Below the pieces are notes generated by a model. It worked only from the letters and a program-made list of their open reading frames with translations. It did no database searches and had not been told where the DNA came from. From Elusimicrobia bacterium RIFOXYA2_FULL_39_19 (GTDB lineage: Bacteria > Elusimicrobiota > Endomicrobiia > CG1-02-37-114 > XYA2-FULL-39-19), in NCBI GenBank assembly GCA_001800285.1, contig MGVC01000055.1, forward strand, positions 1 to 55,570: a stretch of 55,570 nt of DNA. The letters run 5' to 3'. Positions 1 through 55,570 of this stretch are shown piece by piece; positions within the stretch are counted from its first letter, which is position 1; each line of letters begins with the position of its first letter. Made by a program: the position numbers and the translations under genes.

Positions 1-1
1 T

Positions 2-577
2 ATATATAAGATTATAGCCGTTTACACAGTTTATTTTACAAACTCAACATTCGGCATATTGGCTGACAGGTTAATTGATGGTTGTGCAACTATCAGGTCT
101 TTTTCTATATTTGGTGGCATATATTTCAAACCAGTTTTGCAAATATTTATCTTTAATTCTGTTTTAATGTTACCATTCAGTGTTTTTATAAACATATTTA
201 TGAAGTATGTATTTGTGATCACTTCACCAGTATATGTCCCTGTTTTTCGTAGCTTAATATACTGTTTTATACAAATACTATTTATATATTGTTTACCATT
301 TATATTTATAAAAAACATATTCTTTGTTGAAGCTGTTAAACAAGGCATTGTTTTTCTTGTAAAGAATTTTATTGTGTCTATTCCCTTAATAAGTTTGTTA
401 TTGGTTGAAACAATGTTGCCATATTTATTGAAATATTATTTTTACAGTGTGCCTGGTAATGTTATTATGGTAATTTCAAATATTGTGGGTTATTCTGTAG
501 ATATTTTTGTATTTATAGCAGCTTGTATTATTCTAAATGAAGATACTGAGCACAATAACATTAATTTAATAACTTAA
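2..577 (+). CDS. C-terminal part of an integral membrane protein (5' end outside window)
   Basis: The reading frame is open from base 2 to the TAA at 575-577, so this is the 3' part of a longer gene; the TTG at 59 is probably not the true start. The visible product is almost entirely hydrophobic, with about five possible membrane segments (for example around FKPVLQIFIFNSVLMLPF and IVSIPLISLLLVETMLPYLL) and ends in a short polar tail. I do not recognise a family. An intrinsic terminator follows the stop within 2 bases. Function unknown; membrane location is the only supported inference. Confidence 0.6.
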   Translation: MYKIIAVYTVYFTNSTFGILADRLIDGCATIRSFSIFGGIYFKPVLQIFIFNSVLMLPFSVFINIFMKYVFVITSPVYVPVFRSLIYCFIQILFIYCLPFIFIKNIFFVEAVKQGIVFLVKNFIVSIPLISLLLVETMLPYLLKYYFYSVPGNVIMVISNIVGYSVDIFVFIAACIILNEDTEHNNINLIT

Positions 578-578
578 C

Positions 579-607
579 AAAAACAGGATTTATCCTGTTT
601 TTGTTTT
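579..607 (+). terminator. Rho-independent terminator
   Basis: A 10-bp stem AAAAACAGGA/TCCTGTTTTT with a four-base loop lies directly after the stop codon at 577 and runs into a T-rich tail. It is nearly symmetrical, so it could work on both strands. Confidence 0.8.
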
Positions 608-745
608 ATATATGGATCACCAACCCATACCGTTTCGGTGATGACACCAAGTAGTTCTGTCATCTTCGGGCATTCCATTAAATCCCTTCAAAGACCCGGA
701 GATCCACTGTTTTATTTTCCTATGGATTCCCTTTCAGAATCGTCA

Positions 746-807
746 GGGAATGACACCCTGTTTTTTTTGAATCTAAAATAAACCCGAAATGGTTTCGAAA
801 GTTATTG
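746..807 (+). repeat. Direct repeat R1 (partner at 1306-1370)
   Basis: About 62 bp sharing with 1306-1370 the ordered words ATGACACC, a T-run, GAATCTAAAA, CCGAAATGGTTTCG and AAGTTATT. The CGAAATGGTTTCG core is itself a short palindrome, and a reverse-oriented fragment (ACCATTTCGAAAAG) appears near 1500. Confidence 0.7.
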
Positions 808-1207
808 CTTGTTTCTCCTTTTATAAGATGACGCAAGCACATTACTCATAGTGATGTTTTCTCTTTTACATTCTTTCTTTGACTTACAAAAACCAATGAA
901 ACGATTTTTAAGTGACATCAATGATTTTAAGCTGGATTTAACAGTAAAATTTAACTGTCCGAAGCGGCCTGTTTCTGGCCGCAAGTTTTGAAAATTTAGG
1001 TTTAATGAACCGGTACCTGTAGTTTAAAGGTAAAAATTGTAACAAATCACGGGAAAACTGTTTCAAAAAAGAACAAAGACTTCTTCTCGACTCGTTCAAC
1101 AAGCTTATGGCGAACTTCACTCGAAGAATAAAACTACACGGGATTGCTTCTTTCCCAACACTCAATTGTATCGCAATCCCGGTTTGTCCTTTTATAAGTT
1201 GCCACCG

Positions 1208-1265
1208 GGATACTGGCCTGCTACACTTCTTATCGTGTATCAGCAGGCACGAATGTGGTAACTGC
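1208..1265. repeat. Hairpin repeat module, copy 1
   Basis: Stem GCCTGCT-ACAC / GTGT-atc-AGCAGGC at 1216-1248, with a possible outer stem GTTGCCAC/GTGGTAAC (1198-1205, 1255-1262). The loop and flanks match the copy at 13808-13872 closely, and the paired bases differ by a compensated change there. Confidence 0.75.
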
Positions 1266-1305
1266 CCGCAAAGACAACAACTGGATCCTCGATCAAATTC
1301 ATTTC

Positions 1306-1370
1306 GGGGATGACACCTTTTTTGTTTTTGAATCTAAAAAAGCTACCGAAATGGTTTCGTAAGTTATTTA
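1306..1370 (+). repeat. Direct repeat R2 (partner at 746-807)
   Basis: Second copy of the ATGACACC / T-run / GAATCTAAAA / CCGAAATGGTTTCG / AAGTTATT block, about 560 bp downstream of the first copy. Confidence 0.7.
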
Positions 1371-1378
1371 TGTTTTAG

Positions 1379-1463
1379 TTTAAATAAAACGAATAGGGTT
1401 TTCAACTGTCTGACGATCCCGCTAAAGCGGGTGAGGAGTTTTGAAAACCCCGTTTTATTTAAA
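1379..1463. repeat. 85-bp nested palindromic element
   Basis: Perfect 13-bp terminal inverted repeats TTTAAATAAAACG (1379-1391) and CGTTTTATTTAAA (1451-1463) enclose a second pair GGGTTTTCAA (1396-1405) / TTGAAAACCC (1441-1450), which encloses a third CCCGCT/AGCGGG hairpin. This could be a miniature mobile element or a cruciform-forming site. No target duplication was recognised. Confidence 0.65.
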
Positions 1464-1653
1464 CGTTCCGCAGGAAAAACATCAACAAAACTTGTAGAAA
1501 CCATTTCGAAAAGAAAAACCCTTCGACTTCGCTCAGGGCAAGCCGTTTCAAAAAAATACTTCTTGACGAAAATCTTTAAAATACATACAATATATGCCTT
1601 GAAGCAAAATAATCTGCGGTTTTAAACCGCAGCACCTTAAGCGGGAGGAAACA

Positions 1654-1833
1654 ATGATAGTAGAGTTTACGACGTTCAAAGAAAGGCCGGTAATCCAGAT
1701 TAAACGTGACGAAAATGACAGGTATGGTTTATCCATGGGCCTTTCAAAAGCCAAACTTTGCATTGAAGCTATTGAAGAAATTAAAAAATTCGTAAAAGAT
1801 AACGATGTAAAAGTAGAAGCAAAAGACGAATAA
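1654..1833 (+). CDS. Small conserved-looking protein, 59 aa, unknown function
   Basis: ATG at 1654 follows a strong GGGAGGAA ribosome binding site by 5 bases and the frame runs to TAA at 1831-1833. The product starts MIVEFTTFKERPVIQIKR, has a likely beta-rich N-terminal half and a charged helix (KLCIEAIEEIKKFVKDND). It lies 36 bp before yajQ on the same strand and could be co-transcribed. I recognise no family. The ribosome binding site, codon use similar to its neighbours and tight spacing support a real gene. Confidence 0.65.
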   Translation: MIVEFTTFKERPVIQIKRDENDRYGLSMGLSKAKLCIEAIEEIKKFVKDNDVKVEAKDE

Positions 1834-1869
1834 TTAATTCTGCACACTTTAATTTTTGCAGGAGCATAA

Positions 1870-2367
1870 ATGGCATCAGATTTCAGTTTTGATATAGTGT
1901 CAAATGTAGACCTACAGGCGGTAGACGACGCTGTAAACACCGCTATGCGCGAAATCTCCGTCAGGTTTGATTTAAAAGGGTCCAATTCAAAAATTGAGCT
2001 TAACCGCACGGATAAAACCGTCACCTTGTTTTCCGCTTCAGATTTTCAGCTCAAACAGATAAAGCAGGTGATGTGGTCCAAGCTGGCAAAGCGCGGAGTG
2101 GACCCAAAATCTTTGTCTGTTAAAAAAACTGAAACCAATTTAAGCGGCGAAGCCAGAGAAACAAACAATATTGTCTGCGGTATAGAAAAAGAACTGGCAA
2201 AAGAAATGGTAAAAGACATAAAAGCCCTTAACATCAAAGTCCAGTGCGCTATTCAGGACGAACAAATAAGGGTTTCCGGCAAAAGCAAAGATGATTTACA
2301 GACAGTTATATCTTTTGTGCGCGAAAAAAAGTACCCCATTCCCCTGCAATTTATAAATTTTAAATAA
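1870..2367 (+). CDS. yajQ: YajQ family nucleotide-binding protein
   Basis: The 165-aa product begins MASDFSFDIVSNVD, the hallmark of the YajQ/DUF520 family, and keeps the family pattern of two similar domains (FDLKGSNSKIEL near residue 34; a KDIKALNIKVQCAIQDEQIRV segment near 120). Length is typical. The family binds nucleotides, and cyclic di-GMP binding has been reported in some members; the role here is inferred only. A GCAGGAGC ribosome binding site precedes the ATG. It is followed after 37 bp by rsmA. Confidence 0.93.
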   Translation: MASDFSFDIVSNVDLQAVDDAVNTAMREISVRFDLKGSNSKIELNRTDKTVTLFSASDFQLKQIKQVMWSKLAKRGVDPKSLSVKKTETNLSGEARETNNIVCGIEKELAKEMVKDIKALNIKVQCAIQDEQIRVSGKSKDDLQTVISFVREKKYPIPLQFINFK

Positions 2368-2404
2368 TCCGTCCCCTTAATTCCCGTTACACAGCATTAC
2401 TTCC

Positions 2405-3196
2405 ATGCACAAACCAAAATTTTCTCAGCATTATCTTATTGATAAAACCGTTGCCGAAAACGTTGTTAAAGGCGGGAGTTTCACGCCGGAAGATACCGTT
2501 ATTGAAATTGGCCCCGGCAAAGGCGTCCTGACCGCTCTGATAGCCCCGCAGGTAAATAAACTGGTTTGCCTGGAAATAGATACCTATCTCACCCGGCGCC
2601 TGCAGGAAAAATTTAAAGATCAAACTAACATTGAAATTATTGAAACAGACTTTCTGGACTGGCCTATAAGAAATTTCAAATCTCAAATTTCAAATCTCAA
2701 ATTCATATCCAACCTGCCTTACAGTGTGACTTCCCCTATAATAAGGAAGGCGCTTTCAAACAAGAGCTGGACCACCGCCGTTTTCATGATGCAGAAAGAG
2801 GTGGGGGAACGCATCTTGTCCGGCCCCGGCAGCAGAGATTACGGCTTTTTAAGTATTTGTACACAGTTTTATTCCGTGCCGGAAAAGTTATTCAACGTAT
2901 CCAGCAGTTGTTTTGACCCCGTGCCGGATGTGGAATCCATAGTTTTAAAGTTTACCAGAAAGAAAATCTCCGTCAAGGACCGTGCCATTGCCGGAAAAAT
3001 GTTTGAGCTTGTAAAAGCTGCCTTTTCACAGCGCAGAAAAACCATTATTAATCCGCTTTCCGATGCTCTTAACTTTCCAAAAACTGAACTTACACAAATA
3101 CTGCATAAAGCCGGCATAGACCCTTCCTTAAGGCCTGAGGCTGTTTCGCTGGTGCAATTTTTAGAGCTTACCCGCCTTTTAGCCAATAAATCCTGA
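2405..3196 (+). CDS. rsmA: 16S rRNA dimethyladenosine transferase
   Basis: The 263-aa product is a KsgA/RsmA methyltransferase, which dimethylates two adjacent adenosines in the 3' hairpin of 16S rRNA during 30S assembly, using S-adenosylmethionine. SAM motif I EIGPGKGVLT is at residues 34-43, the acidic CLEID at 55-59, and the catalytic motif IV NLPY at 103-106. Length is normal. Oddity: a 14-bp tandem duplication (2674-2701) encodes extra residues (about 90-99) just before the strand carrying NLPY. No clear ribosome binding site precedes the ATG. It lies directly upstream of the origin region. Confidence 0.95.
   Translation: MHKPKFSQHYLIDKTVAENVVKGGSFTPEDTVIEIGPGKGVLTALIAPQVNKLVCLEIDTYLTRRLQEKFKDQTNIEIIETDFLDWPIRNFKSQISNLKFISNLPYSVTSPIIRKALSNKSWTTAVFMMQKEVGERILSGPGSRDYGFLSICTQFYSVPEKLFNVSSSCFDPVPDVESIVLKFTRKKISVKDRAIAGKMFELVKAAFSQRRKTIINPLSDALNFPKTELTQILHKAGIDPSLRPEAVSLVQFLELTRLLANKS
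2674..2704 (+). repeat. 14-bp tandem repeat inside rsmA
   Basis: TTTCAAATCTCAAA occurs twice head to tail at 2674-2687 and 2688-2701, followed by TTC. The frame stays open and the array encodes FKSQISNLKF. Confidence 0.8.
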
Positions 3197-3220
3197 CTTT
3201 AGTCTTTTTTATCCATGCTA

Positions 3221-3249
3221 TTGACTTGAAATAATCAATTTGATAGAAT
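3221..3249 (+). promoter_or_regulatory. Sigma-70-type promoter ahead of dnaA
   Basis: TTGACT at 3221-3226 and TAGAAT at 3244-3249 are separated by exactly 17 bases. The predicted start near 3256 would give a leader of about 150 bases that contains the DnaA boxes, consistent with autoregulation by DnaA. Confidence 0.6.
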
Positions 3250-3352
3250 GATTTACCGCTGATTTTGTTATAAAATCTATTAAAACAAATGATAATATAA
3301 CAAAACATGGTAAAAGAATACTAAAATCTAACACTAACAGGCTGGTTATAAC

Positions 3353-3384
3353 TTATCCACAGCTGTTAGCAATCTTGTGGATAA
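3353..3384. promoter_or_regulatory. Pair of DnaA boxes, probable oriC or dnaA operator
   Basis: A perfect TTATCCACA at 3353-3361 and a perfect inverted copy TGTGGATAA at 3376-3384 lie 23 bases before the dnaA start. The surrounding 3230-3350 is AT-rich. Convergent consensus boxes ahead of dnaA are typical of chromosomal origins or of dnaA autoregulation. Confidence 0.75.
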
Positions 3385-3407
3385 CTCTCTAAAAGCTCAG
3401 CATTAGC

Positions 3408-4763
3408 ATGGAAATCAACCAAATTTGGGATAAAATCACAGAATTTCTTAAGGTTCAGCTCAGCCAGGAATCGTTTGATTTGTGGATAAAGCCTATCTCT
3501 CCCGTCTCTTTTGAAAACGGAAAATTTGTTATTCAGGTCCCTAATAAGTTCTTTTCAAACTGGATAAAGCTTCATCATAAAGAAAATATTGAAAGTATGA
3601 TAAGCGAATTAACGGGAATTAAAGATACAGCTATTTCTTTTGTACACATGCAGGATCTGGAACCTATCCTTAAGCGCACCGAAGAACAAAAACCTCAGGA
3701 AGAAGAATCGGATGTACAGGAAATTCTTGAAACTTCGTTTAATCCGAAATATTCTTTTGAAAATTTCATAGAAGGCCCTTCCAACAGGTTTGCCAAGGCC
3801 GCCTGCCATGCCGCAGCCAATAATCCCGGAAAAGAATATAACCCTATTTTCCTTTACGGCGGAGTGGGCCTGGGAAAAACGCATTTACTGCACGCTATCG
3901 GCAATAAAATTCTTAAAAATAACCCGAAAGCAAAACTTTTATATATTACCTCCGAAAAATTTATTAATGAGTTCATTGAATCTTTAACGTATCAGAAACC
4001 GGCAAGTTTCAGAAACAAATTCAGAAACCTGGATTGCCTGCTTATAGATGATATTCAGTTTTTAACCGAGAAACAGCGCTCTCAGGAAGAATTTTTCAAT
4101 ACATTCAACGCGCTTTATGATTTCAGAAAACAGATAGTAATCACCAGCGACAGGCCGCCGAAAGAACTGCAGAACCTGGAAGAGCGCCTTATTAGCCGTT
4201 TTGAATGGGGCGTAATAGCGGATGTAAAACCGCCGGATTTGGAAACCAGAATTGCTATACTACGCAAAAAAGCTGAAGGCGAAAAGATTTTCGTCCCGGA
4301 TGATGTAATTCTTTTCCTGGCCAGCCAGATAAAAACAAATATCAGAAAACTTGAAGGTTCACTTATAAGAATAGTGGCATTTTCATCGCTTACCGGCACG
4401 CCTTTAACGGTAGATACAGCGAAAGAAATTTTAATTGACATCATAAGCCGTGAAGAAATACAAAAACCTATAACCATTGAAATAATTCAAAAAGTTGTGG
4501 CGGGCGTATATCACATAGATACAAAGGAAATGCGCTCTAAAAAACGTACCGATGAAGTAGCGTTCCCGCGCCAGATTGCCATGTATCTGGCCCGGTCTCT
4601 TACTGAACGTTCTACGGTAGAAATAGGCGAGGCATTCGGCGGCAAAGACCACACAACTGTATTGCATGCCTGGAATAAGATAAAAACCATGATAAATACA
4701 GACCCGTTCTTTGCGGCCAATATAAATAAAATTGTTGAAGAAATAAAGAAAGAAGAAGAATAG
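3408..4763 (+). CDS. dnaA: Chromosomal replication initiator DnaA
   Basis: The 451-aa product has the four DnaA domains: N-terminal domain I (MEINQIWDKITEFLKVQL), an acidic linker around residues 90-110 (EEQKPQEEESD), the AAA+ core with Walker A GGVGLGKTH at 151-159 and Walker B LLIDDIQFL at 211-219, and the C-terminal box-binding helix-turn-helix with FGGKDHTTVLHAW near 415-428. It binds TTATCCACA boxes and opens the origin. Two perfect boxes sit immediately upstream, so autoregulation is likely. It is followed by dnaN after a 204-bp gap that may hold further origin sequence. Confidence 0.98.
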   Translation: MEINQIWDKITEFLKVQLSQESFDLWIKPISPVSFENGKFVIQVPNKFFSNWIKLHHKENIESMISELTGIKDTAISFVHMQDLEPILKRTEEQKPQEEESDVQEILETSFNPKYSFENFIEGPSNRFAKAACHAAANNPGKEYNPIFLYGGVGLGKTHLLHAIGNKILKNNPKAKLLYITSEKFINEFIESLTYQKPASFRNKFRNLDCLLIDDIQFLTEKQRSQEEFFNTFNALYDFRKQIVITSDRPPKELQNLEERLISRFEWGVIADVKPPDLETRIAILRKKAEGEKIFVPDDVILFLASQIKTNIRKLEGSLIRIVAFSSLTGTPLTVDTAKEILIDIISREEIQKPITIEIIQKVVAGVYHIDTKEMRSKKRTDEVAFPRQIAMYLARSLTERSTVEIGEAFGGKDHTTVLHAWNKIKTMINTDPFFAANINKIVEEIKKEEE

Positions 4764-4967
4764 ATTTTTTGTTAACAGATTGTTAATGAGGCCCTTAACC
4801 TGTTAGTAGATGGCGGGCAGGGCTAACAAAACTAATAACTTGGCGCTGTATTAACATCACAATTCACTTTAAGTCCGGCGTGATTATTGATTTTTTTGAG
4901 AGTATAACTTAAAAAATAGTAAGTTTTCCACAATATTCACAGAACTACTACTAAGGAGGCTATATAT
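4764..4967. promoter_or_regulatory. dnaA-dnaN intergenic region, possible second origin segment
   Basis: The gap holds several GTTAAC/TGTTAG words (4780-4850), an AT-rich stretch (4880-4925) and a near-consensus DnaA box TTTTCCACA at 4924-4932 followed by TATTCACAG. Many bacteria have bipartite origins flanking dnaA. A strong AAGGAGG ribosome binding site for dnaN lies at 4953-4959. Which side is the true oriC cannot be decided by eye. Confidence 0.45.
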
Positions 4968-6089
4968 ATGAATATTAAAGTAAACAAAGAAACACTATTA
5001 AGAGGGATTCAAATTGTTGAAACGGCAGTTTCAACAAAAACTACATTACCGGTATTATCAAATTTTTTAATTGAAGTAGTAAAGAGTAACGACGGTTCAG
5101 AAAATAGCCAGATAAAACTGGTTTCAACAGATCTGGAAATTGCGGTAAGTTGTTTTATAGAAGGTAAAGTAAAAACAGGCGGCGGTATTACTATTCCGGC
5201 AAAAAGGTTCGGCAGTATTTTAAGGGAACTGCCAAATCAGGAAATAGAAATTAAAACAGATGATAAACATCAGGTGGATATAAAATCAGGCAAATCACAT
5301 TTTGTTCTTTCCGGTACACCCAAAGAAGATTTTCCCGCACTTCCGGAATTTTTAGAAGAAAAAGCTATTACTATTGAAACAAAGCTTCTGAAAGAAATAA
5401 TCAAAAAAACTTCTTTTGCCATTTCAACAGATGAAACAAGATATGTGCTTACCGGTTTATATTTCATAATTGAACAGAATAACCTTAAAGCGGTTGCTAC
5501 AGATGGCCGGCGTTTAGCGTATATTTCAAGAAACGGGATTTCCAGCAAAATTACCGCAAAAGCTATTATCCCTAACAAAGCTATTAATGAATTAACGCGC
5601 CTGTTTTCCATAGATGAAGATGAAAATGTTAAAATCAGCATGACAGACAACCAGGCGTCTTTTAAAATGAAAGATATCACGCTTATTTCCAGGCTGGTTG
5701 ACGGCGAGTTCCCGAATTATGAACAGGTTATACCGAAAAAACACCAGCATAAAATACCCATTGATGTAAAAACCCTTTTAAGTTCAACCAAACAGATATC
5801 TCTTATAACCCAGGAAAAAGGCGGAGCAGTAAAATTCTCTTTCAATAAAAATGTACTGCGAATTTCCGCTCAGGTACAGGGGCTCGGCAGCGGCGAAGTG
5901 GATATGGATATGGTTTACAACGGGCCGAACATTGATATAGCGTTTAACCCGACTTATGTAATAGACATACTTAGAAATATCGGAGAAGAAAAAGTGGACC
6001 TGGAACTAAGCGGCCCTATTGATGCCTGTATACTTAAAAGCTCCGGCGATGATGATTATATCTGTGTAGTTATGCCGATGAGAGTCTAA
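4968..6089 (+). CDS. dnaN: DNA polymerase III beta subunit (sliding clamp)
   Basis: The 373-aa product starts MNIKVNKETLLRGIQIVETA and ends with the family's C-terminal peptide VVMPMRV, which closes the third clamp domain. The VATDGRRLAYI segment near residue 176 is the conserved hydrophobic-cleft region. The dimeric ring tethers polymerase III and other factors to DNA. Length is typical. It follows dnaA in the usual order, with an AAGGAGG site eight bases before the ATG. Confidence 0.98.
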   Translation: MNIKVNKETLLRGIQIVETAVSTKTTLPVLSNFLIEVVKSNDGSENSQIKLVSTDLEIAVSCFIEGKVKTGGGITIPAKRFGSILRELPNQEIEIKTDDKHQVDIKSGKSHFVLSGTPKEDFPALPEFLEEKAITIETKLLKEIIKKTSFAISTDETRYVLTGLYFIIEQNNLKAVATDGRRLAYISRNGISSKITAKAIIPNKAINELTRLFSIDEDENVKISMTDNQASFKMKDITLISRLVDGEFPNYEQVIPKKHQHKIPIDVKTLLSSTKQISLITQEKGGAVKFSFNKNVLRISAQVQGLGSGEVDMDMVYNGPNIDIAFNPTYVIDILRNIGEEKVDLELSGPIDACILKSSGDDDYICVVMPMRV

Positions 6090-6095
6090 AAAACA

Positions 6096-6162
6096 GTGAT
6101 TAGTCGTTACGTGATTAGCAAAATCCTTAACAAACCACCTAATCACTTAACCACTTAATCAC
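6096..6162. repeat. Degenerate-word hairpin between dnaN and the DUF721 gene
   Basis: Left arm 6096-6118 (GTGATTAG...GTGATTAG) is complementary with few mismatches to right arm 6139-6162 (CTAATCACTTAACCACTTAATCAC read in pieces). Each arm is built of the word GTGATTAG/GTGGTTAA repeated two or three times. The same vocabulary occurs at 8979-9048, 10066-10140 and 19195-19233. Confidence 0.75.
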
Positions 6163-6181
6163 AAAATAATTTGGTGTTTTA

Positions 6182-8931
<2,750 letters not shown>

Positions 8932-8941
8932 AAAAGTGAGC

Positions 8942-8977
8942 ACCCTTGTATCAGCTAATAAAAGAAAATACAAGGGT
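8942..8977. terminator. Hairpin after gyrB, possible terminator
   Basis: Perfect 10-bp inverted repeat ACCCTTGTAT (8942-8951) / ATACAAGGGT (8968-8977), 10 bp after the gyrB stop. There is no clear T-run after it, so termination strength is uncertain. Confidence 0.5.
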
Positions 8978-8978
8978 T

Positions 8979-9048
8979 AAGTGGTTAGGTGTTTAGTGGT
9001 TAGTAAAAAGTATTTTACTAATCACATAGCCACTAACAACTAACCACA
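8979..9048. repeat. Degenerate-word hairpin between gyrB and the PIN-TRAM gene
   Basis: Left arm 8979-9008 is made of GTGGTTAG-type words, and right arm 9013-9048 contains their complements (CACTAAC, CTAACCACA). Same vocabulary as 6096-6162 and 10066-10140, but not the same sequence. Confidence 0.7.
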
Positions 9049-9079
9049 ATATTTTATAAAAAAGAGGGGTGAGAATTAA

Positions 9080-10057
9080 ATGGCACTATGGTTTGTTAGA
9101 GGATTGGTATTATTTATGGGGCCGGTAATCGGCTATTTTCAGATTTCCAGGGATTTAAAAGGAATATTTTTTGGTTTAATAATTTTTCTTGTTCTTATTT
9201 GTATGGAGCTGATAATAGGAAAAGTTCCCTTAGACACGCTGGTGGCAGCAGGTATCGGCGTTGTTCTTGGTTTTGTGGTAGGCTATCTGCTTGAATACGG
9301 GATGGTTTCTCTTGGTAATGACAGATTAAACGAGTTAATGGGCAGGTATTCACTTCTTGTAAAGGCATCGTTTGTAGTGCTGGGGCTGCTGATTGCAATC
9401 CGAAAAAAGGAAGAAGTAGACCTTTTGGACAAAAACATTCTCAAAACAGGTGTTAAACGCGGGGGAGAGAAACCAAAAATTCTTGATACCAGTGTAATTA
9501 TTGACGGCCGTATAGCAGACATTACCGAAACAAAATTTCTCGAAGGACCGCTTTTAATTCCTAACTTTGTGCTGGCGGAAATGCATAAACTTGCGGATTC
9601 ATCAGACTCAAACAAGCGCGTCCGCGCCCGCAGAGGCCTGGAAATTATGCGTAAGCTGCAGGATGAGCCGAATATTTCTGTAAAAGTTTATGACAAAGAT
9701 TATCCGGCTATCAAAGAAGTGGACACCAAACTTGTCATTCTTGCAAAAGAAATTGACGGCATGGTTCTTACAACGGATTTTAACCTGAATAAAATTGCTT
9801 CCCTGCAGGGGGTAACAGTTTTAAATGTAAATGACCTGGCAAATTCCCTGAAACCGATTTATCTGCCCGGGGAAACCATGAATATGTTTGTGGTAAAAGA
9901 AGGCAAGGAGCATGACCAGGGCATAGGTTATTTAGATGACGGCACTATGATAGTAATTGAAGACGGCAGAAGATATATAGGTAAAAAAGTAGATGTTATT
10001 GTTACCTCTGCACTGCAGACCTCTGCCGGCAGAATGATATTTACAAAACCCAGATAA
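9080..10057 (+). CDS. Membrane PIN-TRAM domain protein (YacL-like)
   Basis: The 325-aa product has about four hydrophobic segments in residues 1-107, then a PIN domain beginning KILDTSVIIDGRIADI (near 133) with further acidic positions (EVDTKLVILAKEIDG and TTDFNLNKIA), then a C-terminal TRAM-like domain (GYLDDGTMIVIEDGRRYIG). This order matches the YacL family. PIN domains are usually metal-dependent ribonucleases and TRAM domains bind RNA, so a membrane-tethered nuclease is likely, but the substrate is unknown. A strong AGAGGGGTGA site precedes the ATG. An ispD gene follows, a frequent association for this family. Confidence 0.88.
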   Translation: MALWFVRGLVLFMGPVIGYFQISRDLKGIFFGLIIFLVLICMELIIGKVPLDTLVAAGIGVVLGFVVGYLLEYGMVSLGNDRLNELMGRYSLLVKASFVVLGLLIAIRKKEEVDLLDKNILKTGVKRGGEKPKILDTSVIIDGRIADITETKFLEGPLLIPNFVLAEMHKLADSSDSNKRVRARRGLEIMRKLQDEPNISVKVYDKDYPAIKEVDTKLVILAKEIDGMVLTTDFNLNKIASLQGVTVLNVNDLANSLKPIYLPGETMNMFVVKEGKEHDQGIGYLDDGTMIVIEDGRRYIGKKVDVIVTSALQTSAGRMIFTKPR

Positions 10058-10065
10058 TAAAGGCA

Positions 10066-10140
10066 GTGATTACGTGATTATGTGGATAAGTGGCTGGTTA
10101 AATCTTTTACTAAACACATAATCACCAACCACTTAATCAC
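10066..10140. repeat. Degenerate-word hairpin ahead of ispD
   Basis: The left arm starting GTGATTACGTGATTATGTGG (10066) is largely complementary to the right arm ending CCAACCACTTAATCAC (10112-10140). Same GTGATTA/GTGGTTA vocabulary as the hairpins at 6096 and 8979. Confidence 0.7.
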
Positions 10141-10151
10141 CGTACAGTATT

Positions 10152-10814
10152 ATGTTTGTAAGTTCTATTATTGTTGCTGGCGGAAGCGGAAAAAGGTTTG
10201 GCGGCAAAAAGCAGTTTTTCAATTTATGCGGCAAACCGGTTGTTCTCTGGTCTATAGAAAAGTTTCTGAAATTAACCGATGAAGTTATTCTGGTTCTTCC
10301 GAAGGAAGATATAAATAGTTTCAGGGCAAAATGGGTGAAAAAATATCCGGCTCTTAAAATATGTGCCGGCGGCAAAGAGCGTTTTATATCGGTAGAAAAC
10401 GGCTTAAAAAACATTTCAGCACAAAGCAGTATAGTGTGCATTCATGACGGCGCGCGGCCTTTAACAGGCAAGGCAGACATACTAAGGTGCATTAAAACGG
10501 CTCGAAAACACGGCGCGGCTATCTGCGCAGCGCCGGCATCAGACACTATAAAGCTGACTGATGGAAAAACAACCATAGAAAAAACATTAGACAGAAGAAA
10601 AATATTTCTTGCGCAGACACCGCAGGTTTTCAGGAAAGAAGTAATTTTAAAAGCATTTAAAAACAAAGCCGGCGTTATAACAGATGATGCGCAGATGGTT
10701 GAAAGAACAGGCCTTAAAGTACGCGTTGTGCCTGTAACAACACCGAATACAAAAATTACCGAACAAAGCGATATTTTAATAGCAGAAAAACTTATAAGAA
10801 AATATAAAACGTAA
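10152..10814 (+). CDS. ispD: 2-C-methyl-D-erythritol 4-phosphate cytidylyltransferase
   Basis: The 220-aa product has the nucleotidyltransferase signature AGGSGKRFGGKKQF near residues 8-21, CIHDGARPL near 97 and ITDDAQMVE near 177. IspD transfers CMP from CTP to MEP in the non-mevalonate isoprenoid pathway. Length is typical of the stand-alone enzyme, with no fused IspF. No clear ribosome binding site is visible. It sits between the PIN-TRAM gene and gyrA. Confidence 0.95.
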   Translation: MFVSSIIVAGGSGKRFGGKKQFFNLCGKPVVLWSIEKFLKLTDEVILVLPKEDINSFRAKWVKKYPALKICAGGKERFISVENGLKNISAQSSIVCIHDGARPLTGKADILRCIKTARKHGAAICAAPASDTIKLTDGKTTIEKTLDRRKIFLAQTPQVFRKEVILKAFKNKAGVITDDAQMVERTGLKVRVVPVTTPNTKITEQSDILIAEKLIRKYKT

Positions 10815-10861
10815 TTATAAAAAATAGAATTGCGGCGCAAAAGCCACAGAAGGAGTTTTAG

Positions 10862-13390
10862 ATGTCCAAAGAAAAAGACAACGAAAAAGAAACCCCAAAA
10901 AGCAAGAAACCCGAACAGGAAAACCTGTTTGAACGAATTGTTCCGCGCAATATTGAAGATGAAATGAAAACTTCCTACATTGATTACGCCATGAGCGTAA
11001 TAGTAGGGCGCGCTCTTCCAGATGTACGCGACGGTTTTAAGCCGGTACACAGAAGAATATTGTTTGCCATGAAAGAAATGGGTTTAAAACATAACCAGGC
11101 TTTTAAGAAAAGCGCCAGAATTGTCGGAGAAGTGCTGGGAAAATACCATCCGCACGGTGACATGGCAGTTTATGATTCCATGGTGCGTATGGCACAGGAT
11201 TTTTCACTCCGGTACCCGTTAGTAGACGGGCAGGGTAACTTCGGTTCAGTAGACGGTGACCCGCCGGCTGCTATGCGTTATACAGAAGTACGTATTAAGA
11301 AAATATCTGATGAAATGCTTGCTGATCTGGATAAAGAAACTGTAGATTATGGCCCCAACTATGACGGTTCTCTTGAAGAACCGCTGGTACTTCCTGCAAA
11401 ATTACCTAACCTGCTGGTAAACGGCTCGAGCGGTATTGCCGTAGGTATGGCTACAAATATTCCTCCGCACAACCTCACGGAAGTAATTGACGGGCTTATA
11501 GAATACAGCACCAATCCTGACATAGAAGTAAACGACCTGCTTAAAATTATCAAAGGCCCGGATCTGCCCACCGCCGGCATTATCTGCGGAAAAGAAGGCA
11601 TAAAAGATTATTTTGAAACAGGCCGCGGATCTTTTACCACAAGAGCTAAAGCAGAAATAGAAGAAATAAAAGGCGGCAGGCAGGCAATAATTATTAACGA
11701 GCTTCCCTACCAGGTAAATAAATCCACACTGCTTGAAAACATAGCAGACCTGGTAAAAGATAAAAAAATAGACGATATCGGCGACATCCGCGACGAAAGC
11801 GACCGTGACGGCATAAGAGTTGTCATAGAAGTAAAACGTGACGGCAATGCAAACATAGTTTTAAACCAGCTGTTTAAGAAAACACAGCTTGAAACTTCTT
11901 TCGGCGTAATTATGCTTTCCCTTGTAGGCGGCCAGCCGAAAATCCTTCCCATGAAGGAAATGCTGCGCTGTTACCTGGAACACAGAAGAGAAATAATTTT
12001 AAGAAGAACCCGTTTTGACCTGGCAAAAGCGGAAGCGCGCGCGCATATTCTGGAAGGTTTGCGCATAGCCATAGACAACTTAAACAAAATTATAAAGATA
12101 ATACGTGAATCAAAAGATGTAGATATAGCCCGGGAAGCATTGATGGATGAATTTAAGCTTTCAAAAATCCAGGCGCAGGCCATTCTGGACATGAGGCTTC
12201 ACCAACTGACGGGACTGGAAAGAAAGAAACTGGAAGATGAATACCTGGAACTGATAAAGATGATAGAAAAATTCAAATCAATTCTTGCGGACCCTAAAAA
12301 AGTTACCGCAATTATTCAGACAGAACTGAAAGAAATTAAAGAAACTTACGGTGATGAACGCCGTACCAAAATACAGTCCAAAGTAGTAGAAATGGAAATT
12401 GAAGACCTGGTGCAGGAAGAAGACGTGGTTGTAACGCTTTCGCACGCAGGCTACGTTAAAAGAATGCCGGTTTCCACCTACCGTTCTCAGAGGCGCGGAG
12501 GCAGAGGAATTACAGGCATGACTACGCGCGAAGAGGATTTTGTAGAAGATATATTTATTACAAATACCCACGCTTACATGCTTTTCTTTACGGATAAGGG
12601 AAAAGTCTATACCGTCCGCGTATTTGAAATACCGGAAGGCACGCGCATTGCCAAAGGCAAGGCCATAGTAAACCTTATTCAGATTGGCGCGCAGGAAAAA
12701 GTGACCGCCGCCATTACCATAAAATCTTTTGAAGAAGAAAAAGAATCTTATCTGTTAATGTGCACCAAAGACGGGCTTGTAAAGAAAACTCTTATGGGCG
12801 ACTATTCCGATATAAGAAAAACGGGTATTATCGGAATTAAACTTAACTCCGGAGATACTTTAATAGATGTAAAACATATCCAGGAAAAAAGCGAAGCGGT
12901 AATAGCTACCAAAAAAGGCATGGCCATAAGGTTTAAAGAAGCAGATATCAGGCCTACCGCCAGAGCTACACAGGGTGTAAGAGGCGTGCGCCTGGGAAAA
13001 GAAGATGAGGTTGTGGGTATGGAAGCAGTCAGTAAATCAGACATACTGCTTACAGCCACAGAAAACGGTTTTGGTAAAAGAACGGATATTCAAAAATACA
13101 GATTACAGTCGCGTGGCGGCAAAGGCGTAAAAAATATAAAAGCCAATGACAGAAACGGTTCTGTTGTAGGCATTAAAAAAGCTAATGAAGGCGACGGCAT
13201 AATGCTTATTACTTCAAAAGGCATTACTATCCGCCTGCCGGTTGACGGCATACTTGTCAAGGGCAGAAACATCCAGGGTGTACGCCTGGTCCGCCTGGAA
13301 GACGGCGATAAACTTGCAAGCATAGCCCATATAGTAAAAGAGGAAAATGAAGAAGGCGAAGAAACAGCGGGTGAAGCCGAAAAAGTTTGA
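10862..13390 (+). CDS. gyrA: DNA gyrase subunit A
   Basis: The 842-aa product has the breakage-reunion domain with catalytic Tyr140 in AAMRYTEVR and the GyrA-box QRRGGRG near 543-549 that identifies gyrase rather than topoisomerase IV, followed by the beta-pinwheel C-terminal domain and an acidic tail (EENEEGEE). The quinolone-determining segment reads [13 protein letters not shown]: position 101, Ser83 in E. coli, is Met, while Asp105 (Asp87) is kept. AAGGAG precedes the ATG. The last 44 bases overlap the archease gene in another frame. Confidence 0.97.
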
Positions 13391-13793
13391 ACCATTTGAA
13401 CACACCGCTGATATAGGCCTGGTTGTTTACGGGCTAACGCTCAAGACCCTTTTCAAAAACTCGGCTTCAGGCATGTTTTCATTTTTGGCAGACCTTTCCA
13501 GCATAACCCCGGATAAAAAAGTGTTCATTGAAGTGCGGGGAATAGATTATGAGTCCCTGCTTATAAACTTCCTGAATGAAATGCTTTTTCAATTCAATAC
13601 GAAAAAAATAATTTTTTCAGAATTTAATATTAAACAGTTTAAAAAATATTACCTGAAAGCAGAAATTTCCGGCTGCCGCCTAAGCGAATTAAAAACCGGC
13701 CCTCACTATGAAATCAAAGCGGCAACCTACCACAATTTAAAAATATCCCGGCTAAAAAACAGTTTTGAAACACGCATCTTATTTGATATATAA
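13347..13793 (+). CDS. Archease
   Basis: The 148-aa product contains the archease signature EHTADIGL near residues 18-25 and ends in the conserved acidic terminus LFDI; both supply metal-binding aspartates in the family. Archease speeds guanylylation and turnover of the RNA ligase RtcB. No rtcB gene is in the window, so its partner must be elsewhere or absent. The start lies inside the end of gyrA (44-nt overlap), which suggests coupled translation; a shorter start is possible because the first residues are only basic. Confidence 0.85.
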
Positions 13794-13807
13794 AACTTGC
13801 TGATTAA

Positions 13808-13872
13808 ACGAATATGGTAACTGGACTGCTACACTTCCTATCGTGTATCAGCAGTCACGAATATGGTAACTG
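13808..13872. repeat. Hairpin repeat module, copy 2, with flanking 16-bp direct repeats
   Basis: The hairpin GACTGCT-ACAC / GTGT-atc-AGCAGTC (13824-13856) is flanked on both sides by ACGAATATGGTAACTG (13808-13823 and 13857-13872). The module matches 1208-1265, and the stem pair C-G there is A-T here, with both strands changed. Confidence 0.75.
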
Positions 13873-13884
13873 CAGGCACTTTTC

Positions 13885-14658
13885 ATGAACTCAAATAACC
13901 AATTGCTAAAAATCATATTTTACGGTAACACTGCGGTTTTTTTCTTTTCTATTTTTTTGCTTGTTAATGCTGTCAGGTTGTTTATGTTAGATAAAACCAT
14001 TGATGTAAAACCCGGAGTGCAGGAAATAGAAATACAGCAGAAAGCCATAGTTGAAGAAGCGCCTAAAATAGAAGAATTACCTGTTTCTGCAGAAGTTTCT
14101 AAAACTGTAAAAGTTCCCGTAGAGGTCAAAAAAGAAGAATCGCCGGTTGTGATACAAAAACTTACGGAAAAGACAGTATTAATAGATAATTTTAATTCAG
14201 AAAACGCGAAAAACAAACTGAAATTTGAAACAGGAATGCTTCAAAGGTATAAAGGTACAATAAAATCATTTATATATAAAAGCAACCTGCCTGAAGATGA
14301 AACCCGGGAATCGGTACTAAAAATTAAGTATGACGTAAGCGGTTCAAAGAATGCTTTTGCGAGCTATTTTTCACTACTTGAAAATGTGGATATAAGCAAA
14401 TACAAAAAAATCACATTTTATGTCAGGGGAGACAATGGAGCAGAAACATTTTTAATTGTAGTAGATGACGGTAAAAAAAAGGGAAAACTGATGATGTTTG
14501 CTTCCAGACAGTGGAGAAAAGTAGAAGTACCGTTTGAAAAACTCAACAACAAAATAAATTTGAAACATATAAAAGGCGGTATAGCCTTTGTTTTTGAAAA
14601 ATCAAGCAGCAATGTTGCAGAAAGTGCAATTTATGTCGATGATATAATAATGGAATAA
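13885..14658 (+). CDS. Membrane-anchored protein with a carbohydrate-binding-like domain, unknown function
   Basis: The 257-aa product has an N-terminal hydrophobic anchor (about residues 10-30), a low-complexity Glu/Val/Pro-rich spacer (about 38-95), and a C-terminal globular domain starting VLIDNFNSENAKNKL. Its ISKYKKITFYVRGDNGAETFLI and AIYVDDIIME segments resemble jelly-roll domains of the CBM11/CIA30 type, where such words mark the core strands. This is a fold-level resemblance from memory. It probably faces the periplasm. The next gene also encodes an anchored protein and lies 11 bp downstream. Confidence 0.6.
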   Translation: MNSNNQLLKIIFYGNTAVFFFSIFLLVNAVRLFMLDKTIDVKPGVQEIEIQQKAIVEEAPKIEELPVSAEVSKTVKVPVEVKKEESPVVIQKLTEKTVLIDNFNSENAKNKLKFETGMLQRYKGTIKSFIYKSNLPEDETRESVLKIKYDVSGSKNAFASYFSLLENVDISKYKKITFYVRGDNGAETFLIVVDDGKKKGKLMMFASRQWRKVEVPFEKLNNKINLKHIKGGIAFVFEKSSSNVAESAIYVDDIIME

Positions 14659-14669
14659 CAGGAAAACAA

Positions 14670-15461
14670 TTGTCCATACCATTACAGCTGATAATTACAA
14701 ATATATTAGTCATAGCTATGAGTGTTTTTGTATTTTTGCTGATAAACAGGCTGAAAAATCAGGGAGAAGCCCTGCCGGGAGCAGTAAACGAAGACAAAAA
14801 TAACGCGGAAAATATAAGAAAACTGCAGAGCAGAATAGATACCTTTGAAGGAAAAGTAAAAGAGATGTCTTTAAAAGACAACGTGGTATCTTATGATATG
14901 GTGATGGAAATAAAAAGAGACGTAAACACATTTTCAGATAAAGCGGACGAACTGAATAAAAAGCTTGTTAAACTGGAAACTGCAAAAAGCCCGGCCGGAT
15001 TACCTAACGAAAAGGATTTTAAAAAAGAAATAGAGAATGCAAACAATAAAACCATGGATTTTATAGAAGAAAATATACGTGACCTGAATAAAAAACTTGA
15101 AGCCTTCAGCAAAGAAAACAAAACAGTACAGGATGTGCCGGACCTAGAGGTTCTTATTAACCCCTTGAAAGAGAACATTCTCAATCAAAACAAAGATTTG
15201 AAATCATACGTCCTCAATCAATTGGATGAGATAAAATTTTCAATAAAAAATACCGAAAAACTTCAATTAACATATGAAAAACAAAATACGGTAATCAATA
15301 ATTTAAAAATCCTGCTGGGGGAGTTACAGCAGAAGTATGACAATAATATCAGGAAACTGGAAAAACGCGAAGATGCTGATGAAAAAACCATAGATTTTCT
15401 TGAAGGTAACCTGCAGGAACTTGCAAAAGAAGTGGAACAGATTAAAAAGGCAATAAGATAA
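14670..15461 (+). CDS. Membrane-anchored coiled-coil protein, unknown function
   Basis: A TTG start at 14670 follows the previous stop by 11 bases. The 263-aa product has one hydrophobic anchor (about residues 5-26) followed by a long charged helical region rich in Lys, Glu, Asn and Leu with heptad-like spacing to the C-terminus (ENLQELAKEVEQIKKAIR-type ending). A signal-anchor plus coiled coil suggests a structural or scaffolding role at the inner membrane, but no family is recognised. It is probably co-transcribed with the preceding gene. Confidence 0.6.
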   Translation: MSIPLQLIITNILVIAMSVFVFLLINRLKNQGEALPGAVNEDKNNAENIRKLQSRIDTFEGKVKEMSLKDNVVSYDMVMEIKRDVNTFSDKADELNKKLVKLETAKSPAGLPNEKDFKKEIENANNKTMDFIEENIRDLNKKLEAFSKENKTVQDVPDLEVLINPLKENILNQNKDLKSYVLNQLDEIKFSIKNTEKLQLTYEKQNTVINNLKILLGELQQKYDNNIRKLEKREDADEKTIDFLEGNLQELAKEVEQIKKAIR

Positions 15462-15502
15462 ATTTTTCCCGGCCCTGCGCCGCGGACTAAACAGGAGGAA
15501 GT

Positions 15503-16864
15503 ATGTCATCCAACAAAATTATTTTATCAGAAAGCGAGATGCCTAACGCGTGGTACAACATTATTCCGGATTTACCGTCACCCATGACACCGTATCTTAA
15601 ACCGGACGGTTCAATTATAGGGCCTGCGGATTTAGCACCCCTATTTCCTATGGAACTTATAAAACAGGAAGTCAGCCCCGAGAGATGGATTGAAATTCCT
15701 GACGAAGTAAAAGAAATCATAAGAATCTGGAGGCCCTCTCCGCTTCATCGTGCTTTTAACCTGGAAAAGGAACTTAAAACCCCGGCAAGAATATATTTTA
15801 AAAACGAAGGAGTATCTCCTTCCGGAAGCCATAAAACAAACACAGCCGTAGCCCAGGCCTATTATAATAAGAAGGAAGGTGTAACCCGCATTGCTACAGA
15901 AACTGGCGCGGGCCAGTGGGGCAGCGCGCTGTCATACGCCTGCAAACACTTCGGGCTTGAATGTACGGTATATATGGTAAAAGTTTCCTACGAACAGAAG
16001 CCCTACAGAAGAATTCTTATGGAAACTTTCGGCGCCAAGGTACATCCGTCACCGACAAAACTTACAAAAGTCGGCCGTGAAATTCTAAAAAATGACCCTG
16101 ACTGTACAGGGTCTCTCGGCATAGCTATATCAGAAGCAGTAGAAGATGCCGCCACTCACGATGATACAAAGTATTCACTGGGTAGTGTATTAAACCACGT
16201 AATACTTCATCAGACCATAATGGGCCTGGAACTGAAAAAACAGCTGCAAATTGCCGGCGAAAAACCGGATATGATAATTGCCTGCGTAGGCGGAGGCAGT
16301 AACTTCGGCGGGTTTACCTTCCCGTTTGTCGCAGAAAAACTCAAAGGGTCTAACATCCGGCTTATTGCCGTTGAACCTACATCCTGCCCGTCCTTAACCA
16401 AAGGCCAGTATAGGTATGATTATGGCGACACCGGTAAAATGGCTCCGATAGCAAAGATGTATACTTTAGGCCATGACTTTGTACCACCCGGAATTCATGC
16501 AGGCGGTTTAAGATACCACGGCGCCTCGCCTCTGGTAAGCATGCTTAAAGATAAAAAGGTTATTGAAGCTATTTCCTATCCACAGAATCCGTGCTTTGAA
16601 GCGGCAGTGCTTTTTGCCAGAACGGAAGGATTTTTACCTGCACCGGAAACATCGCACGCTATTAAAGCTGCCATTGATGAAGCTATTAAGTGCGCAAAAA
16701 CAAAAGAAGAAAAATGTATTGTTATAGGTTTCAGCGGGCACGGTCATTTTGACCTTACGGCTTATGAAAGATTTTTAAGCGGAAAATTGGAAGATTATGA
16801 ATACCCGGAATCCAAAATAGAAAAAGCTCTTAAAAATCTGCCAAATATAGAACCAAAAATGTGA
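15503..16864 (+). CDS. trpB: Tryptophan synthase beta chain, TrpB2 type
   Basis: The 453-aa product is a PLP enzyme with the Schiff-base lysine in SGSHKTNTA (near 108-116), the phosphate-binding glycines GGGSNFGG (near 256) and [14 protein letters not shown]. The extended N-terminus ([16 protein letters not shown]) and the length identify the TrpB2 subgroup rather than classical TrpB1. TrpB2 condenses indole and serine to tryptophan, and some members act without TrpA. No trpA or other trp gene is nearby. A strong AGGAGGAAGT site precedes the ATG. Confidence 0.9.
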
Positions 16865-16997
16865 AGCACTATAATATCTGCTTCATCTTCGGAGAAACCC
16901 GCCGAAGCACATCCCCCGGCGCTAACCGTCCGCCAATGATTTGTGGCGGACAGCTCTTTGAAGGATACCCTGCAACGCATTCAGCGAAGGCGGGTAG
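16865..16997. repeat. Hairpin-bearing gap between trpB and nnrE
   Basis: Contains a perfect 8-bp stem GTCCGCCA (16928-16935) / TGGCGGAC (16944-16951) and GC-rich words such as AGCGAAGGCGGGTAG just before the nnrE start. The composition is richer in GC than most gaps here and looks repeat-derived. Confidence 0.5.
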
Positions 16998-17833
16998 ATG
17001 AAAGCAGTATCAGTAGCGCAAATGCGCGAAATTGACCGCAGAACCATTGACGATTTTGGAATTCCTTCAATGATTCTGATGGAAAATGCCGGAAGAATTA
17101 CCGCTGAAACAATTATTAAGTATTTCAACACCCTCCGCGGAAATCCACGGTTATCCAGTTTTTTCCTTTTATTGAATGATACTGGATACCTACCCGGTAA
17201 AGCCGTGGATGAATAGCGTTCGTCCGCTTCGGGTATTTCAGCGTAGAGCTTGTTCCTGCGCTGTAGGTAAGGCTTGAATCCACGCCTTCACAGGCGTGGA
17301 GCTTCAAAAAGATAAAACATGCAGGAATAATCTGTGGAAGCGGTAATAACGGCGGCGACGGTTTTGTAGCAGCCAGATATTTGATACAAAAAGGCATTAA
17401 AGTAACGGTAATAACACTTAAAGCCGAAGAGGAATTACCACCGGATTGTGCAAAAAACCTGAAAATATTAAAAAAATTTTTTAATACGTATTTTTTTAGG
17501 TTTATTAATATTTACCCGGCGAATTTTTTAGATAAACTTAATAATTGTGATTTGCTCATTGATGCTTTATTAGGAACCGGTTTCCGCGGCAACGTAAAAA
17601 CCAGCATTAAAGATATAATAAACCGTATAAATGATTCTAAAAAACCTGTTCTATCAATTGATATACCTTCGGGTTTAAACGGCAACACAGGAAAACCAGG
17701 CAAAACAGCAGTCAAAGCAAAAATTACAGTTGCCATAGGCTGCCTGAAGAAAGGGTTTCTCAAACCCAGCGCAAAGCAGTACACGGGTAAAATAATTGTC
17801 GCAGATATAGGGCTTATTGATTATGGGAAATGA
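16998..17833 (+). pseudogene. nnrE: NAD(P)H-hydrate epimerase, interrupted by a 179-nt insertion
   Basis: The N-terminal 42 codons (MKAVSVAQMREIDRRTIDDF...MENAGRITAETIIKYF) and the downstream part (KHAGIICGSGNNGGDGFVAARYLI to VADIGLIDYGK) are the two halves of a YjeF_N/NnrE protein, which epimerises damaged NAD(P)H hydrates. Between them, 17129-17307 breaks the frame and adds stops. Removing exactly that interval joins the halves in frame as KYF-KK-IKHAG. Only the epimerase domain is present, with no fused NnrD dehydratase. As sequenced, a full-length enzyme cannot be made unless the insertion is removed from the RNA. Confidence 0.85.
17129..17307. mobile_element. 179-nt hairpin-rich MITE-like insertion in nnrE
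   Basis: Flanked by TTCAA at 17124-17128 and again at 17303-17307, consistent with a 5-bp target duplication. Inside are a nested stem ATCCACGG (17143-17150) / CCGTGGAT (17203-17210) enclosing TATCCAGT (17152-17159) / ACTGGATA (17181-17188), and a terminal hairpin TCCACGCC (17279-17286) / GGCGTGGA (17293-17300). The ends show only a weak CTCC/GGAG inverted match, and there is no transposase. It is non-coding and would need a transposase supplied in trans. Confidence 0.65.
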
Positions 17834-18452
17834 AGACGAAATAAAAGATGCTCAGGAGAGGTTAAGGTTTTTTTGGATTAACCGTTTTGCTAAAACCACC
17901 GCAGTGGAAATAATAACCGGTGGTTTTTTTGCAGGCATATTAATGGGAATAATAGGGTTGCTTGTCTTTGTTCTTATGCTTATGGGAGGGGCGTTGCTGC
18001 AGTTAAATATGATGGCTACCGGCTTTATTCAACCTAATTCTATTGGTGAAAGCCAGGGCCTGCCGGAAATGCTTCAATTAATCAAAACGCTTTTTATATC
18101 AGGCCTTCCGGTATTTATAGTTATAGGAATACTTGGTGTAGTTTCTGCTAAATGCAGGCAGCTGGCAGATAAAAGCAATGTTTCTTTAATATTTTTGGGC
18201 GGATTAGTTGAGTTGCACTATGATCAGTTGGTTTTTATTTTGGGTTTTTTAATAGCTTTTATTATAATGTTTATAAAATATTCCGGTGAAAATACCGCTG
18301 TTGTATTTACGTTTTCCTCTACAGGTAATGAATACTCATTTTGGATGTTAGCTTTAACATATATTATAGTATCAGTTTTTCTTGGCATGATATTACATAC
18401 CTTTTGGTTGAACTGCTACAAGTTTATCCTTTCTATCGTACCAAAAAAATAA
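17823..18452 (+). CDS. Integral membrane protein, unknown function
   Basis: About 209 residues from the ATG at 17823 (a TTG two codons upstream is possible). The start overlaps the end of nnrE by 11 bases. After a charged N-terminus (MGNEDEIKDAQERLRFFW) there are about five hydrophobic segments, such as GFFAGILMGIIGLLVFVLML and LVFILGFLIAFIIMFI. No catalytic motif or family is recognised. Translational coupling to nnrE may matter, since that gene is now interrupted. Confidence 0.6.
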   Translation: MGNEDEIKDAQERLRFFWINRFAKTTAVEIITGGFFAGILMGIIGLLVFVLMLMGGALLQLNMMATGFIQPNSIGESQGLPEMLQLIKTLFISGLPVFIVIGILGVVSAKCRQLADKSNVSLIFLGGLVELHYDQLVFILGFLIAFIIMFIKYSGENTAVVFTFSSTGNEYSFWMLALTYIIVSVFLGMILHTFWLNCYKFILSIVPKK

Positions 18453-18473
18453 CATACAGCTAAACAATTCGAT

Positions 18474-19166
18474 TTACAAGGTAATCAGGGAAAGAAGCCT
18501 GCGGTCTTTTTCATTTTTCCGGTAGGAAAAAAAGCTGTCATTATTGTGAAAAGTGCAAAAACCTTCAGTTTTTACAGCGGAATCAATTGATGCGCCGGCT
18601 ACGCCGGCACAGATAAGGCGCAATTCTATTTCATTATTCATATTTAAATAACCATTCTTATAATTTTCAGGAAAACTTTCTTGAAACTCACTGCCTACCT
18701 GGTAGCATTTGTCACAAATATGGGGCCCGATACCAGCAATAATGTTTAAAGGCGAAATATCGAAGTCTTTTTTAAATATTTCAATACCCGCTTCAACAAT
18801 ACCTGCCTTTATGCCTTTCCAGCCCGCATGAAGCACGCCAATAACCATATTATTTTTATCTGCAAGAAATACCGGTACGCAGTCAGCGGTAAAAACACCC
18901 AAAGACACGCCTTTTACTAGGGTTATAAACCCGTCATAACCATCATACCTAGCAGCTTCATTTTTTGAAGATATAATTTTTATTATATTTTCGTGTATTT
19001 GTTTTGATGAAGCAAAAGTATTGTAAGTCAGGTTATTAGACAGGAATAATTCTTTTTTTGTTGAATCTTCAGTAGTATTACCGGTTTGTCTTGTTGTTGT
19101 GAAGTGTTTTACTCCGTGTTTAGAAAGAAGGGTGCTTACTGCCAGGCTGTTTTTTATTTGCCACAT
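18474..19166 (-). CDS. pgeF: PgeF/YfiH family polyphenol oxidase-like protein (laccase domain)
   Basis: The 230-aa product carries the family's metal or active-site motifs: TADCVPVFLAD, HAGWKGIKAGIV and GIGPHICDKCYQVG. Family members act as purine nucleoside phosphorylases/deaminases, and PgeF in E. coli is linked to peptidoglycan editing; the function here is inferred from family membership. It starts the long minus-strand section and converges with the preceding + strand gene with only 21 bp between stops. Confidence 0.9.
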   Translation of the reverse strand: MWQIKNSLAVSTLLSKHGVKHFTTTRQTGNTTEDSTKKELFLSNNLTYNTFASSKQIHENIIKIISSKNEAARYDGYDGFITLVKGVSLGVFTADCVPVFLADKNNMVIGVLHAGWKGIKAGIVEAGIEIFKKDFDISPLNIIAGIGPHICDKCYQVGSEFQESFPENYKNGYLNMNNEIELRLICAGVAGASIDSAVKTEGFCTFHNNDSFFSYRKNEKDRRLLSLITL

Positions 19167-19194
19167 AATGTTAATTGTAAACTCGGAACTAAAA

Positions 19195-19233
19195 TGGTGA
19201 TTAGTTGTTAGTGGTTAAGTGGTTAGTAAAGAT
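19195..19233 (+). repeat. Degenerate GTGATTAG/GTGGTTAA word array, single arm
   Basis: The stretch GTGATTAGTTGTTAGTGG followed by TTAAGTGGTTAG uses the same vocabulary as the hairpins near dnaN, gyrB and ispD, but I see no complementary arm. Confidence 0.6.
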
Positions 19234-19263
19234 CCTTATATACAATAAAGCTAAAAATATAAG

Positions 19264-20385
19264 TTATTTATTAGGCATGTCAAAACGTTCCAGCGTAAAA
19301 CTGGTAGCGGACTCTACAGAGGTTTCTATGCCGCGCACTGCCATCATAAGTTCTTCTGCACTAGTGGCAGCTGCCAGGCCGTCTTCCAATTTTATCTTGC
19401 CGTCCTGGTAAAGTTTTAATATTGCCTGGTCAAAGGATTGCATACCGTAGTACTGGCCCTGTTTGATAACACTTCTTAATTCCACCTGATTATTTTCTTC
19501 AATATATTTTTTTACCAGTGAAGTAGCAGCCAGCACTTCTACGGCAGGAATCTGGCCCTGTCCGTTAGCTCTGGGTATAAGCCGCTGGGATACTATTCCT
19601 TTCAGTGTATCGGCAAACTGGTAGCGGATTTGCGCCTGTTGGTGCGGAGGAAACATATCAACAACCCTGCTTACGGTCTGAATAGTATCGATAGTATGTA
19701 TTGTTGACAAAACAAAATGCCCTAATTGAGCGGCAGTAATGGCAGCCGCCATAGTTTCCAGATCACGCATTTCTCCGATAAGCACTACATCCGGGTCCTG
19801 ACGTACTACATGTCTTAAGGCTTCCGGATAGCTGGTGGTATCAATATTAAGTTCTCTCTGGCTGATTATGGATTTTTTATCTTTGTGCAGAAATTCTATA
19901 GGGTCTTCTATAGTAATAACATGGCTTTTAAAATTTGTATTAATATGGTCAATCATAGCCGCCAGCGTAGAAGATTTTCCGCATCCCGTAGGGCCTGTTA
20001 CCAGCACAAGTCCGCGGTCATTTTCTGCAAGTTTCTTAATTGATATCGGCAGGCTAAGTGCCTCGATGGAAGGAACTTCAAGCGGTACATGCCTTATGGC
20101 GGCATTTACGTCTCCGCGTTGTTTAAAAACATTAAGCCTGAACCGGCCTTTGTTTTCTATGGTTAAACCCAGGTCACATTCATGTTTTGAGTAAAACGTC
20201 CGGCGCTGATCTTCGTTCATGTAGCCTAAAATCATTTCTTCTATTTCACTGCTCTGCGGGATTTCCATGTTTTCCATGGCATGCAAATCACCGTTTATTC
20301 TCAGATAAGCTTTTGTATTTGAACGGATGTGCATATCAGAAGCTTTTTTTGACAGCATTTCATCAAAAAGGCTTAGAAGATTCAT
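19264..20385 (-). CDS. pilT: Type IV pilus retraction ATPase PilT
   Basis: About 373 aa from ATG at 20385, chosen because GAGG lies 8 bases upstream; a GTG three codons earlier has no space for a site. Walker A GPTGCGKSS is at 131-139, the Asp-box/His-box region reads IEDPIEFLH and IGEMRDLETM, and the PilT-specific C-terminal motif appears as AVRGIETS. PilT hexamers drive pilus retraction and twitching. No other pilus gene is in the window. It lies 13 bp after ftsZ. Confidence 0.95.
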   Translation of the reverse strand: MNLLSLFDEMLSKKASDMHIRSNTKAYLRINGDLHAMENMEIPQSSEIEEMILGYMNEDQRRTFYSKHECDLGLTIENKGRFRLNVFKQRGDVNAAIRHVPLEVPSIEALSLPISIKKLAENDRGLVLVTGPTGCGKSSTLAAMIDHINTNFKSHVITIEDPIEFLHKDKKSIISQRELNIDTTSYPEALRHVVRQDPDVVLIGEMRDLETMAAAITAAQLGHFVLSTIHTIDTIQTVSRVVDMFPPHQQAQIRYQFADTLKGIVSQRLIPRANGQGQIPAVEVLAATSLVKKYIEENNQVELRSVIKQGQYYGMQSFDQAILKLYQDGKIKLEDGLAAATSAEELMMAVRGIETSVESATSFTLERFDMPNK

Positions 20386-20398
20386 AGGTTGCACCTCA

Positions 20399-21520
20399 CT
20401 ATTTTAATTTTGAGCTTTTTTTTCTTAAAAATGCGGGCTTGTTCTGGTCATTTGATGAAAAATCATTATCAGCTGCGGACGAGTGCTGATTGAACAGGTT
20501 TCCCTGGTGGTGTGGTTTTTCTTCCGGTGTTGTAAAGGATCTTCTTCTTGTTCCCGCGGCAGGAAAACCGGTGGCAATCACGGTTACTTTTACTTTGTTT
20601 TCCAGTGTATTTTCAGTTACGTGGCCGAAATGGAGAGTGGCATTAGAGCTTACCAATTCTCTTATCATTTCCATGGCTTCCGTAAATTCTGTCAGTGTTA
20701 AATCCGGCCCGCTGGTAAAGTTTACCAGCACGCCTTTGGCGCCTTCAATAGAAACATTTTCCAGTAATGGCGATTTTAATGCCATGCCCACCGCGTCGGT
20801 AATTCTTGACTGGCCCTCGCCTTCGCCAACACCCATATGCGCTTCGCCTGCACCGGACATCATAGCTTTTACGTCAGCAAAATCAATATTCATTTCACCT
20901 GTTGAAGTGATAACGTCTGTGATTGACTGAATGGCCTGTCTTAATACGTCATCCGCCAGGCGCCAGGCTTCTGCAACTGTAATTTTATCTTTTATGCTTC
21001 TTAGTTTTTCATTGGGTATTACTATTAAAGTATCCGTGGCGTTTCTTATTTTATTTATGCCTTCTTCAGCAATATTGGATTTCGGTTCACCTTCAAAACT
21101 GAATGGTTTTGTTACCACTCCTACCGTTAACGCTCCTATGGATTTTGCAATTTCTGCTACCAGCGGTGCGGCTCCGGTGCCGGTGCCTTTTCCCATACCG
21201 GCAGTTACAAAAACCATGTCCGATCCCATAAGCTCGCCCTTAATTTCATCATAACTTTCTTCAGCTGCTTTTCTGCCTCTTTCTGGGTCACCGCCTACAC
21301 CCAGCCCCCTGGTAAGCTTAGGGCCAATTTGAATTTTTACCGGGGCTTCGGATTTTATAAGAACCTGCCTGTCAGTATTGGCTACTATGAAATCAACGCC
21401 TTTTACACCGGCCTGAATCATGCGGTTAACTGCGTTACCGCCTCCGCCGCCTACTCCGACAGCTTTAATTATGGCGCCTTTATCATTTGTTGATTCAGAG
21501 AAGTTAAATTTTATTTTCAT
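20399..21520 (-). CDS. ftsZ: Cell division protein FtsZ
   Basis: The 373-aa product has [14 protein letters not shown] (near 21-34), the tubulin signature at 108-116, the NFASP-type GTPase loop (NIDFADVK) and the C-terminal conserved peptide KPAFLRKK that binds FtsA. Oddity: the signature reads GMGKGTGTG, with Lys111 where most FtsZ proteins have Gly. It forms the Z ring. The ATG abuts the ftsA stop with no gap, so translation is probably coupled. Confidence 0.97.
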
Positions 21521-22735
21521 TTATTTAAAAAATTTAGCGAGTCTTTTTAAAATAGGGCTTGAACGCAAGTTTGAACTCGGCCTGTGCCCTTCTGCCTGGC
21601 CGGGATGATATTTCAGCAAGCCGATAGCGGCTGCATACGACGGGTTTGATACAATTTCATTGGGCCCTCTGATGCCCTGCGGCAGGCCCAGGCGTGTTTC
21701 TATGCCGGTTACTTTTTCGCAGGCTTTTTCTATGCCTTCCAGCATAGACCCTCCGCCGGTTAAAATGATGCTTGGCGGTTCTACATCCTGATTTTTTATT
21801 TCATCCATAATTTTTTCAAATATTTCTTCCAGGCGGGGTGCGATAATTTCAGCCAGCTGTTTTCTATTGGTAGTTTTTAAAGCCCTGCCGTCAACACCGA
21901 TGTAATTAATGTCTTCACTGGTTTTTAACATGCCCGGAAAAGCAATACCGTGTTTTTCTTTTATTTCTCTTGCCTGAATAAGCGATGTTTTAAGCCCGTA
22001 GGAAATATCCTTGGTTATCAGATCGCTTCCCATCATAAGTTCCTTGCTTGATTTTATACAGCCTTCAGAATAAAATATCAGGCCCGTGGTTTGCCCGCCT
22101 AAATCTATCAGCAGGCAACCGAGTTCTTTTTCTTCGTTGGTTACTACCACATCTCCAACGGAAATAAGCCCGTATATGGGGGGTTCAATGGCGGTAAAGC
22201 CAGCCTGGGCCACGGATTTATAAATGTTATTTAAAGTTGTGCTGGAAGCGGTAATGATATGTATGAATACTTCCAGGTGGGTGCCTTCCATGCCGGTGGG
22301 GTCATGCACGCCTTTCTGCCTGTCTATCTGAAACTGCTGGGGAATGGCGTCAATGATTACGCGGTCTGCCTGCATGGGAATGGCTTTTGCATTTTCAATT
22401 ACGCTGGTTACGTCTTCTGCGGTTATTTCTTTGTCAGTTCTTAAAATTGCGGATACGCCTTTATTATTTACCGTTTCTATATGGGAGCCGCGGATACCCA
22501 GGTATACTTCGTGGATAACTTCGTCTATTTTGGTTTCGGATTCTTCAATTACTTTTTTTACGCCCAGGGCAGTTTCATTTATGTTTACTACTACGCCGCC
22601 GTTTACGCCGCGGCAGGGAATTATGGAGGAGGCAACAATTTCAATGGCTTCTTTGGTGGGGTCTGTTTTTCCGATTACGCAGGTTATCTGGCCGGACCCG
22701 ATATCAAGCCCGCAGACAAGTTCTTCTCTTGGCAT
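21521..22735 (-). CDS. ftsA: Cell division protein FtsA
   Basis: About 404 aa from the ATG at 22735, which has a GGGAGG site at the proper distance; a longer frame adds nine residues without a site. The actin-like nucleotide-binding motifs are LDIGSGQITCVIG near the start and LLIDLGGQTTGLIFY near 205. The C-terminal amphipathic helix SPILKRLAKFFK is the membrane-targeting sequence. FtsA links FtsZ to the membrane and recruits later division proteins. Confidence 0.96.
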   Translation of the reverse strand: MPREELVCGLDIGSGQITCVIGKTDPTKEAIEIVASSIIPCRGVNGGVVVNINETALGVKKVIEESETKIDEVIHEVYLGIRGSHIETVNNKGVSAILRTDKEITAEDVTSVIENAKAIPMQADRVIIDAIPQQFQIDRQKGVHDPTGMEGTHLEVFIHIITASSTTLNNIYKSVAQAGFTAIEPPIYGLISVGDVVVTNEEKELGCLLIDLGGQTTGLIFYSEGCIKSSKELMMGSDLITKDISYGLKTSLIQAREIKEKHGIAFPGMLKTSEDINYIGVDGRALKTTNRKQLAEIIAPRLEEIFEKIMDEIKNQDVEPPSIILTGGGSMLEGIEKACEKVTGIETRLGLPQGIRGPNEIVSNPSYAAAIGLLKYHPGQAEGHRPSSNLRSSPILKRLAKFFK

Positions 22736-22763
22736 TTTTTTACCTCCCGGCCGCAAATACAAA

Positions 22764-23645
22764 TTATCTTTTTACAGGTTTTTTTGTTTTTTCAGGCGCC
22801 GGTTTCAGTGTTGTTGGTTTTACTACCACTCTGCCTTCATTTGAAAGCTTAAGGTCAATATAATCAATGTCTTTATAATCTGTTTTGGCGCGCAGCATGG
22901 TATCGTCAAATACTTTGAGTTTTTCATCAAAACCGGTTTTATCCGGTGCGCCCCAGAAAACTTTAATGTTATCTCTTAAAATCAAAGTCACTTTGTCTTT
23001 ATTATTATACAATTTTAATACATTAAAATACAATTGGAAATTTTTCTTTTTCAGGGCATTTAAAAGGTAAACCGCATCTTCTGTAGAACGGAGCGAATCC
23101 GTTTCTAATACAGGAAGCGTAAAGGTGCTGTTTTCAATTTTAAAATATACCCTGTCTTCATCTATAAGGTTTAATTGCCCTTCTTTATAAATAAACGCCA
23201 GCGGGGTTCTTTCAGTAATTTCAAATTTAATAGTATCCGGGGGCAAGCGGTCAATAGCAATGGATTTAATAAACCGGAAATCCTTTATAGCCTTGGATTT
23301 TATGTTTACAAAGTAAGTTTTAATAAGGTTATCATCATATTTAATACTCAGGCTGTTGATAAATTTCTGTTTATCAACGGATTTCAGGCCGTTTACATAA
23401 ATATTTTTTATCTTAAAGTTGCCTGAACTGAAAAGTATACGATAAAATTTTCCTCCTCCGAAAACAAGCAGGACAGAAAGCACCCCGGTAATAATAAGAA
23501 ACTTAAAACTTGTTTTAAACCGCGACAAACTGTTCTGGCGCACTTTTGTGCGCACTTTAAAGTGATGTTTATATTTTGGTACGAACTTGTTTGAAGTCCG
23601 TTTTACGTTGAACCGTCTTTTAGGTTTTCTTTTAAACATTTTCAT
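22764..23645 (-). CDS. ftsQ: Cell division protein FtsQ
   Basis: The 293-aa product has a very basic cytoplasmic tail (residues 1-45), one transmembrane helix (FLIITGVLSVLLVFGGGKFY, about 49-68), then a POTRA domain (FKIKNIYVNGLKSVDKQKF) and the FtsQ beta domain containing ITERTPLAFIYKEG. It connects cytoplasmic and periplasmic division proteins. The ATG overlaps the ddl stop by 4 nt. The C-terminus is a Pro/Lys-rich tail. Confidence 0.92.
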   Translation of the reverse strand: MKMFKRKPKRRFNVKRTSNKFVPKYKHHFKVRTKVRQNSLSRFKTSFKFLIITGVLSVLLVFGGGKFYRILFSSGNFKIKNIYVNGLKSVDKQKFINSLSIKYDDNLIKTYFVNIKSKAIKDFRFIKSIAIDRLPPDTIKFEITERTPLAFIYKEGQLNLIDEDRVYFKIENSTFTLPVLETDSLRSTEDAVYLLNALKKKNFQLYFNVLKLYNNKDKVTLILRDNIKVFWGAPDKTGFDEKLKVFDDTMLRAKTDYKDIDYIDLKLSNEGRVVVKPTTLKPAPEKTKKPVKR

Positions 23646-24565
23646 TTTTTCAGAGATATGTTTATGATTTCTATAACAAGTTCAAGGAAACTTAATCCCG
23701 CGGCTCTTGCTGCATCAGGCAACAGCGAAGTCTCAGTAAGGCCCGGCAGAGTGTTTACTTCCAGGACATAAGGTTTATTGTCAGGGCTGAGGCGCACATC
23801 TACACGTGCCAGAGCTCTGCAGCCGAGAACTTTAAAGGCTTTATAAGAAGCTTCCTGCACTTTTTGCGTAACTTTTTTATCCAGTTTTGCAGGGACGATA
23901 TGTTTGGAGCCGCCGGAAGCATACTTTGCCTTAAAGTCATAAAATTTTCCCTTGATAGGAATAATTTCTATTACAGGCAGGGTTTTTTCACCAAGAATTG
24001 CTACAGTCAGCTCTTTTCCCGGAATAAATTTTTCTACCAAGGCCTGATTGTCATATTTAAAAGCAGTTTTTAGGCCGGTTTCAAATTCTTTTTTGGTTTT
24101 TGCTATGGTAACACCTAAGGCAGACCCCTGCATGAACGGTTTAACCACAACAGGAAACGGAAAAACAAGTTTGTTCGGTTTTTTTTCTGATTTATTTACT
24201 ACAAACCAATCAGGGGTAAGGACTTTGTGGTAATCAAACAGCTCTTTTGAAAATATTTTGTTCATTGCCAGCGCGCTGGAAAGGACCCCGCAGCCGGTAT
24301 AAGGAATATTGGCTGTTTCAAGGATTGCCTGTATGGTGCCGTCTTCGCCGAAAGGGCCGTGCAGGGTGTTAAAGGCAATATCAATTTTGTAATTTCCAAT
24401 TTTTTTAACGAAATTTCTGTCAACATCAATAGGCACTACCTTATACCCGCCCTGCTTAAGTGCTTTTATTACTGCCTGTCCGCTTTTTAGGCTGATTTCT
24501 CTTTCTGCAGACCAACCGCCGTAAAGCACGCCGATGGTTTTTCTTAATAATTGGTTTTTATTCAT
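23642..24565 (-). CDS. ddl: D-alanine--D-alanine ligase
   Basis: The 307-aa ATP-grasp enzyme joins two D-Ala for the peptidoglycan stem. Visible motifs are GGWSAEREISLKSG near the start, HGPFGEDGTIQAILE near 69, VVKPFMQGSALGVT in the ATP-grasp region, and the metal-binding EVNTLPGLTE near the C-terminus. Length is typical. It is the usual neighbour of ftsQ, with which it overlaps by 4 nt. Confidence 0.97.
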   Translation of the reverse strand: MNKNQLLRKTIGVLYGGWSAEREISLKSGQAVIKALKQGGYKVVPIDVDRNFVKKIGNYKIDIAFNTLHGPFGEDGTIQAILETANIPYTGCGVLSSALAMNKIFSKELFDYHKVLTPDWFVVNKSEKKPNKLVFPFPVVVKPFMQGSALGVTIAKTKKEFETGLKTAFKYDNQALVEKFIPGKELTVAILGEKTLPVIEIIPIKGKFYDFKAKYASGGSKHIVPAKLDKKVTQKVQEASYKAFKVLGCRALARVDVRLSPDNKPYVLEVNTLPGLTETSLLPDAARAAGLSFLELVIEIINISLKK

Positions 24566-24604
24566 TGTTTTCTCTCTCTTTTAGAAAAAGTTTATAAGAT
24601 AATA

Positions 24605-24695
24605 AGTTGATATGTTTATAAGTTAAGGATTTTTCTTACCATCCTAACACCTCGACTTCGCTCAGTGCAAGCATCCTATCAACCTATCAACTGTA
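24605..24695. repeat. Degenerate-word hairpin between ddl and murB
   Basis: The left arm AGTTGATATGTTTATAAGTT (near 24606) pairs imperfectly with the right arm ATCCTATCAACCTATCAACT (24676-24695). The loop contains CTCGACTTCGCTCAGTGCAA, a variant of the word at about 1531. The arms use GTTGATA words, a second vocabulary shared with 29930-30015. Confidence 0.65.
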
Positions 24696-24696
24696 T

Positions 24697-25599
24697 TTAT
24701 AGAATTTTAATTTCAGGCTCCAGCATAATGCCGGTATTTTCTTTTACTTTTTTTTGTATGGTTTCAATCAGTTCTTTTACATCTGAAGATTTTGCATTGC
24801 CGGTATTAATTATAAAGTTTGCGTGTTTTTCGCTTATCTGCGCGCCGCCAATTTTTAAACCGCGCAAACCGCAGGCGTCTATTAACTGCCAGGCTTTTTT
24901 TTCCGGAGGATTTTTAAACACAGACCCCGCGCTAGGTACGCTTAACGGCTGGGTTTCGGCACGGTTAAGCATATAATCAGTAATTTTTTTCACTATAGTT
25001 TCATTTGGCGCGAAATCCAGCAGAAACTCTGCTGAAAGTACTATGTATTGTGCCAAGCTTGAGTGCCTGTAGGAAAAAGACAGTTCATTTTTTCTAAGGT
25101 CTATTATACCGCCGTCAGGCTTTAATACTGTAACGGAAGAAAGTTTATCTGAAATACTTCCGTATTTTGTGCCGGTATTCATTATTAACGCGCCGCCTAC
25201 AGTTCCGGGTATGCCCGCCAGGCATTCTGTGCCGGAAGCAAAATTATCCGCGCATTTTTTTATTAAAAGAGGCAGAGTTACGCCTGCCCCGGCTTTTATA
25301 ACAACCTTATTTCCCTGGTTTAAAGCCTGCGTTTGGATAAAAATTCCGCGTAAATGCAGGACTACGCCTTCAAAACCTTTGTCATCAATGAGCAGATTGG
25401 AGCCGAGGCCCATAATAAAAAACGGGAAACTGTTTGCCTTGCACGCGCTTACAATATTCTGAAGTTCTTCATGCGTTTTCGGCTCTATATAAACCGGCGC
25501 CGGCCCGCCTATTTTAAAGGTAGTGTGTTTTGCCAGCGGTTCATCAAGCTTCATTTCAAAACCCTGGCCGGAAAAAACCTCTTTAATGGCATTACCCAT
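24697..25599 (-). CDS. murB: UDP-N-acetylenolpyruvoylglucosamine reductase
   Basis: The 300-aa FAD enzyme reduces enolpyruvyl-UDP-GlcNAc to UDP-MurNAc. FAD-binding motifs are FIMGLGSNLLIDDKGFEGVV and LAGIPGTVGGALIMNTG, and the catalytic serine is in SAGSVFKNP near 230. Ends at MLEPEIKIL, as expected of the family. It is six bases downstream of murC. Confidence 0.96.
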   Translation of the reverse strand: MGNAIKEVFSGQGFEMKLDEPLAKHTTFKIGGPAPVYIEPKTHEELQNIVSACKANSFPFFIMGLGSNLLIDDKGFEGVVLHLRGIFIQTQALNQGNKVVIKAGAGVTLPLLIKKCADNFASGTECLAGIPGTVGGALIMNTGTKYGSISDKLSSVTVLKPDGGIIDLRKNELSFSYRHSSLAQYIVLSAEFLLDFAPNETIVKKITDYMLNRAETQPLSVPSAGSVFKNPPEKKAWQLIDACGLRGLKIGGAQISEKHANFIINTGNAKSSDVKELIETIQKKVKENTGIMLEPEIKIL

Positions 25600-25605
25600 A
25601 AGATT

Positions 25606-26985
25606 TTAGCGTAATTTAAGCTGTTCCTGAATTTTCCCGTTTAATTTCCACACATCGCCGGCTCCCAGGGTAAGCACCACGTCGCCGGGTTTGATTTCTT
25701 TAACCAATTTTTCAAAATTAAACATTTCTATATTGTTTTTATGTTTTTTCGCTTCATTTAAAATCAGTTTTGAACTGACGCCCTTAATAGGTTTTTCGCT
25801 GGCGGGGTAAATTTCACAAAGCCTGATTAAATCCGCGTCGCCAAAAACTTTTCCAAATTTTTTATAAAGAATTTTTGTGCGTGTATACCTGTGCGGCTGG
25901 AAAATGGCAATTATGCGTTTGTTTTTATAGCTGTCCCGCAGGGCTTTTATGGTAGCCTGCACTTCGGTGGGGTGGTGGCCGTAATCATCTATGAAAATTA
26001 TTTCGTCTTGTGAATGGGCCATGCCTATTCTGCCTTTAATTTCCAGGCGCCTGCCTACACCAACAAAATCCTTTAGCGCTTTTTTAATTTTTACAATGGG
26101 AATACCAAGCTCTATGCCGCAGCAGATAGCTGATAGAGCATTCTGCACGTTATGCGCCCCGGGTACGCTTAACTCAAACCTGCCTAATGACTTATTGTTT
26201 TTAAATACGTCAAAACAGCTGCCCTGAAAGTTTGCTTCTATATTTTTTGCCGTATAATCTGCGTCCGTATTAAGCCCGTAGGTAAAGTAACGGCGCGTAA
26301 TTTTTGGCAGAATGGATTTTATTACAGGATTATTAACGCACAGTATGCCGAAACCGTAAAAAGGGATTTTGTTTATGTATTCAATAAATGATGCGGTAAG
26401 TTTTTCAAACGTGCCGTAATAATCCAGGTGGTCATCATCAATATTGGTAACGGTAATAATTGCCGGGGAAAGTTTTAAAAAGGAGCCGTCGCTTTCATCG
26501 GCTTCCGCTACTAAAAAATCTCCCTGGCCCAGCTTGGCGCCGGTAGAGCCGAAATTTTTTACCCGGCCTCCTATGACAACCGTGGGGTCTAGCCCGCCGT
26601 ACTGCAGTACAAGCGACGTCATGGAAGTGGTGGTAGTTTTGCCATGCGTGCCGGCAATGCCTACGGTATATTTCAAACGCGCTATTTCTGCCAGCATCTC
26701 TATGCGGGGAATAACGGGGATTTTTCTTTTCTGGACTTCCAGTACTTCCGGGTTTGTTTTGGCTATGGCGGTAGAGGTAACTACTACATCAACATTTTTT
26801 ATGTTTGATGCCTGATGCTTTGTAAATATTTTTGCGCCTAAATCTTCCAGATGCCTGGTGGTTTCAGTGGCGTACATATCTGACCCGCTAACGTTGTAGC
26901 CTAAGTTAAGCAGTACTTCTGCTATGCCGGACATGCCTGACCCGCCGATTCCTACCATATGAATATTTTCAAATTTCCGAAACAT
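25606..26985 (-). CDS. murC: UDP-N-acetylmuramate--L-alanine ligase
   Basis: The 459-aa Mur ligase adds L-Ala to UDP-MurNAc. The N-terminal UDP-binding loop is GIGGSGMSGIAEVL (near 13-26), the ATP-binding P-loop is GTHGKTTTTSM (near 113-123), and EADESDGSFL and DDYGHHPTE are the Mur ligase catalytic motifs. A strong AGGAGG site precedes the ATG. It is the first gene of the murC-murB-ddl-ftsQ-ftsA-ftsZ order. Confidence 0.97.
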   Translation of the reverse strand: MFRKFENIHMVGIGGSGMSGIAEVLLNLGYNVSGSDMYATETTRHLEDLGAKIFTKHQASNIKNVDVVVTSTAIAKTNPEVLEVQKRKIPVIPRIEMLAEIARLKYTVGIAGTHGKTTTTSMTSLVLQYGGLDPTVVIGGRVKNFGSTGAKLGQGDFLVAEADESDGSFLKLSPAIITVTNIDDDHLDYYGTFEKLTASFIEYINKIPFYGFGILCVNNPVIKSILPKITRRYFTYGLNTDADYTAKNIEANFQGSCFDVFKNNKSLGRFELSVPGAHNVQNALSAICCGIELGIPIVKIKKALKDFVGVGRRLEIKGRIGMAHSQDEIIFIDDYGHHPTEVQATIKALRDSYKNKRIIAIFQPHRYTRTKILYKKFGKVFGDADLIRLCEIYPASEKPIKGVSSKLILNEAKKHKNNIEMFNFEKLVKEIKPGDVVLTLGAGDVWKLNGKIQEQLKLR

Positions 26986-27301
26986 TAAGCCTCCTTAAAA
27001 AATCTTAATCGCCAACCTATTCGCCAACTTAATCGCCAACCTTTATTTTGAGTATACTTTCTTTTTATGGTTTATCAAGCCTGAATCTGTGCACACTCCA
27101 TATTGAATAACTCAAAACTCTTAAAATCTTAAACTTTCTACCGGCACAGCTACTAAAAAAGTAGGATGCTGCTAATTTGTCTAGAAAGTCAGTGGTTTTA
27201 AACTAAATTTAATAGTATTGATTTTTGACGAAACATATAGAAATCATTTTCAATATTATCTAACCAAATATCCCTATACATACACATAAAATCTAAGCAG
27301 T
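26986..27301. other. Gap upstream of murC with a short direct-repeat array
   Basis: About 316 bp with no gene. Near 27006-27042 the word TCGCCAAC recurs three times at about 12-bp spacing, separated by CTTAA or CTAT. The rest is AT-rich and may hold the murC promoter. I see no strong hairpin. Confidence 0.5.
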
Positions 27302-28036
27302 TTACCAGTTTAGAGTTGCCCCAACGGAAAAAACAAATATGTCTGTATTATATGACTTATACGATTTACCAAAAAAATATTTCGTATCTATATCAATTCT
27401 AGAAAAATCATTACTAAATAATTCAAAACCAACATCTACAACAGGGCATGGAATTTGCCGCCATTCTTCTTCTTTATCTAAATTCATATTTCTATCTTTC
27501 CATTTTTCTTTAATATCATAGTATTCTTCATCACGTTGATAACTCACTCTTTGTAATGAAATTCCTCCACCCATATATGCGGAGATAAATTTTGTTTTTA
27601 AATAACGATATTTTAATAATGTAGTTAATAAATATGAACTGTCCAGTTTTTTAGAATTTTCTATAATACCTTCTTCGTTTTGTTGTGCTTGGTTATTATA
27701 GAATATTCCGTTTATTTTCTCGTCTTTTTCTAACATATATATAAATATACTAAAAGGATGACTTTCAATTACCCAGTTGGAGGCAGCGGAATATCTAAAA
27801 TAAAAAATACCAATACTACCGGCAAGATGTTTTGTATTACTATCGTTTGTTCCATTTCCTATTCCAATTTCTGATATACCGAGACTGAATCTTTTAGATT
27901 TAACTGATGTTGTTTTGTCTTTATCAAGTTGAATATAACTTTTTTTTATAGCAAAAACTTGGGTGCCTGCAAATTGCGACAATATTATGAAAATTAATAC
28001 TGTAAATAATTTTCGTTTAATTTTTATAGATTCCAT
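27302..28036 (-). CDS. Putative outer-membrane beta-barrel protein
   Basis: The 244-aa product has a basic N-terminus, a hydrophobic signal core and a likely signal peptidase site near TQVFA|IKK (about residue 29). The mature part has alternating short strands (SIGIFYFRYSAASNW, FISAYMGGGISLQRV) and ends FSVGATLNW with a terminal aromatic residue, the pattern of an outer-membrane barrel recognised by BamA. No specific family is recognised. Its AT content is higher than that of neighbouring core genes. Confidence 0.6.
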   Translation of the reverse strand: MESIKIKRKLFTVLIFIILSQFAGTQVFAIKKSYIQLDKDKTTSVKSKRFSLGISEIGIGNGTNDSNTKHLAGSIGIFYFRYSAASNWVIESHPFSIFIYMLEKDEKINGIFYNNQAQQNEEGIIENSKKLDSSYLLTTLLKYRYLKTKFISAYMGGGISLQRVSYQRDEEYYDIKEKWKDRNMNLDKEEEWRQIPCPVVDVGFELFSNDFSRIDIDTKYFFGKSYKSYNTDIFVFSVGATLNW

Positions 28037-28258
28037 TTTTTAGATTATAAGAATTTTGTGGTCAGGTCTTTACAATTAATGCATTAACTTTTCTCGTAAA
28101 CATCCAACAATTGATTTCTTTACAGTCTTTGAGAAATCAATCAAACTTCCAAACTTCTGACTTGTTGTCCTTCGATTACACTCAGGATTTGCAACAAAAA
28201 TCATTTTTTACCAATACTAGTGTTTTGCCCAAAAAGCATGAATTATTTAGTGCCAGTT

Positions 28259-28645
28259 TTATTTTTTAAATTCTGCTTTTACTGTGGTTACTATTCCGCC
28301 GCGGGTATTAAAAAGCGCTTCTACGGACATTTCAAGCGGCTTGCAGCAGCCCACTGAATCATCAAGAATACGGTTTACTACGCTTTCGTGCACAATGCCT
28401 ACATTTCTGAAAGACTGCAAATATAGTTTAAGCGATTTAAGTTCAATAAGTTTTGTGTCCGGTACATATTTTACGGTGATTACGGCAAAATCCGGCAGGC
28501 CGCTCCAGGGGCAAACGCAGGAAAATTCATTATTAACTGCAGTAATTTCTGTTTTTCTACCCGCATATTCAAAATTTATGGCTTGCAGTACCTTTGGTGT
28601 AATATTTTTTATTTTTCTTACATCATAAGACAATTTGTTTTTCAT
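28259..28645 (-). CDS. queF: NADPH-dependent 7-cyano-7-deazaguanine reductase (QueF)
   Basis: The 128-aa product is a unimodular QueF, which reduces preQ0 to preQ1 in queuosine synthesis. The catalytic Cys45 lies in FSCVCPWSGLPDFA, with the general acid Asp52 in the same motif. ELKSLKLYLQSFRN (near 69-81) is the QueF signature distinguishing it from FolE. An AATGAGG site precedes the ATG. The gene heads away from an NTPase, queC and queD, which lie upstream in the same block. Confidence 0.94.
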   Translation of the reverse strand: MKNKLSYDVRKIKNITPKVLQAINFEYAGRKTEITAVNNEFSCVCPWSGLPDFAVITVKYVPDTKLIELKSLKLYLQSFRNVGIVHESVVNRILDDSVGCCKPLEMSVEALFNTRGGIVTTVKAEFKK

Positions 28646-28670
28646 AAAACCTCATTTTGATGAAATTATT

Positions 28671-29195
28671 TCAATTTTCCAGCCAGGCACGTACCTGCTT
28701 TTTAATATCCACTATATTTTCTCTATCAAGCACCAGAAGAGAAGTGTCAGACATTGCTTTAACTTCATCTGTAAACGGCTGCGCCCCGAAGCGTATGGTA
28801 GCCAGCAGGCGGTTTGGTGCTGTAATGCACTTTAAAAGCGCTTCAGTAAATACCGGGGAAAGTGTTTCTATAACACCTATTTCGTCTATTACTACAATTT
28901 TATTTTCGTTTAATGTTTTGCGCATTTCTTTAACGCCGATGTTTTCAAGAACCTGCAAATCAACGCCATACTTATTGATTTTATTTTTGCTTTTTAAACC
29001 TTTAGAAGCCAGTATGCCTTCGGAGCCGGAAAAAGTTTTTAGTTTAAAGCCCAGGCGTTTTTTGTTTTCATCAAGAATATCTTCTGTGTAGAATCCGCCT
29101 ATTTCCGAAACATAGGGAAGCACGGAATCTTTTATCAGCGTGGTTTTGCCAGCGCCGGGTTTGCCGGTTATAAAAAGGTTTTTACTTTTTATCAT
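28671..29195 (-). CDS. THEP1-type nucleoside-triphosphatase
   Basis: The 174-aa product has Walker A GKPGAGKTTLI (near 11-21), the family's GGFYTEDI segment, and Walker B KIVVIDEIGVIE near 99-110. These match the THEP1/NTPase_1 family, whose members hydrolyse nucleoside triphosphates in vitro with no settled cellular role. Here it sits inside the queuosine block between queF and queC. A link to that pathway is only suggested by position. Confidence 0.85.
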   Translation of the reverse strand: MIKSKNLFITGKPGAGKTTLIKDSVLPYVSEIGGFYTEDILDENKKRLGFKLKTFSGSEGILASKGLKSKNKINKYGVDLQVLENIGVKEMRKTLNENKIVVIDEIGVIETLSPVFTEALLKCITAPNRLLATIRFGAQPFTDEVKAMSDTSLLVLDRENIVDIKKQVRAWLEN

Positions 29196-29265
29196 AAGCT
29201 TAAATGCTTCTCAACTGCGCTTCGCTTTGTTTGAAGACTAATTCATTTAGGGATAGAAACAATAG

Positions 29266-29916
29266 TTAATTCGCCGGGTCAACAAGTCCGGTTTCAGAAA
29301 AACCTTTTGCGCGCAACTTGCACGAATCGCATTTTCCGCAGGGCTTCAAACCGCCCGCATAGCAGGACCAGGTATATTTCAAAGGAACGTTTAATTTACG
29401 TCCCAGCGCAATAATTTCTTTTTTAGTTTTATTTATCAGCGGTGTTTTAACAGTTATATTTTTAATTCCCAGAACTTTAATTAAATTATTCCAGCTCTTA
29501 AAATAATCCGGCCGGCAGTCAGGGTAACCGCTGAAATCCAGCGCATTTGCTCCTATAAAAATTGCCTGCGCTTTAATAGTTTCCGCATAAGAAAGCGCAA
29601 AGGAAATAAATATGGTGTTTCTTGCCGGCACGTAAGTGGACGGCAGTGCATTTTTTCCTATATTTTCAAGAGCGTTATGAGGAATGCTTATGGCGCTGTC
29701 TAAAAGCGCACTGCCTTTCCAAGGCAGGTTCATCTTTATAATTTTAAACGGTGATTTTGACAGTTTGGCTATTTTAACGGCTGATTTTAATTCTTTTTTA
29801 TGTTTCTGGCCGTAATCAAAAAGCAGACAGAAGGTTTTATAGCCCTCTTTTTTTGCCTGGTACAGCGTAACTGCAGAATCCAGCCCGCCTGAAAGTAAAA
29901 TAATTGCTTTTTTCAT
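29266..29916 (-). CDS. queC: 7-cyano-7-deazaguanine synthase (QueC)
   Basis: The 216-aa product has the PP-loop SGGLDSA (near 8-14) and the C-terminal zinc site built of four cysteines in SCYAGGLKPCGKCDSC. QueC converts 7-carboxy-7-deazaguanine to preQ0 with ATP and ammonia. It belongs with queF and queD in this block. No queE is visible in the window. Confidence 0.96.
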   Translation of the reverse strand: MKKAIILLSGGLDSAVTLYQAKKEGYKTFCLLFDYGQKHKKELKSAVKIAKLSKSPFKIIKMNLPWKGSALLDSAISIPHNALENIGKNALPSTYVPARNTIFISFALSYAETIKAQAIFIGANALDFSGYPDCRPDYFKSWNNLIKVLGIKNITVKTPLINKTKKEIIALGRKLNVPLKYTWSCYAGGLKPCGKCDSCKLRAKGFSETGLVDPAN

Positions 29917-29929
29917 AATGAGTCAGTTT

Positions 29930-30015
29930 ATATGTTGATAAGTTTATTGGATGATAAGCAAAAACTTTAATTCTTAACTTTTTTACTTATCAACCTACCA
30001 ACCTATCAACTTATT
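29930..30015. repeat. Degenerate-word hairpin between queC and queD
   Basis: The left part has TATATGTTGATAAGTTTATT and the right part ACTTATCAACCTACCAACC followed by TATCAACTTA, mutually complementary with mismatches. Shares the GTTGATA vocabulary with 24605-24695. Confidence 0.65.
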
Positions 30016-30395
30016 TATGCCGTATATGCTGCCCACTGCCGGTCACTTTCCCAGACAGTTGTTCTGATTTTTTCTATTTTAAGCTTGGGAAAAGATTTTT
30101 TAATGTTTGTTTTAACCTTTTCATTTATATATTTTGCCATGTTTTCTGACGTGGGATTAATTTTGTTAAAAGGCGGTATGTTATTGAGGTATTTGTGGTC
30201 AAATATTTCAATAACGCCGTTTATTATTTTTTTAAGGTCCGTAAAATCAAACACCATACCTGTTTTATCAAGAGTTTTTGAAAAAAGCGTAACTTCCACC
30301 TTCCAGTTATGCCCGTGCAGGTTTTCACATTTGCCTTTATAATCCCTTAAGTGGTGCGCGCCGGCAAACCCGGCAATTACATTTACTTCAAACAT
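30015..30395 (-). CDS. queD: 6-carboxy-5,6,7,8-tetrahydropterin synthase (QueD)
   Basis: The 126-aa product is a PTPS-family protein with zinc-binding histidines His15 (AGAHHLRDY), His27 and His29 (LHGHNW) and the catalytic Cys23 in GKCENLHGHNW. QueD converts dihydroneopterin triphosphate to carboxytetrahydropterin, the second step to queuosine. A GGCGGGA site precedes the ATG. The preceding folE and following queE steps are not encoded nearby. Confidence 0.94.
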   Translation of the reverse strand: MFEVNVIAGFAGAHHLRDYKGKCENLHGHNWKVEVTLFSKTLDKTGMVFDFTDLKKIINGVIEIFDHKYLNNIPPFNKINPTSENMAKYINEKVKTNIKKSFPKLKIEKIRTTVWESDRQWAAYTA

Positions 30396-30411
30396 AATCC
30401 CGCCTTAATGC

Positions 30412-31233
30412 TTAGTATTTTTCTATATCAATATTTTTTACGTTGCTTGGGTTCATATTTTTTACCGCATATTTTTTGCCGAAGGCAATAATTTTCTGCG
30501 GTGAATCGCTGACAAATATTTTATGCCGGGGTTGTTTGTTGTTTGAAAGTATATTGTTTACTTTCATTACATCTTTTACAAAGTTGGCTGTTTCATAAGC
30601 AGAGCTTACCAGTTTAACTTTTTTACCCATTACTTCGGCAATAATATTCTCCAGCCAGGGATAGTGGGTACAGCCCAAAATAAGAGTGTCAACGTTTATT
30701 TGTTTCAGCGATTTCAGGTATTTTTCTGCAATTTCTTTGACTATATGTTTATGCGCACTGCCGGCCCAGCCTTCTTCAACCAGCGGGACAAACAGCGGGC
30801 ACGGCTGGGAAAAGACTTTGACCTTACTGCTATATTTTCTGATGGCCTTTACATAAGCTTGGCTTCTTATAGTGCCTTCTGTGCCGATAATGCCTATTTT
30901 GTTGTTGCGGGTGAGTTCAACAGATTTTTTTGCGCCCGGTTCTATAACGTCTATCACGGGTAATCCGGTTTTATTTCTCAGGGTATCCAGCGCATAAGCA
31001 GAAGCTGTGTTGCACGCCATTACTACTACTTTTACTTTCTGCGTAAGCAGAAAATTCAGTATTTGCACAGAAAATTTTTGAACTACTTTTTTTGATTTAT
31101 TTCCATACGGCACGCGTGCCGTGTCTCCAAAGTAAATAATGGATTCATGGGGAAGCTGTTTGAAGACTTCTTTTACTACGGTTAAACCGCCTACGCCGGA
31201 ATCAAAAATGCCTACAGGTAAATTATTATTCAC
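30412..31233 (-). CDS. murI: Glutamate racemase
   Basis: The 273-aa product has a GTG start with AAGGA upstream. The catalytic cysteines are Cys74 in VMACNTASAYALD and the one in LILGCTHYPWL (near 186). IFDSGVGGLTV near the start and GDTARVPYGNKS are family motifs. It supplies D-glutamate for peptidoglycan. It follows the amidase gene by 11 bp. Confidence 0.96.
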   Translation of the reverse strand: MNNNLPVGIFDSGVGGLTVVKEVFKQLPHESIIYFGDTARVPYGNKSKKVVQKFSVQILNFLLTQKVKVVVMACNTASAYALDTLRNKTGLPVIDVIEPGAKKSVELTRNNKIGIIGTEGTIRSQAYVKAIRKYSSKVKVFSQPCPLFVPLVEEGWAGSAHKHIVKEIAEKYLKSLKQINVDTLILGCTHYPWLENIIAEVMGKKVKLVSSAYETANFVKDVMKVNNILSNNKQPRHKIFVSDSPQKIIAFGKKYAVKNMNPSNVKNIDIEKY

Positions 31234-31244
31234 TTTTATTTTCC

Positions 31245-32816
31245 TTATTTACTTGTCATGATATTTTTTCTGCTGATATATTTTTTCAGGCCCGAATATA
31301 TAGAATCAGCCATATCTTTCTGGAATCTTTTGGTATTTAGCCTTACTTCTTCTTTTTGGTTTGATAAAAAAGCGCACTCTACCAGCACGGCAGGCATCTG
31401 GGTGCCGCGCAGCACATAAAACCCAGCCTGTTTTATCCCGCGGTTTTCAATATTTATACGCGAAGTTACGTCCTGCGTAATAAAAGAACACAGTTCGGCA
31501 GATTCGTTCATATATTCGTTCATTACCATAGACCATAAAAGTGTTTGTAATTTTTCTTTTTTTACAGTAGGTTTTCCTTCAAGCTGAACCACAGCATTTT
31601 CACGCGCAGCCACAGCAGAAGCATCAGAATCCGTTGCGTTTTCAGATAAGAAAAATATTTCAAACCCGCCCAGTTTCTTTTTCATACTGGCATTGCAGTG
31701 TATGGAAACAAAAAAATCCGCATTATTATCATTAGCTATCTGAGTGCGGTCTACCAGAGGGATAAATGTGTCGTCATTTCTGGTCATAATTACCTTATAA
31801 CCGTCATCTTTTAGCAGCTTTGAAATTTCTGTGGCAATAGCCAGGTTTATATTTTTTTCTCTTGTATTGTTGGCGCCTACGGCTCCTGGATCATCACCGC
31901 CGTGTCCGGCATCAACTACAATAGTATAGGTTTTACCTTCAGTTTTAGAAGTTATGGCATCAGGCAGAGGTGTTTCTTTTTCTGCCGTTTCTACTGGTTC
32001 CTGTTTAGGTTTTTCTGTTATTACCGGGGCTACAGTACTGGCTTCAACGGCTGTCATATTTTCTACGCTTACAATAGTGCTTATACTTACATTTTTTGGA
32101 TAAATATACACGCTTAAACGAAGGGGATTTTCTTCATATTTGGTCTTTATCTCAAGTTTCGGGTCCGTTAATTTAAAAAGGCACGAGGAAAATGCTTTAC
32201 TGTTTGATACGGACACCTGTTTAACCAGGTCATTTTCAAAATATAGTTTTTCCGGGATGGTCTTACCTCTGAAAAAAGTAATCATATATTCACCGCGGGT
32301 AGTTTTTTTGAGGTCAAAAGCCAGCTTTTCCGTTAAATCAAAATTAATTTTTGTAAAAGCGTCATAGGTATAAATTCTGGGAGGAAACACATTTACCATC
32401 GTTTCAAAAAACATGGTGTTGGTGGATTCATCGTAATTTATTTTATAGCCGGAAGCATCTGAAAACTTTATGCTTAAGAAAAAATCTATGGGCACATAAA
32501 GGTCACTCGAAGCTAAATAGGATGGAAAGGGCAGAATAAATTTATTGGTATCAATAATAACATCTTTTGATTTGCAGAAAAAAGTTATGTGGTGGCCATT
32601 TATTGCCAGGACTACTTTCCCGGATATGTTATACCAGTTTATACGGCCTTCGCACAGGTCTGAAATGTCTTTAAGTGACAGGTACTTTATGTTGTTATAG
32701 GTTCTTATGCGGTAGAAGCCCTTGAGGTCGCCGTTGGATACTATCTGAATTTTCTCAGCGCTGAAAATGGGAGCGGATGAAAGAAAAAGTATGAATAAAA
32801 ATAATAGTTTTTTCAC
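31245..32816 (-). CDS. N-acetylmuramoyl-L-alanine amidase (Amidase_3) with N-terminal domains
   Basis: The 523-aa product starts with GTG and a clear signal peptide (LLFLFILFLSSAPIFSA). The first 250 residues contain a copper-amine-oxidase-like/AMIN-like beta region that may bind cell wall, then a Pro/Glu/Thr-rich linker, then the catalytic domain from about 297. Zinc ligands are visible in VVDAGHGG, REKN and SIHCNAS, and the catalytic Glu in VLVECAF. It cleaves the MurNAc-L-Ala bond in the periplasm, typically during cell separation. Confidence 0.93.
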   Translation of the reverse strand: MKKLLFLFILFLSSAPIFSAEKIQIVSNGDLKGFYRIRTYNNIKYLSLKDISDLCEGRINWYNISGKVVLAINGHHITFFCKSKDVIIDTNKFILPFPSYLASSDLYVPIDFFLSIKFSDASGYKINYDESTNTMFFETMVNVFPPRIYTYDAFTKINFDLTEKLAFDLKKTTRGEYMITFFRGKTIPEKLYFENDLVKQVSVSNSKAFSSCLFKLTDPKLEIKTKYEENPLRLSVYIYPKNVSISTIVSVENMTAVEASTVAPVITEKPKQEPVETAEKETPLPDAITSKTEGKTYTIVVDAGHGGDDPGAVGANNTREKNINLAIATEISKLLKDDGYKVIMTRNDDTFIPLVDRTQIANDNNADFFVSIHCNASMKKKLGGFEIFFLSENATDSDASAVAARENAVVQLEGKPTVKKEKLQTLLWSMVMNEYMNESAELCSFITQDVTSRINIENRGIKQAGFYVLRGTQMPAVLVECAFLSNQKEEVRLNTKRFQKDMADSIYSGLKKYISRKNIMTSK

Positions 32817-32939
32817 TTTTTACCGGTAAAAATATTGACCAGTGGTTTGTTTTACCCTCTGCCGGTTTATCCGTTGGGGAGGGATAAAGAAATTTGCAGG
32901 GGCATTTATATGTTTAATTAGGATTGATGTTTAAAAATT

Positions 32940-33011
32940 TGGCTGCGGGGGGGGTCGAACCCTCGGCGCGCGGCTTATGAAACCGCTGCTCTACCACTGA
33001 GCTACGCAGCC
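32940..33011 (-). tRNA. tRNA-Met (CAT), elongator type
   Basis: Reading the minus strand, acceptor arms GGCTGCG/CGCAGCC and discriminator A enclose a D arm (GCTC/GAGC), an anticodon arm GCGGT-TTCATAA-GCCGC with anticodon CAT, and a T arm with TTCGACC. GGCTxCGTAGCTCAG resembles elongator tRNA-Met; lysidine-modified tRNA-Ile (CAT) cannot be excluded. One A-C mismatch in the T stem and a run of C residues are unusual. CCA is not encoded. The integrase stop lies 6 bp from its 5' end. Confidence 0.9.
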
Positions 33012-33017
33012 ATATAT

Positions 33018-34130
33018 TCAATGTTTGTCGTCAGTAAACTGAGTTATTTCTGCTTCTTTTTTAGTACCGCTATTTTCGTCTTGTGTCCAAAAATTGCCTA
33101 TAGCATTTTCTTTTTCTATTTTGTTCATTCTGGCGCTTAAGATTTCTACTGCCTGTCTTTTAAAGTTCGGCGCCAGGTGACTGTAACGCATGGTCATCTC
33201 AATTGATTCGTGGCCCACGAGTTCTTTCACGGTATAAATGTCAATTCCTGACATTACCAGATTTGAACAGAAAGTATGTCTAAGATCGTGAAATCTAAAG
33301 TCTTGTATATTTGCCCGCTTTAACGCGGTCTTAAATGTTCTGTCTATTCTTTTGAATCTGTTTCCCTGTTCATCGCAGAACACGTACTCACCATTAGGAT
33401 AACGCTCTATTGCCTGCAGTGTCCTTAATAACGCGCTGTTGACCATTATTTCGCGTTTAATGTTTGTTTTTGAAGTACTTGCAGGGATATGGATAGTAGC
33501 CGTTCTAAAATCAATATCACTCCACTTTAATGAAAGAACCTCTTCTTTTCTGCATCCCGTATTTAGGGCAAATATAATTGCATTCCGTAAGTACCCGGAA
33601 CAGTTGGATAAAAGCCTTTGTGTCTCTTCCTGGGTTAAGTACCGTATTTTTCCCGGGCTTTCTTTGTAAAGCTTAACCTTGTCCATTGGGTTTGAATCTA
33701 CCATCTCCCAATCTTTCGCCCTATTGAAGATGTTTCGCAGACAGCCGGTTTCACGGTTGATTGTTGCAAAGCTGACCATATCCGCTTGTCTGGCCATTTT
33801 GTATCGTTCTATTTCTTGTGGTGTGATTCTGCTAATGTAAACATCGCCAAAATATGCCTTCAGGTGCTTTATTGAAAGCAGGTCCCGTTCATATGACCGT
33901 TTTCTTTTATTTGGTTTTGAGTAATTGGTTGAGAACGAATCACACAGTTCATAGAACTTGAGTTTTTTATTCTTAGGTGTTTCAAAGAACTTTTCTTCAT
34001 GAGCCTGAACCTTTCTTTTTGCCCAGGCCAATTCAGCAAATCTGCGGTTAGGGCCAACCTTTTCGCGGACCCTTAAACCGTTAACGTAATAGTCCAAATA
34101 GTAGTTGTCGTTCTTAAAAATTATTGACAT
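33018..34130 (-). CDS. Tyrosine recombinase / integrase
   Basis: The 370-aa product has an N-terminal Arm-type region, a SAM-like core-binding domain (ERDLLSIKHLKAYFGD) and a catalytic domain with the full set: Arg in TGCRKEEVLSL, Lys in STSKTNIKRE, HxxR in HDLRHTF, His in VGHESIEMTMRYSH and the Tyr nucleophile in MRYSH. It probably integrates and excises the element on its right, using the tRNA-Met as a landmark. Its C-terminal tail (after about 330) is polar and non-conserved. It sits immediately next to the tRNA 5' end. Confidence 0.95.
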   Translation of the reverse strand: MSIIFKNDNYYLDYYVNGLRVREKVGPNRRFAELAWAKRKVQAHEEKFFETPKNKKLKFYELCDSFSTNYSKPNKRKRSYERDLLSIKHLKAYFGDVYISRITPQEIERYKMARQADMVSFATINRETGCLRNIFNRAKDWEMVDSNPMDKVKLYKESPGKIRYLTQEETQRLLSNCSGYLRNAIIFALNTGCRKEEVLSLKWSDIDFRTATIHIPASTSKTNIKREIMVNSALLRTLQAIERYPNGEYVFCDEQGNRFKRIDRTFKTALKRANIQDFRFHDLRHTFCSNLVMSGIDIYTVKELVGHESIEMTMRYSHLAPNFKRQAVEILSARMNKIEKENAIGNFWTQDENSGTKKEAEITQFTDDKH

Positions 34131-34170
34131 GCCATTTTACCAATTTTTTGTAATAAATTCAATCTTATTT

Positions 34171-34362
34171 CTATACGGTAATTGCAGCTACTTTTTTCTT
34201 TTCAATCCAGTTGTTAATGTCTTCTTTTGAAAATTTTGTTAATCTGCCGATTTTCAAATATGGTATCCTCTTTTGGCAGACCCAGCAGTAGACCGTGTTA
34301 ACGCTTAGTCCGAGCATTTCCGCCACCTCTTGAACCGTTAATAGTTTTTCATTGTCATTCAT
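34171..34362 (-). CDS. Excisionase-like helix-turn-helix protein
   Basis: The 63-aa product contains a MerR/HTH_17-type fold: LLTVQEVAEMLGLSVNTVYCWV then RIPYLKIGRLTKFSKEDI. Such proteins next to an integrase usually act as excisionases or directionality factors. The ATG is only seven bases from the 20-bp box at 34369-34388, so the transcript may have almost no leader if that box is a promoter. Confidence 0.82.
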   Translation of the reverse strand: MNDNEKLLTVQEVAEMLGLSVNTVYCWVCQKRIPYLKIGRLTKFSKEDINNWIEKKKVAAITV

Positions 34363-34368
34363 ATGTAT

Positions 34369-34388
34369 TATGCTACCGTGTCCGATAC
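34369..34388 (-). promoter_or_regulatory. 20-bp element box, copy A (ahead of the excisionase-like gene)
   Basis: Plus-strand TATGCTACCGTGTCCGATAC matches the box at 41061-41080 at 17 of 20 positions. On the minus strand it gives a CATAAT -10-like word followed at once by the gene start. Confidence 0.6.
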
Positions 34389-34398
34389 AAAAAGGCTC

Positions 34399-34423
34399 AA
34401 AAGTCCATTCGTGTGGACTTTTT
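34399..34423 (-). terminator. Rho-independent terminator at the end of the 209-aa gene
   Basis: The stem AAAAGTCCA/TGGACTTTT with a short TTCG-containing loop overlaps the stop codon at 34422 and is T-flanked on both strands. It lies directly upstream of box A, and a similar AAGTCC stem sits next to box B at 46859-46884. Confidence 0.7.
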
Positions 34424-35051
34424 ATTCGTTATTTGTTTCGGTTTCTTTATTTTCTTTGTCTATTTCTTCAAGGCCTGCTTTTAGCTCATTTTTTACAAAC
34501 CTGTTGCCCTGACCGTCCATTTCCAAAACAACCCGGTTCCGGAGTTCCGTAGGTAGACTGCCTATTGCTTCTACGAAACTCCTTATTTCTTGAGGTATGT
34601 TTACTTCCATTGACACCGGGTTGAACGGCACCTGGGCCGCCGGCTTGTTTCCGCCCTCTATTTCCCATTCGTATTGCATTACGCGTATCATGTCCAGGTA
34701 TGTAAATTTTGGCAGCCTGCCTTCTTTTTCCAACTGCTGAAAAGACCTTAATAGCGATGACAGCTGCATGCTCAGTAGCTTGCGCTGCATTTCAATTACA
34801 ATTGACAGCCTGTCTACAATTTTAGCGTCATGTTTTTGGGATGCTGTCTTTTCTAGGCGTAATAGGCGGGCTTGCCACTCATGTTTTGCTGCCATGTGTT
34901 CAATGGTACTGATACTTATCTTTTTGTTGTATTTTTTCTGTAGTTGTGCTGTAAGGCCAGCATAGGTGCGGTTAACGCCCATTCCGACGTATTCTTTGAA
35001 GTATTCTTCACTACGGCTTCTTTGTTTGGAACCAATGGGTACTTTTGGCAT
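34422..35051 (-). CDS. Hypothetical helix-turn-helix protein, terminase-small-subunit-like N-terminus
   Basis: The 209-aa product begins with a basic segment and a predicted HTH (NRTYAGLTAQLQKKYNKK then ISISTIEHMAAKHEWQARL), the arrangement seen in some phage terminase small subunits and related MGE proteins that sense or bind DNA ends. The rest is helical with an acidic tail (GLEEIDKENKETETN). There is no large terminase subunit nearby, so packaging is not supported. A GGAGG site precedes the ATG. Confidence 0.55.
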   Translation of the reverse strand: MPKVPIGSKQRSRSEEYFKEYVGMGVNRTYAGLTAQLQKKYNKKISISTIEHMAAKHEWQARLLRLEKTASQKHDAKIVDRLSIVIEMQRKLLSMQLSSLLRSFQQLEKEGRLPKFTYLDMIRVMQYEWEIEGGNKPAAQVPFNPVSMEVNIPQEIRSFVEAIGSLPTELRNRVVLEMDGQGNRFVKNELKAGLEEIDKENKETETNNE

Positions 35052-35069
35052 GATTTTTAACCTCCAGGT

Positions 35070-36002
35070 TTAAATTAAGTCGTGTATAGTGGTTTCAGTT
35101 TTAATCAGACTTCCATCTTCTGCTTCTTCTAAATAATGAAGACATTTTGAACAAAACCGCCCGTTTTCTCTAAGGATAATGCCGCCTTTACAACAAGGCG
35201 ATTTGGGCGAATTATCTTCTTTTTTCGGTGCGTTATGAGTTATTTCATCTTCCGGGTGAGAATATTTTTCCTGGCATGCTTTTCTTAGCCATGCTGGAAT
35301 GTTTTTAACGCCTTTTGTTAAACCTTCGGCCTGATAACACACACTTTCGTAACCGAAGTCTTCAATAAGTGGGTCGATAGAAGAAAAGGGGATATCTTTG
35401 TTCGTTCTTTGTTTAATTGTTTCACAGATATTATGTATGTTGTTATTCTTATTCTGGTTCTTATTATTAGAGACTTCGGAAAGAGCTTCGTTATTATTGA
35501 CGGTAAATGACTTCGGAAAGGCAGGTTCCACTTCGGACATATTTTCATTTTCTTGGGTATTTTCAACACTCACTTCGGAAACATCAGTGGTTTTACTGTC
35601 GACAGCAACTTCGGACAATTTCGTTGGTTTTTGGCTGTTTTCAGATGTAACATCGGAAAGTTTGTTGGGAATGTTTATATAAGTTCCATTTGAGAGCGGG
35701 TAGTTATTTGTGCTTATTTTTGATAAATTCTTTTGGCCCTGCTTAATATCATAGTGTATATAGCCTTTTGCTTTTAGTCTTTCCATAATATGTCTAACCC
35801 AGTCCGGGTTTTTCCGTATTTTCTGGCCTATAGATGAATAGTTTTCAACTAGTTCACCGTTATAGGGATTTGTGGTAGTCATGAGCCAATTCAATAGGGC
35901 GTATTCATCAAATGTGATTTTGCCTGTTAAAACAGCATCACTATAAATTCGATACCAGCGTAAAAAATTGTTTTTGTCTAAGTCCATATTTTTCATTCTC
36001 AT
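35070..36002 (-). CDS. Putative replication initiator (winged helix, lambda-O-like layout)
   Basis: The 310-aa product has an N-terminal winged-helix domain (about 10-110; NPDWVRHIMERLKAKGYIHYD is the recognition region), a long low-complexity linker (about 113-190), a C-terminal helical part (about 192-250) and a zinc-ribbon-like end with CC at 270-271 and CSKC at 284-287. This resembles phage replisome organisers and DnaD-like initiators; the exact family is not certain. The linker DNA carries six ACTTCGGAMA repeats. No good ribosome binding site precedes the first Met; starts at M4 or M6 are possible. Confidence 0.6.
   Translation of the reverse strand: MRMKNMDLDKNNFLRWYRIYSDAVLTGKITFDEYALLNWLMTTTNPYNGELVENYSSIGQKIRKNPDWVRHIMERLKAKGYIHYDIKQGQKNLSKISTNNYPLSNGTYINIPNKLSDVTSENSQKPTKLSEVAVDSKTTDVSEVSVENTQENENMSEVEPAFPKSFTVNNNEALSEVSNNKNQNKNNNIHNICETIKQRTNKDIPFSSIDPLIEDFGYESVCYQAEGLTKGVKNIPAWLRKACQEKYSHPEDEITHNAPKKEDNSPKSPCCKGGIILRENGRFCSKCLHYLEEAEDGSLIKTETTIHDLI
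35473..35660 (-). repeat. Six iteron-like repeats inside the initiator gene, possible internal origin
   Basis: Plus-strand ACTTCGGAMA copies start at 35473, 35510, 35530, 35572 and 35608, with one variant ACATCGGAAA at 35650. Spacings are 37, 20, 42, 36 and 42 bp. Five are read as (L/V/M)S(E/D)V, but the 35510 copy is read in another frame as FPKS. An AT-rich tract (about 35425-35472) lies on the downstream side. Confidence 0.6.
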
Positions 36003-36094
36003 TTGTATTTGTTTTACAACTATTTAATTTTAACAAACCTTCGTTATTTCTTTGTTTTTATTGGGTTCCTATACAAATACTCGTTTATTTCATT

Positions 36095-36298
36095 TCAGAT
36101 TGCTTTTTGTGTCACGGGTATCACAGTTTCTTCCAAATCCTGCATCCTAGCGATAGTTCGCAACCCGAATTTGTATGGAAATAAAGCACATCTAGTATCC
36201 TGGCATAATTTAACGCCGGTTGGTCCGCTTTGGCAAGCTCTACATCTCCTGCCGATTGCGATCCATAATTCACGTTTTGAAATTTTTACCTTTGACAT
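36095..36298 (-). CDS. Small Cys-rich putative zinc-binding protein
   Basis: The 67-aa product has CRACQSG, then a C...C pair in KLCQDTRCALFPYKFG. The spacing CxxC-(n)-CxxxxC followed by a PYxxG motif is familiar from small MGE proteins, function unknown. A strong AGGAGGGATC site precedes the ATG, and the start overlaps the end of the upstream gene by 13 bases, so the two are probably coupled. Confidence 0.65.
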   Translation of the reverse strand: MSKVKISKRELWIAIGRRCRACQSGPTGVKLCQDTRCALFPYKFGLRTIARMQDLEETVIPVTQKAI

Positions 36299-36549
36299 GA
36301 TCCCTCCTGGCTGTAAAGGAGCGATTTCAAGTTTATAATTTGGGATTTGAAAGCCAACGGGTTTACCTTAGCGTGGTTGTTGAAGTATAGAGTTATAGAT
36401 TTTTGGCATTTGGCTGAGTTTCTTAAAACAAACAGGGTTTTCCTAGGCGTTTGTTTTTCGGTCCGGATGAGTTCAATACCAGCGGTTAGCAGATAACAGA
36501 CAAGATAAAAGTCACTTAACGGGATTTCAGCATTTAATGTGTTTTCCAT
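36286..36549 (-). CDS. DUF5659-like small protein
   Basis: The 87-aa product contains PLSDFYLVCYLLTAGIELI, followed by a basic segment and KTLFVLRNSAKCQKSITLYF. This layout resembles DUF5659 proteins of mobile elements; the assignment is from memory and tentative. AAGGAGC lies eight bases before the ATG, and the 20-bp box D lies about 60 bp upstream. Confidence 0.55.
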   Translation of the reverse strand: MENTLNAEIPLSDFYLVCYLLTAGIELIRTEKQTPRKTLFVLRNSAKCQKSITLYFNNHAKVNPLAFKSQIINLKSLLYSQEGSCQR

Positions 36550-36607
36550 GTTAATACGCTCCTTTTTAATTATATTTAATCTTTTGTAGATCAGGCCCTA
36601 CTATACT

Positions 36608-36627
36608 TATACACGCTTGTTCGATAG
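36608..36627 (-). promoter_or_regulatory. 20-bp element box, copy D (ahead of the DUF5659-like gene)
   Basis: TATACACGCTTGTTCGATAG matches copy C at 15 of 20 positions and shares with it the adjacent GGCC(C)CTACTATA on the downstream side, so the similarity extends to roughly 35 bp. Confidence 0.55.
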
Positions 36628-36795
36628 AATGGCGGTCAATTTTCATATTTTGTTGGTCTTAGACGGATATTTTGTCCTTTTTTAGTGTTTTTTTGGGTGG
36701 TTTTTAACAGGCCTTAAGTGTATCTTTTGTAGGTTTTCGTCGAGTGACTTTTTGGAACCTAACCCCCGTTATATCCATCTTTCAAAGAACATTTT

Positions 36796-36933
36796 GGTGC
36801 CGCGTAGTGCCATTACATTACGAAACAGCTCATTTCATTACGCTACAAAGAGATAAACGCATTCTTTTGCTTTTCTGCACCACGCGGCACCATCATTACA
36901 AAGACCAAACCCTTACCTTATTTATGCATTACG
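36796..36933. repeat. Inverted repeat with CATTACG word array
   Basis: A 15-bp inverted repeat GGTGCCGCGTAGTGC (36796-36810) / GCACCACGCGGCACC (36877-36891), with one mismatch, brackets 66 bp. CATTACG occurs at 36816, 36836 and 36927, and CATTAC at 36811 and 36894. The gap 36550-36954 otherwise holds no gene; a + strand ORF across it looks spurious. Could be an operator or a DNA-processing site. Confidence 0.55.
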
Positions 36934-36954
36934 GTACAATAGATACTTCTTCAA

Positions 36955-37188
36955 CTACTCTTCATCGGATTCAGCGCTTTCATCTGTTTTTGTGAAATCC
37001 TTGCCACAGCTGGCACAAAACTGATGCCACTGCGGTGAAAGGTTGGATTCACAAGCCGGACACGGTCCCCAGATTCTGGATCCGCAATTGGGGCAGAACC
37101 GCATGTTAGGGGTAATCCCGCTAAATGCGTTGCAAAACTGACAAGTCTTGGTTTCCGCTACTGCCGCTTCTTTTTTATTTTTTGCCAT
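36955..37188 (-). CDS. Double zinc-ribbon protein
   Basis: About 77 aa from the ATG at 37188, chosen because GAGGGGGGTGAT lies just upstream; a longer frame to 37284 reads through the terminator. There are four CxxC knuckles (CQFC, CPNC, CPAC, CASC) forming two zinc ribbons, and a C-terminal acidic tail (ESAESDEE). Function unknown. The gene follows a strong promoter, a ~117-nt leader and an intrinsic terminator, so its expression may depend on read-through. Confidence 0.7.
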   Translation of the reverse strand: MAKNKKEAAVAETKTCQFCNAFSGITPNMRFCPNCGSRIWGPCPACESNLSPQWHQFCASCGKDFTKTDESAESDEE

Positions 37189-37228
37189 TTTCCAAATCAC
37201 CCCCCTCAAATTTTGTTTTTTTGGCCAT

Positions 37229-37277
37229 AAAAAAAAGCCCCGAAATTTCAGGACTTCCATCCTGAAACTCCGAGGCT
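37229..37277 (-). terminator. Strong rho-independent terminator
   Basis: On the minus strand AGCCTCGGAGTTTCAGGA pairs with TCCTGAAATTTCGGGGCT through a short loop, followed by eight T residues (37229-37236). It lies between a canonical promoter (37401-37429) and the zinc-ribbon gene. Confidence 0.85.
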
Positions 37278-37394
37278 CTAGCAACGAATCTGTCCCCTCT
37301 AACTGCTGACAAAATGTCTACTCTACATCAACAATGAAACTTCCCTATTCATATTTTCTTTCGCGTCTGCACGTCGATAACAAAATCTTTCTAC
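37229..37394 (-). ncRNA. Predicted small RNA or attenuated leader, about 165 nt
   Basis: A TTGACT-17-TATACT promoter predicts a start near 37394, and a strong intrinsic terminator ends at 37229. No ORF of note lies between. The product would be a structured-end small RNA, or a leader for the zinc-ribbon gene at 37188 controlled by termination. No known RNA family is recognised. Confidence 0.55.
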
Positions 37395-37400
37395 AGTATT

Positions 37401-37429
37401 AGTATACCATTGGAATGCAAAAAAGTCAA
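37401..37429 (-). promoter_or_regulatory. Sigma-70-type promoter
   Basis: On the minus strand TTGACT (37424-37429) and TATACT (37401-37406) are exactly 17 bases apart. This is the best consensus promoter seen in the element. Confidence 0.7.
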
Positions 37430-37501
37430 TGGATTTTACTGGATTATTTACTATTATTTTAGATACAAAATGTTTTCCGGACTAATGTAAAGCTACAATA
37501 T

Positions 37502-38521
37502 TCAATTTGCTTTATGTATCTTTTTACGTTTAGGCGGATGAATAATCTTTCTAAAATATGATATTGGGATGTTTTTCTCTAAAGCCATCTTTGCTATAAG
37601 CCATTGAGAAGAATTGTAGCAAGCAATTTCTTTAATATCATGCAATTCTAAGCTTGAATTTAAATTTTTGAGTATTTGCATGTATTCAGTATTTGTTAAA
37701 GGAGCCTGTTTTTTAGCTTTCCTAAGTTTAGTAACCTCATTTTGTGTCTTTTTTATAGAGGACAATCTTTGCTTATATTCCTCTTTGTATTTTCTTTTTT
37801 GTTCCGGGGTATATTTTACAGGTTTGCCTTGTCCTTTTTTAAGCATATCATGCATTTCATACTTGTACAGTATGATGAATTTATTAAAATCCTCAAATTG
37901 TTCTTTTGTATTACATGCAAGGAATACTATGCCGGCATCTGTTAAATCATAGTAATTCATGTTATGTAACAGGGCCAGGAAGCTTCTGTATTTGGATTTA
38001 AACGCTCCTAACTTCCCAACTTCCAAACTATATTTATGAAATATATCCCCTCTTTCTTCAGGGGTATTAACAGAATCTATTTCGCTCATGTGTATTTTTA
38101 CTACATTTTTACAAGCCTTGACAGTTTCACCTAAATCCTTGTACATTAGATCAAAATTTTCTTTATTGAAATTCAAAATTCGTTCGTAATTACATAGATT
38201 TAATTCTTCTTCTGTTTTATATTTAGAATCGTAGGGATATCTACAATGAGTGTCTGTAACCCGGTCGTTTTCGTCAATTGTAATTTCATAGTATTCATTA
38301 ACAATATTGCTGTATGTTTTTTTATAAAGTTTTGAATGTATTTTTTTCGGAGAAACTTTTATGAAACCCCATCTTAAAAGACTTTCAATTAAATCCTTTT
38401 TTGTTTTACAACCAGCTTCTACTAAAGGTATTTGTGTCTCAATAAAGGCAGGTGATTGCTCTTCAAAAAATCGTTCTTTATCAGACTGTTTTTTGTTAAA
38501 AGAGGAATCTTTCATTTTCAT
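37502..38521 (-). CDS. Hypothetical protein, 339 aa
   Basis: I chose the ATG at 38521, which is six bases from AGGAG; the ATG two codons earlier abuts that site. The protein is Lys/Asn/Tyr-rich and soluble, with a long basic helical region near 230-280 (KYTPEQKRKYKEEYKQRL) and a basic C-terminus (HPPKRKKIHKAN). No family is recognised. A perfect TATAAT box lies about 40 bp upstream, next to a GAACAT..GGTA stretch that resembles the 20-bp element box. Confidence 0.6.
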   Translation of the reverse strand: MKMKDSSFNKKQSDKERFFEEQSPAFIETQIPLVEAGCKTKKDLIESLLRWGFIKVSPKKIHSKLYKKTYSNIVNEYYEITIDENDRVTDTHCRYPYDSKYKTEEELNLCNYERILNFNKENFDLMYKDLGETVKACKNVVKIHMSEIDSVNTPEERGDIFHKYSLEVGKLGAFKSKYRSFLALLHNMNYYDLTDAGIVFLACNTKEQFEDFNKFIILYKYEMHDMLKKGQGKPVKYTPEQKRKYKEEYKQRLSSIKKTQNEVTKLRKAKKQAPLTNTEYMQILKNLNSSLELHDIKEIACYNSSQWLIAKMALEKNIPISYFRKIIHPPKRKKIHKAN

Positions 38522-38604
38522 ATTCATCTCCTAATATCCATAATGTACTTAATTATACCAAATGTTCCTGCATAAGATAGAACGAAGTAAAAATAAATTA
38601 GCAG

Positions 38605-38997
38605 TTACCCCTGCTTGTTTATTACATGCAGGACTTTTATTTTAGAGGCGAATTTCCTGAATAGCGTAACGACCTTCGGATCGTCGTCAAAATAGACTAA
38701 TATGTCATTTTGCAGGCAATAGGCCACCTTCTGCCACAAGTATTTATTGTACCAGTCCAACTCCCTGTGCGGGCAGACCCTCTCGGCGACAGTTTGGGAG
38801 GGGATGAAGTGCAGATGGTTATACTTAATCCCAAGTTCACTTAACTCCGCTTCAGTAATCCTTCTGCTTTCTTCCGTTTCTGTTCGCGAAGTAACTATAT
38901 GCACCTGATGACCTTTCCTTGCAAACGCTTCTGTTAAGACCTTAAAGAATTCCGGCATTGCTGTAATCGTATCGTCGATGTCAATCCCGATATTCAT
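38605..38997 (-). CDS. HAD-superfamily hydrolase, nucleotidase-like
   Basis: About 130 aa starting MNIGIDIDDTITAMPEFF; a GTG start six codons earlier is possible but its ribosome binding site is too close. Motif I DIDDT carries the nucleophile and acid aspartates, HIVTSRTE is motif II, a lysine appears in NKYLWQK, and YFDDDPKVV is motif IV. This matches small HAD phosphatases of the deoxyribonucleotidase-like group. Substrate unknown. Carriage on a mobile element suggests nucleotide metabolism or RNA/DNA end processing. Confidence 0.75.
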   Translation of the reverse strand: MNIGIDIDDTITAMPEFFKVLTEAFARKGHQVHIVTSRTETEESRRITEAELSELGIKYNHLHFIPSQTVAERVCPHRELDWYNKYLWQKVAYCLQNDILVYFDDDPKVVTLFRKFASKIKVLHVINKQG

Positions 38998-39035
38998 CTC
39001 GTTTAACCTATCCACTTCCTTTTGTTTCTTGTTTG

Positions 39036-40592
39036 CTAATTATTTCCAAAGAAATTATTAAAAGCTTTCTTTTGTCTCTCTGTCCAGCCACCATAATAAA
39101 TATCATCTAATCCGAATTTTACATCATCAATAAATACAATTGAAGGTCGCATACCTCTGGATACATTGACCTGAAAAACATGGCCTTTATCATTTTTTGA
39201 TTCAAATACCAATAAACCTGAATAATTAACAGAGAAATCCCATGGGAGGGTACCGTCTTGTATTTCTTGTAGTGTGAAAACCCATAAATTATTTGCTGCT
39301 GTTAAAATACGATATAGGTATGTTTGGGCAGGTGTATCACCCCTGGTCAAGGTAGGGGAACAATCCAGCTTATTAAAAGGAACTCTTATGAGGATACCGT
39401 CCCTATTCTCAAAATTAGTAAGTCCAATTTTTGCTTGTAGTGCAGTTGCATTTGAAAGGCCTGGGTCAGCGCTTAACCAGCTAACCATTGAAGGTATTAA
39501 GTTCTTGAATGGTTCCTGATATTCTTTTCTTATATTTTTATTGGGAATAAAATTATTCTTAATGATTTTTTGGTTTTTCTGTTCTTGCAGTTTAATGTTT
39601 TTTTGTTTATCTTGTTCCTGTAGTTTATTTTCTTTTTCTATTTTTTTATTACAGATGTCTATTTTTTCTTTAGCAAATCCTACCATATCATCTATTCCCT
39701 CAGTAAATGTGCTAGTAGTTATTAAGTAACCATAATATTCTATGGCAATATCCCAAGACTTTCCTTCGAAACAAGCTTCCGCTGTTTCCATAAATTGTTT
39801 TCTTAATAAAATGATTTTATTGTTGATTTCAGAATCGCCCGGGTCGAATTCTGCGTATTTTTGCAATATTTGTATTGCAGAAAGAATATTATTTTGTTTT
39901 TCATAGATATTGGATAGCTCAAGTGCCGCCTGTTTTTTAATAGCATTTAATTGTTGTTCGTTATTAGGTAGTGCCTTTTCCTTTTCTATAATTTCTTTAA
40001 AAAGTTCCATAGCTTTTTCTGTTTCATCCTTACTATTTTCGTACGATTTTGCAAGAGCCAGAATATCAGTTCTGGGATAATCACAATTCAAAAGAACCTT
40101 TTCTATTTGTTTTGTACAATCATTTGCTATCCCAGTACTGTCTGAAGACCAATACATTCCATGTATTTCGTCATTGTATAATATTTTACCTGTTGCCACG
40201 TTTGTTATTACCAAATATGTTTCTACTGAGGTATTAACATAGTGTAGTACACGTAAAAAAATAATATCGTCAACTTCTCTTTTTACTGCATTCATATCCC
40301 TCATCTTCCGTTCAGTAATATAGATAGTATACGGGGCATCAGAATAAAAATCGTCCATCAATGTTGGATATACCTCAAAGTTCTTAGATAATAAACATGC
40401 TAATTTATTAAAAATTTTGTTTTTTTCATCATTTATTGAGCTTTCTGGATACAGAATGACTATCCCAACTCTTCTCTTTTCACTTTTAGGCACTATTGTT
40501 GAATCATATATTTCCTGAGTGTATTTAGGAACAAATTGGGGAATTGATGCGCATCCTGATATAAATAGTAGCAATAAAACAAGAACTTTCAT
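39036..40592 (-). CDS. Lipoprotein with helical-repeat region, unknown function
   Basis: The 518-aa product has a lipoprotein signal (VLVLLLLFISGCAS, acylated Cys at 14). The middle (about 180-330) has helical hairpins that may be TPR-like, then a Lys/Gln-rich coiled coil (KIEKENKLQEQDKQKNIKLQ), and a C-terminal globular domain with aromatic residues (DIYYGGWTERQKKAFNNFFG). No family is recognised. Surface or periplasmic location is likely. A lipoprotein is unusual cargo for a small integrative element and might alter surface receptors. Confidence 0.6.
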   Translation of the reverse strand: MKVLVLLLLFISGCASIPQFVPKYTQEIYDSTIVPKSEKRRVGIVILYPESSINDEKNKIFNKLACLLSKNFEVYPTLMDDFYSDAPYTIYITERKMRDMNAVKREVDDIIFLRVLHYVNTSVETYLVITNVATGKILYNDEIHGMYWSSDSTGIANDCTKQIEKVLLNCDYPRTDILALAKSYENSKDETEKAMELFKEIIEKEKALPNNEQQLNAIKKQAALELSNIYEKQNNILSAIQILQKYAEFDPGDSEINNKIILLRKQFMETAEACFEGKSWDIAIEYYGYLITTSTFTEGIDDMVGFAKEKIDICNKKIEKENKLQEQDKQKNIKLQEQKNQKIIKNNFIPNKNIRKEYQEPFKNLIPSMVSWLSADPGLSNATALQAKIGLTNFENRDGILIRVPFNKLDCSPTLTRGDTPAQTYLYRILTAANNLWVFTLQEIQDGTLPWDFSVNYSGLLVFESKNDKGHVFQVNVSRGMRPSIVFIDDVKFGLDDIYYGGWTERQKKAFNNFFGNN

Positions 40593-40611
40593 TTTATTTC
40601 ACCGTCCTTCG

Positions 40612-40998
40612 CTATGCCGGCCTCTTTGTTGGTTTTGCAGGCCGGTTCCTTTTCGTATTACTTATAATTTTTGCCTTTGGGTCAAACACCAGGTAGAAGT
40701 AATTAGCCGGCAGCTTTTCATCCAAACAGAATTCAAGCCTGTAGCCTTTCCCGGAAAAAGCATGCAGTTCACCCACATGATTCTGGTTTGATGATTTTGA
40801 AGCCTTTAGGGTTATGCAATTCTTTCTTTGGCGTTGAGTTATGTTAGTGTAAGCATCCATCTTTGCGTGTGTGCGGGTGCTTGCCATAAGAATGTTTGGG
40901 TAGTGCTCATACTTCATATAAAATTCTTTTACAGCTGCGTTTACTATATGGTCCCAATTCACCCAATCGTTAATTTTAAACCTCTTCTTAATTGCCAT
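40612..40998 (-). CDS. Hypothetical protein, 128 aa
   Basis: Starts MAIKKRFKINDWVNWDHIV with a GGAGGTGA site. The product is basic, with a mixed alpha/beta look and the segment YRLEFCLDEKLPANYFYLVFDPKAK, and ends in a Lys/Pro/Arg-rich tail. No family is recognised. Box C lies 63 bp upstream, giving it its own promoter region if that box is functional. Confidence 0.55.
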   Translation of the reverse strand: MAIKKRFKINDWVNWDHIVNAAVKEFYMKYEHYPNILMASTRTHAKMDAYTNITQRQRKNCITLKASKSSNQNHVGELHAFSGKGYRLEFCLDEKLPANYFYLVFDPKAKIISNTKRNRPAKPTKRPA

Positions 40999-41060
40999 TT
41001 CTATTTCACCTCCGTTTTGTGGGAACCAGTAGCCTATAGGCGCCTGGCCCCTACTATATA

Positions 41061-41080
41061 TATACTACCATGTTCGATAC
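41061..41080 (-). promoter_or_regulatory. 20-bp element box, copy C
   Basis: TATACTACCATGTTCGATAC, which I take as the reference copy. The downstream flank GGCCCCTACTATATA is shared with copy D. On the minus strand the box ends in a TATATATA -10-like stretch, ahead of the 128-aa gene. Confidence 0.6.
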
Positions 41081-41230
41081 GTTTTTTGTTGTCGGAAGAA
41101 TTTTGGCAAAAACCTATATACCGTCGAGGAATATTTTGTGGGAAAATGCTAAAAATCGTTAAATAAGGCATTTAAACGCATCTATTTGTCTGTATTCAAT
41201 AATAGATGTATTGTTTTGTGCCTAATGTTT

Positions 41231-42232
41231 CTAGTATTTTTCATATACAGAATTGAAGTAATTTACTAATTCATCAATTTGACTGGATTCTTTTATTACT
41301 ATTCCAGTTGGCAAATGGTTTGTAAGGTGTCCGATATTTCTCATGTCTCTAAGGGATATTGTTTTTGTGTTAGGAATTATTTCATTGAAGACTGCCTTTG
41401 AATAAAATACTATGCTTTTTTTAAGAATAACACATGAAAAAATCATTTTTGATTCTTTAAAAAAACCAATAGAATTTTTGGTAGGAACAATGGTTACCCT
41501 ATTTTTAACGCTCTCTCTAAATTTATTATATAATTCAACTATGTTGTCTAGTTTATCATCAGTATGGTATTTTTCAGTATATTTATTATTTTCCATGTTA
41601 CCAGGACTGTCTTCAGTCTCCGTTCTTTCTTCCATTTCTTCATTGTCAATGTAGGAAATTATTTCTTCAGTAGTTGAAATTACAAATTTAGATATTTCTA
41701 TTTTCCTGATATCATTATTCATGGCTTTTTCTATCTGTAATAGTCCAGTAAACAATTCAGGATCCATTCTATCTATTACCAGCATTATTTTTAATTCATC
41801 AACAGATTCGTTTATCAACTCATGTACTTCGCGCCCGGTATCTGATCTAATTTGCGTGAATATATCTTTATCCTTTTGAATTTCAGAATAAATACGTTTT
41901 TGTATTTTATTTTTTTCTTCCGTAGTTGCCCTTTTAGTAAAAGATATAAAATCACCTAATTGGGGCAATATGTGTGTTTCTTTATGTTTTTCAAGTTCTA
42001 TCTCAACTAAATATAACAAAGGTGTAGTAGGGTTTTCCCAGACCAGTAGAAATCCATCACCTATTGAATCTTTATAGTTTTTAGTTTTAAATTTATTTTC
42101 TATATCGATCCAAAAAGATTTATTTGAAATAATGTCTTTATAATATTTTATGAAAACAGATTTTATTTCTTCCTCTAATTTGTATTCAATTTTGTCATAC
42201 TTATTACCATTTTTTAAGATTTTGTGTGTCAT
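41231..42232 (-). CDS. DUF5655-containing protein with possible nuclease-like N-terminal domain
   Basis: The 333-aa product has an N-terminal domain with IGDGFLL (Asp59) and YLVEIELEKHK (Glu77, Glu79), an arrangement reminiscent of PD-(D/E)XK folds although the Lys is displaced. An acidic spacer (about 195-225) leads to a C-terminal DUF5655 domain (about 230-333; ISLRDMRNIGHLTNHLPTG is the clearest segment). DUF5655 proteins are described as possible transport or DNA-associated proteins; the role is unclear. GGGAGG precedes the ATG. A possible attenuator lies in the leader. Confidence 0.6.
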   Translation of the reverse strand: MTHKILKNGNKYDKIEYKLEEEIKSVFIKYYKDIISNKSFWIDIENKFKTKNYKDSIGDGFLLVWENPTTPLLYLVEIELEKHKETHILPQLGDFISFTKRATTEEKNKIQKRIYSEIQKDKDIFTQIRSDTGREVHELINESVDELKIMLVIDRMDPELFTGLLQIEKAMNNDIRKIEISKFVISTTEEIISYIDNEEMEERTETEDSPGNMENNKYTEKYHTDDKLDNIVELYNKFRESVKNRVTIVPTKNSIGFFKESKMIFSCVILKKSIVFYSKAVFNEIIPNTKTISLRDMRNIGHLTNHLPTGIVIKESSQIDELVNYFNSVYEKY

Positions 42233-42271
42233 CGGTTGCCTCCCTGGGGCTGGTCAGACCTACCCACCAAT

Positions 42272-42393
42272 AAAAAATGGCGGTCAATCTCGCCTCGGCA
42301 ACTAGAAAGTAAATCCGAGAAAAGACTGCCGCCAAATAAACAAGCGACAACCTATTTCTCCTCACTTTCTAGTTAATCCTGACTAAATCAGGA
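42272..42393 (-). promoter_or_regulatory. Possible transcription attenuator ahead of the DUF5655 gene
   Basis: On the minus strand, a terminator-like hairpin forms from TGGCGG/CCGCCA (42329-42334 with 42278-42283) and CTCGG/CCGAG (42315-42319 with 42294-42298), followed by six T residues (42272-42277). A perfect 11-bp alternative stem pairs 42364-42374 with 42300-42310 inside the terminator loop, so the two folds compete. A further hairpin TCCTGA/TCAGGA lies at 42377-42393. Confidence 0.5.
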
Positions 42394-42534
42394 CTTGAGG
42401 AATAAGGTCAAAACCAAGAATTTTATAGAAGAATACAAATGTTTCTTCTTGAGTTAATAATAGGAAATCAGAGGGTGGATGTCAAGGAATGGGGGGGCCA
42501 CAACTATTTTACAAATGCCCTCATATAGATAGCG

Positions 42535-42774
42535 TTATTCTTTTTCTGAATAGTTATCACAACAATCGTCCGGATTTCTGTATATAAGTATTTTTTCGGC
42601 TTGGGACAGTTTTACTGTTAAGGGTGAATCGTAAAGGCCACGTTCAAAATAATATTTACAGAAATTTGAACCAGCACCATCTATAAATGTTGCATAGCTG
42701 GTTGCGCCACCGGTTATACGGTAATGTTTACAATTCCAACAGTTTTGAGACATAGGACGCTTGTATTCTGCCAT
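42535..42774 (-). CDS. Small Cys-rich protein
   Basis: The 79-aa product has CWNCKHYRITGG, a single Cys in FCKYYFERGLY and a CCDNY C-terminal pair, suggesting a metal site. The first CxxCxxY pattern is typical of small MGE zinc or iron-sulphur proteins, but no family is recognised. The ribosome binding site is weak (TTTTAGGCA). The start lies 10 bp after the stop of the receiver-domain gene, so the two are probably co-translated. Confidence 0.55.
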   Translation of the reverse strand: MAEYKRPMSQNCWNCKHYRITGGATSYATFIDGAGSNFCKYYFERGLYDSPLTVKLSQAEKILIYRNPDDCCDNYSEKE

Positions 42775-42784
42775 TGCCTAAAAA

Positions 42785-43183
42785 TTATATATTAACAGGT
42801 ATGCACCCATCATTTTCAGGACTGCTGATTTGTTTGTTAATTTTTTCTATAAAGTCTTTTGGGTCAAAAGGTTTTGTAATATAATCCTGTATTTCCATCA
42901 TTTGTTCTATATATTTTTCTTCCAGGTAGGTTACAGCTGTAAGCATAATAATTGGTATATGTTTATATTTGGGAATAAGCCTCAATAACCGGCTTAACTT
43001 AAAACCATTCCCTTCAGGCAACATTAAATCTAATACAATTAAATCCGGAGTTTCACTACAAACAGCATTTATAGCACCACTTATATCTGATGCTGAAACA
43101 GCATGATATCCTCCGTTTTCTAAAATAAAGGATACCAGGTCAATTATTTCTTCATCATCGTCAACTATTAGGACTTTTTTCAT
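42785..43183 (-). CDS. Stand-alone response-regulator receiver domain
   Basis: About 132 aa from ATG at 43183 (a GTG four codons upstream is an alternative). The acidic pocket VLIVDDDEE, phosphoacceptor Asp52 in IVLDLMLPEG, the Thr of MLTAV and the Lys of YITKPFDPKDF are all present, so the domain should be phosphorylatable. There is no output domain and no histidine kinase nearby, so a host kinase must provide signal input. Its presence in a mobile element next to a Cys-rich small protein is unusual. Confidence 0.85.
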   Translation of the reverse strand: MKKVLIVDDDEEIIDLVSFILENGGYHAVSASDISGAINAVCSETPDLIVLDLMLPEGNGFKLSRLLRLIPKYKHIPIIMLTAVTYLEEKYIEQMMEIQDYITKPFDPKDFIEKINKQISSPENDGCIPVNI

Positions 43184-43329
43184 AAGCTTGCCCACACCAC
43201 CTGATGGTTGCTTGTCTCATTTGCCTGGCAAACAACCCACACTAATAGCATATGCTAGTTACTCGGGAAAGTCAATCAAAATTTTATTAACTGTTTTGGT
43301 TGTATCCAGTTTACCCACTAGCTATTGGT

Positions 43330-43376
43330 AAAAAAAGTGGCCCGCCTCTTTAGACTGGTAAAAAGGACAGGCCACC
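43330..43376 (-). terminator. Rho-independent terminator
   Basis: On the minus strand GTGGCCTGTCCTTT and AAAGAGGCGGGCCAC form an interrupted stem followed by seven T residues (43330-43336). It ends the transcript from the genes at 43540-45700. The surrounding gap 43196-43539 otherwise contains only a palindrome AGCATATGCT near 43247. Confidence 0.75.
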
Positions 43377-43539
43377 CAAGGTAAAATCAGTTTCTGCAAT
43401 ATTAGACGTTAAAAAATAAAATATGTTACAGTAGTTCAAGCAAAAGTTTGCCGGAAAAAAACTGGAAAGTTATGAATATTAAAGGTATTTAGCTAAGACC
43501 TTGATTTGTTATGGCAAGATAGAATTGTCTTTGGCTACT

Positions 43540-44043
43540 TTAGGATCCCTGAGATATGACTGCAATGACATTTCCATTCAAGGCCACTTTTGCCATCACC
43601 CAGTTCACAACAATACCTCCAAAAGCATTTTTGCCTCGAAATGTTGTTTTTACAAGAAGATAATCACCTTTATCCTCATATACGGTTTTTACATGTTTAT
43701 AAGAATCAGGATCGTTCATCGTTTTTTTAATATAGTCAGTTAAGCCGGGACAGGAGCCGTCCCATACGCTGAAACAATTTTTTATTTGTTCTTTACGAAT
43801 TTCGTCTTTAGTTTTTGGAGTTTCCGTTTTTTTAGAATTTGACGAAAAAGAACCGATTATAAACAAGAGAGCAAATATGGCAAAAACAGAAAGACAGCCA
43901 ATAGCGCAACCTTTCTGCAACTGTTGTCCCTTCTTTTTTATTTCGTTTACTTTCTCCGGTGTAAGTTTGTATCCGCATTTCGGACAGGCCTCAGCGCTAT
44001 CGCTGATTTGATTTTTACACTCCGGACACATTATAAGCGCCAT
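43540..44043 (-). CDS. Zinc-ribbon membrane protein, unknown function
   Basis: The 167-aa product has an N-terminal zinc ribbon (CPECKNQI and CPKCGY), a basic helix, one membrane segment (GCLSVFAIFALLFIIGSF, about 49-66) and a C-terminal soluble domain (KTMNDPDSYKHVKTVY, TTFRGKNAFGGIVVNW). The C-terminal domain resembles a family common in phage and element genomes whose function is not known. An AGGAGG site precedes the ATG. It may be transcribed with the CBASS-like pair upstream. Confidence 0.65.
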   Translation of the reverse strand: MALIMCPECKNQISDSAEACPKCGYKLTPEKVNEIKKKGQQLQKGCAIGCLSVFAIFALLFIIGSFSSNSKKTETPKTKDEIRKEQIKNCFSVWDGSCPGLTDYIKKTMNDPDSYKHVKTVYEDKGDYLLVKTTFRGKNAFGGIVVNWVMAKVALNGNVIAVISQGS

Positions 44044-44097
44044 TAGATCCTCCTGGTTAAGCTAAATATTTATCGACTGTCTCTGAATTATAGAATT

Positions 44098-44352
44098 TTA
44101 GGGGTAAAATATTAAAGCTGCTAATTGAAGCATCAAACCCAAACCAAGAAGAAAAGCACCCAAAATAGCAAATATTTTTTGATCTAATCTATCTTTTACG
44201 GCCGGAAGCTTTAGATTTTCTTCTCCTGAGTCGCTTGCCCAACCGGATACCCCGAGTTCAAGGGCTTTCTTCTTAGAAATGAAAAGACCCCTGGCAAGAG
44301 AAAGGCTACCTAAAAAACTAAATATAATCCCCAAAGCATTTAATAGCTTCAT
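44098..44352 (-). CDS. Small two-helix membrane protein
   Basis: The 84-aa product has a hydrophobic segment at about 6-26 (ALGIIFSFLGSLSLARGLFI), a polar loop (GVSGWASDSGEENLKLPA) and a second segment at about 60-82. No family is recognised and the ribosome binding site is weak. Its place in the same transcript as the CD-NTase makes a pore-forming accessory role conceivable, but nothing in the sequence proves it. Confidence 0.5.
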   Translation of the reverse strand: MKLLNALGIIFSFLGSLSLARGLFISKKKALELGVSGWASDSGEENLKLPAVKDRLDQKIFAILGAFLLGLGLMLQLAALIFYP

Positions 44353-44397
44353 TGTTTTTAAATTTTCAGCTATCCGGATTTATAGTAAAGGTAAGGG

Positions 44398-45183
44398 TTA
44401 CCAAACAATCTGATTCCAGTTAGTTTGTTTAATTGATATTTGTGCTTGACCAATTATCTTGTTTTTTTCTACATTCGTCAAAAGGTCAGAAAGGATATTC
44501 GCGGTATTTGCAGGATCGATGACTTGTGAATACAACGGGTTACCCGCAGTTTTGGCTAATTCTTTTAGAACATGCAAAACATTATCTCCGAGGTTGTTTA
44601 CGTCTTTTGATTTATTCAACAGAATATTATTGATAAGCAAATATTCCAAATAGATTGATGAAAAATCAAGATGATTTAATTCTCTCCAAATTTTCAGCAA
44701 TTTTATTTCATTTATTCTGCCTGATTGAGAAATGTCGTTGATATGCCTCTGGATATTTGTTTGCTTCCACGTATCAAGTTTTGAGACATACAACCAATGA
44801 TCGTTCGTATTTCCTGTTTGTTTTCTTGCTGGGGTTACATCTACCTCTAGTCCATTCAAATTTATTCTTATGGAAACATTTTGCTTGCTAACTGATGAAT
44901 ATTTGCTATTTAACTGTGTATACAAAGAGTCATAAATGCTTTTTAGCCCGCCACTGTTTTCATTACAGTTACTTTTCAAAGAAACTAAATAATCTACATC
45001 AGATGCAAGGGATATCGCGGTGCCTTTTGCTAGGGAGCCAGAAATTAAAAGCTCTACATAGCAAGTTGCTGCCCAATCTTTCAGGGTCGTTTCAAGTTGT
45101 GAAAGTGCAGCAAGATAGCCTAACAAATTTCTCGCACTATATTTTTGTAATATCTGATTCAGGTACATGTCAATTTCGGTCAT
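44398..45183 (-). CDS. CD-NTase-like nucleotidyltransferase (CBASS cyclase candidate)
   Basis: The 261-aa product has the polymerase-beta-like active site: GS at 49-50 in LLISGSLAKGT, metal-binding Asp62 and Asp64 in ASDVDYLV, and the third Asp115 in LEVDVTPAR. After WLYVSKLDTWKQTN a helical C-terminal domain (IKLLKIWRELN) matches the OAS/CD-NTase layout. Such enzymes make cyclic oligonucleotides on phage infection and activate a partner effector. The start overlaps the upstream membrane gene by 14 bases, so the pair is coupled. Product and trigger cannot be read from the sequence. Confidence 0.75.
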   Translation of the reverse strand: MTEIDMYLNQILQKYSARNLLGYLAALSQLETTLKDWAATCYVELLISGSLAKGTAISLASDVDYLVSLKSNCNENSGGLKSIYDSLYTQLNSKYSSVSKQNVSIRINLNGLEVDVTPARKQTGNTNDHWLYVSKLDTWKQTNIQRHINDISQSGRINEIKLLKIWRELNHLDFSSIYLEYLLINNILLNKSKDVNNLGDNVLHVLKELAKTAGNPLYSQVIDPANTANILSDLLTNVEKNKIIGQAQISIKQTNWNQIVW

Positions 45184-45700
45184 AGCTTGTAGTGATTAGT
45201 GAGGTCAAAATATCATTTAAAAGGCGACCCCGGAAATTTACAACAACAGTATTTGCACGATTTGCAATCTCGCTCATTTTATCTTGCGGAATACTTGCGG
45301 GTTTTGCATAAATTACTATTGCAGTTTGATGATTTTTCCTTGCAGAAAAAACCTGCTCTATTTTGTCTCCAAACGTTTCCCAGTCTACCAGAAATATGGT
45401 TTCTTCCTTCGACTTGTCAATATTGTCCGAGTTTATATGCAAAATATTATTCTTTTTGAAGATATTTGAATCAACAAGGGAGCTTTTTAGGCTTTCAAAT
45501 ATTTCAAAACTTCCAAAAATAACTACCTTTCTTTGCCAGAGGGCAATCCCTAAACGAAAAACAATAGGTGTAATACCAAAAGCCCAACAAAGCAATCTGT
45601 AAACAAAAGCAAGAAACGCAAGGGTTACAGTTATGCCACCAACTATTATGAATAGTGGATGATTATAAAAATTTGAGATTTGACGAAGAATGTTTTCCAT
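45170..45700 (-). CDS. Membrane-anchored Rossmann-like protein, possible CBASS effector
   Basis: The 176-aa product has one or two N-terminal membrane helices (HPLFIIVGGITVTLAFLAFV, about 14-33, then a weaker segment) and a soluble alternating beta/alpha domain: KVVIFGSF, TIFLVDWETF, TAIVIYAKP and TVVVNFRGRLLNDILTSL. The order suggests a flavodoxin-like or TIR/REC-like fold. It overlaps the CD-NTase gene by 14 bases, the usual arrangement for a CBASS effector. I cannot name the family, and there is no ribosome binding site directly upstream. Confidence 0.6.
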   Translation of the reverse strand: MENILRQISNFYNHPLFIIVGGITVTLAFLAFVYRLLCWAFGITPIVFRLGIALWQRKVVIFGSFEIFESLKSSLVDSNIFKKNNILHINSDNIDKSKEETIFLVDWETFGDKIEQVFSARKNHQTAIVIYAKPASIPQDKMSEIANRANTVVVNFRGRLLNDILTSLITTSYDRN

Positions 45701-45750
45701 AGTATTTTAATTTAGTTATAGTATCATTGAAAATTATAACTCCTCCCTTT

Positions 45751-45779
45751 ATAATGTATTAAATACAAGCAATTGCCAA
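45751..45779 (-). promoter_or_regulatory. Promoter ahead of the CBASS-like pair
   Basis: On the minus strand TTGGCA (45774-45779) and CATTAT (45751-45756) are 17 bases apart. A GGGAGGAG word follows but lies about 40 bases before the ATG, so it is not the start site of the membrane gene. Confidence 0.5.
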
Positions 45780-45860
45780 ATTATATAATATCGGTTATGT
45801 TAAGTAAAGCGGTTTAATGACGAGGCAAGACTGAAAAATAAAGCAAGGGAGGATTAAGTT

Positions 45861-45909
45861 AACCCGGGAACGGACCCGTTGAGGTTATCTCAGAGTCCAT
45901 CCCTGGGTT
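45861..45909. other. Three-tier stem-loop
   Basis: AACCC+GGG (45861-45868) pairs with CCC+GGGTT (45901-45909), GGAC (45872-45875) with GTCC (45895-45898), and TGAG (45880-45883) with CTCA (45889-45892) around a five-base loop. It lies downstream of the 195-aa gene with no T-run. It could be a processing or DNA-recombination site. The rest of the gap 45701-45938 is AT-rich. Confidence 0.5.
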
Positions 45910-45938
45910 GGCCATAGTTGGCTTGAGGTGGGGAATTG

Positions 45939-46526
45939 TTATTGGTTATCAGCCGGCTCAGTAGTGGCCGGCGGTTCCTGTGCTGATGCGGGAATAGTTT
46001 GTTCCTGCGGATCTGCGCCTGCGCCGGTATCTTTGCTTAAGCCGATTCTATCGCCATCTTTTACCATATTCAGCCCTTTGTTTTTCAAAGTGAAATACCG
46101 GACATAGGTTAGGATTTTTAGTTTCTTTTTCCAAGCTTCTGGATCATCGCCTACCGCCATGCTGTTTTCAAACACAAAGTCCACTATCTCATCCCGGCTG
46201 TGCATGTCGCCGTCAAGCAGTATAACATCCATAGCTTTAATATGCCCTGTTTTGCTTGGTTTTAAGCCTTTAGGCTGGGTATTCTCCTGTTTTGTGGGAA
46301 GAACATCCGCGTTTGTTTCTGTCGCCATATTTTTGCTTTCTCCTTGTAATCCTTCAATATTGGTATTCGTGCCTGAAACACGGGGTTTGTTGGCAGGTTT
46401 TCCTGTAACTTTTTTCGGTGCTGTTGCCTTAGCGCCGGGCTTGGTCCCAGCCTTTGTTTTTATTGCCTTAATTTCCTTCTTTTTCTGTGTTCCTGTTACT
46501 GATTTACCTTTTTTCTTTGTAGCCAT
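45939..46526 (-). CDS. Protein with Lys/Ala-rich tail and winged-helix-like domain
   Basis: The 195-aa product has a very basic N-terminal tail (residues 1-50, Lys/Thr/Ala/Pro-rich) like DNA-binding histone-H1-type tails, then a folded region (MDVILLDGDMHSRDEIVDFV ... TYVRYFTLKNKGLN) resembling a winged helix, and a low-complexity Pro/Ala/Glu tail. A chromatin-like or regulatory role is plausible but unproven. The start is next to a second small winged-helix gene. Confidence 0.55.
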   Translation of the reverse strand: MATKKKGKSVTGTQKKKEIKAIKTKAGTKPGAKATAPKKVTGKPANKPRVSGTNTNIEGLQGESKNMATETNADVLPTKQENTQPKGLKPSKTGHIKAMDVILLDGDMHSRDEIVDFVFENSMAVGDDPEAWKKKLKILTYVRYFTLKNKGLNMVKDGDRIGLSKDTGAGADPQEQTIPASAQEPPATTEPADNQ

Positions 46527-46553
46527 TGGTTGTTACCTCCGCTATTAGTTTAT

Positions 46554-46787
46554 TTACTGCTTTTTTAGGGTTATTTGTATCCGCCCCGCTTCATTCCTTT
46601 CTACTGTTGCGCCTTTTCTCTTGTAACCGATGATCCTGGCATGAACATTTGAAAGGATGTTCTTACCCGCTGCTTCCGGCTCATCCTTTACCAGCTCAGC
46701 TACCTGCTTTACTGTGTATTGGTTGGTTAGCAGGTACTTGTCTATCTTTGTAGCCAGCTTTGGCTTAAGCGTTGTTTGGTTATCCAT
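46554..46787 (-). CDS. Small winged-helix-like DNA-binding protein
   Basis: The 77-aa product has LATKIDKYLLTNQYTVKQVAEL followed by ARIIGYKRKGATVERNEAGRIQ, the helix-turn-helix plus wing pattern of small regulators. A GGGGGTGAT site precedes the ATG. Box B lies 24 bp upstream, so this could be a regulator of the element that uses the repeated box. Confidence 0.55.
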   Translation of the reverse strand: MDNQTTLKPKLATKIDKYLLTNQYTVKQVAELVKDEPEAAGKNILSNVHARIIGYKRKGATVERNEAGRIQITLKKQ

Positions 46788-46810
46788 TTTCTATCACCCC
46801 CTGCAATCAT

Positions 46811-46830
46811 TATGCTACCATGGCTGATAC
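46811..46830 (-). promoter_or_regulatory. 20-bp element box, copy B
   Basis: TATGCTACCATGGCTGATAC matches the reference at 41061-41080 at 16 of 20 positions and is followed on its upstream side by a CAAAA stretch as in copy A. On the minus strand it contains a CATAAT -10-like word at the right distance from the winged-helix gene. From 46885 to 47081 I see no gene or structure. Confidence 0.6.
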
Positions 46831-46858
46831 AAAAGCGGGAGAATGTAGGGTTTGCTTG

Positions 46859-46884
46859 AAAAAGTCCCTGCGCGGGGACTTTTT
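46859..46884. terminator. Bidirectional rho-independent terminator
   Basis: AAAAAGTCCC/GGGGACTTTTT with a short GC-rich loop at 46859-46884. It ends the transcript from 47393 and lies just before box B, the same terminator-then-box order seen at 34369-34423. Confidence 0.85.
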
Positions 46885-47081
46885 GTGCCTGACAGCGGGG
46901 TTTAGTGTTGGGTTTGTGATTCGATAGGGCCTGTAAATGTGGGATTTGTTGAATTAAAAGATGTACTAGAGTTCTATCTTTTGTGCGGCTCGGCTGTAGG
47001 TAGGGGTGTTGTCTTGCATTTTCAGAATAGACGATTGTTTTTGCAACTCTGTTTTTCTATTGATGTTGTTAATTGAAAAAT

Positions 47082-47393
47082 TTAGTAACGAATCGAATAA
47101 TGGTTTCTTAGGTATTCCAGTAACTGATTAACATCGGATTCTATTCGTTCTTGTAGGATAGCTTTATCAACTTTAACAAGACTTCTTATTTTATCAAGTA
47201 TTGCTTTTAATATTTCGTCAGTTTTTTCTTCCGGAACTTCCCACTCATTGATAGACTGGCGTAATTGTTTGTCCATATTTTCAGAAAATGTTCTGAACCC
47301 TTCAGGTGCATCCGGTCCCATAGGTAACTGATATAGAGTGAGGTCAAGGAATATTTTTGCTCTTTGATATAATTCGCTTACATCTTGTAACAT
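47082..47393 (-). CDS. Hypothetical helical protein, 103 aa
   Basis: Starts MLQDVSELYQRAKIFLDLTL after a GGAGGATTC site. The product is predicted to be mostly helical and acidic, with a segment EEKTDEILKAILDKIRSLVKVDK and a C-terminus RNHYSIRY. No family is recognised. It follows the putative nuclease gene on the same strand, and the two may form a small operon; an immunity or antitoxin role can only be guessed. Confidence 0.5.
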   Translation of the reverse strand: MLQDVSELYQRAKIFLDLTLYQLPMGPDAPEGFRTFSENMDKQLRQSINEWEVPEEKTDEILKAILDKIRSLVKVDKAILQERIESDVNQLLEYLRNHYSIRY

Positions 47394-47465
47394 GAATCCT
47401 CCGTTTTTGTAAATATGTTATTCTTTAGAATATTTTTAGAGTAACTTTAAATTTAAGAAAATCAA

Positions 47466-48785
47466 TTATTTTATTATTTCATATCCTGATTCTGTTGCTT
47501 TTAACCATCCATTTTCATTTTTAAAAACATCGAACATTTGTTTTGAGGAGATCTTGTCATCCCAAACATTTTTTAAAATTTTTAGCAAGTCCAAAGTTCT
47601 TGTAATCAATACTTGATTTGCTTTTGCGTGAGTTATTGTATTAGTTTCAATTTGCCTGTCTTTGTCATCTAATTTTATAATTGCTTTCATGAAAGTATTT
47701 GCAATAAGAATCGCAAATTTATCTGGAATAAGAAGAGCTTCTCGGTGGTTATCAGTGTCATTTATTTCCTTACGGCCGATATTATTGTTTAAACCTTTTA
47801 TTTCAATAATACCGATTAAATCAGAATTCTCGTATACTTTTAAATCTTCTTCGTATTTTTCATCTCTGACTATCTTAAATGCTGTGCCTTTGCAAAGCTC
47901 ATCTAGGACATTTTTTACGCAACCTACCAATGCATCATCCCCAAAATATAGCGCCTGTTTTAAACCCTTAAAAGTTTCTAATTTTAATTCTATTTGTTTT
48001 AATGTTTGTTCTGATGACTTTTTGGCATCTAATAAGTTATTCTCTTCTGAAAATTGGAACTCATCAATCCATGAAGGACCTTCATAATATATTTTTGCGG
48101 TAAAAGATAAAACTGCATTAACTAAACTCATATAAGCACTTTTTATAGTTTGACTATTTTTATCGGCTATCATAAATGGCAAGCATATAACTTTATTTGA
48201 AAAAGAAAAAGCTACAATTTCTTGCTTACAGTTAGCAATAATTTTTAAATCGTTTTCGTCCTTGTTTTCAAATTCAAAATAATTTTTTGTTACACCATAT
48301 TTGTCAAGATAATTCTTAAACTCTCCTCTTTTTAGTTCGAGAAAAGTTTCATTGTTATAGAATGATTCAATATTTTTTGTAAAAAAACGTAAGTATTTTG
48401 TTAATAAATCAGTTTGTGTTATTTCATTCCAGGTTATTTCATGAACACTTAACCCCAGTCTGTCGTCGGATTCAGTATGAGGTATAGTGAGATCATTATA
48501 CAGAAGACAAACAATTTTTTCTTTTTGGTTAAGGAACGACTGAAGTTCCTTGTCTCTTTTTAAAAGTTCGAGATTATAAATCACTTTTCTTCCATAACTG
48601 TCTTTTGCTTTGAAAATATTGTTATGTAAAATTACAATATCAAATTCTTCGAACTGTCTTCTAGTATTTAATGGTTCAAAATAAATATTAAAAGGTAAAT
48701 TTGGCTCTTCTATTGATTTTACCAATGGAGAATAACCCAATTGATAACCACCATAGACAAGAACTTTTTTTTTATTTTGTTTCAT
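47466..48785 (-). CDS. Putative PD-(D/E)XK endonuclease domain protein
   Basis: The 439-aa product has a Rossmann-like N-terminus (KVLVYGGYQLGY), a middle region of unknown fold, a helical stretch (about 255-290), and a C-terminal domain in which LYFGDDALVGCVKNVLDELC leads to the acidic EEDLKV and the strand-lysine motif IIEIKGLN (about 331-337), then HREALLIPDKFAILIANTF. That order fits the PD-(D/E)XK restriction-like fold found in defence proteins. An AGAGG site precedes the ATG. Target and partner are unknown; a role in element defence is an inference. Confidence 0.6.
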   Translation of the reverse strand: MKQNKKKVLVYGGYQLGYSPLVKSIEEPNLPFNIYFEPLNTRRQFEEFDIVILHNNIFKAKDSYGRKVIYNLELLKRDKELQSFLNQKEKIVCLLYNDLTIPHTESDDRLGLSVHEITWNEITQTDLLTKYLRFFTKNIESFYNNETFLELKRGEFKNYLDKYGVTKNYFEFENKDENDLKIIANCKQEIVAFSFSNKVICLPFMIADKNSQTIKSAYMSLVNAVLSFTAKIYYEGPSWIDEFQFSEENNLLDAKKSSEQTLKQIELKLETFKGLKQALYFGDDALVGCVKNVLDELCKGTAFKIVRDEKYEEDLKVYENSDLIGIIEIKGLNNNIGRKEINDTDNHREALLIPDKFAILIANTFMKAIIKLDDKDRQIETNTITHAKANQVLITRTLDLLKILKNVWDDKISSKQMFDVFKNENGWLKATESGYEIIK

Positions 48786-48825
48786 AATAACCTCTTATCT
48801 TTTTATGAGGAAATATTTAGTTGGA

Positions 48826-49764
48826 TTAAAACTTTGCGGAAAAACTCACCCTATGCGTATTCCCCAGCACACCATAAGGGACAAATGAATAATCGGTCTG
48901 GGTGCCGAAGAGCTTGACTCCAAATCCCGCCCCTAAACCAGAGACATCATTGGCTGAACTGATGACTGGATTGGTTGATAAATATCCGGCTCTTAAGGCA
49001 AGGGTGTTTATCGGCAGGAATTCAGTCCCTATGCTTACGATTGTTTGGTTTTCATATACCTGTTGTTTTAAATCCAGCGCAATAGTAACCCCGCCAATGT
49101 TGTATCCTAAACCTGTTGCTACTGTTAACGGCAGGTTATAGCCTTCACTGATGAATTTCATTTGCGGGCCAAGGTTCTGAATTGAAAGGCCGGCAGTAAA
49201 CGGCAAAGCGGGGAAATGGTAAAGCGCGCCTAAGTCCACAGCTACCCCGGTTGCCTGTTCTGATTCTATCTTCTGTTGGATTATTTTAAGGTTTGCTCCC
49301 AGCCCGATGAATCTTTTATTGCTTAACAACAGGTTCTTACTGAAACTAAATGTTACCGCCATATCACTTGCGCCAAAAGAAGCTGTTTGCTGGCGGTTTT
49401 CGTCCCTGCCTTCCATTTCACCCTGGGATAGAACGATTACGCTGCCGCCAAATACCCCTGACTTTAACGGGCTGGCAAAGCCTATATAATCCAGGTTTGA
49501 ATCTACTACCCACTGGCTGTGCATAGCAGATATTTGTCTCTGCGTCAGCTGTGAAAGCCCACCCGGGTTCCAGTTAATGGCAGTTACATCATTTGCAATG
49601 GCTGTAAATGCGCTACCAAGCCCTACTGGCCTGGCCCCAATCCCGATTTTAAGGAAGCTTGCTCCGGTGTTTTCTGAGAACGAGCAGGTAGTAAATAGTA
49701 AGCATGTAAATAGGGAAACAATAACTTTTCTTCCACCACAGGCGGATTTCATTTTGCTCAACAT
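48826..49764 (-). CDS. PorV/PorQ-like outer-membrane protein
   Basis: About 312 aa from the ATG at 49764, which follows GGAGGAAAAAA; a longer frame to 49860 has no site. The signal peptide KVIVSLFTCLLFTTCSFS is followed by ASFLKIGIGARPVGLGSAFTA and NDVTAINWNPGGLSQL, the signature of the UPF0164/PorV family of FadL-like barrels. The C-terminus HRVSFSAKF ends in Phe, as barrels do. In Bacteroidota, PorV shuttles cargo of the type IX system. Here it lies 77 bp after a cargo-like gene, which supports that role. Confidence 0.85.
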   Translation of the reverse strand: MLSKMKSACGGRKVIVSLFTCLLFTTCSFSENTGASFLKIGIGARPVGLGSAFTAIANDVTAINWNPGGLSQLTQRQISAMHSQWVVDSNLDYIGFASPLKSGVFGGSVIVLSQGEMEGRDENRQQTASFGASDMAVTFSFSKNLLLSNKRFIGLGANLKIIQQKIESEQATGVAVDLGALYHFPALPFTAGLSIQNLGPQMKFISEGYNLPLTVATGLGYNIGGVTIALDLKQQVYENQTIVSIGTEFLPINTLALRAGYLSTNPVISSANDVSGLGAGFGVKLFGTQTDYSFVPYGVLGNTHRVSFSAKF

Positions 49765-49841
49765 AGTTTTTTCCTCCGTAATTAAAAACGAGATTCTTTC
49801 TTTTCTAAAATAAATAAACGGTGTCAGGATAACGCCCAGCG

Positions 49842-52800
49842 TTATTTGATGACCGCGCACTTCTTTATAACTTTTATCGGATTCTCTCCGGACTTTTGCG
49901 CATCAATGTAATAAATGTATACGCCACTTGCTATCCCGGAAATATCCCACTGGTATTCATAAGCATAAATTTTGTTATCAATAATTTTCCAGTCACTGCC
50001 CGCTACCTGCTGGCTGTGTATTAGTTCCGCTGCAATGTTATATATTTTTATTTCTATACTATCCGCAATACCGCAAGCTATGTGTATTGTCGGCTTATAT
50101 CCGTTCTTTGCGGGGTTAGGATACGCATATGCTTCATTTAGTCTGAATGTCGGGTCAGGGCCAAAGGATTTGCGGACATTCATTATCCCTCGTTGTTCAT
50201 CGGTTGATTTATAAATGTAAAACTCATCAAGGGTACCTTTTGCTACCCCGTAACTGCTTTCAGGGTATTTGTTTCCTATATTGAATTTACTGAATGTTTG
50301 CGCCTGCCAGCTGCTGGCATTGGTTACGGTCCCTGTTTTCTTTTCACCGTTAATGTATATTTCCGCTTTTTGAGCTGTTCTATCCCATGCAAACTTTACC
50401 TGGTACCAGGTATTTGCTTGTGCGCTCCATCCGCTGGTTTCTACCCTTACATTGTTTGCGCTGTCTACAAGGAAACCCATCGGGTAACTGGGGTTGCCGC
50501 TTACATACCCATAGAAAGTGGAATTTGTCGTACAACTGCCAAAGAATAGGTATGACCAGCTTCCGGGGCTTCCTGTAAAGTTTGGCCTATACCAGAACTC
50601 TATGGATCCTCTGTCAGGATTGATGTTCCCTATCGGGTCTATTCCAAAATACGCTCTGTTGGTGTTCCATCCGGCAGGGATGTTTATTGCACCACCCGCT
50701 GTCCCGGCTATAGCCGCTATTGGCCCGTTATCAGGATTCTTATAAGTTATAAACCCGGCTCCTGTGTTAGGTGCGGCATCAATTGGATTTTCCATATCCC
50801 AGTAAAAGAAATTTTCGTTTAAGTTCTGTGCAGGGGTTTGTGCCTGGTTGGACATAGTCGATATGTTTAGTTCACTGTTTTCTGTCCAAAGGCTGAAATA
50901 ATAAGTAACACCGCGGGCTAATTTGCTAAGCGTTATCTTTTGGGTTGTGCCGGCGGTTACATTACTTGTTGAAATAATTATCTGTGCTTTTGATACCTGC
51001 CAGTTTATGGTGTCCTGTGGATTGCTATTCCACGTTGAGTATTCTATGTAATATTTTCCTGTTAATATTCCCTGGGTATCATTATTTCCGGATGAAGTCC
51101 AGGTTAAGTCTATTTGTCCTGAGTTAGTCCCTGCTGTTGCCTGTAAATCATTAACAGTTGCAGGCGCTATCGGACAATAACTTGTAAACTCATCCATTGC
51201 GCCTTTTACCATTCCATAAGAGCTTTCAGGGATTTTGTTTCCTATGCTAAATCCGCTTATGTTTGTAGGTTGCCAGTAATTTACATTATTGACTATACCG
51301 GAACGTTTAATACCGTCTATCCAGATTTCAGCTTTCTGGTTTTGTCTGTCCCAAACAAGTTTGAAGTAATACCACCTGTCTTTTTGTGCCAGCCAGGTAT
51401 AAGAGGGGACTTGGGTGTATACATTGTATGAGCTGTCAACATAAAACATTAACGGGTCGCCTGAATTGCCGCTCTTCATAAAATAAAATCCTGAGTTGGC
51501 CGGGCCGCTGCTATAAAAGAAATACATGCCTACGCCTGTAGAACCTGTATAATCAGGCTTGTACCAGAAATCAATTACACCTTTATCAGGATTGATGTTT
51601 GAGGGGTCTATGCTGTAATAGGCACGGTTAGTGTTCCAGCCGGACTGAAGCTGTATTGCGTTTCCAATACCGCTTACACCGGCGGTGCTTACAATCGGGC
51701 CGTTATCAGGATTAGTTTTGGCGATATTCCCTGCTCCTATATTCGGAACTGTTGCGTTTACATTGTCCATGTCCCAATAGAAATACTGCGGTTCGTTTAA
51801 ATTTTGGCTGACCGCAGATACAACATTTGAAATTCCTGAAACATTTGAACTTTCATCTATCGTCCATAATGCAAAGTAATATGTTGCGCCCCTTATAAGA
51901 CGGTTAACTGAATATTTCTGTGCCTGCCCGGGGGTAATGTTGCCGGTTGAAATATTAACCTGTGCTTTTCCTACGTTCCATGCAATTTCAGAAAATGTTG
52001 AATACTGGATGTAGAAATTTCCACCGAGTATTCTTTGACTACCGTCGTTCCCGGGTGCATCCCAGTTCAATACCACTTCCCGGGAGTTTGTTCCTGTGTC
52101 GGCGACAAGGGTGTTTACAGCACTTGGAGCAATGACATCGGATTCTACCGTTACTGTACCGGTGACTATAGTTTCATTTCCTGCAAAATCCTTAACAAAT
52201 AGTTGGTAAAAATAATTGCCCGGCTGAACCAGATTATTTGAACTGTTTTTACCGTTCCAGGAAAGTGTAACCAAACCGACAGCTGCGTTAATGGAAGGGT
52301 AATATCGCACATCATTCCAGTTGCTATCGTATAAATACATTCTTACTCTTGTTTGTTCCGAGGTATAAAAAGAGAATGTTACCGAATCATTTATATTGTC
52401 ATTATTCGGCGAAAAGGTAGACGGCGATACAATAAAATCAGTTATTTCAGGTGCTACCGTGTCTCGCGTTACATATTTTGGGTTTGATATATCGCTTTTT
52501 ATTGGTTGATTATTGAACCATCTGATAGTCCGTGCCATTATTGGATTACTTCCTTCTACAATATCAATAAAAGCGTTAAACAGGCCAGTTACAGCGTCAG
52601 CTGTTACTGTTTTAATTACCGCGCCATCGTTATATATTTCTACGGTTGCCCCAGGTTCGGATTGTCCTGTAACTTTGACAGAAGCACCATTGGTTATAGA
52701 ATTAACCAAAGAAAAAGTTGGGACAGGCACTTGCGGTATAATCAAATAATAAGAAAATGAAGTGACTGGGAACCAGATTTTATAATATGGCCTGCCGTCA

Positions 52801-55570
52801 GCGCTGAAGACAGGGTCAACGGTTTTGTTGATTACCCTTACATCCAGAGGCTCTAAACTTCCGTCGTCTTTTACATCATATACAGTCATTTTACCCATGA
52901 TGTCAAGAATACTTCCATAAGCTTGTAGTTCTTCAGGTAGTAAATTTACCGTCAACATAGCAGGAGTAACGGTAGAAATCTGTAATCCTTTTGGTTGGAA
53001 ATCGTATATAGGCCCTATTGGGATAGGCATTCCTTCATTCTGCCTGTAATCTATTTCGCTATACTTTTTGGGTGTTATTGTGATATTCACATCATGGTCA
53101 ACGGACCCCGGAGGAAAATCCAAATAGGCTTTGTTGTTTGGAGCTGTTACATATGTATTTGTGCTTGCAGATTGCGAAACGTATTTACCAATAACACAAT
53201 AACCTAAATGCCATTTCAGTAGGCCGTTTTGTAAGACTGTTAATTTTAATAAATAGTCACCGTTTAAACCCGTAACATCCCAAAAACCAAGCACATTGTT
53301 AACTGGGGGTTGGGTAGATGAAGTAATAAACCGCCATTCATTCTTGCCGTCATCTTTGCAGTAGGTCAGGTTATAACTATTCAGCCCCTGCGCTTGCGAA
53401 GGAACAGTTCCTCTTACATCTATAAATCTTTTTCCGGGATAACCGGAAGAAGTCATTTTTACGATAAAAAAATCATTTCTGTCGTCAGTATACGAGGGAT
53501 GTATGCTGTCAACTGTTAGGGAATCATTTGTTGTACCGTCCGGGTAATAAAGTTTTACGGTCCAGCTGTCAACATCAACAAAAAGATTGTCTACAAACCT
53601 GTTGTTTTGTACATCGTAGAAAAAAGTGTTTTTGATAGAATTGTTTACAACTACTGGATATTCAAGATAGAATAATATTGGTGTTGTGGAACCAATTATA
53701 AAATAGGATGGATCGTTATCGTGGCCATTGAAATAGTTTACAGAATTTACAATTTCACCATTGCTTGAGGATAACAAGGAGTCTTCACTTGAGAACCATT
53801 TCTGTTTTATCTGGGTTGTTGCTTGAAGTTTGGGGATACCGTTAGCATATACTACACGAGCAGTTACTGACGGATTGCTCACTGAAAATAGTTTATATTT
53901 AGTTGGATCTACCGATACATTTGCCGGAATTGTAAATATTGTTGAAATATCATTACTTAAATAGGGTGTAGGCACAGTGCAATTTGCATAACTTGTGCTT
54001 GGATATCTTGCTGTTGTACCCCAGTTTCTTGAAGAATTCGCACTGGCTGAGATTTGAGTGTTGGAATAGATTTGGGTGGTTACTTTGAAATTGTTGTCAG
54101 TAACCGTATAAGTAATTCCACTTACGGTTCCGCCAAGGGTTGGTGTTGGCGCTGCGTTAAAAGAAATCAATGCGCTTCCACTGCTTTGGCTTATGCTATT
54201 TGTTCCGCTGACGGTTTTTGTTACAGTTTGAGTTCCGCTTTTAATAACATTCCCAGATACTGACCAATTAAAAACAAAGTCACCTGGGACGTGAACCCAA
54301 TCAGAGAGATGGCCAAGTTCTGTAAAATCATGCAGATCCTTATAAATCCATATCCTTGCTTTACAACTAGTAGATGTTTTATCATAAACTTCAAAACCGC
54401 CTCCAACATAACCGAAGCCATTAGTTTCATAAAAATTTGTTGGATAATTGATCGTAGGTTCAGGAATACCATTAAATGTTTCCCCATAGTTAATATTTAC
54501 TGTCACCCATTCTTTAACAAAAGCCCAATAAAAATGCATTCCGTATAAATAATCACCGTGTTTTTCAAATACGAATACTTTCCATTTAGTTGTACCACCA
54601 TTTTCATATTCATTTCCGTCGTATTTTCCACCATCTGTTCCTGATACACTACCTGATTTTGTGGTTATAGCAGAATCAACATAACTATAAGTCTCAGTCC
54701 CAATACCTGTTACAGTCCAGGTGAAATTCTCATAAGGATATTCTGTGCCGGATGCCTGCAGAACTGTATAAAAATCTTGCGGCGGGTAATGAATGCCATT
54801 TGCTGTTGCCTCCCATTTAAAAAGCGCGAGTCCCTGCGTTGTGGTTGTATTAACAGGTTCTGTTATCTCAGCTATAACATTTGAATTATAAACACCCACT
54901 GTAATTGCTATCCAATTATCATCTTTTGTTTGTGGTAAATCTGTTGATGTTGCGTTTAAATGAAAATTATAGGTGCCGGTCAGGTTGTTTCTCCAAAGGA
55001 AAGTATTTTTACCGGTAGAAACCATGGAATCAGATATTACTGTATAGGTTTGACCGTCATACGTATTTTCGGCTGTTATGCAAACTGTTGCGCTCTTTGA
55101 TAGTTCAAAGGAAATTGTTGCATAATCAGAAGTATCGGAAGGGGATATAAACACTTTGTTTGATGTGAAAGATACAATATTTAACGGTATTCCATATGTT
55201 TTTGCTACAGAGATTTGCCTGCTATCGGTGCTTATACCGATACCGCCGCGATCCCTGGCTGTCAATAAAATAGTATAATTTCCGCTTTCTAAATTCCAGA
55301 AATTTTGGCTATCTTCCCAAACAAACGAGGAAGTTGCTGCGCCGGAAACATTCTGTTGCCTGAAGTAAACCACTGGGCCGGCACTACTGGCCCAAAGCCG
55401 GTAAATTTCCAGGCTTACATCAGAAACCTGATATTGGGACTGGTTTACTGTAAAGTTTATTGTCAGATTGGCCGTCCCGGTGTGTAAATTAGCATGCATA
55501 TTTGACCCTATATTTGCATTGAATTTTGACCCTATCCGAAGTTGTTCTTTTTTACCACATTTAAACGCAT
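49842..55570 (-). CDS. Giant secreted multidomain protein with type IX-like C-terminal sorting domain (5' end not in window)
   Basis: At least 1885 aa; the first Met is at 55499 but the frame stays open to the window edge, and the N-terminus lacks a signal peptide and starts mid-domain. Domains in order: several Ig-like repeats, a FlgD-type Ig domain (SPSTFSPNNDNINDSV near 1020), two tandem units of fibronectin type III plus LamG-like (about 1120-1440 and 1440-1770, each with a YWDM(D/E)N start), and a C-terminal domain beginning AYPNPAKNG (about 1793) and ending in a short basic strand. This is a T9SS CTD layout. A hairpin ATAACGC/GCGTTAT overlaps the stop. Likely a surface or secreted adhesin or binding protein. 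Confidence 0.85.
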   Translation of the reverse strand, partial: AFKCGKKEQLRIGSKFNANIGSNMHANLHTGTANLTINFTVNQSQYQVSDVSLEIYRLWASSAGPVVYFRQQNVSGAATSSFVWEDSQNFWNLESGNYTILLTARDRGGIGISTDSRQISVAKTYGIPLNIVSFTSNKVFISPSDTSDYATISFELSKSATVCITAENTYDGQTYTVISDSMVSTGKNTFLWRNNLTGTYNFHLNATSTDLPQTKDDNWIAITVGVYNSNVIAEITEPVNTTTTQGLALFKWEATANGIHYPPQDFYTVLQASGTEYPYENFTWTVTGIGTETYSYVDSAITTKSGSVSGTDGGKYDGNEYENGGTTKWKVFVFEKHGDYLYGMHFYWAFVKEWVTVNINYGETFNGIPEPTINYPTNFYETNGFGYVGGGFEVYDKTSTSCKARIWIYKDLHDFTELGHLSDWVHVPGDFVFNWSVSGNVIKSGTQTVTKTVSGTNSISQSSGSALISFNAAPTPTLGGTVSGITYTVTDNNFKVTTQIYSNTQISASANSSRNWGTTARYPSTSYANCTVPTPYLSNDISTIFTIPANVSVDPTKYKLFSVSNPSVTARVVYANGIPKLQATTQIKQKWFSSEDSLLSSSNGEIVNSVNYFNGHDNDPSYFIIGSTTPILFYLEYPVVVNNSIKNTFFYDVQNNRFVDNLFVDVDSWTVKLYYPDGTTNDSLTVDSIHPSYTDDRNDFFIVKMTSSGYPGKRFIDVRGTVPSQAQGLNSYNLTYCKDDGKNEWRFITSSTQPPVNNVLGFWDVTGLNGDYLLKLTVLQNGLLKWHLGYCVIGKYVSQSASTNTYVTAPNNKAYLDFPPGSVDHDVNITITPKKYSEIDYRQNEGMPIPIGPIYDFQPKGLQISTVTPAMLTVNLLPEELQAYGSILDIMGKMTVYDVKDDGSLEPLDVRVINKTVDPVFSADGRPYYKIWFPVTSFSYYLIIPQVPVPTFSLVNSITNGASVKVTGQSEPGATVEIYNDGAVIKTVTADAVTGLFNAFIDIVEGSNPIMARTIRWFNNQPIKSDISNPKYVTRDTVAPEITDFIVSPSTFSPNNDNINDSVTFSFYTSEQTRVRMYLYDSNWNDVRYYPSINAAVGLVTLSWNGKNSSNNLVQPGNYFYQLFVKDFAGNETIVTGTVTVESDVIAPSAVNTLVADTGTNSREVVLNWDAPGNDGSQRILGGNFYIQYSTFSEIAWNVGKAQVNISTGNITPGQAQKYSVNRLIRGATYYFALWTIDESSNVSGISNVVSAVSQNLNEPQYFYWDMDNVNATVPNIGAGNIAKTNPDNGPIVSTAGVSGIGNAIQLQSGWNTNRAYYSIDPSNINPDKGVIDFWYKPDYTGSTGVGMYFFYSSGPANSGFYFMKSGNSGDPLMFYVDSSYNVYTQVPSYTWLAQKDRWYYFKLVWDRQNQKAEIWIDGIKRSGIVNNVNYWQPTNISGFSIGNKIPESSYGMVKGAMDEFTSYCPIAPATVNDLQATAGTNSGQIDLTWTSSGNNDTQGILTGKYYIEYSTWNSNPQDTINWQVSKAQIIISTSNVTAGTTQKITLSKLARGVTYYFSLWTENSELNISTMSNQAQTPAQNLNENFFYWDMENPIDAAPNTGAGFITYKNPDNGPIAAIAGTAGGAINIPAGWNTNRAYFGIDPIGNINPDRGSIEFWYRPNFTGSPGSWSYLFFGSCTTNSTFYGYVSGNPSYPMGFLVDSANNVRVETSGWSAQANTWYQVKFAWDRTAQKAEIYINGEKKTGTVTNASSWQAQTFSKFNIGNKYPESSYGVAKGTLDEFYIYKSTDEQRGIMNVRKSFGPDPTFRLNEAYAYPNPAKNGYKPTIHIACGIADSIEIKIYNIAAELIHSQQVAGSDWKIIDNKIYAYEYQWDISGIASGVYIYYIDAQKSGENPIKVIKKCAVIK
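55497..55540. repeat. TTTGACCCTAT direct repeat pair at the window edge
   Basis: TTTGACCCTAT occurs at 55501-55511 and 55525-55535, 24 bp apart, exactly where the large gene loses its expected N-terminus. Multiple short direct repeats are typical of IS21-family ends, but this comparison is from memory and no transposase is visible. Confidence 0.35.

Follow-up and report, generated by a model that had tools for sequence, protein, structure and literature searches.

A candidate replication origin inside the putative initiator gene of a tRNA-integrated defence island from an Elusimicrobia bacterium

Intragenic origins and related mobile elements

Phage lambda carries its replication origin inside the O gene (PMC5043065, PMC7466680). 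In the Staphylococcus plasmid pSK41, the N-terminal approximately 120 amino acids of RepA mediate binding, and four Rep boxes are located centrally in the rep gene. The linker of pSK41 RepA (amino acids 121-199) is encoded by ori DNA, and its C-terminal domain is host-specific (PMC5703833). The iterons of the RepA_N class are mostly direct repeats, and in PLE the origin is placed in a non-coding region and the integrase is a serine recombinase (PMC7145576).

In this study we analysed a contig stretch of 55,570 nucleotides from Elusimicrobia bacterium RIFOXYA2_FULL_39_19 (hereafter termed “the window”, meaning this whole stretch), which harbours an integrated element with anti-phage cargo and, on the minus strand (35070-36002), a gene coding for a putative replication initiator of 310 amino acids. 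We put the probability at roughly 75% that this gene is the replication initiator of the element and that the DNA coding for its linker is the element's origin. Judged by analogy, the locus is probably an iteron origin of the intragenic type, with a mode of action like that of lambda ori or pSK41 ori, but it belongs to neither family. A tRNA-integrated defence island with an origin inside its initiator gene would be a fresh example of a known design, an interpretation that is well supported but unproven.

A previous reading of the same DNA from its letters (the “sequence-only reading”) had proposed a lambda-O-type layout. The layout as such holds up against the lambda control, in a second copy of the element and under codon shuffling (see below): lambda O/ori lambda and the window gene alike combine an N-terminal DNA-binding domain, mixed-frame iterons in the linker DNA and an AT-rich tract directly 3' of these. 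The repeat type differs, however, and the lambda O family (Phage_rep_O) in Pfam does not match the window initiator up to E = 1. Lambda iterons are inverted repeats of approximately 18-19 bp, which bind O dimers and lie about 20-24 bp apart, whereas the window array consists of 10-bp direct words at distances of 20-42 bp, and not of lambda-type iterons of some 18-19 bp with dyad symmetry. Moreover, no P-like partner was recognised beside the window initiator. Since the window repeats are short direct words rather than inverted repeats as in lambda, the closest anatomy is that of pSK41 RepA, where ori resides inside rep. The two proteins comprise 319 (pSK41 RepA) and 310 amino acids (window), and both possess repeats in their linker-coding DNA. 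Yet the window protein does not match RepA_N (PF06970) up to E = 1, its C-terminal domain is unrelated as far as compared, and pSK41 is a plasmid, whereas the window initiator is located on an integrative element.

The window element also resembles satellites such as PLE, which employs a RepA_N initiator, and the PICIs, in that it harbours an integrase, an initiator of its own and anti-phage cargo, with no structural phage genes recognised. In addition, a terminase-small-subunit-like gene is present in the window, as in some PICIs, and is the one hint of a possible dependence on a helper phage for induction or packaging, as expected of a phage satellite or PICI. In contrast to PLE, the candidate origin of the window element is intragenic, and its integrase is a tyrosine recombinase.

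The integrated element and its second copy

The left boundary of the element falls inside an intact tRNA-Met (CAT) gene (32939-33012, minus strand), which constitutes attL. The sequence shared with a second copy of the element, found on another contig of the same genome (C7), starts at position 32972 within the anticodon arm of the tRNA-Met, and the core reads CGGTTTCATAAGCC. Between the tRNA-Met and the initiator gene lie three genes, all on the minus strand. These code for a tyrosine recombinase (integrase; 33018-34130; Pfam PF00589, 1.2e-36; phrog_1, 7e-81) with a 94% identical copy in C7, an excisionase-like HTH_17 protein (34171-34362; TIGR01764, 3e-15; PF12728, 9e-19), and a terminase-small-subunit-like protein (34422-35051; phrog_6299, 7e-8), at the same place of which C7 carries another phrog_6299 member. 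The presence of an integrase and an excisionase at a tRNA att site is the feature by which integrative-excisable elements are recognised; integrase, excisionase and tRNA attL together point to an excisable element, which, as the sequence-only reading had suggested, would replicate after excision. The right end of the element was not found within the window contig, because the contig stops at 55570; the block common to the window and C7 extends to 55486. Among 199 genomes of the phylum, closely related integrases (E <= 1e-90) are present in its own genome only. A more distant integrase is encoded next to a tRNA-Val on contig C61 of the data set (L022, 7770-11035), along with an excisionase-like gene and a different protein of 276 amino acids in the initiator position.

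The initiator of the C7 copy is 86% identical at the protein level, and the DNA identity in this region amounts to 90%. C7 retains only the 5' 41 nt of the tRNA-Met (L009, 4252-4293), followed by unrelated single-copy DNA, and such a half tRNA is compatible with a secondary site or with elements arrayed in tandem. In the latter case, the elements of the window and C7 may lie one behind the other at a single tRNA and have been split between contigs; this reading predicts another half-site at the far end, and none was found there.

Amid conserved core blocks, the cargo of the two copies differs. The window carries a CBASS-type cyclase and a one-TM effector, arranged as a two-gene system (44398-45700, minus strand; oligonucleotide cyclase: PADLOC 1.2e-83, SMODS 6.8e-10; one-TM effector: PADLOC 6.3e-82). 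The cargo of C7 includes two Thoeris-like ThsB/TIR proteins that flank a PDC-M50A-like gene (L009, 18236-19716, minus strand), and the C7 element also has a ParB-methyltransferase fusion. A giant secreted LamG/FlgD-like ORF (48826-55499 in the window; L010, 826-9990; domain names read from the sequence) adjoins a PorV-like gene. This ORF comprises 1885 amino acids in the window, where it is cut near the contig end, and 3054 amino acids in C7, at a DNA identity of 85-87%, and may be element cargo, since it is common to both element copies. Close to the contig end (55490-55570), a repeated TTTGACCCTAT resembles the end of an insertion sequence truncating the giant ORF.

The putative initiator and the repeats in its linker-coding DNA

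The putative initiator is composed of an N-terminal HTH-like domain (approximately amino acids 10-113), a linker (approximately amino acids 114-180) and a C-terminal domain with Cys pairs. The repeat array encodes about amino acids 114-178, i.e., Rep-box-like words are positioned between the N- and C-terminal domains. A weak match to phrog_345, “replication initiation O-like” (1.4e-4 for the window protein, 5.4e-6 for the C7 copy), spans the N-terminal domain and the linker, and the match to PHROG 8102, “replication initiation protein”, is weaker still. Up to E = 1, no family in Pfam and NCBIfam matches the window initiator. The single-sequence AF2 models score poorly, with a pLDDT of 46 overall and of 60 in the N-terminal part. 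At this low confidence, they predict helices at amino acids 31-42, 57-64 and 66-79 in a helix-turn-helix-like arrangement and no secondary structure for amino acids 121-180, the segment to which most of the array corresponds. Further on, they show a C-terminal part made of helices and, after it, a region rich in strands that contains the Cys pairs. A fold search started from the model of the N-terminal part returned meaningless matches, and a sequence search of solved structures with the initiator yielded nothing useful. The earlier description of the protein as winged-helix initiator-like is backed by the predicted helices of this low-confidence model and by the weak PHROG O-like match.

No homologues of the initiator, close or distant, were found in the genome contigs, viral contigs, phages and plasmids searched, and among 341 genomes of the phylum no homologue was detected beyond the second copy in its own genome. 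A marginal match in a relative (E = 0.008) was dropped as a candidate homologue, as it represents a RelA/SpoT-like protein. Among the PHROG 345 matches in 32 genomes of the phylum, none of those examined carried the window word, and no comparable array was seen.

With regard to function, the protein matches replication initiation families in PHROG and no others, in accordance with the earlier expectation that it would not align to a non-replication family. This result also bears on a reading of the gene as coding for an HTH protein for packaging recognition, partition or excision control, in which case the repeats would be a pac- or parS-like site. The terminase-small-subunit-like gene (phrog_6299) adjoining the initiator gene and the ParB-methyltransferase fusion nearby in the C7 element are in line with such a role. 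However, given functional matches exclusively to replication initiation families and a linker position of the array that recurs in phage initiators, we consider this role extremely unlikely.

Within the linker of the initiator-like gene, the sequence-only reading had described six ACTTCGGAMA-type repeats, one of them a variant, and all six were located. Five exact copies of ACTTCGGAMA start at 35473, 35510, 35530, 35572 and 35608 on the plus strand, inside the minus-strand gene, and the sixth is the variant ACATCGGAAA at 35650, likewise on the plus strand. The whole array (35473-35659) has a single orientation, and in the coding direction the repeat reads T(T/G)TCCGA(A/T)GT. In coding order, the iterons are ACATCGGAAA (iteron 1, 35650-35659), ACTTCGGACA (iteron 2, 35608-35617), ACTTCGGAAA (iteron 3, 35572-35581), ACTTCGGACA (iteron 4, 35530-35539), ACTTCGGAAA (iteron 5, 35510-35519) and ACTTCGGAAA (iteron 6, 35473-35482), the last of which adjoins the AT-rich tract. 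Iteron 1 is read as SDV, iterons 2, 3, 4 and 6 are read as SEV, and iteron 5 lies in a different codon phase and is read as FPKS. The codon-phase reading thus agrees with the previous assignment of five S(E/D)V copies (L/V/M-S-(E/D)-V) and one FPKS copy. All six words are unchanged in C7.

The repeats start 37, 20, 42, 36 and 42 nt from one another, a spacing that is only partially in helical phase. Most of them contain a short TTC-N-GAA dyad; otherwise they are 10-bp direct words. The cores of the window element (15.9 kb) and of the second element each contain ACTTCGGA five times, in every case within the array. The 3.09-Mb genome holds 18 exact ACTTCGGAMA matches, 10 of them in these two arrays. 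Across the whole window, repeats with at most one mismatch number 13, compared to 6.9 by chance, a merely modest excess, because single variant copies turn up anywhere. Clustering, and not the whole-window count, is the signal.

Synonymous codon shuffling, which held the protein and the codon usage fixed, was evaluated for arrays with at most one mismatch per copy within 236 bp. Six copies arose in none of 1000 shuffles, the maximum being five copies (in 4 of 1000), and five TCCGAAGT were obtained in none of 20,000. The serine codon TCC, which makes up 15% of the serine codons across the genes of the window, is used for 5 of the 25 serines in the initiator gene, and all five reside at the S(E/D)V repeat positions (chance 1.9e-5). 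These findings are pertinent to the possibility that the repeats are a protein feature, namely an L-S-E-V peptide in a flexible linker, which was expanded by duplication and has no role as DNA. Five of the six copies indeed share a frame, and C7 strictly retains the linker peptide (amino acids 138-170 identical). Yet the out-of-frame copy at 35510 has a 12-mer in common with another copy, TCC encodes all five S(E/D)V serines and is used nowhere else in the gene, and the spacers between the repeats share no evident sequence, and therefore the array does not stem from recent tandem duplication. A mere protein feature is thus unlikely.

The comparison with C7 reveals no substitution in the 60 positions of the six words, as opposed to 95 in 864 positions elsewhere in the gene (rest of the linker 17/216, N-terminal part 36/293, C-terminal part 42/355). 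The hypergeometric chance of unchanged repeats is 0.001 for the whole gene and 0.013 for the linker, but rises to P = 0.16 if the third codon positions of the linker alone are considered. As the sole homologue in the data searched is about 90% identical in DNA, conservation of DNA and of peptide are not fully separable by this comparison. The codon evidence and the frame shift lend good support to a DNA-level constraint on the repeats, and the single homologue lends moderate support. The mixed frames, the excess over the shuffles and the lack of changes in C7, the one homologue, corroborate the previous claim that conservation acts on the DNA rather than on a protein motif. As to the comparison with homologous initiators of other genomes, which had been recommended at the same time, no homologue from another genome was found in the searches described above; all six words are kept in C7.

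The candidate unwinding tract and comparable viral initiators

According to nearest-neighbour stability, the gene is least stable over the 50 bp at 35427-35476, which abut iteron 6 and represent the candidate unwinding tract. An AT-rich tract had been placed directly downstream of the array in the coding direction by the sequence-only reading, and it is indeed found there, albeit mostly explained by the peptide. This stretch ranks among the least stable 2.5% of the element core, and its plain AT content of 75% is unremarkable. In the C7 copy, the least stable 50 bp begin 6 nt past the array at the same place as in the window. Computed with the same script, the offset between the array end and the least stable tract is -4 in the window, +6 in C7 and +10 in the viral initiator L068 (see below). 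In lambda O (J02459), the positive control, the iterons occupy gene positions 348-433, and the least stable 50 bp start at 437. An offset within 10 nt was observed for 9 of 372 background ORFs, the window and C7 genes being two of the nine. In 54% of the synonymous shuffles the least stable stretch stays where it is, since the Asn/Lys-rich peptide NNKNQNKNNN forces AT-rich codons. The tract is largely peptide-driven, and therefore it is supportive only and no independent proof.

A nearly as unstable stretch lies upstream of the initiator gene at about 36012, and DnaA boxes within one mismatch are absent from the vicinity of the gene. The repeats might alternatively be regulatory sites for autoregulation, copy-number control or incompatibility, with the origin located elsewhere, e.g., in that unstable stretch of 50 bp, which closely precedes the gene. 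The iterons of known replicons often have an additional role in copy-number control, which is compatible with this notion. However, the word is absent from the upstream region and from the rest of the element, an operator 340-530 nt into a coding region would be unusual, and, like the lambda iterons, the array lies directly beside the least stable tract of its gene. Purely regulatory repeats are hence improbable, and we favour an origin in the linker-coding DNA.

For such an origin, we propose that the six ACTTCGGAMA direct repeats serve as binding sites for the N-terminal HTH domain. The complex assembled there would melt the AT-rich DNA on the 3' side of the array, as seen in the coding direction (35427-35476), and the C-terminal domain would recruit a host helicase or primase. 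The excised tRNA-Met island would then replicate, along with its defence genes, as a circle. Since the origin would be inside the gene, initiator and origin would be inherited as one unit, and the two would make up a small replicon amenable to testing. Sequence alone sufficed to pinpoint where this mobile defence island probably has its origin and its initiator, the latter without a match to any curated family.

Viral and genome contigs were scanned for the triple word TCCGAAGT, i.e., three spaced copies. The scan mostly retrieved ordinary tandem repeats and two notable initiators, L068 (phrog_678 O-like, 9.6e-6, plus DnaA_N) and L075 (phrog_6643, 7e-8), both on viral contigs and both with copies of ACTTCGGA arrayed in mixed frames along the linker. 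When the word was reversed as a control, the scan returned 40 matches, and inspection by eye revealed no HTH initiator with a linker array among them. The window protein is not homologous to L068 or L075, as judged by searches that included a profile comparison with the L075 family. Among the L075 homologues (L248-L284; 37 loci, PHROG 6643/21732), a mixed-frame linker array is common, the words vary, and the least stable 50 bp often follow directly after the array. A common word code for the window, L068 and L075 was considered and rejected: the shared word is probably a coincidence, since the word changes freely within the L075 family. It is likewise very unlikely that the initiator founds an unassigned family of intragenic-origin replicons on tRNA-integrated defence islands of this poorly studied phylum, with ACTTCGGAA, common to it, L068 and L075, as a recurring recognition code of HTH initiators.

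Mixed-frame linker arrays are nevertheless found in the window, L248-L284 and L068, without sequence homology of the viral proteins to the window protein, and a mixed-frame linker array with an adjoining unstable tract is a recurrent design. This signature, mixed-frame linker iterons with the least stable tract right after them, is passed by lambda and can serve in the search for intragenic origins of phages and islands whose initiators are unrecognised. The L248-L284 family provides good material for studying the co-evolution of HTH initiators and origins. The L068 protein (4958-6142, minus strand) possesses an HTH_36-like N-terminus, linker repeats of the palindromic ACTTCGGAAATTCCGAACT type and a DnaA N-terminal domain at its C-terminus.
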